From positions 830,419 to 894,418 of the forward strand of contig NZ_PXOQ01000007.1 in assembly GCF_003008425.1 (NCBI RefSeq): a stretch of DNA of 64,000 nt, written 5' to 3'. The notes under the pieces are model-generated. The model saw only the letters and a program-made list of their open reading frames with translations. It was not told the origin of the DNA and did no database searches. The translations under genes were made by a program, and so were the position numbers. This DNA comes from Aurantibacter aestuarii. GTDB taxonomy: Bacteria > Bacteroidota > Bacteroidia > Flavobacteriales > Flavobacteriaceae. This document shows positions 1 through 64,000 of this stretch, piece by piece. Each line of letters begins with the position of its first letter. Positions within the stretch are counted from its first letter, which is position 1.

Positions 1-2
1 TA

Positions 3-1172
3 GTTATCCAACCAGGACAAGCTAAAGGAACTATCGGATTATCTTTAGGGTACGGTAGAGTAGCTGGTCTTAAGGACGAAATGAAAACAGGGGTTAATGC
101 TTATAAGTTATACACTAACTTTAATAGTACACAGTCTGTAGATATTGCTAAAGTAGCAGGGAAACATGAATTTGCGAGTATCCAAGTACAACGTACATTA
201 ATGGGTCGTGGAGATATTGTTAAAGAAACAACTTTAGAGGTGTTTAACACTAAAGATAAGCACTACTGGAATGCAATTCCAGTAGTATCTTTAAATCACC
301 AAGAGACTCCAGTAACGTCTCCAGAAGTAGATTTATGGGATGAATTTGATCGTTCTATTGGACATCACTTCAACTTATCAATCGATTTAAATGCATGTAC
401 CGGTTGTGGTGCTTGTGTTATTGCTTGTCATGCAGAGAATAATGTACCTGTAGTTGGTAAAGAAGAAATACGTCGTAGCCGTGATATGCATTGGTTACGT
501 ATAGATAGATATTATTCTTCAGAAGAAACTTTTGCTGAAGATGATGCTAAAAAAGAGGGATTCTCTGGTTTATTTGGAGATAATGGTTCTTTAGGAGGTT
601 TTGGAGAATTAGAAGATCCTGCAGATAATCCACAAGTAGCTTTCCAACCAGTTATGTGTCAGCACTGTAACCATGCTCCATGTGAAACTGTTTGTCCAGT
701 AGCGGCAACAGCTCATGGTCGTCAAGGTCAAAACCACATGGCTTATAACAGATGTGTTGGTACAAGATATTGTGCAAACAACTGCCCTTATAAAGTACGT
801 CGTTTTAACTGGTTCTTATATAACGGTAACGATGAGTTCGATTACCACATGAATGACGATTTAGGTCGTATGGTTATCAATCCAGATGTTACAGTACGTT
901 CTCGTGGAGTTATGGAGAAATGTTCTATGTGTATTCAAAAAACACAAAAAACTATTCTTGATGCTAAACGTGACGGACGTGAAATTAAAGATGGAGAATT
1001 CCAAACCGCTTGTTCTGCAGCTTGTAGCAATGGAGCAATGACTTTTGGAGACATAAACGATAAGGATAGTAAAGTTGCGGCTTTAACAAAAGATGATCGT
1101 ATGTATCACTTACTAGAAAGTGTTGGGACAAAACCAAATGTGATGTACCAAACTAAAGTAAGAAACATATAA
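3..1172 (+). CDS. actB: Alternative complex III iron-sulfur subunit ActB, C-terminal part (5' truncated by window edge)
   Basis: The reading frame is open from position 3 with no start, so the gene begins before the window and only its last 389 codons are visible. The visible part carries four ferredoxin-type cysteine groups: CTGCGACVIAC (from about position 396), CQHCNHAPCETVCP, CVGTRYCANNCP and CSMC with a later CSAAC. This is the pattern of the iron-sulfur domain of ActB, which passes electrons from menaquinol towards cytochrome c in alternative complex III. In this family an inactive molybdopterin-like domain normally precedes it and would lie upstream. actC follows 39 bp later in the same direction, which supports one operon. 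The assignment is firm; subunit lettering follows the Act convention. Confidence 0.93.
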   Translation, partial: VIQPGQAKGTIGLSLGYGRVAGLKDEMKTGVNAYKLYTNFNSTQSVDIAKVAGKHEFASIQVQRTLMGRGDIVKETTLEVFNTKDKHYWNAIPVVSLNHQETPVTSPEVDLWDEFDRSIGHHFNLSIDLNACTGCGACVIACHAENNVPVVGKEEIRRSRDMHWLRIDRYYSSEETFAEDDAKKEGFSGLFGDNGSLGGFGELEDPADNPQVAFQPVMCQHCNHAPCETVCPVAATAHGRQGQNHMAYNRCVGTRYCANNCPYKVRRFNWFLYNGNDEFDYHMNDDLGRMVINPDVTVRSRGVMEKCSMCIQKTQKTILDAKRDGREIKDGEFQTACSAACSNGAMTFGDINDKDSKVAALTKDDRMYHLLESVGTKPNVMYQTKVRNI

Positions 1173-1211
1173 TAAGTAGATAATTAACAAAGTAATAATT
1201 TAAAAAGGATT

Positions 1212-2672
1212 ATGGCGTCTCATTACGAAGCACCTATTAGAAGACCTTTAGTTACCGGTAACAAATCTTACCACGATGTAACTGTAGACATTGCCGCACC
1301 TGTAGAAGGTAAAGCAAATAAGCAATGGTGGATTGTTTTTTCAATCGCTCTTATTGCATTTCTTTGGGGAATAGGATGTATTATTTATACAGTATCTACA
1401 GGTATCGGTACTTGGGGATTAAACAGAACAGTAAACTGGGCTTGGGATATTACTAACTTCGTTTGGTGGGTTGGTATTGGTCACGCAGGAACATTAATTT
1501 CTGCAGTACTTTTATTATTCCGTCAAAAATGGAGAATGGCAATTAACCGTTCTGCGGAAGCAATGACAATCTTCTCGGTAGTTCAAGCAGGTTTATTCCC
1601 AATAATTCACATGGGTCGTCCATGGTTAGCATACTGGGTTTTACCTATACCAAACCAATTTGGATCGTTATGGGTAAACTTTAATTCACCTTTACTTTGG
1701 GATGTATTTGCAATTTCAACGTATTTATCGGTATCATTAGTATTCTGGTGGACTGGTTTATTACCTGACTTTGCAATGCTTAGAGATAGAGCTATCAAAC
1801 CATTCCAGAAAAAAATATACAGTTTACTAAGTTTTGGTTGGACAGGTAGAGCAAAAGACTGGCAACGTTTTGAAGAAGTTTCTTTAGTACTTGCAGGTTT
1901 AGCAACACCATTAGTACTTTCGGTACACACAATTGTATCGTTTGACTTCGCAACATCTGTTATACCAGGATGGCATACCACAATTTTCCCACCATACTTC
2001 GTTGCTGGTGCGATTTTCTCTGGATTTGCTATGGTAAACACACTTCTTATTATTATGCGTAAAGTATGTAATATGGAAGATTATATTACAGTACAACACA
2101 TTGAGTTAATGAATATTGTCATTATGCTTACAGGTTCTATTGTTGGTGTAGCTTATATTACAGAGTTATTCGTAGCATGGTATTCTGGTGTAGAGTTTGA
2201 GCAATATGCTTTCTTAAACAGAGCAACCGGACCTTACGCATGGGCATATTGGGCAATGATGTCATGTAACGTATTTTCTCCTCAATTTATGTGGTTTAAG
2301 AAATTACGTACAAGTATTATGTTTTCTTTTGCTATTTCAATTGTAGTAAACATTGGGATGTGGTTTGAGCGTTTTGTAATTATTGTAACATCATTACACA
2401 GAGATTACTTACCATCATCTTGGACAATGTTCTCTCCAACATTTGTAGATATTGGGATCTTTATAGGAACCATAGGATTCTTCTTTGTATTATTTTTATT
2501 ATACTCTAGAACATTCCCAGTTATCGCACAGGCCGAAGTAAAAACGATTTTAAAATCATCTGGAGACAAGTACAAAACTCTTAGAGATTCAGGACAATCT
2601 TTAGTTGGTACAGGAGCAGATGCAAGAACTTCTAATTTAAAATTAGAAGAAGATAATAACACAAACAATTAA
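1212..2672 (+). CDS. actC: Alternative complex III membrane subunit ActC (NrfD/PsrC-like)
   Basis: A 486-residue polytopic membrane protein of the NrfD/PsrC type, with many hydrophobic segments between about residues 38 and 440 and short soluble ends. In alternative complex III this subunit anchors the ActB iron-sulfur protein and provides a quinol-oxidising site in the cytoplasmic membrane. The early motif WWVGIGHAGTLISA and the following FRQKWR are typical of the family. It sits between the ActB iron-sulfur subunit and actD with short gaps. Its paralogue ActF is encoded further down the same operon. The start is supported by the MASHYEAPIRRPLV amino terminus usual in this family. Confidence 0.93.
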   Translation: MASHYEAPIRRPLVTGNKSYHDVTVDIAAPVEGKANKQWWIVFSIALIAFLWGIGCIIYTVSTGIGTWGLNRTVNWAWDITNFVWWVGIGHAGTLISAVLLLFRQKWRMAINRSAEAMTIFSVVQAGLFPIIHMGRPWLAYWVLPIPNQFGSLWVNFNSPLLWDVFAISTYLSVSLVFWWTGLLPDFAMLRDRAIKPFQKKIYSLLSFGWTGRAKDWQRFEEVSLVLAGLATPLVLSVHTIVSFDFATSVIPGWHTTIFPPYFVAGAIFSGFAMVNTLLIIMRKVCNMEDYITVQHIELMNIVIMLTGSIVGVAYITELFVAWYSGVEFEQYAFLNRATGPYAWAYWAMMSCNVFSPQFMWFKKLRTSIMFSFAISIVVNIGMWFERFVIIVTSLHRDYLPSSWTMFSPTFVDIGIFIGTIGFFFVLFLLYSRTFPVIAQAEVKTILKSSGDKYKTLRDSGQSLVGTGADARTSNLKLEEDNNTNN

Positions 2673-2681
2673 AAGTAGCAT

Positions 2682-3212
2682 ATGGAAGCTTCAAAAGTAA
2701 TTCACGCTATTTACAATGATGACGACATTTTAATGTCTGCAGTGAAACAAACACGTGCTGCTAAACATCATATCGAAGAAATTTATACACCATTTCCAGT
2801 TCACGGACTAGATAAGGCAATGGGATTAGCACCTACACGTTTAGCCATATGTGCCTTTATGTACGGTTGTGTCGGTTTAGCTGTTGCCACATTAATGATG
2901 AATTTTATCATGATTGAGGATTGGCCTCAGGATATTGGTGGTAAGCCAAGTTTCAGTTATTTAGAGAACATGCCGGCTTTTGTTCCAATTATGTTTGAGC
3001 TTACTGTATTTTTTGCAGCTCACTTAATGGTTATTACATTTTACTTAAGAAGTAGAATGTGGCCTTTTAAAGAAGCAGAAAACCCAGATAAAAGAACAAC
3101 AGACGATCATTTCCTTATGGAAGTACCTGTACATGGTGATGAAAAAGCACTACATGATTTTTTCTTATCAACTGGTGCTGTAGAAGTTAATATTGTAGAT
3201 AAAGCGCATTAA
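2682..3212 (+). CDS. actD: Alternative complex III subunit ActD (DUF3341 type)
   Basis: A 176-residue protein with a soluble N-terminal half containing KHHIEEIYTPFPVHGLD, followed by two hydrophobic segments (about residues 55-75 and 100-122) and a hydrophilic tail. This matches ActD, a two-helix membrane subunit of alternative complex III whose exact role is structural or in quinol/proton handling. It starts 9 bp after actC and ends 9 bp before actE, so it is translated within the same operon. The proposed family (DUF3341) is recalled from its characteristic N-terminal motif and context. Confidence 0.9.
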   Translation: MEASKVIHAIYNDDDILMSAVKQTRAAKHHIEEIYTPFPVHGLDKAMGLAPTRLAICAFMYGCVGLAVATLMMNFIMIEDWPQDIGGKPSFSYLENMPAFVPIMFELTVFFAAHLMVITFYLRSRMWPFKEAENPDKRTTDDHFLMEVPVHGDEKALHDFFLSTGAVEVNIVDKAH

Positions 3213-3221
3213 TTAGAACTC

Positions 3222-3770
3222 ATGAAGATTTTAAATAATTTAATACTAGTTTCAGTCCTTCTAATCTCTTTAGCATCTTGTAAAAAAGATTCTAGACCAA
3301 ATTACGAATACATGCCAAACATGTATGAGTCTGTTGGTTATGAAGCTTACCAAGAAGCTGAAATTTTTGCAGGTGATGTTGAAGCTCAGATTCCTGTAAA
3401 AGGAACTATTCCAAGAGGTTATTCGTTATTCGAAATTCCAAATACAACGGAAGGTTACGAATTAGCTAAAAACACATTACGTTCCCCATTAGATTCAACA
3501 CAAGTGGACGAAATTAAAACTGGTCAACTGTATCAAATTTACTGTGCTATTTGTCACGGTAATAATGGTAAAGGTCAAGGTAATCTAGTTAAAAGAGAAA
3601 AGATTCTTGGTGTTCCTAGTTATGCAGACAGAGATATTACCATTGGTAGTGTTTATCATACAATTTATTATGGTAAAAATGCAATGGGTTCTTATGCTAA
3701 CCAGTTGAATGAAAAAGAACGTTGGGAAGTAGCTCAGTATGTAATGAAATTACGTTCTGAAATAAAATAA
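3222..3770 (+). CDS. actE: Alternative complex III monohaem cytochrome c lipoprotein ActE
   Basis: A 182-residue lipoprotein. The N-terminus has a hydrophobic signal ending in LISLASC (Cys20), a signal peptidase II site, so the protein is membrane-tethered and faces the periplasm. One c-type haem motif, CAICH (about residue 108), is followed by the usual glycine-rich GNNGKGQG stretch, and a distal methionine lies near the C-terminus. This is the family picture of ActE, which receives electrons from the iron-sulfur part of alternative complex III and hands them to the oxidase encoded just downstream. Confidence 0.92.
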   Translation: MKILNNLILVSVLLISLASCKKDSRPNYEYMPNMYESVGYEAYQEAEIFAGDVEAQIPVKGTIPRGYSLFEIPNTTEGYELAKNTLRSPLDSTQVDEIKTGQLYQIYCAICHGNNGKGQGNLVKREKILGVPSYADRDITIGSVYHTIYYGKNAMGSYANQLNEKERWEVAQYVMKLRSEIK

Positions 3771-3798
3771 TAGGAGATAAAAGGTTATATATAAAGAT

Positions 3799-5199
3799 AT
3801 GTACACATTTTCAAGTAGACTTAAAATATTCGCTGTTATCCTAATCATACTAGGTATAATTGGTATCACTTTTGGTTTTATAGATTCAGATAAATCATTA
3901 GGTGATGTAAAAGAATTATTAGCAAGTGAAAGTTCACATGGTGGACATGGCGAAGCGCATGAAGCTAAAACAGTAGCTCATGTTGTAAAAGGTGGTAATG
4001 ATCATTCAGATAATACACATGCAGACGATACGCACGGTGCTTTATCAAGTGACAATCATCACGCTGAGGCATCACATGATGACGAGCATGCAGAACACGT
4101 TATGCATCAAATTCATAATAGACCATGGTCTGCATTATACGTGGCAGCTTTTTTCTTTATGATGATTTCTTTAGGTGTTCTTGCTTTTTACGCTATACAA
4201 TTTGCAGCTCAAGCGGGTTGGTCGCCATTACTATTTAGAGTTATGGAAGCTATTACTTATTACTTATTACCTGGAGCTATTATTGTTTTAGGTGTAGCAT
4301 ACTTTGCTGGTGATCATATTTTTATTTGGATGGATCCAGAAATGGTGAATCCTCAAAGTGAGCATTACGATAAATTAGTTGCAGGAAAACAAGGCTGGTT
4401 AAATAAAACAGGTTTTTTAATTAGAGGAATCATTTTTATTGCTGGTTGGTGTTTATACCGTTTCTTCGCTCGTAAATTCTCTTTAGCTCAAGATGATGCA
4501 GAAAAAGGTGATATTAGAAATTACAAGAAGACATTTAGAATTTCAGCAGCATTTTTAGTATTCTTTATTTATACAGAATCTATGATGTCTTGGGATTGGA
4601 TTATGTCTGTAGATCCTCACTGGTTTTCTACCTTATTTGGATGGTATGTGTTTGCAAGTATGTTTGTAAGTGGTATTACCGTTATTGCATTAATTACAAT
4701 GTATTTAAAGTCTAAGGGTTTATTACCACAGGTTAACGATAGCCATATTCATGATTTAGCTAAATTCATGTTTGGTATTTCTATTTTCTGGACTTACTTA
4801 TGGTTTTCACAATTTATGTTAATCTGGTACTCAAACATTCCAGAAGAAGTAACTTACTTCATAACTAGAATTGAAGATTATAAATTACCATTCTTTGGTA
4901 TGGTAGCCATGAATTTTGTTTTCCCATTATTACTGTTAATGAATAGTGATTACAAACGTTTACCTTGGTTTGTAGTAATGGCTGGGATAGTAATCTTATG
5001 TGGACACTATATTGATATCTTTAATATGATTATGCCTGCAACGGTTGGAGACAGATGGTTTATTGGTGTTCCAGAAATTGGATCAATATTACTATTTGCT
5101 GGTTTATTCATACTTATCGTATTTACTGCTTTATCAAAAGCACCGCTATTACCAAAAGGTAACCCTTTAATTAAGGAAAGTGAACATTTTCATTATTAA
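3799..5199 (+). CDS. actF: Alternative complex III membrane subunit ActF
   Basis: A 466-residue polytopic membrane protein, paralogous to ActC, with a first transmembrane helix at about residues 9-28 and the remaining helices from about residue 112. Between these lies a roughly 60-residue hydrophilic loop with about 14 histidines and many Asp/Glu residues (residues 46-108), which could bind metal. Motifs such as TESMMSWDWIMSVDPHWFSTLFGWY are characteristic of the family. The gene is the last act gene before coxB, giving the common Bacteroidota arrangement in which the quinol:cytochrome c oxidoreductase and its cognate oxidase are co-transcribed. Confidence 0.92.
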   Translation: MYTFSSRLKIFAVILIILGIIGITFGFIDSDKSLGDVKELLASESSHGGHGEAHEAKTVAHVVKGGNDHSDNTHADDTHGALSSDNHHAEASHDDEHAEHVMHQIHNRPWSALYVAAFFFMMISLGVLAFYAIQFAAQAGWSPLLFRVMEAITYYLLPGAIIVLGVAYFAGDHIFIWMDPEMVNPQSEHYDKLVAGKQGWLNKTGFLIRGIIFIAGWCLYRFFARKFSLAQDDAEKGDIRNYKKTFRISAAFLVFFIYTESMMSWDWIMSVDPHWFSTLFGWYVFASMFVSGITVIALITMYLKSKGLLPQVNDSHIHDLAKFMFGISIFWTYLWFSQFMLIWYSNIPEEVTYFITRIEDYKLPFFGMVAMNFVFPLLLLMNSDYKRLPWFVVMAGIVILCGHYIDIFNMIMPATVGDRWFIGVPEIGSILLFAGLFILIVFTALSKAPLLPKGNPLIKESEHFHY

Positions 5200-5221
5200 T
5201 ATATAAAGAAGAAGGACAACA

Positions 5222-6301
5222 ATGACTGCTTTATTATCAATTTTAGTTTTAGTTTTTATACTTGTTGCCATTTGGCAAATGGTTAAAATATTCGATTTAA
5301 CACAAGTCGGAAATAAGGAGGCCAATAATCAAGTTGCAAACGATACAGACAACCGTATTAATGGGTATTTAATGATAGGTTTCTTAATCTTCATTTATGT
5401 TATTACCATTATCTGTTTTGTAAAGTTTGGAGATTTACCTTTAATGTCTAATTCTGCTTCAGAACACGGACCTGGTATAGATAACTTGATGATCATTTCT
5501 ATGATTGTGATCTTTTTTGTACAAACGGTAACTCAGTTTTTATTACACTACTTTGCCTATAAATACAAAGGAGAAAAAGGTCGTAAAGCATTATTCTTTG
5601 CCGATAACAATAAATTAGAAGCTATTTGGACTATCATTCCAGTTATAGTTCTAGCTGGATTAATTATCCAAGGATTATTTACTTGGACTAATATCATGAA
5701 TATCGATACGTCTAAAGATCCTTTAGTTGTAGAGCTTTATGCTCAGCAATTTAACTGGAAAGCTCGTTATGCAGGACAAGATAATACCTTAGGAAAAGCT
5801 AACGTAAGATTAATTGATATTGATAGAGCTAATATTTTAGGGGTAGATGAATCGGACCCTAATGCTCAAGACGATATTATAACTACAGAGTTACACTTAC
5901 CAGTAGGTAAACCAGTACTATTTAAAATGCGTTCTCAAGATGTATTACACTCAGCTTATATGCCTCACTTTAGAGCTCAAATGAACTGTGTACCTGGTAT
6001 GATTACTCAATTTAGTTTTACACCTACTAAAACCACTGCAGAAATGCGTGAGACACCAGAAATGATTGATAAGGTTGCAAATATCAACAGAATTAGAGTT
6101 GAAAAAAGTAAAGAACTTGTTGCTAAAGGTGAAGAAGGTTTAGAACGTTACGAATTTGATTATCTATTATTATGTAATAAAATTTGTGGTAAATCTCATT
6201 ACAATATGCAAATGAAGATTATTGTGGAAACACAAGAAGAGTATGAGGCTTGGTTAAAAACACAAAAAGAGTTTAAATACTCTTTAGTTACTGTAGAATA
6301 A
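5222..6301 (+). CDS. coxB: Cytochrome c oxidase subunit II
   Basis: A 359-residue subunit II of a haem-copper oxidase. The CuA ligand set is intact: a His in DVLHSAYMPHF (about residue 240) and the C-x3-C-x3-H-x2-M series CNKICGKSHYNM (about residues 319-330). Four hydrophobic segments are visible (about residues 5-25, 48-70, 88-108 and 138-160), more than the two of classical subunit II. The CuA domain faces the periplasm and accepts electrons from cytochrome c or directly from ActE. It lies between actF and coxA with gaps of 22 and 24 bp. Confidence 0.94.
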   Translation: MTALLSILVLVFILVAIWQMVKIFDLTQVGNKEANNQVANDTDNRINGYLMIGFLIFIYVITIICFVKFGDLPLMSNSASEHGPGIDNLMIISMIVIFFVQTVTQFLLHYFAYKYKGEKGRKALFFADNNKLEAIWTIIPVIVLAGLIIQGLFTWTNIMNIDTSKDPLVVELYAQQFNWKARYAGQDNTLGKANVRLIDIDRANILGVDESDPNAQDDIITTELHLPVGKPVLFKMRSQDVLHSAYMPHFRAQMNCVPGMITQFSFTPTKTTAEMRETPEMIDKVANINRIRVEKSKELVAKGEEGLERYEFDYLLLCNKICGKSHYNMQMKIIVETQEEYEAWLKTQKEFKYSLVTVE

Positions 6302-6325
6302 AAAAGAAAAAGAAAATATAAGATT

Positions 6326-8119
6326 ATGTCAGCACACGTAGAAGATGCACATGCACACGACGATCATGGTCATCACCCTAAAGAAACGTTTATAACAAAA
6401 TATATTTTTAGCCAGGATCACAAAATGATTGCTAAGCAGTATTTAATTACTGGTACAATTATGGGTGTTATCGGCGTAATGATGTCTTTAATGATGCGTA
6501 TGCAAATTGCATGGCCAGAAGAGCCTAATGTAATTTTCAAAGCTTTATTAGGAAAATGGGCGCCAGAAGGTGTTATGGATGCCGATATTTATTTAGCATT
6601 AGTTACTATTCACGGTACAATTATGGTATTCTTTGTTTTAACAGCAGGTTTATCTGGTACGTTTAGTAACTTATTAATTCCACTCCAAATTGGTGCACGA
6701 GATATGGCTTCTGGATTCCTTAACATGGTTTCTTATTGGTTATTCTTTATTTCTAGTGTAATTATGGTTTGCTCATTTTTTGTTGAAGCAGGACCAGCAG
6801 CAGCGGGATGGACTATCTATCCACCATTAAGTGCATTACCTTTAGCGCAAGGTGGTTCTGGTATGGGTATGACCTTATGGTTAGTATCTATGGCAATATT
6901 TATCGCTTCTTCATTATTAGGATCGCTTAATTATGTTGTTACAGTTATCAATTTAAGAACAAAAGGAATGTCAATGACGCGTTTACCGCTTACAATCTGG
7001 GCGTTTTTCGTAACAGCTATTATCGGTATCATTTCATTCCCTGTATTATTATCTGCAGCATTATTATTGATAATGGATAGAAGTTTTGGTACATCATTTT
7101 TCTTATCAGATATCTTTATTCAAGGTGAAGTATTACATTACCAAGGTGGTTCTCCGGTTTTATTTGAGCACTTATTTTGGTTCTTAGGTCACCCGGAAGT
7201 ATATATTGTATTATTACCAGCATTAGGGATTACCTCAGAAATTATTGCAACAAACTCTCGTAAACCAATTTTCGGTTATAGAGCCATGGTAGCATCTATT
7301 TTAGCAATTGCCTTTTTATCGACAATTGTTTGGGGTCACCACATGTTTATCTCAGGAATGAATCCATTCTTAGGATCTGTATTTACATTTACGACTTTAT
7401 TAATTGCAATTCCTTCAGCGGTAAAAGCATTTAACTATATTACTACACTCTGGAAAGGTAACCTTCAGATGAACCCCGCAATGTTATTTTCTATTGGTTT
7501 AGTATCAACATTTATTACAGGAGGTTTAACTGGTATTATCTTAGGAGATTCAGCTTTAGATATTAACGTTCACGATACGTACTTTGTAGTGGCTCACTTC
7601 CACTTAGTAATGGGTATCTCTGCACTTTACGGGATGTTTGCTGGTATTTACCACTGGTTCCCGAAAATGTTCGGTAGAATGCTTAATAAGAAATTAGGTT
7701 ACATTCACTTTTGGGTAACCGCAGTGTGTGCTTATGGTGTATTTTTCCCAATGCACTTTATTGGAATGGCAGGTTTACCAAGACGTTATTATACCAACTC
7801 AAACTTCCCATTATTTGACGATTTAGCTAATGTAAATGTGGTAATAACATTATTTGCATTAATTGGAGGAGTTTTCCAATTGGTATTTTTATATAACTTT
7901 TTCGCTAGTATATTTTATGGTAAGAAAGCAGTTCAAAATCCATGGAGATCAAATACTATGGAGTGGACAACACCTGTAGAGCACATCCACGGAAACTGGC
8001 CTGGTGCTATACCAGAAGTTCACCGTTGGGCATACGACTATTCTAAGCCTGGTCATGAGGACGATTTTGTGCCTCAAACAGTACCAATGTATGAAGGTGA
8101 AGAAGAACTACAACACTAA
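6326..8119 (+). CDS. coxA: Cytochrome c oxidase subunit I
   Basis: A 597-residue catalytic subunit of an A-type haem-copper oxidase that reduces oxygen to water and pumps protons across the inner membrane. Haem and CuB ligands are all present: TIHGTIM (low-spin haem), GHPEVY (CuB histidine, cross-linked tyrosine and proton-path Glu), WGHHMF (two CuB histidines) and VAHFHLVMG (both haem irons). The first 20 residues are rich in histidine. No subunit III or IV gene follows; the operon ends here at a strong terminator. Confidence 0.96.
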   Translation: MSAHVEDAHAHDDHGHHPKETFITKYIFSQDHKMIAKQYLITGTIMGVIGVMMSLMMRMQIAWPEEPNVIFKALLGKWAPEGVMDADIYLALVTIHGTIMVFFVLTAGLSGTFSNLLIPLQIGARDMASGFLNMVSYWLFFISSVIMVCSFFVEAGPAAAGWTIYPPLSALPLAQGGSGMGMTLWLVSMAIFIASSLLGSLNYVVTVINLRTKGMSMTRLPLTIWAFFVTAIIGIISFPVLLSAALLLIMDRSFGTSFFLSDIFIQGEVLHYQGGSPVLFEHLFWFLGHPEVYIVLLPALGITSEIIATNSRKPIFGYRAMVASILAIAFLSTIVWGHHMFISGMNPFLGSVFTFTTLLIAIPSAVKAFNYITTLWKGNLQMNPAMLFSIGLVSTFITGGLTGIILGDSALDINVHDTYFVVAHFHLVMGISALYGMFAGIYHWFPKMFGRMLNKKLGYIHFWVTAVCAYGVFFPMHFIGMAGLPRRYYTNSNFPLFDDLANVNVVITLFALIGGVFQLVFLYNFFASIFYGKKAVQNPWRSNTMEWTTPVEHIHGNWPGAIPEVHRWAYDYSKPGHEDDFVPQTVPMYEGEEELQH

Positions 8120-8137
8120 TTCTAAACGTATATAATT

Positions 8138-8168
8138 AAAGCCTTTCTTAACCGAAAGGCTTTTTTTT
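8138..8168 (+). terminator. Rho-independent terminator of the act-cox operon
   Basis: A 9-bp perfect stem (AAGCCTTTC / GAAAGGCTT) with a 6-nt loop is followed by a run of eight T residues, beginning 20 bp after the coxA stop codon. It separates the respiratory operon from ruvB. Confidence 0.9.
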
Positions 8169-8171
8169 GGT

Positions 8172-8179
8172 TATATTTG
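8172..8179 (+). promoter_or_regulatory. Putative ruvB promoter -7 element (TAnnTTTG)
   Basis: TATATTTG fits the Bacteroidota -7 consensus TAnnTTTG. It stands 31 bp before the ruvB start, just after the coxA terminator. No good -33 TTTG is seen at the expected distance, so only the -7 half is supported. Confidence 0.45.
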
Positions 8180-8210
8180 ATTTAGTTTAAAGCACCTGTT
8201 ACTTAATCTT

Positions 8211-9233
8211 ATGAATGAAAATTTAGATCCTACCAACGAACACTTTACTCCAGAAGAATTTGATGTTGAAAAACAATTAAGACCGTTGTCTTTTTCAGAT
8301 TTTACTGGTCAGGATCAGGTTTTAGAAAATCTTCAAATATTTGTTCAGGCAGCCAACCAGCGTGATGAAGCTCTGGATCATACTCTATTCCATGGTCCTC
8401 CAGGTTTAGGTAAAACCACACTAGCCAATATTTTGGCAAATGAGCTTCAGGTAGGGATAAAAATTACGTCAGGTCCTGTTTTAGACAAACCAGGCGATTT
8501 AGCAGGTTTGTTAACGAATTTAGATGACCGGGATGTATTATTTATAGACGAAATTCATCGTTTAAGTCCTATTGTAGAAGAGTATTTATATTCTGCAATG
8601 GAAGACTTTAAAATAGATATCATGATAGAGTCTGGTCCTAATGCCAGAACTGTTCAAATTAACCTTAACCCATTTACTTTAGTAGGTGCTACCACACGTT
8701 CAGGATTACTAACTGCTCCCATGCGTGCACGTTTTGGAATTCAGAGTCGTTTACAATACTATAATACAGAGTTACTAACAACCATCGTACAGCGTAGTTC
8801 CGACATTTTAAATATGCCCATTACTATGGAAGCAGCCATAGAAATTGCGGGACGTAGTCGTGGTACCCCAAGAATTGCCAACGCCTTATTGCGTCGTGTT
8901 AGAGATTTTGCACAAATTAAAGGTAATGGAACTATTGATATTGCTATAGCAAAATTTGCGCTTAAAGCATTAAATGTAGATGCTTATGGCTTAGACGAAA
9001 TGGATAATAAAATATTAACTACTATAATCGATAAATTTAAAGGTGGACCTGTTGGGGTTTCAACCATTGCCACAGCAGTAAGTGAAAGTCCCGAAACTAT
9101 CGAGGAAGTTTACGAACCTTTTTTAATACAGCAAGGTTTCATTGTAAGGACACCAAGAGGTCGTGAGGTTACCGAATTGGCCTATAAGCATCTGGGTAAA
9201 GTAAAAGGACCAATTCAAGGTGGTTTATTTTAG
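8211..9233 (+). CDS. ruvB: Holliday junction branch migration ATPase RuvB
   Basis: A 340-residue AAA+ ATPase of the usual RuvB length. Walker A (GPPGLGKTT, about residue 63) and Walker B (LFIDEIHRL, about residue 113) are intact, as are the sensor-1 motif GATTRSG and the arginine-finger region [17 protein letters not shown]. The C-terminal winged-helix domain contains [16 protein letters not shown]. Hexamers of RuvB drive branch migration of Holliday junctions together with RuvA, whose gene lies separately at 20115-20696 in this window. ruvB has its own likely promoter after the cox terminator. Confidence 0.96.
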
Positions 9234-9234
9234 G

Positions 9235-9320
9235 GCATTCCTTTCAGGTCACGTTTTACGCTATATCTTTTTTTGCCATTTATGGCAGCAAAAAAAGGAT
9301 GCCGCTTCAACCGTTAATGC
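9235..9320. repeat. Imperfect palindromic intergenic element between ruvB and queG
   Basis: The entire 86-bp gap is an imperfect palindrome. It begins GCATT and ends AATGC, and the centre pairs a TTTTTTTGCC run with GGCAGCAAAAAAA across a short loop. The layout resembles a dispersed intergenic repeat I recall from many Flavobacteriaceae genomes; this is from memory only. Only one copy is seen in this window. It abuts the ruvB stop and ends 3 bp before the queG start, leaving no separate room for a queG promoter. Confidence 0.55.
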
Positions 9321-9323
9321 AAC

Positions 9324-10244
9324 ATGAGCAACGCATCAACATATACTAAACTAATAAAAGCCGAAGCTAAACGCTTAGGCTTCTTATCTTGTGGTATAAG
9401 TAAAGCAGGCTTTTTGGAAGAAGAAGCGCCAAGACTTGAACGATGGTTAAAATCCAATGCACATGGCGAGATGCAGTATATGGAAAACCATTTTGATAAG
9501 CGCTTAGATCCTACAAAGCTCGTAGAAGATTCAAAAAGTGTGGTGTCACTTTTATTAAACTACTATCCATCAGAAGAACAAAACGAAAACTCCTATAAAA
9601 TTTCTAAGTACGCTTATGGTCAGGATTACCATCATATCATCAAATCAAAATTAAAAGAACTACATCAATTTATAGAAACTGAAATAGGAGAAGTTTCTGG
9701 TCGTGCTTTTGTAGATTCTGCTCCGATTTTAGATAAAGCATGGGCAGCAAAATCGGGTTTAGGGTGGATAGGAAAACACAGTAATTTGCTTACCCAAAAG
9801 GTAGGGTCATTTTATTTCATAGCAGAATTAATTATTGACTTGGAATTAGAATATGACCATATAACAACAGACCATTGTGGTTCTTGTACCGCTTGTATAG
9901 ATGCTTGCCCCACGCAAGCCATTACAGAACCTTATGTGGTAGATGGCAGCAAATGCATTTCTTACTTAACTATTGAACTTAAGAATCAAATACCAACCGA
10001 GTTTAAATCAAAAATGGACGACTGGATGTTTGGTTGCGATGTGTGCCAAGATGTTTGTCCTTGGAATCGCTTTTCAAAACCACACCAGGAACCTTTATTT
10101 CATCCAAAACCAGAATTACTTAGTATGTCTAAAAAAGACTGGGAAGAGATTACGGAGGACGTTTTTAAAAAAGTCTTTCAAAAATCAGCTGTAAAACGCA
10201 CCAAATTTAGTGGACTTCGTAGAAATATTAATTTTTTAAAATAG
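9324..10244 (+). CDS. queG: Epoxyqueuosine reductase QueG
   Basis: A 306-residue iron-sulfur cobalamin-dependent enzyme that reduces epoxyqueuosine to queuosine in the wobble position of tRNAs. Two [4Fe-4S] cysteine sets are visible: [12 protein letters not shown] (about residue 190) and [11 protein letters not shown] (about residue 240). The DUF1730-like N-terminal half includes the family motifs YAYGQDYH and [28 protein letters not shown]. The length is at the short end of the family because the C-terminal HEAT-like repeat tail is absent, as is common in Bacteroidota. Its last 17 bp overlap the end of the convergent lacI gene. Confidence 0.94.
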
Positions 10245-11268
10245 GTTTCGTCGTATTTCTTTCTACTAAGTTTGTTTCAAGCTCGATAATTTTAGGAATT
10301 ATATGTTTTTCCTTTTTAAGCGTTTTTAATTCTTTGTAAAGTTGTTTAAAAGCCTTTTTTCCCATCTCATAACCAGGTTGATTTATTGTAGTTAAAGTTG
10401 GGGTAATTGCAGATGACATAAACCAATTACTAAATCCAACTATAGAAATGTCTTCAGGAATTTTCACCCCTAAATCCTTAAAAGCTGTAATAGCACCTAT
10501 AGCGACCATATCTGTATTTATGAATATACCATCTACATCGCTATGATCTTCTAAAACTTTTTTAGCATTAAGTTTTCCTTCTTCAAAACTTTTATCACCA
10601 CATTCACATATGTACACCAAACTAGAATCATATTCTATATTATTATCTAAAAGTGCTTTTTTATATCCCAAAAATCTATCAATTGAGTTTTGTGGTAGCA
10701 AAGGACCTCTGAAATGGGCAATACGTTTACAACCTGTATCTATTAAATGTTGGGTAGCATTATAAGCTGCTTTTCTATCATCTATAATAACTTTAGAACA
10801 GTTAACCACTTTTGCTATTTTGTCAAACATCACCAATGGTTTACCATCCCTTAATACTTCCTCTAAATGATTAAAATCTGCCGTCCCATTTGCTATAGAA
10901 ATTAAAATACCATCTACACGCTTATTTAATAATAATTTTAATTGTTTTTTTTCTAAATCGTATGACTCATTAGACTGCAGTATAATAACTAAATACCCCT
11001 TTTTTTCAGCTTGATTTATTATGCCTTTTATCACAGAAGAAAAAAAATGATGAACAATTTCAGGTATGATTAAACCGATTGTTTTAGACTCTTTTGTCCT
11101 TAGGTTTACCGCAAATTCATTTGGTTTATAATTTAAAGTTTGAGCAAGATCTCTAACTAATCCTTTTGTTTTCTTACTTACATCAGGATAATCTTTTAAG
11201 GCTTTAGATACTGTTGTGACAGAAATATCTAAAATTTCTGCTATTTGTTTTAAAGTTACAGGCTTCAA
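10228..11268 (-). CDS. LacI-family transcriptional regulator (first sugar locus)
   Basis: A LacI/PurR-type repressor. A DNA-binding helix-turn-helix at the N-terminus ([21 protein letters not shown]) is followed by a periplasmic-binding-protein-like effector domain ending near [13 protein letters not shown] place the start at a TTG codon (11268), giving [10 protein letters not shown] and about 346 residues, the usual layout with the helix-turn-helix within the first 25 residues. A GTG at 11307 would add 13 hydrophobic residues and lies inside the operator palindrome, so it is unlikely. The gene diverges from a TonB receptor gene across a double operator, which suggests control of that receptor operon and self-regulation. 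The effector is unknown; sucrose or a derivative is inferred from the neighbours. Confidence 0.88.
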
Positions 11269-11295
11269 GAGATTCAATTTTATCAAAAATAAACA

Positions 11296-11354
11296 AAAAA
11301 TCAACACCGAAAACGTTTTCGGTAGTTTCGAAAACGTTTTCGGTGTTGATTTTT
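11296..11354. promoter_or_regulatory. Double LacI-type operator in a 26-bp perfect inverted repeat
   Basis: Two copies of the palindrome CGAAAACGTTTTCG occur, at 11308-11321 (extending to an 18-bp perfect palindrome at 11306-11323) and 11329-11342. Their centres are 21 bp apart, about two helical turns. The whole block is also one inverted repeat: 26-nt arms at 11296-11321 and 11329-11354 with a 7-nt centre. The AAAACGTTTT core with central CG is typical of LacI/PurR-family sites. On the minus strand a TATTTTTG (-7-like) motif follows directly before the lacI start. The same site recurs once at 42212-42227. Confidence 0.85.
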
Positions 11355-11430
11355 ATTTTTTTAGTACTTATAATTTTAATTTTATCGTGTATTAACTAAA
11401 TTTTTTATTAATTATATAAATTATAGACAA

Positions 11431-14043
11431 ATGAAATCAATTAAAACAACATGGTTTGTATTAACATTTACTCTATTAACTTTTTCTTTTTCAGTTGCAC
11501 AAACAACAATTTCAGGAACTGTTAAAGATAATAAAGGAGAGCCACTTACTGGCGTAAACGTTATTCTTGAAGGTTTAAGTCAAGGTGCTGTATCAGATTT
11601 TGATGGAAATTATAGTATAAAAAATGTAGAAAACGGAACTTACAATGTAGTGGCTTCCTACATAGGTTATAAATCGCAAACAAATACGGTTACTGCTCAA
11701 AATGAGAACATTACAATAAATTTTGTTTTGGAAGAAGATGCGGCAGCTTTAGACGAAGTGATTATAACAGGAGTAGTCAATCCAAGAAGTAAAATCGAGT
11801 CTAGTGTTTCTGTAACATCTATTAAACCAGCTGTTATAACCCAATCAGCTCCTAGATCTACAGCCGAAATATTTAGAACAATACCTGGAATACGTTCTGA
11901 GTCTTCTGGAGGAGAAGGGAATTCAAATATTGCTGTTCGTGGTGTGCCAATTTCTTCAGGTGGTTCAAAATATGTTCAATTACAAGAAGACGGATTACCA
12001 GTGCTTTTATATGGTGATATTTCATTTGGAACAGCAGATATTTTTACAAGATTCGATTATAATGTTTCTAGAATTGAAGCTATCCGTGGAGGTTCTGCTT
12101 CAACATTAACATCAAATGGACCTGGTGGAATTATAAACATTATTAGTAAAACTGGTAAAACTGAAGGAGGAGCAATAGGAACTACCATTGGAGCGAATTA
12201 TAATTCATTCAGAACAGATTTTGATTATGGATCTAAAATTGGTGATGATTTATATCTTCATACAGGAGGTTTTTATAGAGTTGGAGAAGGTATAAGAGAA
12301 ACTGGCTTTACAGGTAATAATGGAGGTCAATTGAAACTAAGCTTAACTAAAGAGTTTGAAAAAGGAGAAGTAAGAGTTTATGCTAAATACTTAAATGATA
12401 GGTCTGTAGCTTATTTACCTGCTCCAATGAAGGTTTCAGGTACTAATAGTGATCCTAATTGGGGAGATGTGCAAAATTTTGATGCAACGACTGGCTCATT
12501 ACATTCTGTTAATTTATTAAATACTGTTGGATTAGGAGCAGACGGCTCATTGAGAAGAGGAAATGTTACTGACGGTATGCATCCAGTTTCTACATCTGTT
12601 GGAATGTCGGCTTCTTTCGATTTAGAAAATGATTGGAAAATTAGTAATAATGGACGTTTTTCTTCTAATAGCGGTGTATTTATATCTCCATTTCCAGCAG
12701 AAGTTGCTTCAGCATCTACAATAGCAGACTCTTTTGGACCGGGATCTTCTCTTCAATATGTAGATGGAACTCCAGTAGCTAATAATAGTTTAGTAGCAAG
12801 AATACATATGTTCGACGTGGAATTAAATAACTTTAATAATTTCATGAATGATTTTAAATTATCAAAATCTTTTGATAAAGTAGATTTCACATTGGGTTAC
12901 TTTAAATCTTTCCAAAACGTATCAATGTCTTGGTTATGGAGTTCATATCTACAAGAAGTTAACGATGATAATGCCAGATTAATTAATGTGTTTGATGCGT
13001 CTAATACACCTTTAAGTGAAAATGGTTTATATGCTTATGGAACACCATTTTGGGGTAACTTACATAGAAATTACGACACACAATATAATGTCTCTGCACC
13101 ATATGCAAACATAACCTTTAATCCAATAGAAGCGTTTACCATAGATGCCAGCATGAGATACGATAATGGTAAAGTGTCAGGCTCTTTTGCTGATGGTACG
13201 CTTACAACTTACGACGTTAACAATGATGGAGTTATCTCTGTCCCAGAACAATCAGTTGAAGCAATTGATAATGCAAATGTAACTGCAGTTAATTATAACT
13301 ATGATTATATTTCTTATTCATTAGGGTTAAATTACAAACTACAAGACAACCAATCTTTTTTTGCTAGATATAGTAAAGGTGCATCTGCAAAAGCAGATAG
13401 AATTTTATTTGCTGGTTTAGATTATCAGTCTGATGATAGAATTAATGCTTTAGACTTTATAACTCAAGGTGAAGTTGGTTATAAGAGACAGTTAAATAAC
13501 GGTGCAATTTACGCAACTGCATTTTTTGCACAAACATCAGAAGAAGGTGGTTTTGAAGCAAGTTCTAATAGCATTATTGAAAACGACTACAAGTCTTTAG
13601 GTTTAGAATTAGAAGGATTTTATACTTTTCAAAAATTTAATGTAAGAGGTGCTTTTACTTATACAAACGCAGAAATTGTTTCTGGAGATAATGATGGTAA
13701 TACACCAAGAAGACAACCAGATTTTATTTATAACATTATTCCATCATTTAACTTTGGTACCAACAACCAAAATTCATTCGGATTAAGTTTTATAGGTCAA
13801 ACAAAAGCATATACGCAAGACACTAATGAACTTATTATGCCAGGATTTGTAATAATTAACGGGTTTGTTAACTATGATATTGCTAAAAACCTTACAGCTA
13901 ATGTTTCTGCAAATAACATATTCGATTCTATAGGAATTACAGAAGCAGAAGAAGCAAACATTACCGAAGGACAAGATAATATCGTTAGAGCAAGAACATT
14001 ACCAGGAAGATCTGTTTCTTTAGGGTTACAATATAAGTTTTAA
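11431..14043 (+). CDS. TonB-dependent outer-membrane receptor, putative sucrose/oligosaccharide uptake
   Basis: An 870-residue TonB-dependent receptor. A cleavable signal peptide (to about residue 23, ending SVAQ) is followed by a carboxypeptidase-D-like regulatory domain (about residues 25-100, SDFDGNYSIKNV), a plug domain (about 115-240, including IRGGSASTLTSNGPGGIINI) and a 22-strand-type barrel ending in aromatic GLQYKF. It lacks a SusD partner, so it is a stand-alone receptor rather than a SusC. It heads an operon with an MFS sugar carrier, a GH100-like glycosidase and a fructokinase, and lies behind the double LacI operator. The substrate is inferred from these neighbours. Confidence 0.9.
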   Translation: MKSIKTTWFVLTFTLLTFSFSVAQTTISGTVKDNKGEPLTGVNVILEGLSQGAVSDFDGNYSIKNVENGTYNVVASYIGYKSQTNTVTAQNENITINFVLEEDAAALDEVIITGVVNPRSKIESSVSVTSIKPAVITQSAPRSTAEIFRTIPGIRSESSGGEGNSNIAVRGVPISSGGSKYVQLQEDGLPVLLYGDISFGTADIFTRFDYNVSRIEAIRGGSASTLTSNGPGGIINIISKTGKTEGGAIGTTIGANYNSFRTDFDYGSKIGDDLYLHTGGFYRVGEGIRETGFTGNNGGQLKLSLTKEFEKGEVRVYAKYLNDRSVAYLPAPMKVSGTNSDPNWGDVQNFDATTGSLHSVNLLNTVGLGADGSLRRGNVTDGMHPVSTSVGMSASFDLENDWKISNNGRFSSNSGVFISPFPAEVASASTIADSFGPGSSLQYVDGTPVANNSLVARIHMFDVELNNFNNFMNDFKLSKSFDKVDFTLGYFKSFQNVSMSWLWSSYLQEVNDDNARLINVFDASNTPLSENGLYAYGTPFWGNLHRNYDTQYNVSAPYANITFNPIEAFTIDASMRYDNGKVSGSFADGTLTTYDVNNDGVISVPEQSVEAIDNANVTAVNYNYDYISYSLGLNYKLQDNQSFFARYSKGASAKADRILFAGLDYQSDDRINALDFITQGEVGYKRQLNNGAIYATAFFAQTSEEGGFEASSNSIIENDYKSLGLELEGFYTFQKFNVRGAFTYTNAEIVSGDNDGNTPRRQPDFIYNIIPSFNFGTNNQNSFGLSFIGQTKAYTQDTNELIMPGFVIINGFVNYDIAKNLTANVSANNIFDSIGITEAEEANITEGQDNIVRARTLPGRSVSLGLQYKF

Positions 14044-14057
14044 GTATGTTGATTGGT

Positions 14058-14092
14058 AAAGGGTTGGCATGAATAATTTCTGTCAGCCCTTT
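14058..14092 (+). terminator. Hairpin between TonB receptor and MFS genes (attenuator or mRNA-stability element)
   Basis: Twelve bases (14058-14069, AAAGGGTTGGCA) pair with 14081-14092 (TGTCAGCCCTTT), including two G-U pairs, across an 11-nt loop, 15 bp after the receptor stop. Only a short TTTATTT follows, so it may act as a weak terminator or a 3' stabiliser that keeps receptor mRNA above that of the downstream genes. Confidence 0.55.
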
Positions 14093-14137
14093 ATTTAAAA
14101 ATAGTATTAAAGAGAAAATTAAAAAAACAAAGCGATC

Positions 14138-15430
14138 ATGTTTAAAAAGGTAAAATTAAGTTTTTGGCAAATATTAAATATGAATGTTGGGTTTTTTGGA
14201 ATTCAATATAGTTTCGGTTTACAACAAAGTGCAGTAACGCCTATTTATGATTTTTTAGGGGCAAGCGCAGACCAAATACCTTTACTACATTTGGCTGGAC
14301 CTGTAACTGGATTATTAGTTCAACCTGTTGTAGGAGCATTAAGTGATAAAACTTGGAGTCCCAAATTTGGTAGAAGAAAACCTTACTTTTTAATTGGTGC
14401 TATTTTATGTAGTTTAACATTATTAGCATTTCCTTTTAGCAGTTCTTTATGGATGGCAGCAGGATTACTTTGGATTTTAGATGCGGGAAATAATACTGCA
14501 ATGGAGCCTTATAGAGCTTTTATTGCAGATAAGTTAGATGAAGAACAGCAACCTTTAGGGTTTCAAATGCAAAGCTTCTTTACGGGTTTTGGACAAGTAC
14601 TTTCTAATTTATCACTGTTTATTTTTCCTTTAATATTTATTGGTACAGTTGGCGCATTGCCTAAATGGGTTTACGCTTCTTTTTTTCTTGGCGCTGTAGT
14701 TTCTATTGGTAGTATTTTATGGAGTATTTATACCACTAACGAAATACCACCAACAGAGGAAGAACTTCAAAAATTGAAAAATGAAAAAGGTCATTTTTTT
14801 CAGCCCTTACTAGAAATTTTTTCTGCTATAGGCGACATGCCTAAAGTCATGTGGCAATTAGCTTTAGTTTATCTTTTTCAATGGTATGCCTTGTTTTGTT
14901 ACTGGCAAAACTCTTCTAAAAGTGTTGCGCTTTCCGTTTGGGATGCAACTCCTAAGAGTAATCCGGTAGCTTACGAACAAGCTGTAAGTTGGACAGGTCT
15001 AGTTAACGGCTGGTATAATGTAGTAACTTTTTTGGTAGCCTTTCTACTAGTAGGATTTGCAAAAAAGTATAGTGCAAAATATGTACATGCGGTTTGCGTT
15101 TTTATTGCAGCAATTGGTTTTTTAGCATTTCCACATATTGAAAATAAAAATATGCTTTTAGTCGCCATATCTGGTTTTGGGATTGGATGGGCAAGCATGA
15201 TGGGAATTCCTTATTTAATGGTAGTTTCAGAAATACCTAAAGAGCGTTATGGTGTTTATATGGGGATTATTAATATGATGATTGTAATACCAATGATTTT
15301 TCAAAACATTTCATTTGGCTATATTTTAAAGAATTTTTTAAATAACGACCCTAGACAAGCCATAACTTTTGCAGGGGTACTATTAGTAATAAGTGCTTTA
15401 TGTACTTTATTAATAAAAACCAAAAAATAA
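14138..15430 (+). CDS. MFS sugar transporter, SLC45/sucrose-symporter-like
   Basis: A 430-residue major facilitator protein with about 12 hydrophobic segments. The loop motif LSDKTWSPKFGRRKPYFLIGA after helix 2 is the family's D-x-x-GRRRP signature, which SLC45 proteins and plant sucrose-proton symporters share. The gene is a paralogue of the transporter at 43527-44906 in the alpha-glucan locus; both begin with a KFWQI/GFWEIWNMxxGFxGIQ-type segment. It would carry the sugar from periplasm to cytoplasm with protons. A GH100-like glycosidase follows 7 bp later, which points to sucrose as the cargo (inference). Confidence 0.87.
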   Translation: MFKKVKLSFWQILNMNVGFFGIQYSFGLQQSAVTPIYDFLGASADQIPLLHLAGPVTGLLVQPVVGALSDKTWSPKFGRRKPYFLIGAILCSLTLLAFPFSSSLWMAAGLLWILDAGNNTAMEPYRAFIADKLDEEQQPLGFQMQSFFTGFGQVLSNLSLFIFPLIFIGTVGALPKWVYASFFLGAVVSIGSILWSIYTTNEIPPTEEELQKLKNEKGHFFQPLLEIFSAIGDMPKVMWQLALVYLFQWYALFCYWQNSSKSVALSVWDATPKSNPVAYEQAVSWTGLVNGWYNVVTFLVAFLLVGFAKKYSAKYVHAVCVFIAAIGFLAFPHIENKNMLLVAISGFGIGWASMMGIPYLMVVSEIPKERYGVYMGIINMMIVIPMIFQNISFGYILKNFLNNDPRQAITFAGVLLVISALCTLLIKTKK

Positions 15431-15436
15431 TAATAA

Positions 15437-16612
15437 GTGGAATCAGTTAATTACACAAAAGCTTTAGCTTTATTAAAGCAGTGCTCTACAAAAGATGGTT
15501 TTGTAGCAAGTGCTGAAAATATATCGAACTATAAAAGGGTTTGGGCTAGAGATGGCGTTATTTGTGGTTTAGCCGCTTTGGCTTCGAGAGACAAAGATTT
15601 AATAAGCACTTTTAAAAATACAATTCATTCGTTAGCTAATAATCAACATTATATAGGAACAATTCCTTCAAACATCTTGTTTAAAGAGAAAGAAACGGAT
15701 GTAAGTTACGGTGGATTAGCCGGCAGAGTAGATGCTGTTACATGGTTTATTATTGGCGTTTGTCAATTAGCATATTATGAAAAGGACGCATCAATAGTAA
15801 ACAAATACCAAAATCATATAAACAAAGGTTTAGAATTATTAGAAGCATGGGAATTTAATAATAAACATCTAATGTATGTTCCATTATCAGGCAATTGGGC
15901 AGACGAGTATATTACAGATGGTTATGTTTTATATGATCAATTATTAAGATTGTGGGCTTTAAAAAGCTATCATTATTTTAATAAAACTAAAAGAGTTGCA
16001 AATAAAATTGAATGTATTCAATTTCAAATTGAAGCTAATTTTTTTCCAAATTCGACTTCAGAGAAATTTCATGAAAAAGCATTTAAAAACATAAAGCTTA
16101 AAGATTATTTACCTTGCTCTTTTTCTCCTTCAGGTTATAAAACTCAATTTGATGCATTTGCAAACTCATTACTATTGCTATTAAATGTAGGGTCAAAGTC
16201 TTTTCAAGATAACCTTATTCAATATGCTTTTAATTTATCAAAATCTACAAAACTAGGGTTAATTCCTGCATTTTGGCCTCCAATACTTCCAAAAGATGAA
16301 CATTGGAATTTATTAAAGGATAATTGTAAATACGAATTTAGAAATTATCCTAACGAGTTTCATAACGGTGGAAGTTGGCCAATGGTAAATGGTTTTTTTG
16401 GAATGGCTCTATCTTATAAATCTGAAAATTCTAAAGCTTCTAGTATTTTAAAACAAATAGAACAAGTAAATGCGGTAGATAATTATTCTTTTTTCGAAAA
16501 TTTTAATACCGACACAACCCAACCAAATGGCGTTCCTTATTGTGCATGGAGTGGAGCAGCAGCAATACTTCTTAATAAAACCATAAATTCAAATTTTAAA
16601 TTACTCGTGTAA
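15437..16612 (+). CDS. GH100-like glycosidase, putative cytoplasmic neutral invertase
   Basis: A 391-residue protein without signal peptide, starting at GTG. By eye it matches the (alpha/alpha)6-barrel glycosidases of the GH100 neutral/alkaline invertase and amylo-1,6-glucosidase group. RVWARDGVICGLAAL occurs near residue 30, a GRVDAVTWFIIG segment near 90, and the HNGGSWPMVNGFF motif near residue 300 closely resembles plant and cyanobacterial invertases. Invertase would split sucrose into glucose and fructose, and a fructokinase gene follows after 1 bp. It is shorter than typical GH100 proteins (about 450-480 residues). A debranching or other glucosidase role remains possible. Confidence 0.7.
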   Translation: MESVNYTKALALLKQCSTKDGFVASAENISNYKRVWARDGVICGLAALASRDKDLISTFKNTIHSLANNQHYIGTIPSNILFKEKETDVSYGGLAGRVDAVTWFIIGVCQLAYYEKDASIVNKYQNHINKGLELLEAWEFNNKHLMYVPLSGNWADEYITDGYVLYDQLLRLWALKSYHYFNKTKRVANKIECIQFQIEANFFPNSTSEKFHEKAFKNIKLKDYLPCSFSPSGYKTQFDAFANSLLLLLNVGSKSFQDNLIQYAFNLSKSTKLGLIPAFWPPILPKDEHWNLLKDNCKYEFRNYPNEFHNGGSWPMVNGFFGMALSYKSENSKASSILKQIEQVNAVDNYSFFENFNTDTTQPNGVPYCAWSGAAAILLNKTINSNFKLLV

Positions 16613-16613
16613 A

Positions 16614-17543
16614 GTGAAAACTATAGATATAATAAGTGTAGGAGAGGTTTTAATAGATTTTATAGGACATGAATTTAATGCTTCTATTGAGGATACAAAT
16701 AACTATCATCGTTTTTTGGGAGGCTCTCCAACAAATGTTGCTGTAAATGCATCTAAGTTAGGCTTAAATTCATTACTTGTTGCGACTTGTGGCAAAGATG
16801 GATTGGGAGATTTTATATATAATCAATTAAAAAAAAGTCATGTAAATGTCTCTTCTTTAACACAAGTAGAAAGCTTACCAACCTCTATTATAATGGTTTC
16901 AAAATCTAAAACAACCCCAGATTTTATTCCCTATAGGTCGGCAGATTATCATATAACAGAAAGCCAATTGTCAGATGCAGTAATATCATCTGCAAAAATT
17001 TTTCACACCACTTGTTTTGCTTTAAGCAAAGAACCTGCAAGAACAACCATTCTAGAAAAAGCAAAAAAGGCTAAGCAATTAGGTTTAAAACTTAGCATAG
17101 ATATAAATTTTTCTGAACGAATTTGGAATAATAGAGAGGAAGCTAAGCAAATATTGGCAAACTATTTAAACAATAATCCATTGGTAAAACTAAGTGACGA
17201 TGATTGTTTAAGGTTGTTTAATGAAAATAAATCCGAAGAATTTATATTCGATTATTTCCACAATTTAGGCGCTTCAACAATTTGTCTAACCAAAGGAGCT
17301 AGTGGGGTTGTTGTGTCAGATGTTAATGAAGGTATTATAAGAAAAAAAGGACTTGAAATTTCTGAAATTAAAGATGCAACTGGAGCAGGAGATGCTTTTT
17401 GGACCGGTTTTTTGTATGGAAATATTCACCAAATGTTTATAGATGAAAGTTTAGATATTGCACAAAAACTGGCAAAAGTAAAATTACAACACTTAGGAGG
17501 ATTACCAAAAAACTTAAATATAAAAGAATTGATTTTGGATTAG
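16614..17543 (+). CDS. PfkB-family carbohydrate kinase, probable fructokinase
   Basis: A 309-residue ribokinase-family sugar kinase, starting at GTG 1 bp after the glycosidase stop, so the two are probably translationally coupled. The N-terminal GGSPTNVAVNASKLG (about residue 34) and the C-terminal DATGAGDAFWTGFLYG (about residue 253) are the two PfkB signatures; the latter holds the catalytic aspartate and the anion hole. The family phosphorylates free sugars with ATP in the cytoplasm. Fructokinase is favoured because invertase action on sucrose would release fructose. 2-keto-3-deoxygluconate kinase is the main alternative. Confidence 0.82.
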   Translation: MKTIDIISVGEVLIDFIGHEFNASIEDTNNYHRFLGGSPTNVAVNASKLGLNSLLVATCGKDGLGDFIYNQLKKSHVNVSSLTQVESLPTSIIMVSKSKTTPDFIPYRSADYHITESQLSDAVISSAKIFHTTCFALSKEPARTTILEKAKKAKQLGLKLSIDINFSERIWNNREEAKQILANYLNNNPLVKLSDDDCLRLFNENKSEEFIFDYFHNLGASTICLTKGASGVVVSDVNEGIIRKKGLEISEIKDATGAGDAFWTGFLYGNIHQMFIDESLDIAQKLAKVKLQHLGGLPKNLNIKELILD

Positions 17544-17565
17544 TGTAGATAATATTCTTTTAAAT

Positions 17566-17597
17566 ATAAAGCAGTGATTTCTATCACTGCTTTTTTG
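17566..17597 (+). terminator. Terminator of the first sugar operon
   Basis: GCAGTGAT pairs with ATCACTGC (8 bp, 11 with the A/T flanks) around a 4-nt loop and is followed by a T run, 22 bp after the kinase stop. Confidence 0.88.
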
Positions 17598-17640
17598 TTT
17601 AGAATAAGCTTAATAAGGCATAGTTTATAAAAATTAATTT

Positions 17641-17673
17641 TTTGTGTTATGTGTATATTATCACTTACATTTG
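17641..17673 (+). promoter_or_regulatory. Predicted promoter of the malic enzyme gene
   Basis: TTTG at 17641-17644 and TACATTTG at 17666-17673 are separated by 21 bp. Both match the Bacteroidota -33 (TTTG) and -7 (TAnnTTTG) elements, 48 bp before the coding start. Confidence 0.65.
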
Positions 17674-17720
17674 TTAGTCCAATTCATTTTATTATTATTA
17701 ATGAATGAAAATCTAATTCC

Positions 17721-20027
17721 ATGAGTAAACAAAACAGACGTCGTGAAGCCTTAGTATATCACGCTAAACCTACACCAGGTAAAATAAAAGTTGTTCCTAC
17801 AAAAAAATATGCTTCTCAGCGAGATTTGGCTTTGGCTTATTCTCCCGGCGTTGCAGAACCTTGTTTGGAAATTGCTAAAGACGTCAATAATGTTTATAAA
17901 TACACTACAAAAGGTAATTTAGTAGCTGTAATTACAAATGGTACTGCTGTGTTAGGTCTTGGGAATATTGGACCCGAAGCCTCTAAACCCGTTATGGAAG
18001 GGAAAGGTTTGTTATTTAAAATCTTCGCAGACATAGATGTTTTTGATATTGAAATAAATACAGAAGACCCAGAAGAATTTATTAAAACGGTTAAAAACAT
18101 TGCGCCAACATTTGGAGGAATTAATTTAGAAGACATTAAGGCTCCAGAAGCTTTTGAAATTGAAAGACGTCTTAAGGATGAACTGGATATTCCAGTTATG
18201 CATGATGATCAGCATGGTACTGCAATCATTTCATCAGCAGCATTACTGAATGCTTTAGAATTAGCAGATAAAGATATTGCAACAATAAAGCTAGTAGTTT
18301 CAGGAGCAGGTTCTGCAGCTATGGCATGTATAAAACTTTATGAAGCTTTAGGAGTACAACCTGAAAACGTTATTATGTTTGACGTTAATGGAGTGCTTCA
18401 TAAAAACAGAACCGATTTAACGGAAACACAAATGCATTTTGCGACAGACAAAGTGTATGCTAACCTAGCCGAAGCTATGGTGGACTCAGATGTGTTTTTA
18501 GGATTATCGGTTGGAGACATTGTAAGTCCTGAGATGTTACAATCCATGTCTGCAAATCCAATTGTTTTTGCTTTAGCCAATCCTACACCAGAAGTTAATT
18601 ACGAGATTGCATTAGCTTCTCGTCCCGATATAATTGTCGCAACTGGTCGAAGTGATAACCCTAATCAAGTTAACAATGTTTTAGGATTCCCATTTATTTT
18701 CCGTGGTGCTCTAGATGTTAGAGCGACTAAAATTAATGAGGAAATGAAAATGGCTGCGGTCATGGCATTGGCACAATTAGCTAAAGAGCCCGTACCAGAA
18801 CAGGTAAATATTGCCTATGGTGAAACCAGACTTACCTTTGGTAGAGACTACATAATTCCAAAACCTTTTGACCCAAGATTAATTGCAGAGTTGCCTCCTG
18901 CAGTAGCTAGAGCGGCTCAAGAAAGTGGTGTGGCTAAGGAGCCAATTGAAGATTTTGATAAATATAGAGAAGAACTTTTAAAACGATTAGGATCGGACAA
19001 TAAACTGGTTCGTTTATTAATGAATCGTGCACGAATAAATCCTAAGCGCGTTGTTTATACCGAAGCCGATCAGTTAGATGTTTTAAAAGCGGCACAAATA
19101 GCTTATGAAGAAGGTATTGCAATCCCAATTCTATTAGGTAGACGTGAAGCTATTGAAAAGCTAAAAGAAGAAATTGAGTTTGATGCTGAAGTTTTAATTA
19201 TCGATCCAAAATCGGATGAAGAATTAGAGCGTTTGGAAAAATATGCTCAAGCCTATTGGACTTCAAGACAGCGTAAAGGTATAAGTTTATACTCTGCGCA
19301 AAAACGTATGAGGGAACGTAACTACTTTGCTGCAATGATGGTAAATGAAGGTGATGCTGATGCTTTAATATCTGGATTTACACAAAGTTATCCTATGGTA
19401 GTAAAACCAATGCTAGAGCTTATTGGTATGGCTCCTGGGGCTTCACGAGTAGCAACAACAAACGTGATGATGACAGAAAGAGGACCATTATTTTTAAGTG
19501 ATACCTCAATAAATATAGATCCAAACGACAGGGATTTATCTCGTATAGCCTTAATGACAGCCCAAGTAGTTAGAATGTTTGGTATAGAACCTGTAATGGC
19601 TATGATTTCTTACTCTAACTTTGGGTCTTCCACTCATGAAAAAGCACATAAGGTTTCGGAAGCAGTAAATTATTTACATAAAAATTATCCCGATCTTATT
19701 GTTGATGGAGAATTACAAACGGATTTTGCTTTAAATTCTGAAATGCTTCAGGAGAAATTCCCATTTTCTAAATTAAATGGACGTAAGGTCAATAGTTTAA
19801 TTTTTCCAAATTTAGATTCTGCCAACATTACCTATAAATTATTGAAAGAATTAAATAAAGCAGAATCAATTGGACCTATTATGATGGGTATGCGTAAACC
19901 AGTACATATTTTGCAATTGGGAGCAAGTGTAGACGAAATGGTAAATATGACGGCAATAGCTGTAATAGATGCCCAGCAAAAAGAAAAAGCTTCCAACGAA
20001 AAAGCTTTAAAAATAAGCATGATTTAA
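17721..20027 (+). CDS. maeB: NADP-dependent malic enzyme with C-terminal phosphotransacetylase-like domain (MaeB type)
   Basis: A 768-residue two-domain enzyme. Residues 1 to about 420 form the malic enzyme part: [13 protein letters not shown], a [22 protein letters not shown] stretch, MHDDQHGTA and the nucleotide-binding [15 protein letters not shown]. Residues from about 430 to the end form a phosphate acetyl/butyryltransferase-like domain that is usually regulatory (acetyl-CoA sensing) rather than catalytic. It converts malate to pyruvate and CO2 with NADPH formation in the cytoplasm. The length and domain order are those of bacterial MaeB. The gene is monocistronic or leads into ruvA 87 bp later. 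Confidence 0.94.
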
Positions 20028-20114
20028 TAAATTCTTTAAGCTAAAATCTGTTTGTTTAAAATAAATTCAAAGTAAAAAAAAATGTGTAGTTTTATAATCT
20101 TAAAAAAAAGTTAA

Positions 20115-20696
20115 ATGATTACGCATTTAAAAGGGAAATTAGCTGAGAAAAATCCAACCCATGTGGTTATTGATTGCAATGGTATAGGCTACTTTGTTAA
20201 TATTTCACTTCATACATATTCTAAACTATCAGATAACGAAACTATCAAACTATATACGCATCTTCAGGTCAAAGAAGATGCCCATACGTTATATGGTTTT
20301 TCTTCATTAGCAGAAAGAGAAATCTTTAGACTCTTAATTTCCGTAAGTGGGATTGGTACTAATACAGCCAGAACTATGTTATCTTCTTTGTCTCCAAAGC
20401 AGGTAAGAGAAGGTATTGCTACGGAAGATGTTGCTCTAATCCAATCTATAAAAGGAATAGGTTTAAAAACAGCACAACGTGTTATTATAGATTTAAAAGA
20501 TAAAATTCTTAAAATTTACGATATCGATGAAGTTTCTGTTAAAGAAAGCAATACGAATAAAGAAGAAGCGTTATCTGCATTAGAAGTCCTTGGATTTAAT
20601 AAAAAACAAGCCGAAAAAGCTTTAGATAAAATAGTTGCAACACAACCGGAATCTAGCGTAGAACAATTAATAAAATTAGCCTTAAAAAATTTATAA
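20115..20696 (+). CDS. ruvA: Holliday junction branch migration protein RuvA
   Basis: A 193-residue protein of normal RuvA length. The N-terminal OB-fold (MITHLKGKLAEKNPTHVVIDCNGIGYFV) is followed by tandem helix-hairpin-helix motifs (VSGIGTNTARTML at about residue 76 and IKGIGLKTAQRVI at about 111) and the C-terminal RuvB-binding domain (about 145-193). RuvA tetramers hold the four-way junction while RuvB translocates it. The sprA start lies 6 bp downstream, an arrangement I recall as common in Flavobacteriia. Confidence 0.95.
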   Translation: MITHLKGKLAEKNPTHVVIDCNGIGYFVNISLHTYSKLSDNETIKLYTHLQVKEDAHTLYGFSSLAEREIFRLLISVSGIGTNTARTMLSSLSPKQVREGIATEDVALIQSIKGIGLKTAQRVIIDLKDKILKIYDIDEVSVKESNTNKEEALSALEVLGFNKKQAEKALDKIVATQPESSVEQLIKLALKNL

Positions 20697-20702
20697 TATA
20701 TC

Positions 20703-23700
20703 TTGAAAACAATTTTAAGCTTTTTTCAAAAATCTTTTCAGTCTGCGTTAACACTATTATTAGTAGTTGGTTCTGTTTTTTTAGTAACGGCACAAGAGGA
20801 TAATGAAATCGTTCAGGATTCTACAAAAACAACTTACAGTTTTAGCGAGTTATCTTTACCAAATCCTAATAGTATTCAGGCTAAATACACTTACGATCCT
20901 ATTACAGACCGCTATATTTATTCTGAAACTTTAGGAAATTTCAACATAAATTATCCTGTTATTTTAACGCCGCGACAATATCAGGAATTAGTAGATAGAG
21001 AAAATCTTCAAAGTTATTATAAAGACAAAATTAGCACTCTAGATGGTAATGATGAAGAAGCTGAAGAAAAGCGAAAAAATTTGCTTCCAGAATTTTATAT
21101 TAAATCAGGTTTATTTGAAAGTATATTTGGAGGCAATACCATAGAGTTTATTCCACAAGGATCTGTAGAAATTGACTTGGGTGTTTTGTTTACAAAACAA
21201 GATAATCCAACCTTTTCGCCACAAAATAGAAGTAACTTTACATTTGATTTTGATCAAAGAATAAGTCTAAGTTTACTAGGTAAAGTAGGAACCAGATTAC
21301 AAGTAAATGCAAATTACGACACACAGTCTACCTTCGATTTTCAGAATTTATTAAAATTAGAATACGCACCAACCGAAGATGATATCATTCAAAAAATTGA
21401 AGTTGGTAATGTTAGCATGCCTCTTAATTCATCATTAATTACGGGTGCACAAAGCTTATTTGGAGTAAAGACAGAACTTCAGTTTGGAAAAACCAGAGTT
21501 ACTGGGGTTTTTTCTGAACAACGTTCCGATTCTAGAACTGTGGTTGCTCAAGGAGGAGGAACTGTAGAAGAGTTTGATTTTTTTATTAGAGATTATGACG
21601 AAAACAGACACTATTTCTTGGCACAGTACTTTAGAGAGAATTATGATCAAGCTTTAGAGAATTTCCCATTTATAAACTCTAATATTCAAATTACAAGAGC
21701 AGAAGTTTGGGTAACCAATAGAACTAACAGAACAGAGAATGTAAGAAATCTTGTTGCTTTAGAAGATTTAGGGGAATCTGAAAATTTAGGAAACCCTAAT
21801 GTTTCTGTAACTGCGGGACCAAATGCTTTTCCAAATAATGCCAATAACCGTTTGGATCCTACTAATATAGGTGGCGGTGGTTCCCAGTTAAATCAAAATA
21901 TTCGTGAAATAGCAACTGCACAAAACGGATTTAATTATAGTGGTGTCAATGAAGGTTTTGATTATTCAAAACTTGAAAATGCAAGACAATTACAGCAAGG
22001 ACAGGACTACATATTAAATACTCAGTTAGGTTATATTTCTTTAAATCAACGATTAAATAATGATGAAGTTTTAGCGGTAGCATATCAGTTTACCGCAGGT
22101 GGACGTGTGTATCAGGTTGGAGAATTTGCTAATGATGGAGTTAATGCAACAGATGTACAGACCAATACTCAGGGTCAAACCACTCAAGTGACAAACAATG
22201 CTTTAGTAGTAAAACAATTAAAAAGTAGTATTACAAGTGTAGAGCGACCAACTTGGGATTTAATGATGAAAAACATCTATGATACAGGTGCATTTCAATT
22301 ATCTCAAGACGACTTTAGACTTAACATTTTCTATAACGAATCTGCGCCATTAAACTACATTACGCCAGTGGCAGGCACACCTTTTGGAACCACATTTAAT
22401 GGCAAACCAATTCAAGAAACTACACTTTTAAAACTTTTTGGATTAGATCGTTTAAATTTTAATAACGACCCTCAATCTGGTGGAGATGGTTTTTTTGACT
22501 TCGTTCCTGGAGTGACGGTTTTAACTCAAAATGGTAAAATTATCTTCACTAAAGCAGAACCTTTTGGGCGTTACTTATTTGATGTATTAGATGACGATGG
22601 TAACCCAACAGATAATGAAACAGATTACGAAAACAATACGTTTAACCCTAACCAGGCCAAGTATGTATATGATTTGTTATACGAGTCGACAAAAACAGGT
22701 GCTTTAGATGAAGTTGAAAAAAATAAGTTTCAAATAAAAGGTCGCTATAAGTCTGAAGCTGGAGACGGAATTCCAATTGGAGGTTTTAATGTTCCAAGAG
22801 GATCTGTTAAGGTTACTGCGGGAGGACGTGTTTTAGTAGAAGGTGTCGATTATACCGTAAATTACCAATTAGGTCGTGTAAATATTATCGATCCAGCTTT
22901 AAAAGCGTCAAACATTCCTATTGAAGTTTCAACAGAAAATAATTCTATTTTTGGACAACAGACCAAGCGTTTTTCTGGGATTAATGTAGAACATCAGTTT
23001 AACGAAAATTTTGTTTTAGGAGGAACTTTTATCAATTTAAGTGAACGACCTATTACTCAAAAAGCCAATTACAATTCAGAACCTATTAATAACACTATTT
23101 TTGGTTTAAACGGTAACTATTCAACTGAAGTGCCATTTTTTAGTCGACTGGCTAACATGTTACCAAACGTGGATACCGATGCACCATCTAATTTATCAGT
23201 TAGAGGTGAATTTGCTTATTTACTGCCTGGAGCTCCAAAAGGAACCGATTTTAATGGAGAGGCTACATCATATATAGACGATTTTGAAGGTTCACAGACC
23301 GGAATAGACTTAAAATCACCACAATCTTGGAGTATTTCAAGTCGACCATTAAATTTAAATGGAACTACAGCTTTTGATGATAATGGCATTGAAAACGGTT
23401 ATGGTAGGGCTTTATTAAACTGGTATACAATAGACCAAATATTTTATTCTAGTAATCGACCAGGAGGAATAACCGATGATGATGTTTCTGGTTTTTATAA
23501 TAGTAGAGTTTTTATAAACGAATTATTCCCACAGCAGGATGTAGCTCAAGGTCAAACAACCGTATTAAATACGTTAGATTTAAGTTATTATCCAACAGAA
23601 AGAGGTCCATATAATTTTCAGCCAGGATCGGAAAATAATGTCTTAACCAACCCTAATAATAGCTGGGCAGGTATTACTAGACAAATCACTTCATCAGATT

Positions 23701-26700
23701 TTGAACAGGCCAATGTAGAGTATATCGAATTCTGGTTACAAGACCCATTTCAGGAAAATCCATCAAACACTGGTGGTCAATTAGTTATTAATTTGGGTAA
23801 CATTTCTGAAGATATTTTAAAAGATGGTCGTAAACAATATGAAAACGGTCTACCTCAGGATGGTAATATCTCATTATTGCAACCAACGGATTATCAATCT
23901 GTAGTGCCATTAAATCAATCTTTAATATACGCATTCGACACTACAGGGGAACAAAGAGATAATCAAGACGTTGGTTATGATGGTTATGATGATGCTGAAG
24001 AGGCAAGTTTATTCCCAAGTAGTTTCTCTGGGTTATTAGATCCGGCAAACGATAACTACCAATATTACCTTGGTGCAGAAGGAAATGTTTTAGAACGTTA
24101 TAAAAGGTACAATGGTTTACAAGGTAATTCACCAGATAATTTAAGTGATACCGATAGAGGTTCTACAACATTCCCAGATGTAGAAGATGTTAACCGAGAT
24201 AACACAATGAATACCATTGATAGTTATTTTGAATATAAAATGAACATCTCACCTGCATCTTTAAATTTAAATACAAATGAGTTTATTGTAGACTCTAAAA
24301 CGGTAACTCGTTTTTTACCAGATGGTTCAGATATAGCCGTAAACTGGTATCAATTTAGAATTCCGGTAACAGTACCATTATCTACTTATGATGATCCTGC
24401 AATTCCAGAATATAGCAGAGTTGGTGGAATTACAGATTTTAGATCTATTCGTTTTGCACGTGTTTATCTTAATCAGTTTACAACACAAACCACCATGCGT
24501 TTTGGAACTTTTGATTTGGTAAGAAGTGATTGGAGACGTTACACTAGAGATTTAGCCGATTCTAGTCAGCCTCAATCGGATGCCGATTTTAACATAGGTG
24601 TAGTTAGTGCGCAAGTAAACGACGGAAATTATATTTCTCCACCTGGTGTAGTACCAGAACAGGTTAATAATAATAACACCATTGTAGATCAAAATGAACA
24701 ATCTTTAGTGGTTGGTGTTTGTGATTTACCTGTTGCAGACTCTAGAGCTGTTTTTAAAAATATTGATGTTGATATGCGTCAGTATAAAAAACTTAGAATG
24801 TTTATTCATGCTGAAGCTAATTTAGACTCTGGCGTATCACTGTCTGATAATGAAATGGTTGGATTTATAAGAATGGGTAACGATTTAACTCAAAACTATT
24901 ATCAGATTGAAGTTCCTTTATCAGTATCTTCAATTAATCCTTCTTCAGCAGAAGGTTACTGGCCCGAAGTTAATGAGATTAATTTACCTTTAGAGTTATT
25001 ACAACGTATAAAAGCTTTAGGGATTAGTACGGGAACCCTTACAAATCCAGACGCAACGTTTTATGATGTAATAAACAACGAAGCCGTACCAATAACGGGA
25101 ACAGAATTTCAAAATTATGTTACAGGACAGCAACGTATTGCCATAAAAGGTAATCCAAACTTTGGGGCTATTCGTACACTTATGGTTGGTGTTAAAAATG
25201 CTTCAAACGGGACTATTTGTGGAGATGCTTGGTTTAATGAATTACGACTTTCAGAATTAGATAACGAAGGTGGCTGGGCAGCAGTTTTAAGTGTAGATAC
25301 CAATTTTGCAGATTTTGCCAATGTAAGCGCAAGTGGACGAATGAGTACTGCAGGTTTTGGAGCCATAGATCAAGGTCCAAACCAAAGAAGCCGTGAAGAT
25401 GTTAAGCAGTACGATATGGTAACCAACGTAAATCTAGGACAACTTTTGCCTAAAAAATGGGGTATTCAGGTGCCATTTAATTATGGTCAAGGTGTGGAAG
25501 TTATTACACCAGAATTTGATGAGCAATACAAAGATATACCGCTTCAAACAAGAATTGATAACGCCACAAGCGAAGCTGAAAGAACTGCAATTAGAGAACA
25601 GTCGGAAGATTATACAAAAAGACAAAGTATAAATTTTATAGGTGTTAAGAAAAATAGAACCGGAGACGCAAAACCACAACCGTACGATATAGAAAATTTC
25701 ACCTTTAATTATTCATATAACAAAGAGTTTCATAGAGATTTTGAAATTGAAAGTTCTCAAAATAAACAATTAAGAACTGGAGTTAACTATGCATATAGTT
25801 TTCAACCAAAAAGTATTGAGCCATTTAAGAAAAACGACTCTTTATTTACTGGAAAGTACTGGAAGCTTTTAAAAGAATTCAACTTCAATCCTTTACCGTC
25901 TTCTGTAGCTGTAAATACAGATATTTTAAGACAATTTAATCGTCAGAAATTTAGAGATTTAGATTTAGGCGGAGATAATATAGCAATTGAAGAGCTTTTT
26001 AGAAGAAATTATACTTTTGACTTTCAATATAATGTGAACTGGAATCTAACAAAAGCTTTAAGTTTAAACTTTTCAGCAGCAAACAATAATATTGTTAGAA
26101 ATTATTTTAAAAACGATTTAATAATTAATGGAGAACAAGATCCAACTTTAGGGATTTATGATGGACTGTTCGATTTTGGGGATCCAAACCGACAATTCCA
26201 GTCTTTAGGAGTGAACTATGAAATTCCAATTAATAAAATACCAACCTTTGAATTTATTAATGCAACCTATTCTTATATGGGAGAATTCCAATGGGAAAAA
26301 GGGTCAGACTTATTTGGAGAAATTGAGTTAGATGGATTAACTTATGATTTAGGTAATGCCATATCAAATGGTAGTACGCATACCCTAAACTCCACTTTAG
26401 ATATGAAAAAGCTTTACAAGTATCTTAACATTAAAAAATCTAAACTTGTAAATCGTGGAGCTAACCAAAACATACAGCCAAAAGCTAAAGCAGCGCCAGG
26501 ACTTCCTGAAGCATCTTCTACAACAGAACAAAAAATTGCAGCACCAAAAAATAAGCAAAAAGGCTCTAAATTAGGTAATTTCGGAATTGGTTTATTAACA
26601 AGTATAAAACAAATTCAAATTAATTATTCTGAAAATAGCGGAACTTTTTTACCAGGTTATTTAAATACTCCAGGTTTTATTGGGACATTTAAACCAACGG

Positions 26701-27965
26701 TAGGCTATACTTTTGGTAGCCAAAGTGATATTAGAAATTTTGCAGCAAGAAATGGGTACTTAACTCAGTTCCCAGAATTTAATCAACAATACACAGTAAA
26801 CAAAACAAAAGATTTGCAGTTAGCTGCAAGCTTAGAGCCTTTTGACGACTTTAAAGTTGACATTATTGGTAGCAGAACTTTAGCTAATAATTATGCAGAA
26901 AACTATATCGTTCAGGATATTGAAAATAACGGAGATTTAGAGTACCAATCTTTAACTCCAAATGAATTTGGTAATTTCGCTATATCTACTTTAACCATTG
27001 CAACTGCATTTAGTGCTAGCGACGAAGTAGAGTCTGAAGCTTTTACCGAGTTTAGAAAAAACAGATTAATAATTGCCCGACGTTTAGCGGCAGAAAAAGG
27101 GATAGATGTAAATAACCCAAATAATTTGGATGCTGAAGGTTATCCTAAAGGTTTTGGAAAAAATAATCAGGCAGTATTATTACCTGCATTTGCGAGTGCT
27201 TACTCTGGACAAGATGCAGGCAAAGTAAAATTGGGTGCTTTTAAAAGTACACCTTTACCTAACTGGGATGTTAAGTATACAGGTTTTATGAAGATGAAAT
27301 GGTTTAAAAAGAATTTTAAAAGATTCTCGTTAACTCATGGGTACCGATCTAATTATACCATAAACCAGTTTAGAAATAACCTAAATTATGAAGACATAGA
27401 TTTTTCTGTAGATTATGATTCGCAACCAAGAGATGTATTAGATCAGGCTGGAAATTATAAAAATGAAGAATTGTATAGTAATATTACCATTACCGAAATG
27501 TTCTCGCCATTAGTGAGATTAGATTTTGAAATGAAAAATTCTATAAAAATATTAGCAGAAATTCAGAAAGACCGCTTGTTAACACTAAGTTTTGATAATA
27601 ATTTAATGACTGAGATTCAAGGTCAGGAATATAAATTAGGGTTAGGTTACCGAATAAAAGACGTAACCATTCGATCTAAAATCGCAGGACCTAAAAAGAA
27701 AATAGTAAGCGATTTAAATATGAAAGCAGATGTCTCTGTAAGGAATAATAAAACCATTGTGAGATATCTAGATTTAGATAATAATCAAATTACTAATGGT
27801 CAGACACTTTATGGTGCAAAATTTAATGCCGATTACGCATTTAGTAGAAATTTAACCGCCATATTTTATTTTGATTATACGTTTTCAGAATATGCAATCT
27901 CTACTGCTTTCCCACAAACGACGATACGTTCTGGGTTAACACTTAGATATAATTTTGGAAATTAA
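20703..27965 (+). CDS. sprA: Type IX secretion outer-membrane translocon SprA (Sov)
   Basis: A 2420-residue protein starting at TTG, with a signal peptide (to about residue 30, ending VTAQ) and many amphipathic strands, ending in the outer-membrane-type YNFGN. Size and features match SprA, the giant 36-strand barrel through which type IX secretion cargo crosses the outer membrane. It also serves gliding motility in Flavobacteriia. The early motif LPEFYIKSGLFESIFGGNTIEFIPQGSVEIDLG region (residues about 129-160) and the repeated plug-like segments are family marks. A cargo of this system, the amylase at 33070-35973, is encoded nearby. The TTG start is favoured because it begins the signal peptide directly. 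Confidence 0.95.
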   Translation: MKTILSFFQKSFQSALTLLLVVGSVFLVTAQEDNEIVQDSTKTTYSFSELSLPNPNSIQAKYTYDPITDRYIYSETLGNFNINYPVILTPRQYQELVDRENLQSYYKDKISTLDGNDEEAEEKRKNLLPEFYIKSGLFESIFGGNTIEFIPQGSVEIDLGVLFTKQDNPTFSPQNRSNFTFDFDQRISLSLLGKVGTRLQVNANYDTQSTFDFQNLLKLEYAPTEDDIIQKIEVGNVSMPLNSSLITGAQSLFGVKTELQFGKTRVTGVFSEQRSDSRTVVAQGGGTVEEFDFFIRDYDENRHYFLAQYFRENYDQALENFPFINSNIQITRAEVWVTNRTNRTENVRNLVALEDLGESENLGNPNVSVTAGPNAFPNNANNRLDPTNIGGGGSQLNQNIREIATAQNGFNYSGVNEGFDYSKLENARQLQQGQDYILNTQLGYISLNQRLNNDEVLAVAYQFTAGGRVYQVGEFANDGVNATDVQTNTQGQTTQVTNNALVVKQLKSSITSVERPTWDLMMKNIYDTGAFQLSQDDFRLNIFYNESAPLNYITPVAGTPFGTTFNGKPIQETTLLKLFGLDRLNFNNDPQSGGDGFFDFVPGVTVLTQNGKIIFTKAEPFGRYLFDVLDDDGNPTDNETDYENNTFNPNQAKYVYDLLYESTKTGALDEVEKNKFQIKGRYKSEAGDGIPIGGFNVPRGSVKVTAGGRVLVEGVDYTVNYQLGRVNIIDPALKASNIPIEVSTENNSIFGQQTKRFSGINVEHQFNENFVLGGTFINLSERPITQKANYNSEPINNTIFGLNGNYSTEVPFFSRLANMLPNVDTDAPSNLSVRGEFAYLLPGAPKGTDFNGEATSYIDDFEGSQTGIDLKSPQSWSISSRPLNLNGTTAFDDNGIENGYGRALLNWYTIDQIFYSSNRPGGITDDDVSGFYNSRVFINELFPQQDVAQGQTTVLNTLDLSYYPTERGPYNFQPGSENNVLTNPNNSWAGITRQITSSDFEQANVEYIEFWLQDPFQENPSNTGGQLVINLGNISEDILKDGRKQYENGLPQDGNISLLQPTDYQSVVPLNQSLIYAFDTTGEQRDNQDVGYDGYDDAEEASLFPSSFSGLLDPANDNYQYYLGAEGNVLERYKRYNGLQGNSPDNLSDTDRGSTTFPDVEDVNRDNTMNTIDSYFEYKMNISPASLNLNTNEFIVDSKTVTRFLPDGSDIAVNWYQFRIPVTVPLSTYDDPAIPEYSRVGGITDFRSIRFARVYLNQFTTQTTMRFGTFDLVRSDWRRYTRDLADSSQPQSDADFNIGVVSAQVNDGNYISPPGVVPEQVNNNNTIVDQNEQSLVVGVCDLPVADSRAVFKNIDVDMRQYKKLRMFIHAEANLDSGVSLSDNEMVGFIRMGNDLTQNYYQIEVPLSVSSINPSSAEGYWPEVNEINLPLELLQRIKALGISTGTLTNPDATFYDVINNEAVPITGTEFQNYVTGQQRIAIKGNPNFGAIRTLMVGVKNASNGTICGDAWFNELRLSELDNEGGWAAVLSVDTNFADFANVSASGRMSTAGFGAIDQGPNQRSREDVKQYDMVTNVNLGQLLPKKWGIQVPFNYGQGVEVITPEFDEQYKDIPLQTRIDNATSEAERTAIREQSEDYTKRQSINFIGVKKNRTGDAKPQPYDIENFTFNYSYNKEFHRDFEIESSQNKQLRTGVNYAYSFQPKSIEPFKKNDSLFTGKYWKLLKEFNFNPLPSSVAVNTDILRQFNRQKFRDLDLGGDNIAIEELFRRNYTFDFQYNVNWNLTKALSLNFSAANNNIVRNYFKNDLIINGEQDPTLGIYDGLFDFGDPNRQFQSLGVNYEIPINKIPTFEFINATYSYMGEFQWEKGSDLFGEIELDGLTYDLGNAISNGSTHTLNSTLDMKKLYKYLNIKKSKLVNRGANQNIQPKAKAAPGLPEASSTTEQKIAAPKNKQKGSKLGNFGIGLLTSIKQIQINYSENSGTFLPGYLNTPGFIGTFKPTVGYTFGSQSDIRNFAARNGYLTQFPEFNQQYTVNKTKDLQLAASLEPFDDFKVDIIGSRTLANNYAENYIVQDIENNGDLEYQSLTPNEFGNFAISTLTIATAFSASDEVESEAFTEFRKNRLIIARRLAAEKGIDVNNPNNLDAEGYPKGFGKNNQAVLLPAFASAYSGQDAGKVKLGAFKSTPLPNWDVKYTGFMKMKWFKKNFKRFSLTHGYRSNYTINQFRNNLNYEDIDFSVDYDSQPRDVLDQAGNYKNEELYSNITITEMFSPLVRLDFEMKNSIKILAEIQKDRLLTLSFDNNLMTEIQGQEYKLGLGYRIKDVTIRSKIAGPKKKIVSDLNMKADVSVRNNKTIVRYLDLDNNQITNGQTLYGAKFNADYAFSRNLTAIFYFDYTFSEYAISTAFPQTTIRSGLTLRYNFGN

Positions 27966-27998
27966 TAGCACAACAATTAAAAATCAATAAACTTTAAA

Positions 27999-28006
27999 TA
28001 CATTTG
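27999..28006 (+). promoter_or_regulatory. Putative gcvH promoter -7 element
   Basis: TACATTTG matches TAnnTTTG and lies 21 bp before the gcvH start. No clear -33 TTTG is present at the right distance. Confidence 0.4.
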
Positions 28007-28026
28007 CAAAAACAAATACAAAAAGC

Positions 28027-28407
28027 ATGAATATACCAGCAGAACTAAAATACACTAAAGACCACGAATGGATTAAAGTAGACGGTGATATCATTACTGT
28101 AGGAATTACAGATTTCGCACAAAGTGAATTAGGTGATATTGTTTATGTAGAAGTAGAAACCGTTGATGAGACTTTAGAAGCTGAAGAAGTTTTTGGAACC
28201 GTAGAAGCTGTTAAAACAGTATCTGATTTATTTTTACCAGTTTCTGGGGAAATTATTGAGTTTAATGAGGCTTTAGAAGATGATCCAGAACTAGTAAATT
28301 CTGATCCTTATGGTGCAGGATGGATGGTTAAAGTAAAAGTATCTGACGTATCAGAATTAGACAACCTTATATCGGCAGATGATTATAAAGCTATTATTGG
28401 CGCGTAA
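28027..28407 (+). CDS. gcvH: Glycine cleavage system H protein
   Basis: A 126-residue lipoyl carrier protein of standard length. The lipoylation site is visible as the Lys of [13 protein letters not shown] (about residue 64), set in the usual GDIVYVEV / ESVKAVSD-type fold. It shuttles the aminomethyl group between the P, T and L proteins of the glycine cleavage complex in the cytoplasm; no other gcv genes are in the window. The end overlaps the downstream VanZ-like gene by 29 bp in another frame. Confidence 0.95.
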
Positions 28408-28771
28408 AAATAAAATTGCACTAATTAGTATTATTTACACTGCTTTGTTAATGTATCTTTCTTTAGATACTTTAAAAACGAGCATGAAATTACCAAGCCA
28501 AAGCGACAAACTTTTTCACGCTTTGGCTTATTTTATATTTACTTTTTTCTGGTGGGTTACGATTTATTCATTTTTAAAAGTTTCTTTTAAAAAAACAATA
28601 ATTATTGCTTCCTTTTGGTCTCTTTTGTTTGGGATTTTAATTGAATTTCTTCAACATTTTTTAACCGCTAATCGTCAAGGAGATATTTTAGATATTTTAG
28701 CTAATGCTTTAGGCACATTATTTGCTATATTAATAATAAATATTTTCATTTTAAAGACCGTTAAAAGTTAA
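28379..28771 (+). CDS. VanZ-like small membrane protein
   Basis: A 130-residue protein with about four hydrophobic helices and the VanZ-family motif [18 protein letters not shown] (about residue 40) followed later by [28 protein letters not shown]. The family is named for a teicoplanin-resistance protein, but the housekeeping copies have no established function. The ATG at 28379 overlaps gcvH; an in-frame TTG at 28397 would shorten the overlap. I see this placement next to gcvH as translational coupling rather than a frameshift, because both proteins look complete. Confidence 0.83.
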
Positions 28772-28777
28772 AGGAAC

Positions 28778-28810
28778 TTTGTTTTTTTCATAAATAAATA
28801 GTTATTTTAG
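28778..28810 (+). promoter_or_regulatory. Predicted promoter of the TonB gene
   Basis: TTTG at 28778-28781 and TATTTTAG at 28803-28810 (7 of 8 to TAnnTTTG) are spaced 21 bp apart, 27 bp before the TonB start codon. Confidence 0.5.
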
Positions 28811-28837
28811 CATTCGGTATAAAACTTAATTAAAATT

Positions 28838-29554
28838 ATGGAGTCTAAAAAAAATCCAAAAGCTAATGTAGGACGTAACAGTTCTTTATACTTTGCTGTA
28901 GGTTTAGCTTTAATGTTAGCCATTACATATATAAGTATTAATCATAAAACCTACGACAAGGAATTGATTGATATTGGGCAATTAAATCTAGATGATATTG
29001 ATGATGAAGAAATTCCAATTACTGAAATTTTAAATACACCACCGCCACCACCGCCACCACCAGCAGCTCCAGAAGTTATTGAAGTGGTAGAAGATGAAGA
29101 GGAAATTGAAGAGACAGTTATAGAGTCTACAGAAACCGACCAACAAGAGGAGATTGTTGAGGTTGAAGAAGTAGTCGTAGAAGAAATTGAAGAAGATATT
29201 GAGGTGCCTTTCTCTGTTATTGAGAATGTACCAGTTTTTCCTGGATGTGAGTCTGGAAACAACGATGCTAAAAAAGCATGTATGTCTGAAAAAATCGCAC
29301 AATTTATCAATAAAAAATTCAATACTGAATTAGCTCAAGACCTAGGTCTTGACGGTATACAACGTATTATAGTAGTATTTAAAATTGATAAGACTGGAAA
29401 TATTACTGATGTAAGAGCAAGAGCTCCACACCCGAAATTAGAAGCAGAAGCTGCACGTGTTGTAAATTTATTACCTAAGATGAAGCCAGGTAAGCAACGT
29501 GGTAAAGCAGTAACTGTACCTTACTCACTACCAATTAAGTTTCAAATACAGTAA
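28838..29554 (+). CDS. TonB-family energy transducer
   Basis: A 238-residue protein with a single N-terminal membrane helix (about residues 16-35), then a proline run of eight residues (about 69-76) and a long Glu/Val/Ile-rich spacer that would cross the periplasm. The C-terminal TonB domain (about residues 140-238) includes FKIDKTGNITDVRARAPHP and the closing VPYSLPIKFQ. It would transmit proton-motive force from ExbB/ExbD to outer-membrane receptors such as the two encoded in this window. It carries the paired cysteines FPGCE and KKACM typical of Bacteroidota TonB proteins. No exbBD genes are adjacent. Confidence 0.9.
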   Translation: MESKKNPKANVGRNSSLYFAVGLALMLAITYISINHKTYDKELIDIGQLNLDDIDDEEIPITEILNTPPPPPPPPAAPEVIEVVEDEEEIEETVIESTETDQQEEIVEVEEVVVEEIEEDIEVPFSVIENVPVFPGCESGNNDAKKACMSEKIAQFINKKFNTELAQDLGLDGIQRIIVVFKIDKTGNITDVRARAPHPKLEAEAARVVNLLPKMKPGKQRGKAVTVPYSLPIKFQIQ

Positions 29555-29580
29555 TTTTAATACATTACTAAAATCTATAA

Positions 29581-29612
29581 AAAAACCCGTTACTATTTGT
29601 AACGGGTTTTTT
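29581..29612. terminator. Bidirectional terminator between TonB and dipeptidase genes
   Basis: AAAAACCCGTTAC and GTAACGGGTTTTT form a 13-bp stem with a 5-nt loop, with A and T runs on its two sides. It sits between convergent genes and can serve both. Confidence 0.9.
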
Positions 29613-29616
29613 GTTG

Positions 29617-31017
29617 TTATTTATGTTCTTCTTGAAATAGTTTGGTAAAGTTTTTATAAAAGTATGGAATTGTTTCTATGCCTTTTAGATAGTTCCAAAC
29701 ACCAAAATGTTCATTTGGAGAGTGTATGGCATCACTATCTAATCCAAAGCCCATTAAAATGGTTTTACTTTTTAATTCTCTTTCAAACAAAGCAACTATA
29801 GGTATACTTCCTCCACTACGTTGCGGGATAGGCTTTTTACCAAAAGTCGTTTCGTAGGCTTGACTAGCAGCTAAATAACCTATGTTATCTATAGGCGTCA
29901 CATAACCTTCGCCACCATGGTGTGGTTTTACTTTAACGGTTACGCTTGCTGGAGCAATATTTTCAAAGTGGGTTTTAAATAATTGAGTGATATTTTCCCA
30001 TTTTTGGTGTGGTACTAATCGCATAGAAATTTTAGCATAAGCTTTACTTGCTATAACTGTTTTCGCCCCTTCACCAGTGTAGCCACCCCAAATACCATTA
30101 ACATCAAGTGTAGGTCTTATAGAGTTTCTTTCATTAGTGCTATAACCTTTTTCTCCATGCACATCTTTAATATCTAAAGCGTCTTTATAGTTGTCTAAGT
30201 TAAATGGTGCTTTAGCCATTTCTGCGCGTTCTTCATTTGATAAATCTTCAACCGCATCATAAAAACCAGGAATTGTAATATGATTATTTTCATCATGCAA
30301 TGAAGCTATCATTTTTGCTAGAATATTTATAGGATTTGCAACTGCACCACCATATAATCCCGAATGTAAATCTCTATTAGGTCCTGTAACTTCAACTTCA
30401 ACATAACTTAAACCTCTCAATCCAGTAGTAATAGATGGGACATCTTTAGCAATCATACCTGTATCACTAATTAAAATGACATCATTTTTTAATTTTTCCT
30501 GATTGTTTTTTACAAATGTCGCTAAGTTAACGCTTCCAACTTCTTCCTCGCCTTCTATCATAAACTTGACATTACATGGTAAGTTATCGGTATTTGTCAT
30601 AAACTCTAAAGCCTTAACATGCATATACATTTGTCCTTTATCGTCACAAGCACCTCTTGCGAAAATAGCACCTTCTGGGTGAGTTTTTGTAGCTTTAATA
30701 ACAGGCTCAAATGGTGGAGAAGTCCATAAATCTATGGGATCTGGTGGTTGCACATCATAATGACCGTAAACTAAAACAGTTGGTAGATCATTATTTATAA
30801 TTTTTTCGCCATAAATTATTGGATAGCCATCCGTTTCACAAATTTCGACAACATCACACCCCGCATTTTCAAGATGTTTTTTAACTTCTTCAGCAGTTAA
30901 GATAACGTCTTTTTTATAAGCAGAATCTGCACTTATTGAAGGGATTTTCAAGAGTTGAATTAATTCGTCTATAAATCGCTCTTTATGAGTTTCTAAATAA
31001 GAATTTATTTGGTCCAT
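29617..31017 (-). CDS. M20-family metallodipeptidase
   Basis: A 466-residue cytoplasmic zinc peptidase of the M20 family (CNDP/PepV-like). Metal-binding and catalytic motifs are present: VYGHYDVQPP (His and the following Asp near residue 86), GACDDKGQM (bridging Asp near residue 118), EGEEEVGS (catalytic Glu and metal Glu near residue 152), ISDTGM and the distal DAIHSPNEHFG histidine. The inserted dimerisation domain (about residues 190-360) contains DLHSGLYGGAV. It cleaves dipeptides or related amide substrates. It is transcribed alone, away from the tRNA-Leu gene. Confidence 0.9.
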   Translation of the reverse strand: MDQINSYLETHKERFIDELIQLLKIPSISADSAYKKDVILTAEEVKKHLENAGCDVVEICETDGYPIIYGEKIINNDLPTVLVYGHYDVQPPDPIDLWTSPPFEPVIKATKTHPEGAIFARGACDDKGQMYMHVKALEFMTNTDNLPCNVKFMIEGEEEVGSVNLATFVKNNQEKLKNDVILISDTGMIAKDVPSITTGLRGLSYVEVEVTGPNRDLHSGLYGGAVANPINILAKMIASLHDENNHITIPGFYDAVEDLSNEERAEMAKAPFNLDNYKDALDIKDVHGEKGYSTNERNSIRPTLDVNGIWGGYTGEGAKTVIASKAYAKISMRLVPHQKWENITQLFKTHFENIAPASVTVKVKPHHGGEGYVTPIDNIGYLAASQAYETTFGKKPIPQRSGGSIPIVALFERELKSKTILMGFGLDSDAIHSPNEHFGVWNYLKGIETIPYFYKNFTKLFQEEHK

Positions 31018-31076
31018 AAGTATTGTTTGATTTTAGTAAAAATACAAAAAGCTTATATTTTTATAGGTATGAGTTG

Positions 31077-31106
31077 TTTGTAAATTAGAAACTTTGTTTA
31101 TATTTG
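31077..31106 (+). promoter_or_regulatory. Promoter of tRNA-Leu
   Basis: TTTG (31077-31080) and TATATTTG (31099-31106) with an 18-bp spacer match the Bacteroidota -33/-7 consensus. The predicted start of transcription is a few bases before the mature tRNA 5' end at 31119. Confidence 0.7.
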
Positions 31107-31118
31107 CAATCTGAAATT

Positions 31119-31200
31119 GCGGGCGTGGTGGAATTGGTAGACACGCTAGACTTAGGATCTAGTGCCGCGAGGTGTGGGAGTTCGAGTCTCCCCGCCCGTA
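31119..31200 (+). tRNA. tRNA-Leu (anticodon UAG)
   Basis: An 82-nt class II tRNA. The acceptor stem GCGGGCG pairs with CGCCCGT (terminal G-U) followed by discriminator A. The D arm contains GGTAGAC, the anticodon stem CTAGA/TCTAG encloses the loop CTTAGGA with anticodon TAG, and a long variable arm (TGCCGCGAGGTGT) and TTCGAGT T-loop follow. The CCA end is not encoded. It reads CUA leucine codons. Confidence 0.96.
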
Positions 31201-31227
31201 CAAATAAAAAGACTTAATTTCTGTTAA

Positions 31228-32697
31228 TCAGTTAATTAGGTCTTTTTTGTTTTTAGAGTTTTTATCAAACTTTCCTCTAGGATGATTTTTTTTTATTAGT
31301 ATGTGTTCCGAATGTAACGCCTGAGCTGCTTCTGCAGAATCCTTAACTTTTACAGCACTTCTTTTGAGCATATTGGTTTCAAACTTAGTTAAAAGAGGTC
31401 TTAATCCTGTGTCTTTCCAATTAGAATAGGTGTTAATTGTTTTAGTTAACGTTGCGCTAAGTTCTAAAGCATCTAATAAAGCTTGATTAGCTCCTTGACC
31501 TTTAAATGGACTCATGGGATGTGCTGCGTCACCAATTAAAGTTATATTCCCTGTTTGTTTAAAGTCATCACTTTGTAATGGCTTCCGGTCATAAACCGGG
31601 TAGCCTGAAATAAGTTTTTCTGTTGTAGCTTTAATTATTTCAGGAATAGGTGTGTGCCAGTTTGCTCTTTTAACGGCTTCATCTTTTAGGTATTTTATCT
31701 CACTCTTGCTTAAATTTAAAGCTTTTGTTTCTGAAATAGGAAAACTCAATTGCCACATAACAGCTTCTGAATTAAATGGCATTACATATATGCGCTCTTT
31801 TCCATTTGCGGTTTGAAATACAGTCTCCAAATCTAGAAGTGGACTATTTACATGTTTTAATTCGTTTAAATTACAAATCCCTAGAATAACCATACAGTCT
31901 AGATAACGCAATGGAGTTTTTGTATTTGAAATAACTAATGGTCTCACTTTACTTCTAATACCATCTGCACCAACAACAAGGTTAGTCTTTATTTTTTTTA
32001 GCTCATTTTGAGATTTAAAAGTCACTTCAATAAGCTCAGGACTTAGAGTTGTGCAGTTTAAAAATTCATGATCCCATTGTACCATATGTGGACCTCCAAG
32101 TTGTTGTAAAAGTTCTAATCTTAAACTTTGCCTCGCAATGTGGATATTTGACTTTTTTGAATTAGACTTTTTGTCTTCTGTAATCCATTTTCTTTTACCC
32201 CATTCTCCAATAACTTCTCCAATGCTATTGTGTACTATATGTTTAGTTGAATTTATTCCGTTAGGCAAAGAAGTAATTCCAAAACGTTTTAAAGCTTTAC
32301 TAGCTTGTTGAAGTGTTAAACCATAACCTTGAGACCGAGAATTAAAACTTTGATCTTTTTCGAATAATGTAAAAGGGATACCTCGTTGAAATAGAGTTAA
32401 GGCTAAAGCAACACCTCCAATTCCTGCACCAATGATACAGACATGAGGAAAGTTTGGGTTTATTGTAGGGGCTAGAGTGGATGTTATGATACCATTGCCT
32501 TTACATATAGGACAATCATAAATTGATCCTTTTGGTTTAATTGGCTTGTTTTTATTTACATCAGACATTATAAAGTCCTGGTATTCCTTTTGAAATCTTT
32601 GACGGTCTTTTTTACGGGGTTTCCGTCGTTTTTTACCCAATCCACCACAATTTTTGCAACTAACCCAATATGTTTTTTGTTGTGGATTTAAAGTCAT
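31228..32697 (-). CDS. FAD-dependent monooxygenase with N-terminal CxxC-CxxC (zinc-ribbon-like) extension
   Basis: A 489-residue protein. Residues 14-17 (CKNCGG) and 62-65 (CPICKGNG) form two CxxC pairs separated by a very basic stretch, resembling a DnaJ-type zinc knuckle. From residue 87 a PHBH/UbiH-type flavoprotein begins: the dinucleotide-binding IIGAGIGGVALAL, a VGADGIRSKVRPLV segment, and the FAD-ribityl motif LIGDAAHPMSPFKGQGANQAL. This family hydroxylates aromatic or isoprenoid substrates with NAD(P)H and O2. The substrate is unknown, and no ubiquinone or antibiotic biosynthesis genes are adjacent. The cytoplasmic location is inferred from the lack of a signal peptide. Confidence 0.85.
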   Translation of the reverse strand: MTLNPQQKTYWVSCKNCGGLGKKRRKPRKKDRQRFQKEYQDFIMSDVNKNKPIKPKGSIYDCPICKGNGIITSTLAPTINPNFPHVCIIGAGIGGVALALTLFQRGIPFTLFEKDQSFNSRSQGYGLTLQQASKALKRFGITSLPNGINSTKHIVHNSIGEVIGEWGKRKWITEDKKSNSKKSNIHIARQSLRLELLQQLGGPHMVQWDHEFLNCTTLSPELIEVTFKSQNELKKIKTNLVVGADGIRSKVRPLVISNTKTPLRYLDCMVILGICNLNELKHVNSPLLDLETVFQTANGKERIYVMPFNSEAVMWQLSFPISETKALNLSKSEIKYLKDEAVKRANWHTPIPEIIKATTEKLISGYPVYDRKPLQSDDFKQTGNITLIGDAAHPMSPFKGQGANQALLDALELSATLTKTINTYSNWKDTGLRPLLTKFETNMLKRSAVKVKDSAEAAQALHSEHILIKKNHPRGKFDKNSKNKKDLIN

Positions 32698-32826
32698 TTT
32701 TATGAAGAAGTCTAATTTTGTTTGGATGGTTTAACACTAACAAGTAGTCTTAAAGCTAAAACAATTAATATATTTTTAAGAGTATAATGTAAAAATATAT
32801 TTAATTTTAGTAAAACACTAATAACT

Positions 32827-32982
32827 ATGAGCTTACTAACCATTATACTAAATATTTTAATACCACCTGTTTCTGTATTATTAAAACATGGATTAGGTGC
32901 TAAATTTTTAGTCAATTTAATTTTAACTCTTATTTTCTGGTTACCTGGTTGTATCCACGCATTTTACGTAACTCAAGAATAA
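32827..32982 (+). CDS. Pmp3/UPF0057 (YqaE) family small membrane protein
   Basis: A 51-residue protein, MSLLTIILNILIPPVSVLLK followed by HGLGAKFLVNLILTLIFWLP and GCIHAFYVTQE. The two hydrophobic helices, the PP in helix 1, the intervening LGAKFLVNLIL and the LPGCIHAFYV motif are diagnostic of the Pmp3/YqaE proteolipid family. In yeast and plants these proteins affect membrane potential and stress tolerance; the bacterial role is unclear. A strong hairpin terminator follows 3 bp after the stop. An open frame on the opposite strand (32712-32915) is antisense to it and not a gene. Confidence 0.87.
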   Translation: MSLLTIILNILIPPVSVLLKHGLGAKFLVNLILTLIFWLPGCIHAFYVTQE

Positions 32983-32985
32983 AAT

Positions 32986-33013
32986 AAAAAGCTTCGGGAA
33001 ACCGAAGCTTTTT
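32986..33013. terminator. Bidirectional terminator between Pmp3-like gene and secreted amylase
   Basis: GCTTCGG and CCGAAGC (7 bp, 12 with the A5/T5 flanks) enclose a GAAA tetraloop. The A run before and T run after make it usable by both converging transcripts. Confidence 0.9.
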
Positions 33014-33069
33014 AAATAATTGACTAACCATTTTCTTAGAATTAAATTTTATTTCAGACTAAAACAAAT

Positions 33070-35973
33070 TCAACTTTTTATCAATTTAAGGCTAATTGTG
33101 GTGTCATTATTTGAAACTCTTACCAAGTACATTCCTTGAGAAAGCTCATCTATATTATATATATAATCTGCGTTTATTGGGTTTTTGAATTGCTTAACTA
33201 ATTTCCCTGCTAAACTGTAAATTTCAACAGACTCGACTTTAGTATTTAATGTAAATGATGATTTAGCAGGATTTGGAGTTAAAAAGAATTTAGGCTCTAA
33301 TACAATAGAGTTAACTCCTAGAGATTGTTGTTGATTCCCGTAAATTCTAAATTCTCCCGGAGCTAAAGTAATTGCATCCGAAGTATTGGTTACATTTAAA
33401 ACGGTATTACCTGTAGCATCCATTAAGTCATACCAGTTTCCAGTATATGGAAAAAATGGTTGAACGTTTTCGCTTACAACATTAAAATTGGCAATAATTA
33501 CTACATCTTTGAGAGAGCTGCTGCTTAAATTCGGATTATTAATATAAATTTTTGGGGTTAGACTACCTGAGTTTATAGTGTAATTACCTTCAAACACGTC
33601 CTCATTAGTCTTTAAGGCATTAATTCTTGCCCAATCATTATATATTTTTAGACGTTCTGTATTTCCTAACCAGTTATTTGTCCATTGAGGTTGAGGCTTG
33701 GTATCTAATTTACAATCACCATTAGAACCAGATGGATCATTTACTGTTCCATTGGAACAAGTAAAAATAGAATTTTCCATACCTAAAGCTCCAAAGTGCC
33801 AAATCATCTTTGGACCTGGAATAGTAAGTGTTACAGCACCTAAAGCAGACATCCTGCTTAAAGCTACATTTAAATTAGTGACATTATGTGATGAGTTTGT
33901 AGCATTTCCAAACTGTACGTTTTTGTACATTAATCTTTCCTCATCATGGCTTTCAGCATAACCTATTAACCTCTTATTTGAAAAACCTCGTGAGACATGC
34001 CCCATTCTGTTAAAGTCTGTATTACTAGCATAACCCATAGTTAATTGATTATACTGGTCTGTCATTTTACCCCACATCATAACTCCTTTAGGGATGCCAT
34101 CACTTTCACCACTTACTCTAAAGTTTGCCCAAGCTTGCTCTTCAGCATCTATACCTAAATGTTCAAAAATAACATAGTGTGTTGGGTCAATATTCCATGA
34201 ATAACTTGCATATTCTTGTAAAACAGCAACTCGGTCTGCTTGATATGCATTTGTACAAGCTTCGTTTGAAGCCGAGCAGTTTTGTGTAAATCCTTTTGTT
34301 AAATCCCAACGAAAACCATCAATTTTAAATTCATTAATCCAATAATCTATAACTCGTTTTGTATATATTTTTGTAAATGAGTTAGAATGATCAAAATCAC
34401 TTCCAACACTATAAGAGTGTTTTGCGACCTGATTAAAATAAGGGTTTTCGCTACTTGGTTCTCCCCAACCATCATTATCGGGGTCATCCATCCACATTCT
34501 TACCATTGGATTTCTACCAAATGCGTGGTTTAAAGCAACGTCTAGAATAACTGCAATACCATTTTGGTGACATACATCTATAAACTCTTTTAATTTATTT
34601 TGCGTCCCATAAAACTTATCGGTAGCAAGATGAAAAGAAGTATTATAGCCCCAACTTTCATTACCTTCATATTCCATTACAGGCATTAACTGTATGGCGT
34701 TAATATTTAAATTTTTAAAATATTGAATTCTATCAATTAAATCTTGATAGTTTCTGTCACCATCAAAATCTCTAACTAAAACTTCATAAATAATTAAATC
34801 TTCTTTTTTGGGCTTCACAAAATTCGTAACCTGCCAATTATAAGGTGTTTGATTCGTTTGTAAGACCGTAACTTCTCTTTGTTGTCCTGCGGGATAAGCA
34901 GGTAGGTTTGGATAGGTCGATGCAGGAATAAATGGATCGTCAAAAGGAGATAATACTAATTTAGAATACGGGTCTGCTGTTTTAACTAATTTTGGAGAAT
35001 TAGTCACTGGAGTTTTATCTACAACCCAATATTGATAAGTTTCAATTTGACCAGGTGTTAGTCCAGTTAGAGTAATCCAAAATCTGTTGTTTCTAGATGG
35101 ATCCCTTTTCATTGCATAAGTGCTATTTGGCTGATAATTGTTAAAGCTACCAGCTACATATACAAAATCTTTTCCTTCGGCATATAATAGTAAGGTGGCT
35201 TTAGTAGGATCTGCTGGGTCATAATTTATACCATCTACGTAATTACCACTAAGCACTTGAAATGAACTTCCAGGATCTACTAAAGCGCTAAACGTTTTTA
35301 TTTTAGTAACACCTAAATAAGTCACCTCCAAACTATATTCTTTATTTTGAGTAATATTCGTGTCTGTATATGAATAGTTTGTAATATTTGTTTGTGTATT
35401 TATAGTAGTTCCATTAGCTTTTAACACATATGTTGCATTTCCACCAGTATTGTTAGCTGTAATTGGTAAGCTCCCACCAGAGTTTAATATGGTTGTTGAG
35501 TTTTGAGCAGGAGCGGTTAAAGCAACCTGAAAGGCTCCAACATTTACTAAGATGTCTTGAGATTTTTTGTCTCCAGTTCCGTTTTTGGCTTTAACCAGAA
35601 AACCAATTCTACCAATTCCATTTCTAGCGTAAAATGCATTAGGAATAAATGAAATGGTATAGGTATCTGTCCCTGCGTTATAGCTAAACCTGTTTGCGCT
35701 AGGGTTAGATGAATTTGAAGAGTCTGTCCAGTCTCCGTTTGTAGGACAACCTTGAATATTATCGAGATTTAAATCGTAAGACCATGACCAGATATATAAT
35801 TCATTATTGGTTACGTTCCATAAAGATTCGTTTATACTATTTCCATTAACCGTAATAGTAATTGACTGATTTTCTTCAAATACTGTTGGACTAACAGAGT
35901 AAGTGATATTTTGTTGTTGCGCCAATGCAAAAAGCGGTAATGCAAAAACAAAAAAGAGTATTTTTTTTATCAT
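33070..35973 (-). CDS. GH13 alpha-amylase with type IX secretion sorting domain
   Basis: A 967-residue secreted protein. The signal peptide (to about residue 19, ALAQ) is followed by beta-rich modules (about 20-235), a CBM48-like early-set domain (about 240-345) and a GH13 catalytic domain (about 390-870). Catalytic residues are visible: nucleophile Asp557 in DGFRWD, acid Glu604 in IFEHLG, and Asp677 in ESHDEER. The last roughly 75 residues form a type A T9SS sorting domain (FFLTPNPAKSSFTLNT, YSLAGKLVKQ, LSQGMYLVRVS). It should be exported through SprA and act on starch outside or at the cell surface. It ends the susCDE arm, but a terminator-like hairpin precedes it. Confidence 0.92.
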   Translation of the reverse strand: MIKKILFFVFALPLFALAQQQNITYSVSPTVFEENQSITITVNGNSINESLWNVTNNELYIWSWSYDLNLDNIQGCPTNGDWTDSSNSSNPSANRFSYNAGTDTYTISFIPNAFYARNGIGRIGFLVKAKNGTGDKKSQDILVNVGAFQVALTAPAQNSTTILNSGGSLPITANNTGGNATYVLKANGTTINTQTNITNYSYTDTNITQNKEYSLEVTYLGVTKIKTFSALVDPGSSFQVLSGNYVDGINYDPADPTKATLLLYAEGKDFVYVAGSFNNYQPNSTYAMKRDPSRNNRFWITLTGLTPGQIETYQYWVVDKTPVTNSPKLVKTADPYSKLVLSPFDDPFIPASTYPNLPAYPAGQQREVTVLQTNQTPYNWQVTNFVKPKKEDLIIYEVLVRDFDGDRNYQDLIDRIQYFKNLNINAIQLMPVMEYEGNESWGYNTSFHLATDKFYGTQNKLKEFIDVCHQNGIAVILDVALNHAFGRNPMVRMWMDDPDNDGWGEPSSENPYFNQVAKHSYSVGSDFDHSNSFTKIYTKRVIDYWINEFKIDGFRWDLTKGFTQNCSASNEACTNAYQADRVAVLQEYASYSWNIDPTHYVIFEHLGIDAEEQAWANFRVSGESDGIPKGVMMWGKMTDQYNQLTMGYASNTDFNRMGHVSRGFSNKRLIGYAESHDEERLMYKNVQFGNATNSSHNVTNLNVALSRMSALGAVTLTIPGPKMIWHFGALGMENSIFTCSNGTVNDPSGSNGDCKLDTKPQPQWTNNWLGNTERLKIYNDWARINALKTNEDVFEGNYTINSGSLTPKIYINNPNLSSSSLKDVVIIANFNVVSENVQPFFPYTGNWYDLMDATGNTVLNVTNTSDAITLAPGEFRIYGNQQQSLGVNSIVLEPKFFLTPNPAKSSFTLNTKVESVEIYSLAGKLVKQFKNPINADYIYNIDELSQGMYLVRVSNNDTTISLKLIKS

Positions 35974-35987
35974 TTTAATATGTTTTT

Positions 35988-36028
35988 AAAAAAAAGGGGT
36001 TTGATTAATTGTTTAATCAAACCCTTTT
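35988..36028 (-). terminator. Hairpin with T run between susE and the secreted amylase gene
   Basis: Read on the minus strand, GGGTTTGATTAA and TTAATCAAACCC form a 12-bp perfect stem with a 4-nt loop, followed by a run of eight T. It lies 7 bp after the susE stop and ends 14 bp before the amylase ATG, so the amylase is reached only by readthrough or from a promoter inside this block. Confidence 0.8.
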
Positions 36029-36034
36029 AATTCT

Positions 36035-37417
36035 TTATTTTGTAATAATTGTGTATGTTGGTGCCCCAGGGTCTGTAAAATCTAATTTGATATCATACGT
36101 TCCCATAGTTACTGGAATATTGTTATTACTATCTTGATCTAATATACCATCTCCAGTAGCATCTCCATAATTAGGTAAATTCCAGTCTTCATTTTGTCTT
36201 ATTTTAATTTCTCCATTAATTAACATAACATTCTGTGCTAGCCAATTAGTGTCTGTTAAAGGAGTAAACATAAAGTCTGAAGTTGCGCCCCAATCATTAT
36301 AACCAGAACCTACAATACCCCAAAGATCTGACTGAACTAAAGTATATTCTAACGTAGTGAAGTTTGCAGAAAGCACATAAAATCCAGGAGTTGTAATTTC
36401 AATATTATTATTGGCATCTTGATCTAAAATACCATCTCCAGTAGCATCTCCATAATTTGGTAAACTCCAATCTTGGTTAAAACGAATTTTGAATTCCCCA
36501 GCTTGTAATTTAACACCTACTTTAAATGAATCTGATGTATAATCATAAAACATTTTTGCATCTGGTCCCGCATTACCCCAATCATTCCAAGCAGAACCAA
36601 CAATACCATAAGAAAATGGTACAATAGAATAGGCTAATGTTGCAGTGTTAAATTCAATTTTGTAATCTCCCGCTGTAACCGCAATATTATTATTTGCGTC
36701 TTGATCTAAAATTCCATCTCCAGTAGCATCTCCGTAGTTTGGTAAATTCCAATCCATACTTTGTCTTAGTTTAATTTCACCATCTTTTAAATTAACATAA
36801 GCCACTAAAACATCTGGATCTGTGGTGGTGTAAAAAGGTAAATCTGGTCCAGCATTACCCCAATCGTTTGCTGCAGAGCCAATAACGCCCCATTCAGAAA
36901 TCATAATTCCAGAACCACTTCCTCCACCATTACTATTTGGTGCTAAAAATACATTAAGGGCTTGAGGAAATGAGTATTTTTCTGTTGTGCTTACAGCATC
37001 TCCTACATAAGCTCGAACTCTAAACGTAAAAGTTCCTGAATTTAATTCTGGAGTAGCTGGGTCATTATTTAAACCAGCATCGTTAGCAAGAGTTAACATT
37101 TCTCCTATAGTTACTGCCAATTCGTTGCCGGTAGTTTCTCCAATAATTTCCATGTCACTAAAGTCTCCCACAGTAGACACTTGTAACTCATAAGTTGTAT
37201 TAACTTGAACTCCAAAATTAGCATCTTGCCAAGTAAATCTTTCAGCAAGGTTGGAAGAAGCTTGTGAGGTTAAAATGTATTGATCTAAAAATGTATTTGA
37301 GAATGAAAATTCACCTTGTGGTTGAGCGGTAAATACTAAATCATCATTCTCTTCGCATGAATAAAAGCTTAAAAAAGCTATTACAGCAAGACTTAAAAAT
37401 ATTTTAAAATTTTTCAT
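36035..37417 (-). CDS. susE: SusE/SusF-type starch-binding outer-membrane lipoprotein with three tandem modules
   Basis: A 460-residue lipoprotein. The signal ends FYSC (Cys21), and the Glu/Asp-rich residues just after it (CEENDD) resemble a Bacteroidota surface-export signal. A SusE N-terminal domain (about 30-160) is followed by a Gly/Ser linker and three near-identical roughly 94-residue modules starting at residues 177, 271 and 367. Each module starts GxxGSxxNDWG and holds NLPNYGDATGDGILDQD. In the Sus system SusE/SusF display starch-binding modules on the cell surface without catalysis. It lies 16 bp after susD in the susC-susD-susE order. Confidence 0.88.
   Translation of the reverse strand: MKNFKIFLSLAVIAFLSFYSCEENDDLVFTAQPQGEFSFSNTFLDQYILTSQASSNLAERFTWQDANFGVQVNTTYELQVSTVGDFSDMEIIGETTGNELAVTIGEMLTLANDAGLNNDPATPELNSGTFTFRVRAYVGDAVSTTEKYSFPQALNVFLAPNSNGGGSGSGIMISEWGVIGSAANDWGNAGPDLPFYTTTDPDVLVAYVNLKDGEIKLRQSMDWNLPNYGDATGDGILDQDANNNIAVTAGDYKIEFNTATLAYSIVPFSYGIVGSAWNDWGNAGPDAKMFYDYTSDSFKVGVKLQAGEFKIRFNQDWSLPNYGDATGDGILDQDANNNIEITTPGFYVLSANFTTLEYTLVQSDLWGIVGSGYNDWGATSDFMFTPLTDTNWLAQNVMLINGEIKIRQNEDWNLPNYGDATGDGILDQDSNNNIPVTMGTYDIKLDFTDPGAPTYTIITK
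36038..36889 (-). repeat. Three tandem in-frame repeats encoding SusE binding modules
   Basis: Modules occupy 36614-36889, 36323-36607 and 36038-36319 (first to last in the protein). The DATGDGILDQD loop occurs at residues 230, 324 and 419, spaced 94 and 95 residues. The DNA of this loop is also nearly identical between copies, indicating recent duplication or homogenisation. Confidence 0.9.
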
Positions 37418-37433
37418 AATAATTTTATTTAAA

Positions 37434-38996
37434 TTAAAAACCTGGGTTTTGTTGTAAATTAGGATTTGAGTTTAATGCAGATACTGGGATTGGAAATAAT
37501 TTGTAAGCTTCTGGAATTGCTGTCCCATTAAATGTACCGCCTTTCCAAGACCAGATGTAACTTCCGCCAGTAAACCTATTAAAACGAATAAGATCTGTAC
37601 GTCTGTGACCTTCTAGATTTAACTCTCTTGCTCTTTCATCTATAATAAAGTCTAAAGTTAATTCTCCACTCGTTATTGGTGTTGCTACAGACCTGTTTCG
37701 AACTAAATTTACATAGTTTAAAGCATCTCCGATAGATGCGTTTGTAGCGCCTCTTAGAGCGCACTCTGCATACATTAAATAAGCATCTGCAAGTCTATAT
37801 AAAGGAAAGTCTGTTCCAGAAAATTCTGAAGGAGAAATAGTTGTGTTTGCACCCGTATTTCTAAATTTAGTTGAAGGAAAACCATCTGTCCACTCTCTAT
37901 AATCATTCATTTCGAAATTGTGACCGTCCGTCCAAAATAATCCAGCACGTCTATCTGTAGCATTAGCAAGATCCGCAGCGCTATTTCCAAATAAACCATA
38001 CCAAGATTTTGTTGCTCTATGACCAGCCCATGCAAATACACCACCTAAATTTCCAAAATCCAAAGTGGGCATTGTAGCACTATTCATATTCCCGTTTACA
38101 ATGTAAGTCGTGTTACCATAACTTTGGTTGCTTACTGGGTCTGCTAGGATTGGAAATATAATTTCAGGAGAGCTATCATTATCTCCAGAAAAAAGGTGTA
38201 CAAAATTAGGGTCTAAAGTATATCCGCCTTCACCAATTACTTTATTAAGTTGGGTGACAGCATCATTATATCTTGGCACTCCTATATAAACTTCAGCATT
38301 AATATAAAGTTTTGCAAGTAACATATTGGCAACAAATCTGTTAACTCGGCCATAGCCAATTCTGTCAGGTAAAATGGTTTCAATTTCTAAAAGTTCAGCT
38401 TCAACATAATTAAATAATTCCGAACGTGAAGATTCTGGTAATGGCGTAGATTGTCCTAGATTTTCTTCAGTTGCTAAAACACCTTTTCCGAAAGTATCTA
38501 TAAGATAGAAATAAGACAAGGCTCTTAAAAGGCGAGCTTCAGATTTGATAACCTCACTATTTTCAAAATCGTTATTATTTAAAATACTAATTAAGTTGTT
38601 ACATTGCGGTATAGTAAAATATGCTCTATCATAAAATAAGCGAAAAAACTTATTATTATCTGTCCAGTTAGTAGTTGTTGTTAGAGGATCCAATCCTCCA
38701 TCTCCCCATCTGTTTTTCATACCATCGGCTGTGAAATCTTGTAGGTTAATAATAGCTCTTAAAAATCCAGACTCTCCTGCGTCTTGAGCTGTAATATCTG
38801 CACTTCCAGGTCCATCTGTTCCTGTTAAAGCATAAGACGCATAAAGCTTGGCTAAAATTCCTTCTACTGCATTAGGGTCTGAGTCTAATAAATCTTCTAG
38901 AGAAAGATTAACTTTCGGTTTTGTTTCTAAATCATTAACGCAAGAGCTACCCGAAATAAGTATAATACTTGCAATGATTAAAGTTATTTTTTTCAT
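37434..38996 (-). CDS. susD: SusD-family glycan-binding outer-membrane lipoprotein
   Basis: A 520-residue RagB/SusD protein. The lipoprotein signal ends GSSC (Cys19), followed by the TPR-rich N-terminal part (LLRALSYFYLIDTFGKG, about residue 165) and the typical C-terminal segment RARELNLEGHRRTDLIRFNRF near residue 460. The end, FPIPVSALNSNPNLQQNPGF, is the family hallmark. SusD forms a lid over the SusC barrel at the cell surface and binds alpha-glucan. It follows susC after 12 bp. Confidence 0.95.
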   Translation of the reverse strand: MKKITLIIASIILISGSSCVNDLETKPKVNLSLEDLLDSDPNAVEGILAKLYASYALTGTDGPGSADITAQDAGESGFLRAIINLQDFTADGMKNRWGDGGLDPLTTTTNWTDNNKFFRLFYDRAYFTIPQCNNLISILNNNDFENSEVIKSEARLLRALSYFYLIDTFGKGVLATEENLGQSTPLPESSRSELFNYVEAELLEIETILPDRIGYGRVNRFVANMLLAKLYINAEVYIGVPRYNDAVTQLNKVIGEGGYTLDPNFVHLFSGDNDSSPEIIFPILADPVSNQSYGNTTYIVNGNMNSATMPTLDFGNLGGVFAWAGHRATKSWYGLFGNSAADLANATDRRAGLFWTDGHNFEMNDYREWTDGFPSTKFRNTGANTTISPSEFSGTDFPLYRLADAYLMYAECALRGATNASIGDALNYVNLVRNRSVATPITSGELTLDFIIDERARELNLEGHRRTDLIRFNRFTGGSYIWSWKGGTFNGTAIPEAYKLFPIPVSALNSNPNLQQNPGF

Positions 38997-39008
38997 AGTT
39001 AATTATTT

Positions 39009-42000
39009 TTAAAAATCAAGATTTAATCCAAAAGTGAAAGATCGAGGTCTTGGGTAAAAAGCACCATCAATACCTCCAAAATTTTCGGGATCTTGTCCTG
39101 TGTAATCTGTTATTATAAAAGCATTACTAACGGCTGCATAAAAACGAACACTTCCATTTTTTATCATATTATCAAAACGTTTTCCTAAAGTGATATTATC
39201 GCATCTTAAAAAAGTTGCATCTTCTAGGAAAAAGTCTGAGTAAACCACATTTTGATTAGAATAATCTGTAAATGCTGGGTTTGCTGCTCCGGTATAAAAA
39301 TTAAGTACGTTGGTTAAACTACTTGCGTTTTGAGGAATTGCACTTTCTGTGAATCCGTAATTTAATTTGGTTTGATTGTATACATGTCCACCCACTTGAC
39401 CTCTAAAACTTGAAGATAAATCCCATGTTTTATAAGTGAAATTCATACCAAAACCATAGGTCCAGTTAGGAGCTATTTGTTCAAAATAACGATCGTCATT
39501 ATCGATAACATTATCTCCGTTTAAATCTGCAAATGCACCTGGTATTGGGTTTCCTGCAACATCATAAACTTGTTTTAAGACCCATGCAGAACCTGCTTGT
39601 AAACCAACTTTATGATACAGAAGCGTGGTTCCAGTACCTCTCACATTTCCTCCTGCCTCTAATAAATCGGCACCTTCTAAATCTGTAATTTCGGTTTTAT
39701 TATAACCTATATTTCCATTAAAACTTAATTCCACATGTTCTGTTACAACAGGTCTTAAGTTTAAATTTAACTCAAAACCTTTACTCTCACTACTTCCAAT
39801 ATTATCAATAAATTCATTAGTTAGACCTTGACCAGCTGGAACCGGAGCTTTAGCTAATAAATCGGTTGTTTCTCTTTGGTAGATATCAAAAGCACCATTT
39901 ATAAATCCGTTTTTAAAGAAACTAAAATCTAAACCAGCATTATAAGTTGTTGTTTTTTCCCAAGTCAGATCTGGGTTAAATGGTAATGCAGCATAAAGTG
40001 ACGAATTTGGAAAATATTGACTATTGGCGTTTCCTGCTTGAAAAAATGGAGTAGAAGGATAAAAACCTACTGCACCAGTTATATCGTTTTGTCCTGTTTG
40101 TCCAATTCCAAGTCTAAGCTTTAAGTCATTAACAGTACTGCTGTTTTTTAAAAAGGGTTCTTCATTAACTTTCCAAGCTAATGCAGCTGCTGGGAAAAAG
40201 CCCCAAACATCGCTATCCCAAATATCATCACTTACAAATAAAGAAGAGGCATCGGCTCTTAAAGAGAACGTTAATAAGTATTTGTTATTTAAATTAACAT
40301 TAGAACGTGCAAAAAATGATTGTAGATTGTACTCGTTAAAATATCTGTTATTTGGATTATCGGGATTTATAGTCTCTTCACGTATCCCGGTATCTACATT
40401 GTAATTAAAAATTTGGCGATTACCATCATTCTTAAAATTCTGGTAGGAGTAGCCTATCTGTACATCAAAATTGTTTAAAAAGCCAGTCTCAAATTCTTTT
40501 CTATATTGTGTATATAAGTCAAACGTTGTATTTGTTATGGTTTGAAACTCTCTGTAATTTGTACCAGGATTAAACACAAAGTTTGTGTCTATATCACTGT
40601 TATTTTGGTCAAATCTGTAAGTCTGCACAGCATTGTCGCTGTAGCGTTCTTCAATTCTAGATTTAGAGGCATCTAAACCTATGTTTGTAACAATTTTTAA
40701 GTCTGGAAAAAATGGTAGAGTATAATCTAATTCGATATTTCCTAAAAATCGTTTAACTGTTTCGGGACGTTCTCTTTGTTCTGCTAGAGAAAGCGGATTA
40801 ATTTGTCCATCGGTAATTAAATTATTTCCCTCTACAATTGTATTTTGAAAATAACCACCAAATCTATTGTCTGGTGCATTATTGTAAATAGGCTGTGTTG
40901 GGTTAAACCCTATGGCATTACCTAAAATTCCACCTGCATCAATAGCATTTTTTTCAGCATATACAACTTTAGAATTTAAGTTAACTTTAAGGTTATTATC
41001 TAAAAACTTAGGAGACATATTTAAAGATCCTGTAAATCTTTCGTAATCATCCTCTATAACAATACCTTTAGCATTAGTATATCCTACAGACATTCTTGTA
41101 GGTAATTTGTCAAAAAGAAAAGCGTTTACACCAAAATTAGTATTCGAAGTAATAGCGGTTCTAAGAATGTTTTCTCTCCAATCTGTATCATAAATAGCTC
41201 TTTCTCCAGATGGTGTTGAGATGATTTGAGCAATTTCTTCAGAAGTTTGAACACTTCCAACAGGGACACCTAAAAGTTCTGCTTTAGTTGGAAAGTATTG
41301 GTTAATAAACTGCACATAAGTAGCACTATCCATTATATCTAAATCATTTCCCCCAGTATTTACTGTAGTATCTGTTGAGAAATTATATTTTGGAGCTCCA
41401 CTAGTTCCTCTTTTAGTGGTAATAATAATAACACCATTTGATGCTCTAGCCCCATATATTGCTGTAGCAGAAGCATCTTTAAGTATAGTAAAGCTTTCAA
41501 CATCGTTAGGGTTAACTAAACTTAAAGGGTTTGAGTTTCCTGCAGGATTTTGGTTTCCAAGAGGGACACCATCAATAACAATTAATGGACTATTACTTGC
41601 ATTAAGAGAAGCACTACCTCTTATTCTAATATTTGGATTGGAGTCAGGAGAACCTCCATCATTTGTAATTCTAACACCAGCTGCTTTACCTTGTAAAAGC
41701 TGATCTGTAGAAACAATATTACCTTTATTAAAGTCTTTAGAGGTCACTAAGTCTACAGAACCTGTTAAGTCTTCTTTTTTTACAGAGCCGTAACCAATGA
41801 TAACGACTTCGTCCAACTGAGCACTATCTTCTGCTAAGGCTACATTGATAGTTTTTTGATTGGTATATGGTATTTCTTGAGTAACAAAACCTACATAAGA
41901 AAAAACAATGACATCCCCGGGATTAACTTGAAGGCTATAATTACCATCAAAATCTGCAGAAGTTCCCGTAGATGAATTTTTAATTATAATATTTACCCCT

Positions 42001-42116
42001 GGAAGTGGTAATCCGGAGGCCTTTTCGGAAACATTTCCGGTAACTATGCTTTGTGCCATAAAAATGGTTGGTACAAGACACAGTATTAAGTACAATTTTT
42101 GAATAAAAACTTTCAT
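39009..42116 (-). CDS. susC: SusC-family TonB-dependent oligosaccharide importer
   Basis: A 1035-residue SusC/RagA protein. A signal peptide (to about residue 22, FMAQ) is followed by a carboxypeptidase-D-like domain (SADFDGNYSLQV), the SusC TonB-box area QLDEVVIIGYGSVKKEDLTG (about residues 101-120) and the plug with the SusC signature IRIRGSASLNASNSPLIVIDGVP. A barrel ends in FTFGLNLDF. It imports starch oligosaccharides into the periplasm with energy from TonB. It is the first gene of the minus arm, divergent from lacI across a shared LacI-type operator. Confidence 0.96.
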   Translation of the reverse strand: MKVFIQKLYLILCLVPTIFMAQSIVTGNVSEKASGLPLPGVNIIIKNSSTGTSADFDGNYSLQVNPGDVIVFSYVGFVTQEIPYTNQKTINVALAEDSAQLDEVVIIGYGSVKKEDLTGSVDLVTSKDFNKGNIVSTDQLLQGKAAGVRITNDGGSPDSNPNIRIRGSASLNASNSPLIVIDGVPLGNQNPAGNSNPLSLVNPNDVESFTILKDASATAIYGARASNGVIIITTKRGTSGAPKYNFSTDTTVNTGGNDLDIMDSATYVQFINQYFPTKAELLGVPVGSVQTSEEIAQIISTPSGERAIYDTDWRENILRTAITSNTNFGVNAFLFDKLPTRMSVGYTNAKGIVIEDDYERFTGSLNMSPKFLDNNLKVNLNSKVVYAEKNAIDAGGILGNAIGFNPTQPIYNNAPDNRFGGYFQNTIVEGNNLITDGQINPLSLAEQRERPETVKRFLGNIELDYTLPFFPDLKIVTNIGLDASKSRIEERYSDNAVQTYRFDQNNSDIDTNFVFNPGTNYREFQTITNTTFDLYTQYRKEFETGFLNNFDVQIGYSYQNFKNDGNRQIFNYNVDTGIREETINPDNPNNRYFNEYNLQSFFARSNVNLNNKYLLTFSLRADASSLFVSDDIWDSDVWGFFPAAALAWKVNEEPFLKNSSTVNDLKLRLGIGQTGQNDITGAVGFYPSTPFFQAGNANSQYFPNSSLYAALPFNPDLTWEKTTTYNAGLDFSFFKNGFINGAFDIYQRETTDLLAKAPVPAGQGLTNEFIDNIGSSESKGFELNLNLRPVVTEHVELSFNGNIGYNKTEITDLEGADLLEAGGNVRGTGTTLLYHKVGLQAGSAWVLKQVYDVAGNPIPGAFADLNGDNVIDNDDRYFEQIAPNWTYGFGMNFTYKTWDLSSSFRGQVGGHVYNQTKLNYGFTESAIPQNASSLTNVLNFYTGAANPAFTDYSNQNVVYSDFFLEDATFLRCDNITLGKRFDNMIKNGSVRFYAAVSNAFIITDYTGQDPENFGGIDGAFYPRPRSFTFGLNLDF

Positions 42117-42147
42117 GTAAATGCTTTTGATTTTTAAATAGATTGAC

Positions 42148-42166
42148 CTTATTTTTACTTCTCAAT
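42148..42166. repeat. 19-nt sequence shared with the leader of the downstream MFS transporter gene
   Basis: CTTATTTTTACTTCTCAAT occurs here, upstream of susC, and again at 43446-43464, upstream of the MFS gene. Both are intergenic, and they are in the same orientation on the plus strand. It could be a regulator site or chance in AT-rich DNA. Confidence 0.4.
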
Positions 42167-42211
42167 GTTAAATCTATGTAAAATTTTTGTCTGGAAATTT
42201 TTTTGAAACTA

Positions 42212-42227
42212 ACGAAAACGTTTTCGT
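42212..42227. promoter_or_regulatory. LacI-type operator in the susC/lacI divergent region
   Basis: ACGAAAACGTTTTCGT is a 16-bp perfect palindrome. Its 14-bp core is identical to both operator copies at 11306-11342. It is 85 bp from the susC end of the gap and 106 bp before the lacI start at 42334, and could control both. Confidence 0.82.
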
Positions 42228-42333
42228 GTTGACAACTTTATGTTAATTATTGATTTTTAGCCTGTTTTGATATATTCTATGTTATTTTTAGCCTAATATT
42301 TTATTAAATATTGTTTTTTAACCCCTTTTAATT

Positions 42334-43392
42334 ATGAAAAAGAAAATTACACTAAAGTTAATAGCAAAAGAACTTAATGTTTCTATCTCTACGGTTTCAA
42401 AATCATTAAAAAACAGTAAAGAAATTAGTGAAGAAACGAGAGAGAAAGTTCAAGCTTTTGCTAAATTTTATAATTATAAACCAAACAATATTGCGTTAAG
42501 CCTTAAAAATAAAAAGACTAAAACAATAGGTGTAATTATTCCCGAGATAGTGCACTATTTTTTTTCCAAAGTCATTTTTGGAATAGAGCATATTGCTAAT
42601 CAAAGAGGTTACAATGTAATTATTGGATTGTCTAATGAGTCGTTTTCTAAAGAGGTTTTAAATATGGAAATGCTAGCAAATGGAAGTATTGATGGGTTTA
42701 TATTATCTATTTCCAAAGAAACTTTAGAAAAACGTGATTTTCATCATTTTAACGAAACGATTGCGCAAGGTATGCCTATTGTTATGTTTGATCGCGTTGA
42801 AGACTCAATTAAATGTGATAAAGTTATTGTAGACGATTTGTTAGGTTCAAAAAAGGCAGTAGAAAAATTAATTAATTCTGGTTGTAATCACATTGCGATT
42901 GTAACAACAAAAGACTTTGTAAATGTTGGAGCGCTAAGAACTAAGGGCTATATTTTAGCATTAGAAGAAAACAAAAAAGCCTTAAATGATTCCTTAATTT
43001 TAAAAGTCGAAGACTCAGAGCTTATAGATGATAATTTGACTCAATTAGAACAAGATATTGAGCACATGCTTATCTCTAACCCAGAAATAGATGGTGTTTT
43101 TGCAGTAAATGAAATTTATGCACTAACCGTTATGAAAGTCGCAAGAAAACTTAAAAAGCGAATTCCAGAAGACTTACAAGTTATAGGATTCTCGGATGGA
43201 GTTCTCTCTCAAAATGCTGTGCCTACCTTAACCTCTGTATCTCAACATGCCCAGAAAATTGGGGAGCGAGCGGCTGAGTTGCTTATAAATCGTTTAGAAC
43301 TAGAGGATTATGAAGAGGAAGAAATGGAGCTGGAACGTTACGAAACAGAGGTTATTGAAACAGAACTTATTGAACGAGAATCAACAAAATAA
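42334..43392 (+). CDS. LacI-family transcriptional regulator (alpha-glucan locus)
   Basis: A 352-residue LacI/PurR-type regulator. The N-terminal helix-turn-helix ITLKLIAKELNVSISTVSKSL is nearly superimposable on that of the regulator at 10228-11268, and a sugar-binding-type effector domain follows (about residues 60-335). A Glu-rich tail ends the protein. It is divergent from susC and heads the plus arm with the transporter, phosphorylase and hydrolase genes. The shared recognition-helix motif and shared palindrome suggest both regulators can bind the same sites. Maltose or a maltodextrin is the likely effector, by context only. Confidence 0.9.
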   Translation: MKKKITLKLIAKELNVSISTVSKSLKNSKEISEETREKVQAFAKFYNYKPNNIALSLKNKKTKTIGVIIPEIVHYFFSKVIFGIEHIANQRGYNVIIGLSNESFSKEVLNMEMLANGSIDGFILSISKETLEKRDFHHFNETIAQGMPIVMFDRVEDSIKCDKVIVDDLLGSKKAVEKLINSGCNHIAIVTTKDFVNVGALRTKGYILALEENKKALNDSLILKVEDSELIDDNLTQLEQDIEHMLISNPEIDGVFAVNEIYALTVMKVARKLKKRIPEDLQVIGFSDGVLSQNAVPTLTSVSQHAQKIGERAAELLINRLELEDYEEEEMELERYETEVIETELIERESTK

Positions 43393-43439
43393 AAAAAAAG
43401 CAATGCAGATTTAAAATCTTTTATATCTTTACGCACTAG

Positions 43440-43500
43440 TCAAAACTTATTTTTACTTCTCAATTAATTTAAGTTTTGATAAGATTATAGCTTATCAAAA
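43440..43500 (+). promoter_or_regulatory. Nested inverted repeats in the MFS transporter leader
   Basis: TCAAAACTTA (43440-43449) pairs with TAAGTTTTGA (43470-43479), and TTTTGATAAG (43474-43483) pairs perfectly with CTTATCAAAA (43491-43500) around a 7-nt loop. The two pairings overlap and would be mutually exclusive. The block ends 26 bp before the transporter ATG. It could be a protein-binding site or an RNA switch-like leader. Confidence 0.5.
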
Positions 43501-43526
43501 TAGTATTCATTTAAAATATACTATTT

Positions 43527-44906
43527 ATGAAAAAGCGTGTATTGGGGTTTTGGGAAATTTGGAACATGAGTTTCGGCTTTCTTGGAATTCAATTCGGATT
43601 TGCTTTACAAGGAGGCTTTATGTCTCGAATATTTCAAACACTTGGAGCAGGCAAAGACGATATTCCGTTTTTATGGATTGCAGCGCCACTTACCGGATTA
43701 CTTGTACAGCCAATTATTGGTTATTTAAGTGATAAAACTTGGAGTGATAAATGGGGCAGACGACGCCCGTATTTTCTTATTGGAGCTATTTTAAGTTCTA
43801 TTGCTCTATTTTTTGTGCCATATTCTCCAACTTTATGGATGGCAGCAGGATTTTTATGGATTTTAGATGCCTCAATTAATTTGTCCATGGAGCCTTTCCG
43901 GGCATTGGTAGCAGATAAACTTCCCGAGTCACAACGGTCCTACGGGTTCGTAGTTCAAACCTTAATTATTGGAATTGGTACTTGGGTAGCTAGTAACTTA
44001 CCGTGGTTAGTTTCAAAATTGGGTGTTAGTGATGCTGCAGAGTTAGGCGTTATTCCAGCTTCAGTAAAAATTGCATTTGCAATTGGTGCTTTTGTATTTC
44101 TAATTAGCATTTTATACACCGTTTTTACAACAACTGAATATCCACCTGAAGATATGGAAGCTTTTCGAGAAGAAAAGAAACAAAAAAACAACTTTATACC
44201 AGATATTCTTAACAACATTGGTTCTATGCCCAAAACCATGAAAAAGCTTGGTGTTATTCAATTTTTTTCTTGGTTTGCTTTTTTTACCATGTGGAGTCTT
44301 GCAAATCCTGCATTAACAGAGCATGTATATAAAACACCCGCACCAGCAAAAGCAGAATTTGATTTAACTATAACTGCTCAAGCCGAAAAGTTTGATGTTC
44401 AAAATACAGCTTTTCAAAAATCATCAAATGAGGTTGGTTCTGCTATGGGTGTTTATGGACTCTCTTCTATGGCATTTGCATTACTATTAGTTGTTTATAC
44501 TTCAAAAAGACGTATTAATAGAAAATACGTTCATATGGTGTCACTTATACTTGGAGGTGTAGGTTTTCTTGCTATGTATTTTTGTAATCCTTCACAACTT
44601 AAATATTGTTTTATACTAATTGGTATTTCATGGGGAAGTATTCTCTCTATGCCTTATGCCATGTTATCTAGTGCTGTAGACCCTAAAAAAATGGGAGTCA
44701 TTATGGGCATATTTAACATGTTTATTGTAATTCCTCAAATTATAGCGGCTCTCGGTGGGATTAATGCTTTAATGAGTTTATTTGGAGAAGAATCTATATA
44801 TGCTATGACTATTGCTGGCATAAGCTTAATTATTGCGGGACTGTGTAATTTTTTGATTACAGATAAAAACGCAATTAGTTATCAACCCGCACAAGAAATT
44901 ATTTAA
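43527..44906 (+). CDS. MFS sugar transporter, SLC45-like, probable maltose/maltodextrin carrier
   Basis: A 459-residue inner-membrane carrier with about 12 helices and the family motif LSDKTWSDKWGRRRPYFLIGA after helix 2. A roughly 45-residue polar insert (about 270-310) separates later helices. It is a paralogue of the protein at 14138-15430. Its place between lacI and a beta-phosphoglucomutase plus maltose phosphorylase pair indicates that it imports maltose or small maltodextrins from the periplasm. The pgmB gene starts 1 bp after its stop. Confidence 0.88.
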   Translation: MKKRVLGFWEIWNMSFGFLGIQFGFALQGGFMSRIFQTLGAGKDDIPFLWIAAPLTGLLVQPIIGYLSDKTWSDKWGRRRPYFLIGAILSSIALFFVPYSPTLWMAAGFLWILDASINLSMEPFRALVADKLPESQRSYGFVVQTLIIGIGTWVASNLPWLVSKLGVSDAAELGVIPASVKIAFAIGAFVFLISILYTVFTTTEYPPEDMEAFREEKKQKNNFIPDILNNIGSMPKTMKKLGVIQFFSWFAFFTMWSLANPALTEHVYKTPAPAKAEFDLTITAQAEKFDVQNTAFQKSSNEVGSAMGVYGLSSMAFALLLVVYTSKRRINRKYVHMVSLILGGVGFLAMYFCNPSQLKYCFILIGISWGSILSMPYAMLSSAVDPKKMGVIMGIFNMFIVIPQIIAALGGINALMSLFGEESIYAMTIAGISLIIAGLCNFLITDKNAISYQPAQEII

Positions 44907-44907
44907 T

Positions 44908-45558
44908 ATGAATGGATTTATTTTTGATTTAGATGGAGTAATTGTAGATACTGCAAAATACCACTATTTAGCTTGGAAAAATTTGGCAAATAGTATTGAT
45001 ATAGAGTTTACAGAACTTCAAAATGAAGAACTAAAAGGGGTAAGCCGTGTAAAATCCTTAGAGAAAATTTTAGCTTGGGGAAACAAAACGATTTCTGAAA
45101 CCGAATTTGAAGCACTCATGAAAAAGAAAAATGAGGAATATTTAAATTATATCTCAACAATGACGAGCAGTGAAATTCTACCAGGAGTACAAGCATTTCT
45201 AGAGACTATCAAAGAGGCAAATAAACCAATCGCACTCGGATCTGCAAGTAAAAATGCACGTTATATTCTGGATCGTGTAGAGCTTAGACCATATTTTGAT
45301 GCTATTGTAGATGGAAACGATGTGTCTACAGCAAAACCAAACCCAGAAGTATTTATAAAGGCAGCCCAAACTATTAATTGCCAGGCAAAAGAATGTGTTG
45401 TTTTTGAAGACTCTGTTTCTGGAATACAAGCTGCAAATACTGCACAAATGTATGCTGTAGGTATTGGAGAACAACATATACTATTTGAAGCACAAATTGT
45501 ATTTAATGATTTTAAGAGTATGCCTTCAAATTTTATAACCGAATTAATTAAAAAGTAA
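44908..45558 (+). CDS. pgmB: Beta-phosphoglucomutase
   Basis: A 216-residue HAD-superfamily enzyme. The catalytic FDLDGVIVDT at the N-terminus gives nucleophile Asp7 and acid/base Asp9. The cap domain contains KGVSRVKSLEKIL. Motif II is LGSASKN, and the acidic motif IV is VFEDSVSGIQAA. It converts beta-glucose-1-phosphate, the product of an inverting maltose phosphorylase, to glucose-6-phosphate. The GH65 phosphorylase gene follows 47 bp later, a classic pairing that supports the assignment. Confidence 0.93.
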   Translation: MNGFIFDLDGVIVDTAKYHYLAWKNLANSIDIEFTELQNEELKGVSRVKSLEKILAWGNKTISETEFEALMKKKNEEYLNYISTMTSSEILPGVQAFLETIKEANKPIALGSASKNARYILDRVELRPYFDAIVDGNDVSTAKPNPEVFIKAAQTINCQAKECVVFEDSVSGIQAANTAQMYAVGIGEQHILFEAQIVFNDFKSMPSNFITELIKK

Positions 45559-45565
45559 AGTGTCA

Positions 45566-45590
45566 TGAAAAACGCATAAACCGTTTTTCA
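45566..45590 (+). other. Short hairpin between pgmB and the GH65 gene
   Basis: TGAAAAACG and CGTTTTTCA form a 9-bp stem with a 7-nt loop. No T run follows, so it is not a normal terminator. The preceding TGTCATG is also found at the start of the repeat at 50041. Confidence 0.4.
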
Positions 45591-45605
45591 ACAAAATAAT
45601 ATATT

Positions 45606-50034
<4,429 letters not shown>

Positions 50035-50040
50035 ATTTTT

Positions 50041-50076
50041 TGTCATGCCGAACTTATTTCAGCATCTAAATAATAA
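50041..50076 (+). repeat. Dispersed palindromic repeat, copy 2 (between GH97 and GH13 genes)
   Basis: TGTCATGCCGAACTTATTTC starts the element, whose core ATGC-c-GAA ... TTC-a-GCAT (50045-50065) is an imperfect palindrome. It matches copy 1 at 47890-47918 and ends 3 bp before the next ATG. I recall similar short palindromes scattered in Flavobacteriaceae intergenic DNA. Confidence 0.7.
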
Positions 50077-50079
50077 AAC

Positions 50080-51915
50080 ATGAAAAAACAAATAACAGTT
50101 TTATTCCTTTTAATAACAACTTTCACTTTTGCTCAAATCGACAAAATGGAACCACCATTTTGGTACGAAGGGATGAGCAAAAGTGAAGTCCAAGTATTAT
50201 TTTACGGAAAAAATATAGCCAAAAATACAGTTTCCGTTTCAAATAATGTTGTAATTACAAACGTAGCAAAAACCGAAAATCCAAATTATATTTTCGTTAC
50301 AATTGAAACTAAAAATGTTTCGGCTCAAAGTTTAAAATTCACTTTTAAAAATGGTAAAAAATCATTTGTAAAAGATTTTGAAATTAAAAAAAGAAGAGAA
50401 AATTCTGCCAACAGAAAAAGTTTTGATACTTCAGATGTGATGTATTTATTAATGCCAGATCGTTTTGCTAATGGAAATGACTCCAACGATTCTTCTCCAA
50501 ATCTTCAAGAAAAAGCCAACAGAAGTTTGCCAGGTGGAAGACACGGTGGTGATATAGAAGGAATTATTAAAAATTTAGATTATATACAAGAATTAGGCGC
50601 AACAGCAATTTGGTCAACACCGCTTTGTGAAGATAATGACAAAGATTATTCATATCATACTTATGGTCAATCGGATGTATATCAAATAGATGCTCGTTAT
50701 GGAACCAATGAAGATTACAAACGTTTAGCTGCTGAAATGCATAAACGGGATATGAAGTTAATTATGGATTATGTTACCAATCATTGGGGCGCAGAGCATT
50801 GGATGTTTAAAGATATGCCAACATACGATTGGTTTCATCAATTTCCTGGTTATGCTCAAAGTAATTATCGAATGTCTACTCAATTCGATTCAAATGCTTC
50901 AAAACGAGATGCTAAGTATTGTATGGATGGTTGGTTTGTGCCAAGTATGCCCGATTTAAATCAATCCAACCCTTTAGTTTTAAACTATCTTATTCAAAAT
51001 GCAATTTGGTGGATTGAATATGCCGATTTAGATGGTTTTCGTGTAGATACTTACTCTTATAATGATAAAGATAGCATTGCAAAGTGGACAAAAGCCATTA
51101 TAGATGAATATCCCTTTTTTAACATAGTTGCAGAAGTTTGGATGCACGATCAAGCTCAAATTTCATATTGGCAAAAAAATAGTCCAATTGGCAAAATTCA
51201 AAGTTACAACTCATTTTGTCCTTCGGTAATGGATTTTACTTTACACGATGCATTTGGAAATGTCTTTAATGAAAACAATGCTGGTTGGAATGAAGGAGTC
51301 ATAAAATTCTATGATAATTTTACCAACGATTTTTTGTATGCAAACCCAAGTAATCTATTAGTTTTTTTAGAAAATCATGATACTGGTAGATTTAATGAAA
51401 TTTATAAAAACGATTTCAAAACGTACCAATTAGGAATGACTTTGTTGGCTACAACACGTGGTATACCTCAAATTTATTACGGTTCTGAAATAGGAATGGC
51501 AGGCGATAAAGGAAAAGGTGATGCAGACATTCGTCAAGATTTTCCAGGTGGTTGGAAAGGCGATTCTAATAATGCTTTTTCAAGTTTAGGAAGGACTTCA
51601 GTTCAAAAACAATATTTCGATTTTTCAAAAAAACTATTGAATTGGAGAAAAAACAAAGAAGTGATTCATACTGGAAAACTAACGCATTATATTCCTGAAA
51701 ATAATGTCTATGTGTATTTCCGTCATAACGACACAGAGAGTGTGATGATCATTTTAAATAATTCTTTAGGTCATCAAAAAGTAAATTTAAATCGATTTCA
51801 AGAAAATATTAAAAATTATACTTCAGGAAGTGATATTCTTTCAAGTAAAACAATCGATTTAAAAGAAGAATTGTCAATAGAAGGAAAAACGAGTTTAATT
51901 TTAGAATTGAAATAA
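50080..51915 (+). CDS. GH13 periplasmic neopullulanase/cyclomaltodextrinase (SusA-like)
   Basis: A 611-residue exported enzyme with signal peptide (to about residue 19, FTFAQ). An N-terminal immunoglobulin-like domain (about 20-105) precedes the GH13 barrel, which starts DVMYLLMPDRFANG. Catalytic residues are Asp323 (DGFRVD), Glu352 (VAEVW) and Asp434 (ENHDTGRF), and conserved region I is DYVTNHWG. The signal type and N-domain fit a periplasmic enzyme that cuts imported maltodextrins or cyclodextrins. It lies in the plus arm between GH97 and the SusG-like gene, 4 bp before the latter. Confidence 0.92.
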   Translation: MKKQITVLFLLITTFTFAQIDKMEPPFWYEGMSKSEVQVLFYGKNIAKNTVSVSNNVVITNVAKTENPNYIFVTIETKNVSAQSLKFTFKNGKKSFVKDFEIKKRRENSANRKSFDTSDVMYLLMPDRFANGNDSNDSSPNLQEKANRSLPGGRHGGDIEGIIKNLDYIQELGATAIWSTPLCEDNDKDYSYHTYGQSDVYQIDARYGTNEDYKRLAAEMHKRDMKLIMDYVTNHWGAEHWMFKDMPTYDWFHQFPGYAQSNYRMSTQFDSNASKRDAKYCMDGWFVPSMPDLNQSNPLVLNYLIQNAIWWIEYADLDGFRVDTYSYNDKDSIAKWTKAIIDEYPFFNIVAEVWMHDQAQISYWQKNSPIGKIQSYNSFCPSVMDFTLHDAFGNVFNENNAGWNEGVIKFYDNFTNDFLYANPSNLLVFLENHDTGRFNEIYKNDFKTYQLGMTLLATTRGIPQIYYGSEIGMAGDKGKGDADIRQDFPGGWKGDSNNAFSSLGRTSVQKQYFDFSKKLLNWRKNKEVIHTGKLTHYIPENNVYVYFRHNDTESVMIILNNSLGHQKVNLNRFQENIKNYTSGSDILSSKTIDLKEELSIEGKTSLILELK

Positions 51916-51919
51916 TATC

Positions 51920-53338
51920 ATGAGAAAAATACTTTTAGCTACTTTACTAATTACAATTTTATTTAGTTGTAAAAAAGAAGCGGTTTCACCAAAGGACACT
52001 TCAGAAAAAATAATTCAGGTTAACGATTCACTTTTAGAAACAGCTGTAATTTATGAAGCCAATATTAGACAATATTCTAATGAGGGTACTTTTAATGCGT
52101 TTACAAAAGATATTCCGCAGCTTAAAGAACTTGGCGTTAAAATAATTTGGTTAATGCCTGTTTTTCCTATTAGCCAGACCAAGCGTAAAGCAACTGGAGG
52201 TGATTTTGCCAGTTTAATAGAAGATGAAGCGAAACTTGATAAAATGTTGGGAAGTTACTATGCGGTCTCAGATTTCAAAAAAATTAATCCAGAATTTGGT
52301 ACTATAGAAGACTTTAGAAATTTAGTTAACGTAGCGCATCAAAATGATATGTTGGTCATTCTAGACTGGGTACCTAATCATACAGGCTGGGATCATACCT
52401 GGATAAAAAACCATCCAGAGTATTATACCAAAAATATTAAGGGTGAAATTACAGATCCCTTAAATGAAGATGGAACTCCTGTGGGCTGGGCAGATGTAGC
52501 CGATTTAAACTATGATAATGAAGGTTTAAGAAAAGAAATGATAAATGATATGTCCTATTGGATAAAAAATGAAGGTATTGATGGTTTTAGATGTGATGTT
52601 GCAGGTTCTGTGCCTACTAGTTTTTGGGAGCAAGCAATACCACAACTTAGAAAAGAAAAACCCATTTTTATGTTAGCAGAAGCATGGGAGCCGGAACTGT
52701 TAAAAGATAATTTGTTTGATATGGCTTATGCTTGGGATGGACATCATTTATTAAATAAATTGGCTAAAGGTGAAGCTAATGCAGCATCCTGGAAAACCTA
52801 TATGGATAGCCTTAATGTTAAGTACGAAAAAGATGATATTTTAATGAATTTTGTAACTAATCATGATGAAAATTCTTGGAACGGAACAATAAAAGAACGT
52901 ATGGGAGAAAATGGTATGGCTATGACGGCACTAAGTTATGCCGCTCCGGGAATGCCACTAATTTATTCTGGTCAGGAATATGGTTTAGATAAGCGTTTAT
53001 TGTTTTTTGAAAAAGATAGTTTTCCGCACACAAAAGGTGACATGTGGAAACTATTACAAACTCTTGCAGAAATTAAACAGAATAATACAGCAATGTACGG
53101 TGGAAAAAACGCAAGTGCTTATGAAAACTTACTAGCAGATAACAAATCTATTTTAGCCTTTAAGCGTTATAACGGTTCAGATGAGGTTATTTATATTGCA
53201 AACTTAGGAAATAAAGAAGAAATTGTGAATTTAAATACTAAGCATCCATATAAAGATGTTATTTCTAAAAAAACTTTTACAGATTTAAATGAGATTAAGC
53301 TTGATAAAAACGAATTTATGCTGTTAGAAAAACTCTAA
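51920..53338 (+). CDS. GH13 alpha-amylase lipoprotein (SusG-like)
   Basis: A 472-residue lipoprotein with signal ending LFSC (Cys17). The GH13 domain spans about residues 40-400, with Asp226 in DGFRCD, Glu254 in MLAEAWEPE and Asp316 in TNHDENSW; region I is DWVPNHTG. A short C-terminal beta-domain follows. It is smaller than Bacteroides SusG because it lacks the inserted starch-binding module. Surface attachment is likely but not certain; after Cys17 the sequence is KKEAV, which does not give a clear surface-export signal, so a periplasmic-facing position is possible. Confidence 0.9.
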   Translation: MRKILLATLLITILFSCKKEAVSPKDTSEKIIQVNDSLLETAVIYEANIRQYSNEGTFNAFTKDIPQLKELGVKIIWLMPVFPISQTKRKATGGDFASLIEDEAKLDKMLGSYYAVSDFKKINPEFGTIEDFRNLVNVAHQNDMLVILDWVPNHTGWDHTWIKNHPEYYTKNIKGEITDPLNEDGTPVGWADVADLNYDNEGLRKEMINDMSYWIKNEGIDGFRCDVAGSVPTSFWEQAIPQLRKEKPIFMLAEAWEPELLKDNLFDMAYAWDGHHLLNKLAKGEANAASWKTYMDSLNVKYEKDDILMNFVTNHDENSWNGTIKERMGENGMAMTALSYAAPGMPLIYSGQEYGLDKRLLFFEKDSFPHTKGDMWKLLQTLAEIKQNNTAMYGGKNASAYENLLADNKSILAFKRYNGSDEVIYIANLGNKEEIVNLNTKHPYKDVISKKTFTDLNEIKLDKNEFMLLEKL

Positions 53339-53371
53339 CATTTAATTAAGTACTTTTATTAAATGTAAACT

Positions 53372-53401
53372 AGCGTTTCAATTTATTTGAAACGCTTTTT
53401 T
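53372..53401 (+). terminator. Terminator of the alpha-glucan plus-strand operon
   Basis: AGCGTTTCAA and TTGAAACGCT form a perfect 10-bp stem with a 5-nt loop and a T tail, 34 bp after the amylase stop. Confidence 0.92.
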
Positions 53402-53421
53402 ATTTGCTTATTTTTATACTT

Positions 53422-55788
53422 ATGAAAGATATTAATGATGGCTTTTATTTGCCTTTCAAAATTAAAATTGGATTTCAGGTTCTGTTAGATGTTTATAATC
53501 AGCTAACGCTTAATGACCACCAATTGCACAGAAAAAAGCAATTAGAGCATTTGGTAGAAACACATCCTGAGCTTATTGATGGGTTTTCTAATATTAATGA
53601 TTTGGAACGGTTAAATGAGCCAATACAATATATCTTGGAAGATGTATTTAGTGATGTCCTTACTTTAAATGAAATTAAAACCGCTTCGGTTATTTTTCAT
53701 AATAAAATATTTAAATCATCCCAGCGTTTCAAAAATATTATAAAAAATGCGGGAGATACATTTCAACTAAACATTGTTAATTTACCAGAAAATGATCAGT
53801 ATATTCTTTCTTGTGCGATTATTTTAAACGAATATTATGGGTATCAAGTAAATTTTAAACGTCCGTTTTATTATGAAATTCCCGATAAAAATGGACTTAA
53901 AAGAACCTACAAAATTTTGTATAATGCCGATTTTGTAAACATTATTAAAACAGATGCGGCTCCAGAAATTTCAAGATTAGACTACGAGTATTTAATTGAT
54001 AATTTTAATGATTTAGAAATCTGGCAAGAAAAATTCCCACCAAATAGTTATCTATTTTATGGGTTTGTCATTGGTAATATGGTAGATGTTACAGAAGATC
54101 AAGCCATATCCAACATTAAGGCTTCTTTAATAGCTAATAATAAACAGGAAAAAGATTTATTTATAAATAATTTTCAAGAGGTTTTTAAGAGTCTTTTAAA
54201 TGTTAGCGATTTACAGGTTGGCTTTTCAATATTTAACAAAGAAGACACATCATTAATTAAAGTTTATGATGCGAAAATAAATAGCTTTTTGCTTCAAAAA
54301 GATGATTCTCAATGTTGCACTAGTCTCTTTTGTAGCCATTCATTTCACAGCCTAATAAAGGATAAAAACTATTATTCTATTTCAAATGTCTCAGATGCCT
54401 TTAGACTATCTTATGGAGACTCACCACAATTAAGTATTTTACATAGCCAAGGTATAGAAAGCGCTATATTTGCACCAATATCGCATGAAGGGCAATTGTT
54501 AGGTATATTAGAGCTAGTGTCTAAAAAACCATTTGAATTAAATAGTTTTAAAGCCTATAAGCTGGAAGATGTAATGCCATACATACGTTTAGCAGTAAAA
54601 AGATCACAAGAAGAAGAGCAAAATCAAATTCAAGCTATAATTCAAAAAGAATGTACTTCAATACACCCAAGTGTACAATGGAAATTTGAAAGCGCAGCTA
54701 GGCATTACATGTATGAGACTCAACATCACAATGTAAAAGCTCGTTTCAAAAAAATAAATTTTAAAAATGTATTTCCGCTTTTTGGACAATCAGATATTGT
54801 AGGATCTTCTAAAGAAAGAAATGAAGCAACAAAAAAAGATTTATTACTACAATTAAAACTCATTAAGCAAACTATAATTTTAATAGTAGAGATTGTAGAA
54901 AATTCAGCTTTAAAAAACACACTAAGTCAATTAAATCATTTTGAAAAAGAACTCAATGAAGATATTCAGGTAAATACAGAGCGGGATTTTCAATTATTTT
55001 TTAAAAATGAGATAGAACCGTTATTTGATAGTCAAAAAAATAATCATAAAAACACCACATCATATGTCGATAGATATTACGAAAAATTAGATCCAGAATT
55101 AAAAACAATTTATTATTACCGAAAGAATTTTGATGAGAGCGTTTCTGCAATAAACGAAGATATTACCAAGGTAATAGACATAAGGCAATTAGGCGCACAA
55201 AAAGATTATCCTCATTATTTTGACCGCTATAAAACCGATGGTGTAGAACATAATATGTATATAGGTGAAGCTATAACGAAAGAGGACTCTTTTAAAACAG
55301 AACATTTGTACAATCTTAGGTTATGGCAACTTCAAACCATGTGTGAGATTGAAACCACTATAGAAAAAAATAATGATGCGTACCCTATGGCACTACAAAT
55401 AGCATCGATGATTTTAGTATTTAATCAACCCATATCTATAAATTTTAGATTTGATGAAAAACAATTTGATGTAGATGGTGCTTATAACGCCAGTTACGAA
55501 GTTGTAAAAAAACGAATTGATAAAGCTTGTATAAAAGGAACAGAAGAACGTGTCACTCAGGCAGGTAAAATATCAATAATGTATGCTCAAGATGATGACG
55601 CAGAAGAATATAAAAAATACATCAATTTCTTGCAGAGCAAATCATTTTTAAATAACGACCTTGAGTTTTTAGAGCTTGAAAACCTACAAGGGATAACTGG
55701 TCTAAAAGCACTTAGAGTAGGTGTAAATTACAAACTAAAAGTGCCTAAAAAATATTTTTCATATAACGACTTTCAAGAGCTCCATTAA
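53422..55788 (+). CDS. GAF-domain-containing protein of unknown function
   Basis: A 788-residue soluble protein. I choose ATG 53422 (MKDINDGFYLPFKI); an in-frame TTG 18 bp upstream lies against the terminator. A central segment (about residues 245-400) fits a GAF domain (LQVGFSIFNKED, GIESAIFAPISHEGQLLGILELVS). The flanking parts, about 240 residues before and 380 after, match no motif I recognise. No kinase, cyclase or phosphodiesterase motif is evident. It may sense a small ligand, but the output is unknown. It converges on the HD/PycTM gene with a 7-bp gap. Confidence 0.7.
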   Translation: MKDINDGFYLPFKIKIGFQVLLDVYNQLTLNDHQLHRKKQLEHLVETHPELIDGFSNINDLERLNEPIQYILEDVFSDVLTLNEIKTASVIFHNKIFKSSQRFKNIIKNAGDTFQLNIVNLPENDQYILSCAIILNEYYGYQVNFKRPFYYEIPDKNGLKRTYKILYNADFVNIIKTDAAPEISRLDYEYLIDNFNDLEIWQEKFPPNSYLFYGFVIGNMVDVTEDQAISNIKASLIANNKQEKDLFINNFQEVFKSLLNVSDLQVGFSIFNKEDTSLIKVYDAKINSFLLQKDDSQCCTSLFCSHSFHSLIKDKNYYSISNVSDAFRLSYGDSPQLSILHSQGIESAIFAPISHEGQLLGILELVSKKPFELNSFKAYKLEDVMPYIRLAVKRSQEEEQNQIQAIIQKECTSIHPSVQWKFESAARHYMYETQHHNVKARFKKINFKNVFPLFGQSDIVGSSKERNEATKKDLLLQLKLIKQTIILIVEIVENSALKNTLSQLNHFEKELNEDIQVNTERDFQLFFKNEIEPLFDSQKNNHKNTTSYVDRYYEKLDPELKTIYYYRKNFDESVSAINEDITKVIDIRQLGAQKDYPHYFDRYKTDGVEHNMYIGEAITKEDSFKTEHLYNLRLWQLQTMCEIETTIEKNNDAYPMALQIASMILVFNQPISINFRFDEKQFDVDGAYNASYEVVKKRIDKACIKGTEERVTQAGKISIMYAQDDDAEEYKKYINFLQSKSFLNNDLEFLELENLQGITGLKALRVGVNYKLKVPKKYFSYNDFQELH

Positions 55789-55795
55789 ATTGAAA

Positions 55796-57040
55796 TTATT
55801 TTACAGGAGCAACCTGTTCAGTAGCATCTGGTTTTAAAACATCTTCAATATCTGCTGTAGGATGTGTTTTAACGGCATAAGCAAAAGCAAATAACGATGT
55901 GATTATTCCAACCATGAAAACCGTGTAGGTTACTCTTAAAATTCTGTACTTTCTGTCTAAAACCTTTCCTAGAAAATATAAATCTTTAGTTAATGAAGAG
56001 TAGATGTAATCCCTATCTTGTATCAATTCTGAAATGGCCCACTCATAATCCTCTAACTTCATTCTATGAAAATTACCGAAAAAGGTTAAGTTAACATCTT
56101 TATTTCTTACATCTTCTTTAGTAAATTCCCCACGCGTAACATTAGGCCTGGTTGCAATTATAGATAAAACCATAGATACAACGCAGAATAAAGTAAAAAT
56201 AACAGTGGGTAAGGTTAAATATGGATTAGTATCTAGTTTAGATATTAAATTGGCTAAAACTACTGAAATGATTATGGCATTTACTGAAAGTAAAATATTT
56301 GCTTTTGTATCTGCAATATCACTTAGTTTAATGTGGTTTTTTAAAGTTATCCTATAAAAAGACTGAATACCTCTATCAGGACTTTCATCCTTATACTTTG
56401 TTTTTAATTTAGCTTTTATTTTTTCGGTTTCAATTTTAGATTTACGCTTTTTCTTAGTTTTAATGAGAGAGCCAAGATTTTTTTCTTTACGTTTTTCCCA
56501 ATTTTTTAAGGCATAATCTGTATAAAATTGATGCTTGTTGGCAAGTACATCTATATTTTCTGTAAGCCATTCTGTAGGCGAATATTTTTTTATGTTTTGT
56601 ATTTCTAGTTCTTTTCTTAAAAATTCGCTAGCCTCTTCAAAATATTTCTTCCCAAAATGAGAAGCATCTGCATCTCTTATTATCTTTTCTAATTCAGAAT
56701 TTGGAGAATCTTTAAATTTTGTAGCCATAATACATTTGTTTATGGCTTCAATTTTATCTTCAGCAACATTTTGTGATTTTAAAAACTGAGTAGCAATTTT
56801 TACACTTTCCTCCTCGTGACCTTCTCGGCATTTTGTGTAACCCGTATCATGCAACCAAGACGCAAGAATAACGATTTCTGCATCATTAACATTAATTTTA
56901 GAATTTTCAATTATTTCTTTGGTACTTTTAACCACACGTTTAGTATGGGTGTAATTATGATAGATAAAAGAATTGTCAAGTTCATTCTTAAATAACTCAA
57001 AAACGAAATCTTCAGTTTTTTTTATTAGGTCAGTTTTCAT
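55796..57040 (-). CDS. HD-domain phosphohydrolase fused to a Pycsar-effector-like membrane domain (DUF5706)
   Basis: A 414-residue protein. Residues 20-180 form an HD domain with the metal ligands in place: His32 (HNYTHTKR), His64-Asp65 (SWLHDTGY) and Asp123 (IRDAD). A charged linker (about 180-225) leads to a domain resembling the Pycsar effector PycTM: FYRITLKNHIKLSDIADTKANILLSVNA, with membrane helices at about 247-265 and 277-297, then a third at about 370-390. In Pycsar defence, cyclic CMP or UMP triggers such membrane effectors. Here no cyclase gene is adjacent, so this is a stand-alone protein whose HD half might degrade or sense a nucleotide. Confidence 0.8.
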   Translation of the reverse strand: MKTDLIKKTEDFVFELFKNELDNSFIYHNYTHTKRVVKSTKEIIENSKINVNDAEIVILASWLHDTGYTKCREGHEEESVKIATQFLKSQNVAEDKIEAINKCIMATKFKDSPNSELEKIIRDADASHFGKKYFEEASEFLRKELEIQNIKKYSPTEWLTENIDVLANKHQFYTDYALKNWEKRKEKNLGSLIKTKKKRKSKIETEKIKAKLKTKYKDESPDRGIQSFYRITLKNHIKLSDIADTKANILLSVNAIIISVVLANLISKLDTNPYLTLPTVIFTLFCVVSMVLSIIATRPNVTRGEFTKEDVRNKDVNLTFFGNFHRMKLEDYEWAISELIQDRDYIYSSLTKDLYFLGKVLDRKYRILRVTYTVFMVGIITSLFAFAYAVKTHPTADIEDVLKPDATEQVAPVK

Positions 57041-57093
57041 AAGATAAATTTAAAGGATTGAAGTTAATAAATAAACTAACAGTAACCACGACT

Positions 57094-60000
57094 ATGAGAA
57101 AAAATAACATAATTCTAACACTTCTAGCAGTGTTTTTATTTTCAGCATGTGCAACGTATAAGGAGCAATATAAAGATGAGGATAATAAAATAGAAAATCT
57201 ACCAACAGATAAACCAATACAAACTTTTTATTTAATTGGAGATGCAGGAAAGTCTCCAGTAAATGGTATGTCTAAAGGCTTGACTATTTTAGACGAGCAT
57301 ATTAAAGATAAATCTACCAAAAAAGATTACATGATTTTTTTAGGAGACAACATCTATCCAGCTGGTTTGCCTAAGAAAGACGAAGCTGGCAGAGATAATG
57401 CAGTTAATGCATTAGAAGGTCAAATTAAGGCGACCAAAAACTTTAAAGGAGAAGTTGTTTTTATACCTGGTAATCACGATTGGTATTCTAACGGTTTGCA
57501 AGGTTTGGATCGAGAAGAAGATTATATAGACGATGCTCTTGGTAAAAACACGTTTCAACCTGAGAAAGGATGTCCTTTAGTTAGTTTGGACGTTAGTAAA
57601 GATGTACAGTTAATTATAATCGATTCTCAATGGTATCTAGAAGACTGGAATGAACATCCAACCATAAATGATGAATGCGAAATTAAAACGAGAGATCGTT
57701 TTTTTGAGGAGTTGGAAGGCGAATTGAAAAAAGCTCAAAATAAGACAGTCTTATTTGCAATGCATCATCCTATGAAGACTAATGGAGTTCATGGAGGTTT
57801 TTATGCAGCAAAAAAACATTTATATCCCTTACAGAAAAAAATTCCGATGCCAATATTAGCATCTTTAGTTACACAAATAAGAACGCAAGGAGGAGTTTCA
57901 ATTCAAGACAGGTATAACGAACGTTATAATGAATTGATGAACCGTATTGAAACTATGGCGTTGGAATATAATAACGTCGTTTTTGCTTCAGGTCATGAAC
58001 ATACATTACAATACATTGAAGAAGAAGGTATAAAACAAATTGTTTCAGGATCTGGTGCTAAAGAGTCTTTTGCGGCATTGTCTAACAATGGTTTATTTAG
58101 TTCTGGTAAACAAGGGTTTGTAGAATTTAATATTTATAAAAACGGTGAGGCTTTTGTAAGTTATTATGCAGAAGTTGCGGGAAAAAAAGAGTTGCTTTTT
58201 CAAAAGAAAGTATTAGAAAGTAGAAAGACATTCGACTTGTCTACCCTAAACGATACTTTTCCTCAAAAAATAGAAGCCTCAGTTTATACTAAAAGTGAAA
58301 CTGATAAGTCGAGTGTTTATGAATCTTTATTGGGTGATCGTTACAGAGAAATGTATAGTAAAAAAATTACAGTACCTGTAGCGACTTTAGATACACTTTA
58401 TGGTGGATTAGAAATTGTTAGAAAAGGAGGCGGACATCAAACTAGATCATTACGACTAAAAACTAAAGATGGAAGAGAGTTAAATATGAGAGCACTGCGT
58501 AAAAGTGCAACACAATATTTACAGACCGTAGTCTTTAAAGAAAATTATATTGAAGATCAGTTTACACAAACAAAAGTAGAAGATTTGGTCTTAGATTTTT
58601 ACACAGCAGCTCATCCTTATGCGTTTTTAGCAATACCAGATTTGTCTGATGCCGCTAAGGTTTACCACACCAACCCGAAGCTTTATTACATTCCAAAGCA
58701 TAAATATTTAGGAGAATACAATGCTGAATATGGCGGCGAGCTTTATATGATAGAAGAGCGTCCAGAAGAAAACTATACTAACGAACGTAACTTTGGCTAT
58801 GCAGACGATATCGAAAGTACTCATGATATTATAGAAAAAATACGTGAAGACGAAAAGTATAAAATTGATGAAAATTCTTATATAAGAGCGCGATTATTTG
58901 ATATGCTAATTGGAGATTGGGACAGACATCAAGATCAATGGAGATGGGCTCAGTTTGACCAAAAGAATGGAGACAAACTTTTTAAACCCATCCCAAGAGA
59001 TAGAGACCAAGTGTTTGCAAATTTTGATGGAGCATTGTTAGATATTTTAAGAGTAATTTCTGGTTCTACTAAGCAATTGCAAGTTTATGACGGCGAATTA
59101 AAAGACATTAAATGGATGAATTCTGCTGGTATTAAATTGGATAAAGTTTTAATTCAGCAGTCTGAAAAAGACGCATGGTTAAAACAAGCTAAATTTTTAC
59201 AAGAAAATGTTACCGATGAAGTTATAGAAACCGCATTTTCAAAATTACCTGAAGGAGCACAAGATAAAAATATTGATGAAATTAAAGGATATTTAAAGGA
59301 ACGTCGTTCTAATATGATAGATATTGCATCTAGATATTATAATTATTTAAATGAACTGGTTATTGTTACAGGTACAGATAAAGACGATTATTTTGAAATT
59401 ACAAGATCAGGAAATAAAGAAACTAATATTAAAATATTTAGGATTAAAGATGGTAAAAAGGCAGACACGCTTTTAAACAGAACATTTAATAAAGAAATTA
59501 CGAAAGAAATATGGGTCTATGGTTTAGATGATGATGATGTTTTTGAAGTAAAAGGTAATGCTAAAAATCCAATTTTCACTAGAATTATTGGAGGTCAGAA
59601 TAATGATATCTATAAAATTAAAAACGGTAAGAGAACTCGAGTTTATGACCATAAATCTAAACCAAATACTATAGAAGAAAGTAAAGGAGGACAAATTGTT
59701 TTAACCGATATTTATAATAATAACTTGTTCGATTTTAATAAAGGGATTGTTAAAACAAATGTGATTGCACCAAGTGTCGGGTTTAATCCAGATGATGGAG
59801 TTAAATTAGGAATTTTTAATACGTATACGGTAAAAGGTTTTAAACGAAACCCATATTCTCAACAGCATAAGTTTAATGCAGGGTACTTTTTTGCCACACA
59901 AGGATTTAGTATTAATTACGATGGAGAATTTGCTAATATTATAAAAGACTGGAACTTTCATATTGGAGGTAAAATAACCAGTGCAAATTTTACAAATAAC

Positions 60001-60807
60001 TTTTTCGGATTTGGTAATGAAACTGAAAATCCTTTAAATTTTGATGATGATTTAGATTTTGATTTTAACCGAGTTAAAATGAGTATTTATCACTTATCAT
60101 TAGGTTTTGTTAGAAAAGGAGATTTTGGTAGTGATTTTGGTTTAAAAGTATTTGGAGAAGGTATTCAAATTGAAGATACCAACGATAGATTTATTAATCT
60201 TGTAGAACCAGATAATGATTCTGAGCTTTACGAAAGACGTTATTTCGCAGGAGCAGAAGCTAACTTTTTGTATGCAGGTTACGATAGTAAAATTAACCCT
60301 ACAAGAGGTATGTTTTTTGAGCTTGAAATAGGTGGTAAAACAGAGCCAGAACGTACGGAAGGTACTTATGGTTATTTAAACTCAGATCTTACATTTTATA
60401 ATGCTTTAGTAACCAATAGAAAATTAGTTTTAAAAACAAAATTAAACACTCAAATTAGAGTAGGAAATGAATATTTGTTTTACCAAGCGGCAAACATTGG
60501 AGGTAATAATGGTTTAAGAGGTTTTAGAACAGAGCGTTTTACAGGTCAGTACGGTTTAGTAGGTAATGCAGATGTACGATACAGTTTTGAACCTTTAAAA
60601 ACAAAAACACTGCCATTACAGTTTGGGGTTTTTGCGGGAGGAGACGTTGGTCGTGTTTGGGTTAGAAGTGAAGAATCAGATAAATGGCACAACTCTTATG
60701 GTGGAGGTTTCTGGGTAACAGCAGCGGAGTCTCTAAGTGGAACGTTTAATTTATTCAACAGTGTCGATGGTTTAAGATTCTCCTTTGGTTTTGGAGTAAA
60801 TTTTTAA
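57094..60807 (+). CDS. Lipoprotein with calcineurin-type phosphatase, kinase-like and outer-membrane barrel domains
   Basis: A 1237-residue protein starting at ATG 57094, with the signal ending LFSAC (Cys19). Residues about 44-305 are a calcineurin-type metallophosphoesterase with FYLIGDAG, FLGDNIYP, GNHDWYS, AMHHPM and SGHEHT. Residues about 435-650 look kinase-like: GRELNMRALRKS, a hinge-like GGELYMIEERPE, then LIGDWDRHQDQWRWA (605-619) and PIPRDRDQVF, similar by eye to the catalytic and metal loops of FAM20/HipA-type kinases. An acidic beta-rich stretch (about 750-870) leads to a C-terminal Omp85/BamA-like barrel (about 890-1237) ending RFSFGFGVNF. Only the phosphatase and barrel are confidently assigned. 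The glpQ-like gene follows 2 bp later. Confidence 0.8.
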   Translation: MRKNNIILTLLAVFLFSACATYKEQYKDEDNKIENLPTDKPIQTFYLIGDAGKSPVNGMSKGLTILDEHIKDKSTKKDYMIFLGDNIYPAGLPKKDEAGRDNAVNALEGQIKATKNFKGEVVFIPGNHDWYSNGLQGLDREEDYIDDALGKNTFQPEKGCPLVSLDVSKDVQLIIIDSQWYLEDWNEHPTINDECEIKTRDRFFEELEGELKKAQNKTVLFAMHHPMKTNGVHGGFYAAKKHLYPLQKKIPMPILASLVTQIRTQGGVSIQDRYNERYNELMNRIETMALEYNNVVFASGHEHTLQYIEEEGIKQIVSGSGAKESFAALSNNGLFSSGKQGFVEFNIYKNGEAFVSYYAEVAGKKELLFQKKVLESRKTFDLSTLNDTFPQKIEASVYTKSETDKSSVYESLLGDRYREMYSKKITVPVATLDTLYGGLEIVRKGGGHQTRSLRLKTKDGRELNMRALRKSATQYLQTVVFKENYIEDQFTQTKVEDLVLDFYTAAHPYAFLAIPDLSDAAKVYHTNPKLYYIPKHKYLGEYNAEYGGELYMIEERPEENYTNERNFGYADDIESTHDIIEKIREDEKYKIDENSYIRARLFDMLIGDWDRHQDQWRWAQFDQKNGDKLFKPIPRDRDQVFANFDGALLDILRVISGSTKQLQVYDGELKDIKWMNSAGIKLDKVLIQQSEKDAWLKQAKFLQENVTDEVIETAFSKLPEGAQDKNIDEIKGYLKERRSNMIDIASRYYNYLNELVIVTGTDKDDYFEITRSGNKETNIKIFRIKDGKKADTLLNRTFNKEITKEIWVYGLDDDDVFEVKGNAKNPIFTRIIGGQNNDIYKIKNGKRTRVYDHKSKPNTIEESKGGQIVLTDIYNNNLFDFNKGIVKTNVIAPSVGFNPDDGVKLGIFNTYTVKGFKRNPYSQQHKFNAGYFFATQGFSINYDGEFANIIKDWNFHIGGKITSANFTNNFFGFGNETENPLNFDDDLDFDFNRVKMSIYHLSLGFVRKGDFGSDFGLKVFGEGIQIEDTNDRFINLVEPDNDSELYERRYFAGAEANFLYAGYDSKINPTRGMFFELEIGGKTEPERTEGTYGYLNSDLTFYNALVTNRKLVLKTKLNTQIRVGNEYLFYQAANIGGNNGLRGFRTERFTGQYGLVGNADVRYSFEPLKTKTLPLQFGVFAGGDVGRVWVRSEESDKWHNSYGGGFWVTAAESLSGTFNLFNSVDGLRFSFGFGVNF

Positions 60808-60809
60808 GC

Positions 60810-61487
60810 ATGTTAAAAATTGGACATAGAGGTGCAAAAGCTTACATAGCCGAAAACACTTTGGAATCTATAACGAAAGCATTTAGCTTAGGTGTTAATG
60901 CAATTGAAATAGATGTTCATAAATGTGCAACTGGAGAAATTGTGGTTTTTCATGATTTTACATTAAATAGAATGACAAATGGAAATGGAGAATTAGCTTC
61001 ATTTCCATTTTCGTATTTAAAAACCCTTCGTGTAGATAATCAATTTTTAATACCAACATTGCAAGATGTGTTAGATGTAATCCCCGATAAAGGGTTAATT
61101 AATATAGAATTAAAAGGTAGAAGCACAGCAGCTGGAGTCGCTAAAATTATTGGAGATTATATCAAATCTGGTAGGTTAGATAATGAACAAATTATAGTTT
61201 CTAGTTTTCAAAAAACAGAACTTCAAGACATAGCTAAATTAAATCCAGAACTTCAACTAGCTGTTTTAACTCAAGCAAGTGTTACAGAAGCATTATCTTT
61301 CGCCAAAGAAATAAACGCTTTTGCCATACATCCAAATTACACTTTACTAACCAGAGCAAATGTTTTAAAAGCTAAAAACTTAGGTTTAAAAGTTATCACA
61401 TGGACGGTAAATGATCCTAATGATATAGAAAACATCAAAGATTTAGAAGTTGACGGTATAATAAGCGACTATCCAGATAGATTATGA
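60810..61487 (+). CDS. Glycerophosphodiester phosphodiesterase
   Basis: A 225-residue GDPD enzyme without a signal peptide, hence cytoplasmic. The catalytic IGHRGAKAYIAENTLESI, EIDVHKCATGEIVVFHD and later NIELKG carry the His and acidic metal ligands of the family. It cleaves glycerophosphodiesters (deacylated phospholipids) to glycerol-3-phosphate and an alcohol. It overlaps the next gene by 4 bp (ATGA) and follows the phosphatase/barrel gene by 2 bp, so the three are one operon with a possible phospholipid or phosphate theme (inference). Confidence 0.92.
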   Translation: MLKIGHRGAKAYIAENTLESITKAFSLGVNAIEIDVHKCATGEIVVFHDFTLNRMTNGNGELASFPFSYLKTLRVDNQFLIPTLQDVLDVIPDKGLINIELKGRSTAAGVAKIIGDYIKSGRLDNEQIIVSSFQKTELQDIAKLNPELQLAVLTQASVTEALSFAKEINAFAIHPNYTLLTRANVLKAKNLGLKVITWTVNDPNDIENIKDLEVDGIISDYPDRL

Positions 61488-62695
61488 AAACTTATGATAT
61501 TATAATTATTGGTGGAGGAGCTTCAGGCTTTTTTACTGCTATAAATACCGCACAAAATTTTCCACAATTAAAAATAGCTATTTTAGAACGCGGTAAAGAC
61601 GTATTAGGAAAAGTAAAAATCTCTGGTGGTGGTAGGTGTAATGTAACCCATGCAGAGTTTATTCCTAAAGACTTAACCTATAATTATCCAAGAGGAGAAA
61701 AAGAACTTCTAGGACCATTTCATACATTTATGACAGGAGATACGATGTCTTGGTTTGAAGAGCGAGGAGTTGCACTTAAGATTGAAGAAGACGGAAGAAT
61801 TTTCCCAGAATCAAATACTTCGCAAACCATTATAGATTGTTTTATTTCTGAAGCTGAAAAGTTTAATGTAGATATTTTAACCAACCAGTCGGTAACACTG
61901 TTTTCTCAGGTAGCTGATGGCTGGCAAGTTTCAACAAAAACGGATGAATTTTCATGTAATAAATTAGTTATGGCTACAGGAAGTAATCCTAAAATCTGGA
62001 ATTTACTTAAAACTCAAGGTTACCAAATAGTACCACCAGTACCATCGCTATTTACCTTTAATTGTGATGATGTACGTATAAAAAATATACCAGGAGTGGT
62101 TGCTCAAGACGTTCAAGTAGAGGTATTGGGAACTAATTTATCATCTTCAGGGCCATTATTATTTACTCACTGGGGATTTAGTGCGCCTTCCATTTTAAAA
62201 TTATCAGCCTATGGCGCTTTAGAACTTGCGGCAGTTAAGTATAAGTTTAACATAAAAATCAATTTTATAAACCAGACTTACCTGCAGACCTTAAATCAAC
62301 TTATGAGCTTTAAACACGAGTTGGGAAAAAAAACCATTTTAAAATTTGCACAATTTGAGCTGCCAAAACGCTTATGGAAAACATTGGTCTTGCATGCTGA
62401 AATTGGAGAACTAGTAACTTGGGCAGATGTTAATAAAGCAGCTTTAGAAGCATTAGCACAACAGCTTACATCAGCTGTATTTCAAATAAATGGTAAAAGT
62501 ACTTTTAAAGAAGAATTTGTTACAGCTGGTGGTATCGATTTAAAAGAGGTTAATTTTAAAACGTTTGAATCCAAGCAACATAAGAATCTTTATTTTGCAG
62601 GGGAAATATTAAACATAGATGGTGTAACCGGCGGATTTAATTTCCAGAATGCCTGGACCAGCGGTTTCATAATTGCAAAACAATTAGGTGAATAG
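61484..62695 (+). CDS. BaiN/HI0933-family flavoprotein
   Basis: A 403-residue NAD(P)/FAD-dependent protein. The Rossmann start is YDIIIIGGGASGFFTAI, followed by the family marker GKVKISGGGRCNVTH (about residue 44). The closing FAGEILNIDGVTGGFNFQNAWTSGFIIA completes the FAD site. The BaiN/RdsA (HI0933) family is widespread and mostly of unknown physiological role; no bile-acid or similar pathway is nearby. The start overlaps the glycerophosphodiesterase stop by 4 bp, indicating translational coupling. Confidence 0.9.
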   Translation: MKTYDIIIIGGGASGFFTAINTAQNFPQLKIAILERGKDVLGKVKISGGGRCNVTHAEFIPKDLTYNYPRGEKELLGPFHTFMTGDTMSWFEERGVALKIEEDGRIFPESNTSQTIIDCFISEAEKFNVDILTNQSVTLFSQVADGWQVSTKTDEFSCNKLVMATGSNPKIWNLLKTQGYQIVPPVPSLFTFNCDDVRIKNIPGVVAQDVQVEVLGTNLSSSGPLLFTHWGFSAPSILKLSAYGALELAAVKYKFNIKINFINQTYLQTLNQLMSFKHELGKKTILKFAQFELPKRLWKTLVLHAEIGELVTWADVNKAALEALAQQLTSAVFQINGKSTFKEEFVTAGGIDLKEVNFKTFESKQHKNLYFAGEILNIDGVTGGFNFQNAWTSGFIIAKQLGE

Positions 62696-62699
62696 TTAA

Positions 62700-63263
62700 T
62701 TATTCAATATATCGGATACAATCCCAAGACATTTCAAAAGCATCATTAATTTGCTGCTCATCCATAACTAGTTCCTCTCGAAGTCTAATTTTAGAAATAG
62801 CAATTAAGTTTCCAAAACCCATTTGCATTAAAAGTTTAAGTTCAACATTTTTTAAATGCTTCTCGTTAATACCTTGCATCATGAATTCTTTTAACCCACG
62901 GTAATGCACTACATTTTTATCCACTTCCTCATTATCTATTACCGGAGGTATAGCGACATTGTCCATAAAGAAAAAAGCAGAAGGATTAGCAATAAAATAA
63001 TTATAAAAATTTAACCATAATTGGTGATACTGCTCTTTGTAGGGTTTTGAAATGTCACGATTTAAAACAAGCATTTTAGCCAAATCTTGTACTATTATGG
63101 AGTACAGCTCTTTTACAATATCTTCTTTTGTGTCGTAATAGTGATATATAGTTCCTACGGCAACATTGGCTTCTTTTGCAACTTTTGAAATTGGTGTTGC
63201 ATTTAATCCATTTTTCGCAGAAAGTTCAAGCATTGTTAATAATATTCGCTGCTTTTTGTCCAT
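62700..63263 (-). CDS. TetR-family transcriptional regulator
   Basis: A 187-residue regulator with an N-terminal TetR helix-turn-helix (ATPISKVAKEANVAVGTIYHYYDTKEDIVKELY, residues about 22-53) and an all-helical ligand-binding part. It converges on the BaiN gene with a 4-bp gap and diverges from mvaD across 130 bp. The ligand and targets are unknown; self-regulation or control of the adjacent mvaD is possible but no operator is evident. Confidence 0.9.
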   Translation of the reverse strand: MDKKQRILLTMLELSAKNGLNATPISKVAKEANVAVGTIYHYYDTKEDIVKELYSIIVQDLAKMLVLNRDISKPYKEQYHQLWLNFYNYFIANPSAFFFMDNVAIPPVIDNEEVDKNVVHYRGLKEFMMQGINEKHLKNVELKLLMQMGFGNLIAISKIRLREELVMDEQQINDAFEMSWDCIRYIE

Positions 63264-63367
63264 TTTTATTATGTAATTCTTATTGTTGGTGTGAATCTTA
63301 TTGCAAAATTAATACTTTAAAATTAATTAAGCTGTAGTGTGATGTTAAAAGTTATGCGAAATACCAT

Positions 63368-63375
63368 TATATTTG
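63368..63375 (+). promoter_or_regulatory. Putative mvaD promoter -7 element
   Basis: TATATTTG matches TAnnTTTG and lies 18 bp before the mvaD start. No convincing -33 TTTG is seen. Confidence 0.45.
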
Positions 63376-63393
63376 AGTTTTAAATAAAAAAGC

Positions 63394-64000
63394 ATGAACT
63401 CTGATCAATTTAAAGCAACTTACAATGCTGATCAAATTCCAAATGGAGAAGTAACTTATCAATCACCAAGTAATATTGCTTTGGTTAAATATTGGGGTAA
63501 AAAAAAGCATCAAATTCCAGAAAATCCGTCCATAAGCTTTACCCTTAATCATTGTAAAACCATAACAAAATTAAGCTATTCAAAACGAGAAACACAAGAC
63601 GAAAAATTCTCATTTGATGTCTTGCTTGATGGTAAAGAAAACGTCGATTTTAAACCCAAAATAGAAACGTTTTTTAATAGAATAGAGGCATATATTCCTT
63701 TTTTAAAAGAGTTTCATTTTAATATTATAACAGAAAACACATTTCCCCACAGTTCTGGAATTGCTTCTTCAGCATCAGGATTAAGTGCTTTAGCTTCTTG
63801 TTTAATGGATATAGAGTCTCAAGTTTTAAATTTAAGCGAAGCAGAGCGCATAAAAAAAACATCATTTTTAGCACGTTTAGGTTCGGGAAGTGCTTGTCGT
63901 AGTCTTGAAGGTGAATTAGTGGTTTGGGGAAAAACAGAAAGCATTAAAGATAGTAATGATTTATTTGGTGTTAAATTTCCCTTTAAGGTACATGACCATT
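63394..64000 (+). CDS. mvaD: Mevalonate diphosphate decarboxylase, N-terminal part (cut by window end)
   Basis: An open frame from ATG 63394 runs to the window edge, giving 202 complete codons without a stop. It begins MNSDQFKATYNADQIPNGEV and carries the GHMP-family marks of diphosphomevalonate decarboxylase: SPSNIALVKYWGKK (about residue 25), the phosphate-binding FPHSSGIASSASGLSALA (about 118) and ARLGSGSACRS (about 160). It converts mevalonate diphosphate to isopentenyl diphosphate in the cytoplasm. Its presence shows a mevalonate route to isoprenoids, as is usual in Flavobacteriia. The rest, about 150 residues, lies beyond the window. Confidence 0.94.
   Translation, partial: MNSDQFKATYNADQIPNGEVTYQSPSNIALVKYWGKKKHQIPENPSISFTLNHCKTITKLSYSKRETQDEKFSFDVLLDGKENVDFKPKIETFFNRIEAYIPFLKEFHFNIITENTFPHSSGIASSASGLSALASCLMDIESQVLNLSEAERIKKTSFLARLGSGSACRSLEGELVVWGKTESIKDSNDLFGVKFPFKVHDH

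Follow-up and report, generated by a model that had tools for sequence, protein, structure and literature searches.

A purple-acid-phosphatase-type domain, a CotH-like domain of the kinase superfamily and a TamA-type barrel in one predicted outer-membrane lipoprotein of Aurantibacter aestuarii

A protein that joins a phosphatase and a kinase-like stretch to an outer-membrane barrel raises the question of whether the middle part is a kinase at all and, if so, what it would phosphorylate and with which donor. Such a protein is encoded in the window, the whole 64,000-nucleotide stretch of the A. aestuarii genome analyzed here, by a single open frame at 57094-60807, which comprises 1237 amino acids and a stop codon without internal stop. 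Residue numbers throughout are those of this 1237-residue protein (coding part 57094-60804). The original prediction described a calcineurin-type phosphatase, a FAM20/HipA-like kinase stretch and an Omp85-like barrel in one polypeptide. This three-part observation is confirmed, and the kinase-like interpretation is supported with its family kinship refined: we assign the domain to a new, CotH-like family within the kinase superfamily, set in a phosphatase-barrel fusion. From the N-terminus onwards, a purple acid phosphatase is followed by the kinase-shaped domain, a beta-solenoid-like stretch and an Omp85/TamA-type barrel.

Conservation was read from an alignment of 80 sequences, namely the 1237-residue protein and 79 loci of named genomes. 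The named loci are close relatives, since these are the best 80 of at least 586. Sampled relatives may include sequences of one species, several of the 79 frames end at contig ends (gaps are counted as misses), and the row of locus L078 is a neighbouring degenerate paralogue (ORF 88-3837) that is included in the counts and in both structure alignments. The protein begins with a lipoprotein-type signal peptide (57094..57150, + strand, as for all features of this gene) carrying FSAC (Cys19), which we take to be a lipobox. In 76 of the best 80 of at least 586 relatives this position is a Cys, in agreement with the lipoprotein nature proposed originally. Next comes the purple-acid-phosphatase-type domain (residues 38-378; 57205..58227), where the expected phosphatase is recovered both by Pfam Metallophos (PF00149, E 8.7e-8) and by a purple acid phosphatase fold, human TRAP (2bq8) aligning with Z 28.3 (rmsd 3.0, 270 aligned residues, 21% identity). 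Seven residues (D, D, Y, N, H, H, H) bind the metals in purple acid phosphatases. The N-terminal domain has this fold and all seven ligands, in the motifs GDAG (D50), GDNIY (D85, Y88), GNHD (N127, H128), HH (H225) and GHEH (H301, H303); among the best 80 of at least 586 they are kept in 73 (D50), 71 (D85), 76 (Y88), 76 (N127), 79 (H225), 76 (H301) and 73 (H303) sequences.

At the other end, residues ~887-1235 (59752..60798) form a barrel with the 16 strands of the Omp85 superfamily in the model and an LRG[FY]-type motif at residues 1141-1144. TamA/BamA barrels are matched at Z 23-27, TamA (4n74) with Z 27.2, rmsd 2.8 and 292 aligned residues, and NCBIfam Omp85_fam is found with E 3.8e-21, yet under the cut-off of that model; the predicted Omp85-like barrel is thereby borne out. 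Between the kinase-like domain and the barrel lies a beta-solenoid-like linker (residues ~755-870; 59356..59703) that the earlier description did not contain. Its short strands are regularly spaced in the full model, and its GTDKDD, GLDDDD and GGQNND repeats are mostly conserved. No POTRA domain was recognized in the secondary structure of the full model, where the stretch 755-870 was viewed within the whole.

The middle domain (residues ~425-755; 58366..59358) was identified by its predicted structure, by fold searches and by profiles. An AlphaFold2 model of residues 385-775 is confident (pLDDT 85.1, pTM 0.86) and shows the two-lobed fold of the protein kinase-like (PKL) superfamily, and all 50 matches listed in the second-look structure search (VIA) are kinases by title. 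The best is PI4KIIbeta (9hhm_B; Z 15.1 over 248 residues, with 8-9% identity in the PI4KII rows), VPS34 standing lower among these 50, while CotH (5jd9; Z 14.6, 253 aligned) has the highest identity among them (16%); rmsd values are 4.0-4.2. HipA is matched at a Z of about 11, and no FAM20C chain occurs among the 50 matches listed. The 15 best Foldseek rows include COQ8A, PI4KII and HipA; TM-scores are low (0.25-0.42 for the three best), and Golgi casein kinase 4kqa_B stands low in the list (E 0.011, TM 0.28).

Single-sequence searches of Pfam, NCBIfam, PHROGs and the PDB gave no match to this region, and the Pfam models of CotH, HipA_C (PF07804) and FAM20C (PF06702) gave none at E <= 1; the null single-sequence searches therefore speak neither for nor against a kinase. 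Profile-profile comparison does connect the domain to CotH. A wide family set aligned by hhalign to 22 Bacteroidota CotH sequences with E 7.7e-5 (score 41.8, probability 62%), against a best E of 0.058 and a top score of 21.6 in 60 column shuffles, a score of 12.0 for the reversed alignment and 24.1 for CotH versus HipA; the close family set alone reached E 0.0016 (probability 16%). The domain thus fails the Pfam cut-off for CotH (PF08757) and shows significant profile similarity to that family over the catalytic core; the match is a distant one. In an hmmsearch of 177,635 PDB sequences with the family profile, CtkA came first (E 0.0025), aligned on DRHxxxW, followed by a second match at only E 0.099, and PI4KII was not matched. 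A narrower profile picked a HipA_C/Fam20C-like protein of another genome (E 7.3e-4), and PADLOC gave weak PDC-M03A matches across the DWDRH stretch (E 0.0021 and 0.0045). Membership of the HipA family was ruled out by profile (hhalign E 0.39 and 0.22 with alignments A2 and A6). Of the originally suggested FAM20C and HipA likeness, the kinship with kinases therefore stands, but the nearest families are CotH, PI4KII and CtkA instead; for HipA the register is the same and the profile match fails, and for FAM20C the Pfam match fails as well.

The ordered set of kinase-like pieces that had been read from the sequence, GGGHQ, MRALRK, YMIEERPE (residues 551-558), DWDRH and PIPRDRDQVF (632-641), is present in full, with key residues near-invariant in the best 80 of at least 586 relatives, beyond what chance would give. 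With a confident kinase-like fold and conserved Lys, DRH and DRD residues, neither of the two outcomes that the original prediction named as refuting it came about. In this same set, the glycine-rich loop GGGHQ (445-449; 58426..58440) keeps G446 in 80 sequences, G445 and G447 in 79 each and Q449 in 73. The hinge-like strand YMIEERP (551-557; 58744..58764) keeps E555 in 79, and a diverse set keeps E554 instead (at least 90%). DWDRH (608-612; 58915..58929), the counterpart of the catalytic loop, has D608, W609, D610 and R611 in all 80 and H612 in 79, and DRD (636-638; 58999..59007), the counterpart of the metal loop, has D636 in 79 and R637 and D638 in all 80. The diverse set comprises 33 sequences of 26-59% identity to the 1237-residue protein, stand-alone copies included; here R466, K470, D608, D636 and D638 never vary, and at least 90% of the sequences have D610 and H612. 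Jointly, K470, D610 and D636 are kept in 134 of 154 aligned rows, a count that excludes the reference and in which 7 of the remaining 20 rows are gapped at key positions. By hhalign, D610 aligns with D228 and D636 with D251 of CotH, and the CotH mutants D228Q and D251A are reported as inactive in the available text of PMC7821199. The domain accordingly has the catalytic and the metal-binding Asp of the PKL superfamily.

Two positions are less straightforward. The basic residues at the end of the strand of residues 462-470 (E78-86 in the model), from R466 to K470 within MRALRK (465-470; 58489..58503), are candidates for phosphate binding and for the counterpart of PKA K72, the basic residue in the strand behind the Gly-loop. 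Both R466 and K470 are kept in 79 of the best 80 of at least 586. The Lys of the originally proposed Lys-bearing strand is thus conserved, but its role is not secure, because K470 ends its strand with R466 equally conserved and because four degenerate relatives lose R466 yet keep the Lys; a forced global hhalign for the Lys register against CotH left the N-lobe without useful alignment. The second position is D610+5, corresponding to N171 of PKA, where the metal-binding Asn of the PKL superfamily is replaced by Gln615 (in 79 of the best 80 of at least 586). HipA and CtkA have Asn at the aligned position, of the 44 distant rows (pieces of 42 ORFs picked for diversity, non-random) only 4 have Asn, and it is kept in all novel families of a Legionella kinome study, as far as the available text of PMC9758233 goes. 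The Gln is a real caveat for the putative catalysis.

A minority of relatives, e.g., L200, L207, L208, L210-L218 and the paralogue in L078, have lost several motifs and are pseudokinase-like. Gly-loop, Arg, DRH and DRD are altered together in varying sets: L211, L212 and L215 keep D610 and lose Arg, His and DRD, whereas L207 and L208 keep both Arg and Lys. The domain occurs in 143 of 395 sampled genomes, in Bacteroidota, in stand-alone, kinase-plus-barrel and phosphatase-kinase-barrel versions (ORF length classes of 98, 37, 9 and 6 among 150 matches listed). Most of the Gly-loop, R466/K470, DWDRH and DRD persist in the barrel-only and stand-alone versions across Bacteroidota. Locus L031 of the same genome has a kinase-like domain with neither phosphatase nor barrel, and Parabacteroides distasonis has the gene, annotated merely as hypothetical. 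A CotH above the Pfam cut-off is also encoded elsewhere in the A. aestuarii genome. Upstream, a divergent gene (55796..57040, - strand) encodes HD and PycTM (Pycsar-effector transmembrane) domains (PF01966, PF18967). Such a gene lies near 57 of the 79 loci (best of at least 586), and in 40 it is the next gene, divergently oriented and no more than 300 bp away, as scored inside 5 kb flanks or less at contig ends; we infer a functional link with the fusion gene. A glycerophosphodiester phosphodiesterase (GDPD) gene directly follows the fusion gene in the window, and was set aside as a clue to the substrate with only 15 of the 79 loci (best of at least 586) having it.

Computation thus shows three folds, conserved active-site residues in both modules and a modular spread of the kinase-like domain. 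We propose that the protein is probably an outer-membrane lipoprotein enzyme in which two modules of opposed activity, a phosphatase of the purple acid type and an atypical kinase resembling CotH, face the periplasm and are anchored by the TamA-type barrel. The lipoprotein signal and the barrel argue for an extracytoplasmic location; the barrel would hold both phosphoryl-transfer modules at the outer membrane, with the N-terminal domains presumably in the periplasm. Catalysis by the kinase-like module is suggested by motifs that are kept jointly in nearly all close members, and also by the joint disappearance of several motifs in the distant minority. Its target would most likely be an envelope protein or lipid, from which the attached phosphatase could remove the phosphate. 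ATP is considered scarce in the periplasm. The phosphate could come from ATP that gets into this compartment or from some other phosphorylated compound. Judging from sequence and model, we hypothesize that the protein both phosphorylates and dephosphorylates at the outer membrane.

A somewhat unlikely alternative is that the module, although active, has a lipid or glycolipid (phospholipid, lipid A, LPS core) as its substrate or moves another group such as AMP, and does not phosphorylate proteins. SelO and SidJ are kinase folds with other chemistry. The best structural matches are PI4KII, which are kinases of lipids, and VPS34 stands further down among the 50 listed; the GDPD gene lies immediately behind the fusion gene, and PlpD, an Omp85 protein with a periplasmic patatin-like domain, affects lipid composition (PMC11116518, available text). 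By sequence, however, CotH and CtkA are closest, CotH being described as a protein kinase in the available text of PMC7821199, and the GDPD neighbour is confined to just 15 of 79 loci. More doubtful is a non-catalytic scaffold or sensor, i.e., a pseudokinase with a nucleotide or phosphate compound as its ligand and a regulatory role towards the phosphatase or the barrel. Gln in place of Asn at D610+5, the ATP-poor extracytoplasmic site and the degenerate relatives are consistent with it, but the motifs are near-invariant in the main lineage (best 80 of at least 586), and their joint loss in those relatives fits catalytic residues elsewhere. We consider it improbable that the protein is chiefly a TamL-like outer-membrane assembly or translocation factor whose soluble domains stand in for POTRA and have no enzymatic function: the TamA/BamA barrel matches and the likewise TamA-like lipoprotein TamL of Bacteroidota (PMC12045153, available text) point that way, whereas the conserved phosphatase ligands and kinase motifs, and the domain of L031 without phosphatase or barrel, point away from it. 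That the likeness to kinases was merely read into the motifs or reflects a fortuitous structural match is highly improbable, since the blank single-sequence Pfam, NCBIfam and PDB searches are outweighed by the independent agreement of model and fold search, controlled profile-profile comparison, PDB profile search and conservation.

The reading as an enzyme with two opposed modules can be extended, in a speculative and rather unlikely form, to a self-contained phosphorylation switch at the outer membrane. Here, the CotH-like module would phosphorylate envelope targets with a donor other than cytoplasmic ATP (e.g., phospholipid, pyrophosphate or exported nucleotide), the purple acid phosphatase would reverse this, and the TamA-type barrel would link the switch to the assembly of the membrane or to the flow of lipids, in concert with the divergent inner-membrane HD-PycTM phosphohydrolase. 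If the kinase-like module is active, the outer membrane of many Bacteroidota would bear a kinase whose active site looks intact. The joining of phosphatase, kinase-shaped domain and barrel in one protein hints that bacteria of this group may both attach phosphate and take it off again in an extracytoplasmic setting. Phosphorylation outside the Gram-negative cytoplasm, and its donor, becomes a question testable through one gene.

No published description of a phosphatase-kinase-barrel fusion was found in the titles and abstract openings of non-subscription papers other than preprints, and neither 'phosphatase' nor 'kinase' occurs in the available main text of PMC4104836, PMC12611786 and PMC12045153. 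A Riemerella metallophosphoesterase seems to be a different protein, because the available text of a review lists it under type IX effectors (PMC10202324). Among barrel proteins, TamL of Bacteroidota is a TamA-like lipoprotein with POTRA (PMC12045153, available text), none being recognized here, and PlpD has a patatin-like domain fused to the Omp85 barrel, whereas the N-terminal domain differs here; this patatin-like domain is periplasmic, and loss of PlpD alters the lipid composition (PMC11116518, available text).

The Bacillus spore coat kinase CotH (PF08757) shares its fold with the domain described here, with GxWDxY and GDWDRH as well as IPYDYD and PIPRDRD in register. It differs in having RGNTS at the aligned position of the Gly-rich GGGxQ; the catalytic loop is shorter here, and only here is the domain fused to a phosphatase and a barrel. 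The type II PI 4-kinases, tied with CotH as best structure rows, are eukaryotic lipid kinases with 8-9% identity to the domain. CtkA of Helicobacter pylori, like CotH a protein kinase, is the sole clear PDB sequence match, and HipA has the same DxxxxN/Q register; to our knowledge, neither HipA nor CtkA has a signal or a barrel. FAM20C, a secretory-pathway kinase, works outside the cytoplasm and likewise carries a DRH motif, and it phosphorylates osteopontin. TRAP strips all 28 phosphates from osteopontin, according to the available text of PMC5486932. Kinase and TRAP are thus opposed in animals. By analogy, the two domains described here may oppose each other in the same way. FAM20C and TRAP/ACP5 are separate proteins in animals, and here a CotH-like kinase fold and a TRAP-type phosphatase are naturally fused, so that activities kept apart in animal bone (for TRAP, PMC5486932) would be combined in one polypeptide.

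The uninterrupted frame at 57094-60807 (plus strand) encodes a 1237-residue protein opening with a lipoprotein-type signal, whose Cys19 is kept in 76 of 80 sequences (this protein and 79 named loci, the best 80 of at least 586 relatives and hence close ones). Its two ends correspond to the calcineurin-type phosphatase and Omp85-like barrel of the original prediction. Pfam places a calcineurin-type phosphoesterase at residues 63-243; its one other match, weak and just below cut-off, is to a TpsB-type barrel (residues 1082-1195), and the region in between has no Pfam match; the NCBIfam Omp85_fam match is also under its cut-off. Built from 54 sequences, a model of the protein from residue 38 to 1237 (pLDDT 85.6, pTM 0.81) was set against solved structures: human purple acid phosphatase (TRAP, 2bq8) matches residues 38-378 (Z 28.3, 270 residues, 21% identity), and the TamA barrel (4n74; Z 27.2) matches residues about 887-1235, which form 16 strands. 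Each residue that serves as a metal ligand in purple acid phosphatases, the Tyr of GDNIY among them, is conserved in 71-79 of the 80 sequences. Ahead of the barrel (about 755-870), short regular strands with Asp-rich repeats look like a small beta-solenoid in the model, in which no POTRA was recognised.

The stretch between these modules had been proposed to be kinase-like, and structure prediction followed by fold search points the same way. In Foldseek, a model of residues 385-775 (72 sequences, pLDDT 85.1, pTM 0.86) gave modest best matches: COQ8A at E 1.7e-4, PI4KII alpha at E 4.8e-4, and HipA at probability 1.00 and E 0.0027. The TM-scores of the top three rows ranged from 0.25 to 0.42. 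A second structural alignment covered the 1000 best chains, and all 50 listed rows are kinases by title: PI4KII beta (Z 15.1, rmsd 4.2, 248 residues), Bacillus cereus CotH (Z 14.6, rmsd 4.0, 253 residues, 16% identity), CtkA (Z 13.0), VPS34 (about 11.9) and HipA (about 11.4). The two best, PI4KII beta and CotH, are a tie, and the modelled middle domain is kinase-like.

Sequence comparison agrees with this predicted fold. A profile of 33 family members (26-59% identical to the fusion protein, stand-alone copies included) matched 22 CotH sequences at E 7.7e-5 with a score of 41.8, though the probability was just 62%; with the profile limited to close relatives it was 16%, at E 0.0016. Sixty column-shuffled versions scored at most 21.6 and the reversed alignment 12.0, while CotH against HipA, two accepted relatives, scores 24.1. 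Against 177,635 PDB sequences the 33-member profile found CtkA first (E 0.0025), the second match being at E 0.099. The proposed likeness to HipA holds in structure and in register, yet the family profile against HipA is not significant (E 0.22). A narrower profile matched, at E 7.3e-4 in another genome, a protein that is HipA_C by Pfam and weakly Fam20C. L219, a 459-residue HipA_C/Fam20C-like protein with DRHHYNWG, is a possible link among HipA, FAM20 and this family.

Alignment with CotH puts D610 (from DWDRH) at the position of the catalytic Asp and D636 (from DRD) at that of the metal Asp. Their counterparts in B. subtilis CotH are D228 and D251, mutants of which are described as inactive in the cited passage (PMC7821199). 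Computed conservation upholds the proposed DRH and DRD motifs: GGG, R466, K470, E555, DWDRH and DRD are near-invariant in the 80 sequences, and the 33-sequence set, down to 26% identity, keeps the same residues in at least 90%, except that the kept Glu is E554. Five residues after D610, where HipA and CtkA have Asn, Gln615 stands in 79/80 sequences; Asn occurs in 4 of 44 distant rows (pieces of 42 ORFs chosen for diversity). For the Lys-bearing strand the assignment is less secure: K470 is near-invariant but lies at the strand end, and R466, four residues earlier, is equally conserved. Because the degenerate relatives L210, L211, L212 and L215 keep the Lys and lose the Arg, R466 may be the true phosphate-binding residue. 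In a Legionella kinase family, the cited passage has Arg replacing K72 (PMC9758233).

The folds and the conserved residues are computed results, whereas location, activity, donor and target are inferred. The lipoprotein signal and barrel would place the protein in the outer membrane. In PlpD the patatin-like domain is described as remaining in the periplasm (PMC11116518), and by this analogy both soluble modules are probably periplasmic too. There the kinase module, resembling CotH, would add phosphate to a target in the envelope, and the purple acid phosphatase module would take phosphate off. The main rival is a lipid target; next comes a non-catalytic sensor.

A divergent gene whose product combines an HD domain with a PycTM (Pycsar effector) transmembrane domain (55796-57040, minus strand) recurs in the flanks of 57/79 related loci, divergent and within 300 bp in 40; it is absent despite at least 1.5 kb of upstream sequence in 17, and the upstream part is cut in 5. 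Among distant members, L202, L203 and L188 have it nearby too. Such recurrence hints at a common process without proving one, and suggests a housekeeping envelope role for HD-PycTM rather than phage defence. Beside or near it in 45/79 loci is a 794-residue protein (53404-55788, plus strand) with only sub-threshold GAF matches in Pfam.

The kinase-like domain is present in 143 of 395 genomes drawn from the Bacteroidota. Among 150 listed rows, frames have at least 1100 residues in 98, 800-1050 in 37, 500-650 in 9 and 400-450 in 6. In spot checks, the long distant members L202, L203, L204 and L206 all carry a phosphatase, and three an Omp85-family match (one below cut-off); of six 800-1050-residue frames checked, five (L187, L198, L201, L205, L210) have an Omp85 match without phosphatase, and L188 has no Pfam match. 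Architectures cluster on the tree, with 7 changes compared with 31.1 on average after shuffling. A. aestuarii itself has a stand-alone copy (L031, G000:C6:810368-811372; 423 residues from a TTG start, 33% identical) with DWDRH, DRD and, by eye, an N-terminal membrane-like segment, and a separate CotH gene (PF08757, above cut-off) at G000:C7:11298-12317. In a Parabacteroides distasonis plasmid record (L224), the 'hypothetical protein' gene 4920-7379 holds the domain in an 819-residue frame. Genome G013 has three copies inside about 9 kb, and at L078 the listed match has a full-length, degenerate paralogue as its neighbour (coordinates 88-3837 and 5001-6125).

The kinase superfamily itself is already known; no Pfam or NCBIfam model matches this family, and the family and the phosphatase-kinase-barrel fusion appear undescribed in the open-licence literature searched. 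L200, L207, L208 and L210-L218 carry changes at several of four sites (Gly-loop, Arg, DRH, DRD) and look pseudokinase-like; L210 retains its Omp85 barrel fusion. At L191, L192 and L193, kinase-like genes of 530-590 residues lie side by side in opposite orientation, one with DWDRH and the other with DWSRR. Such intact and altered neighbours recall active/pseudokinase pairs, of which FAM20C and FAM20A are one.
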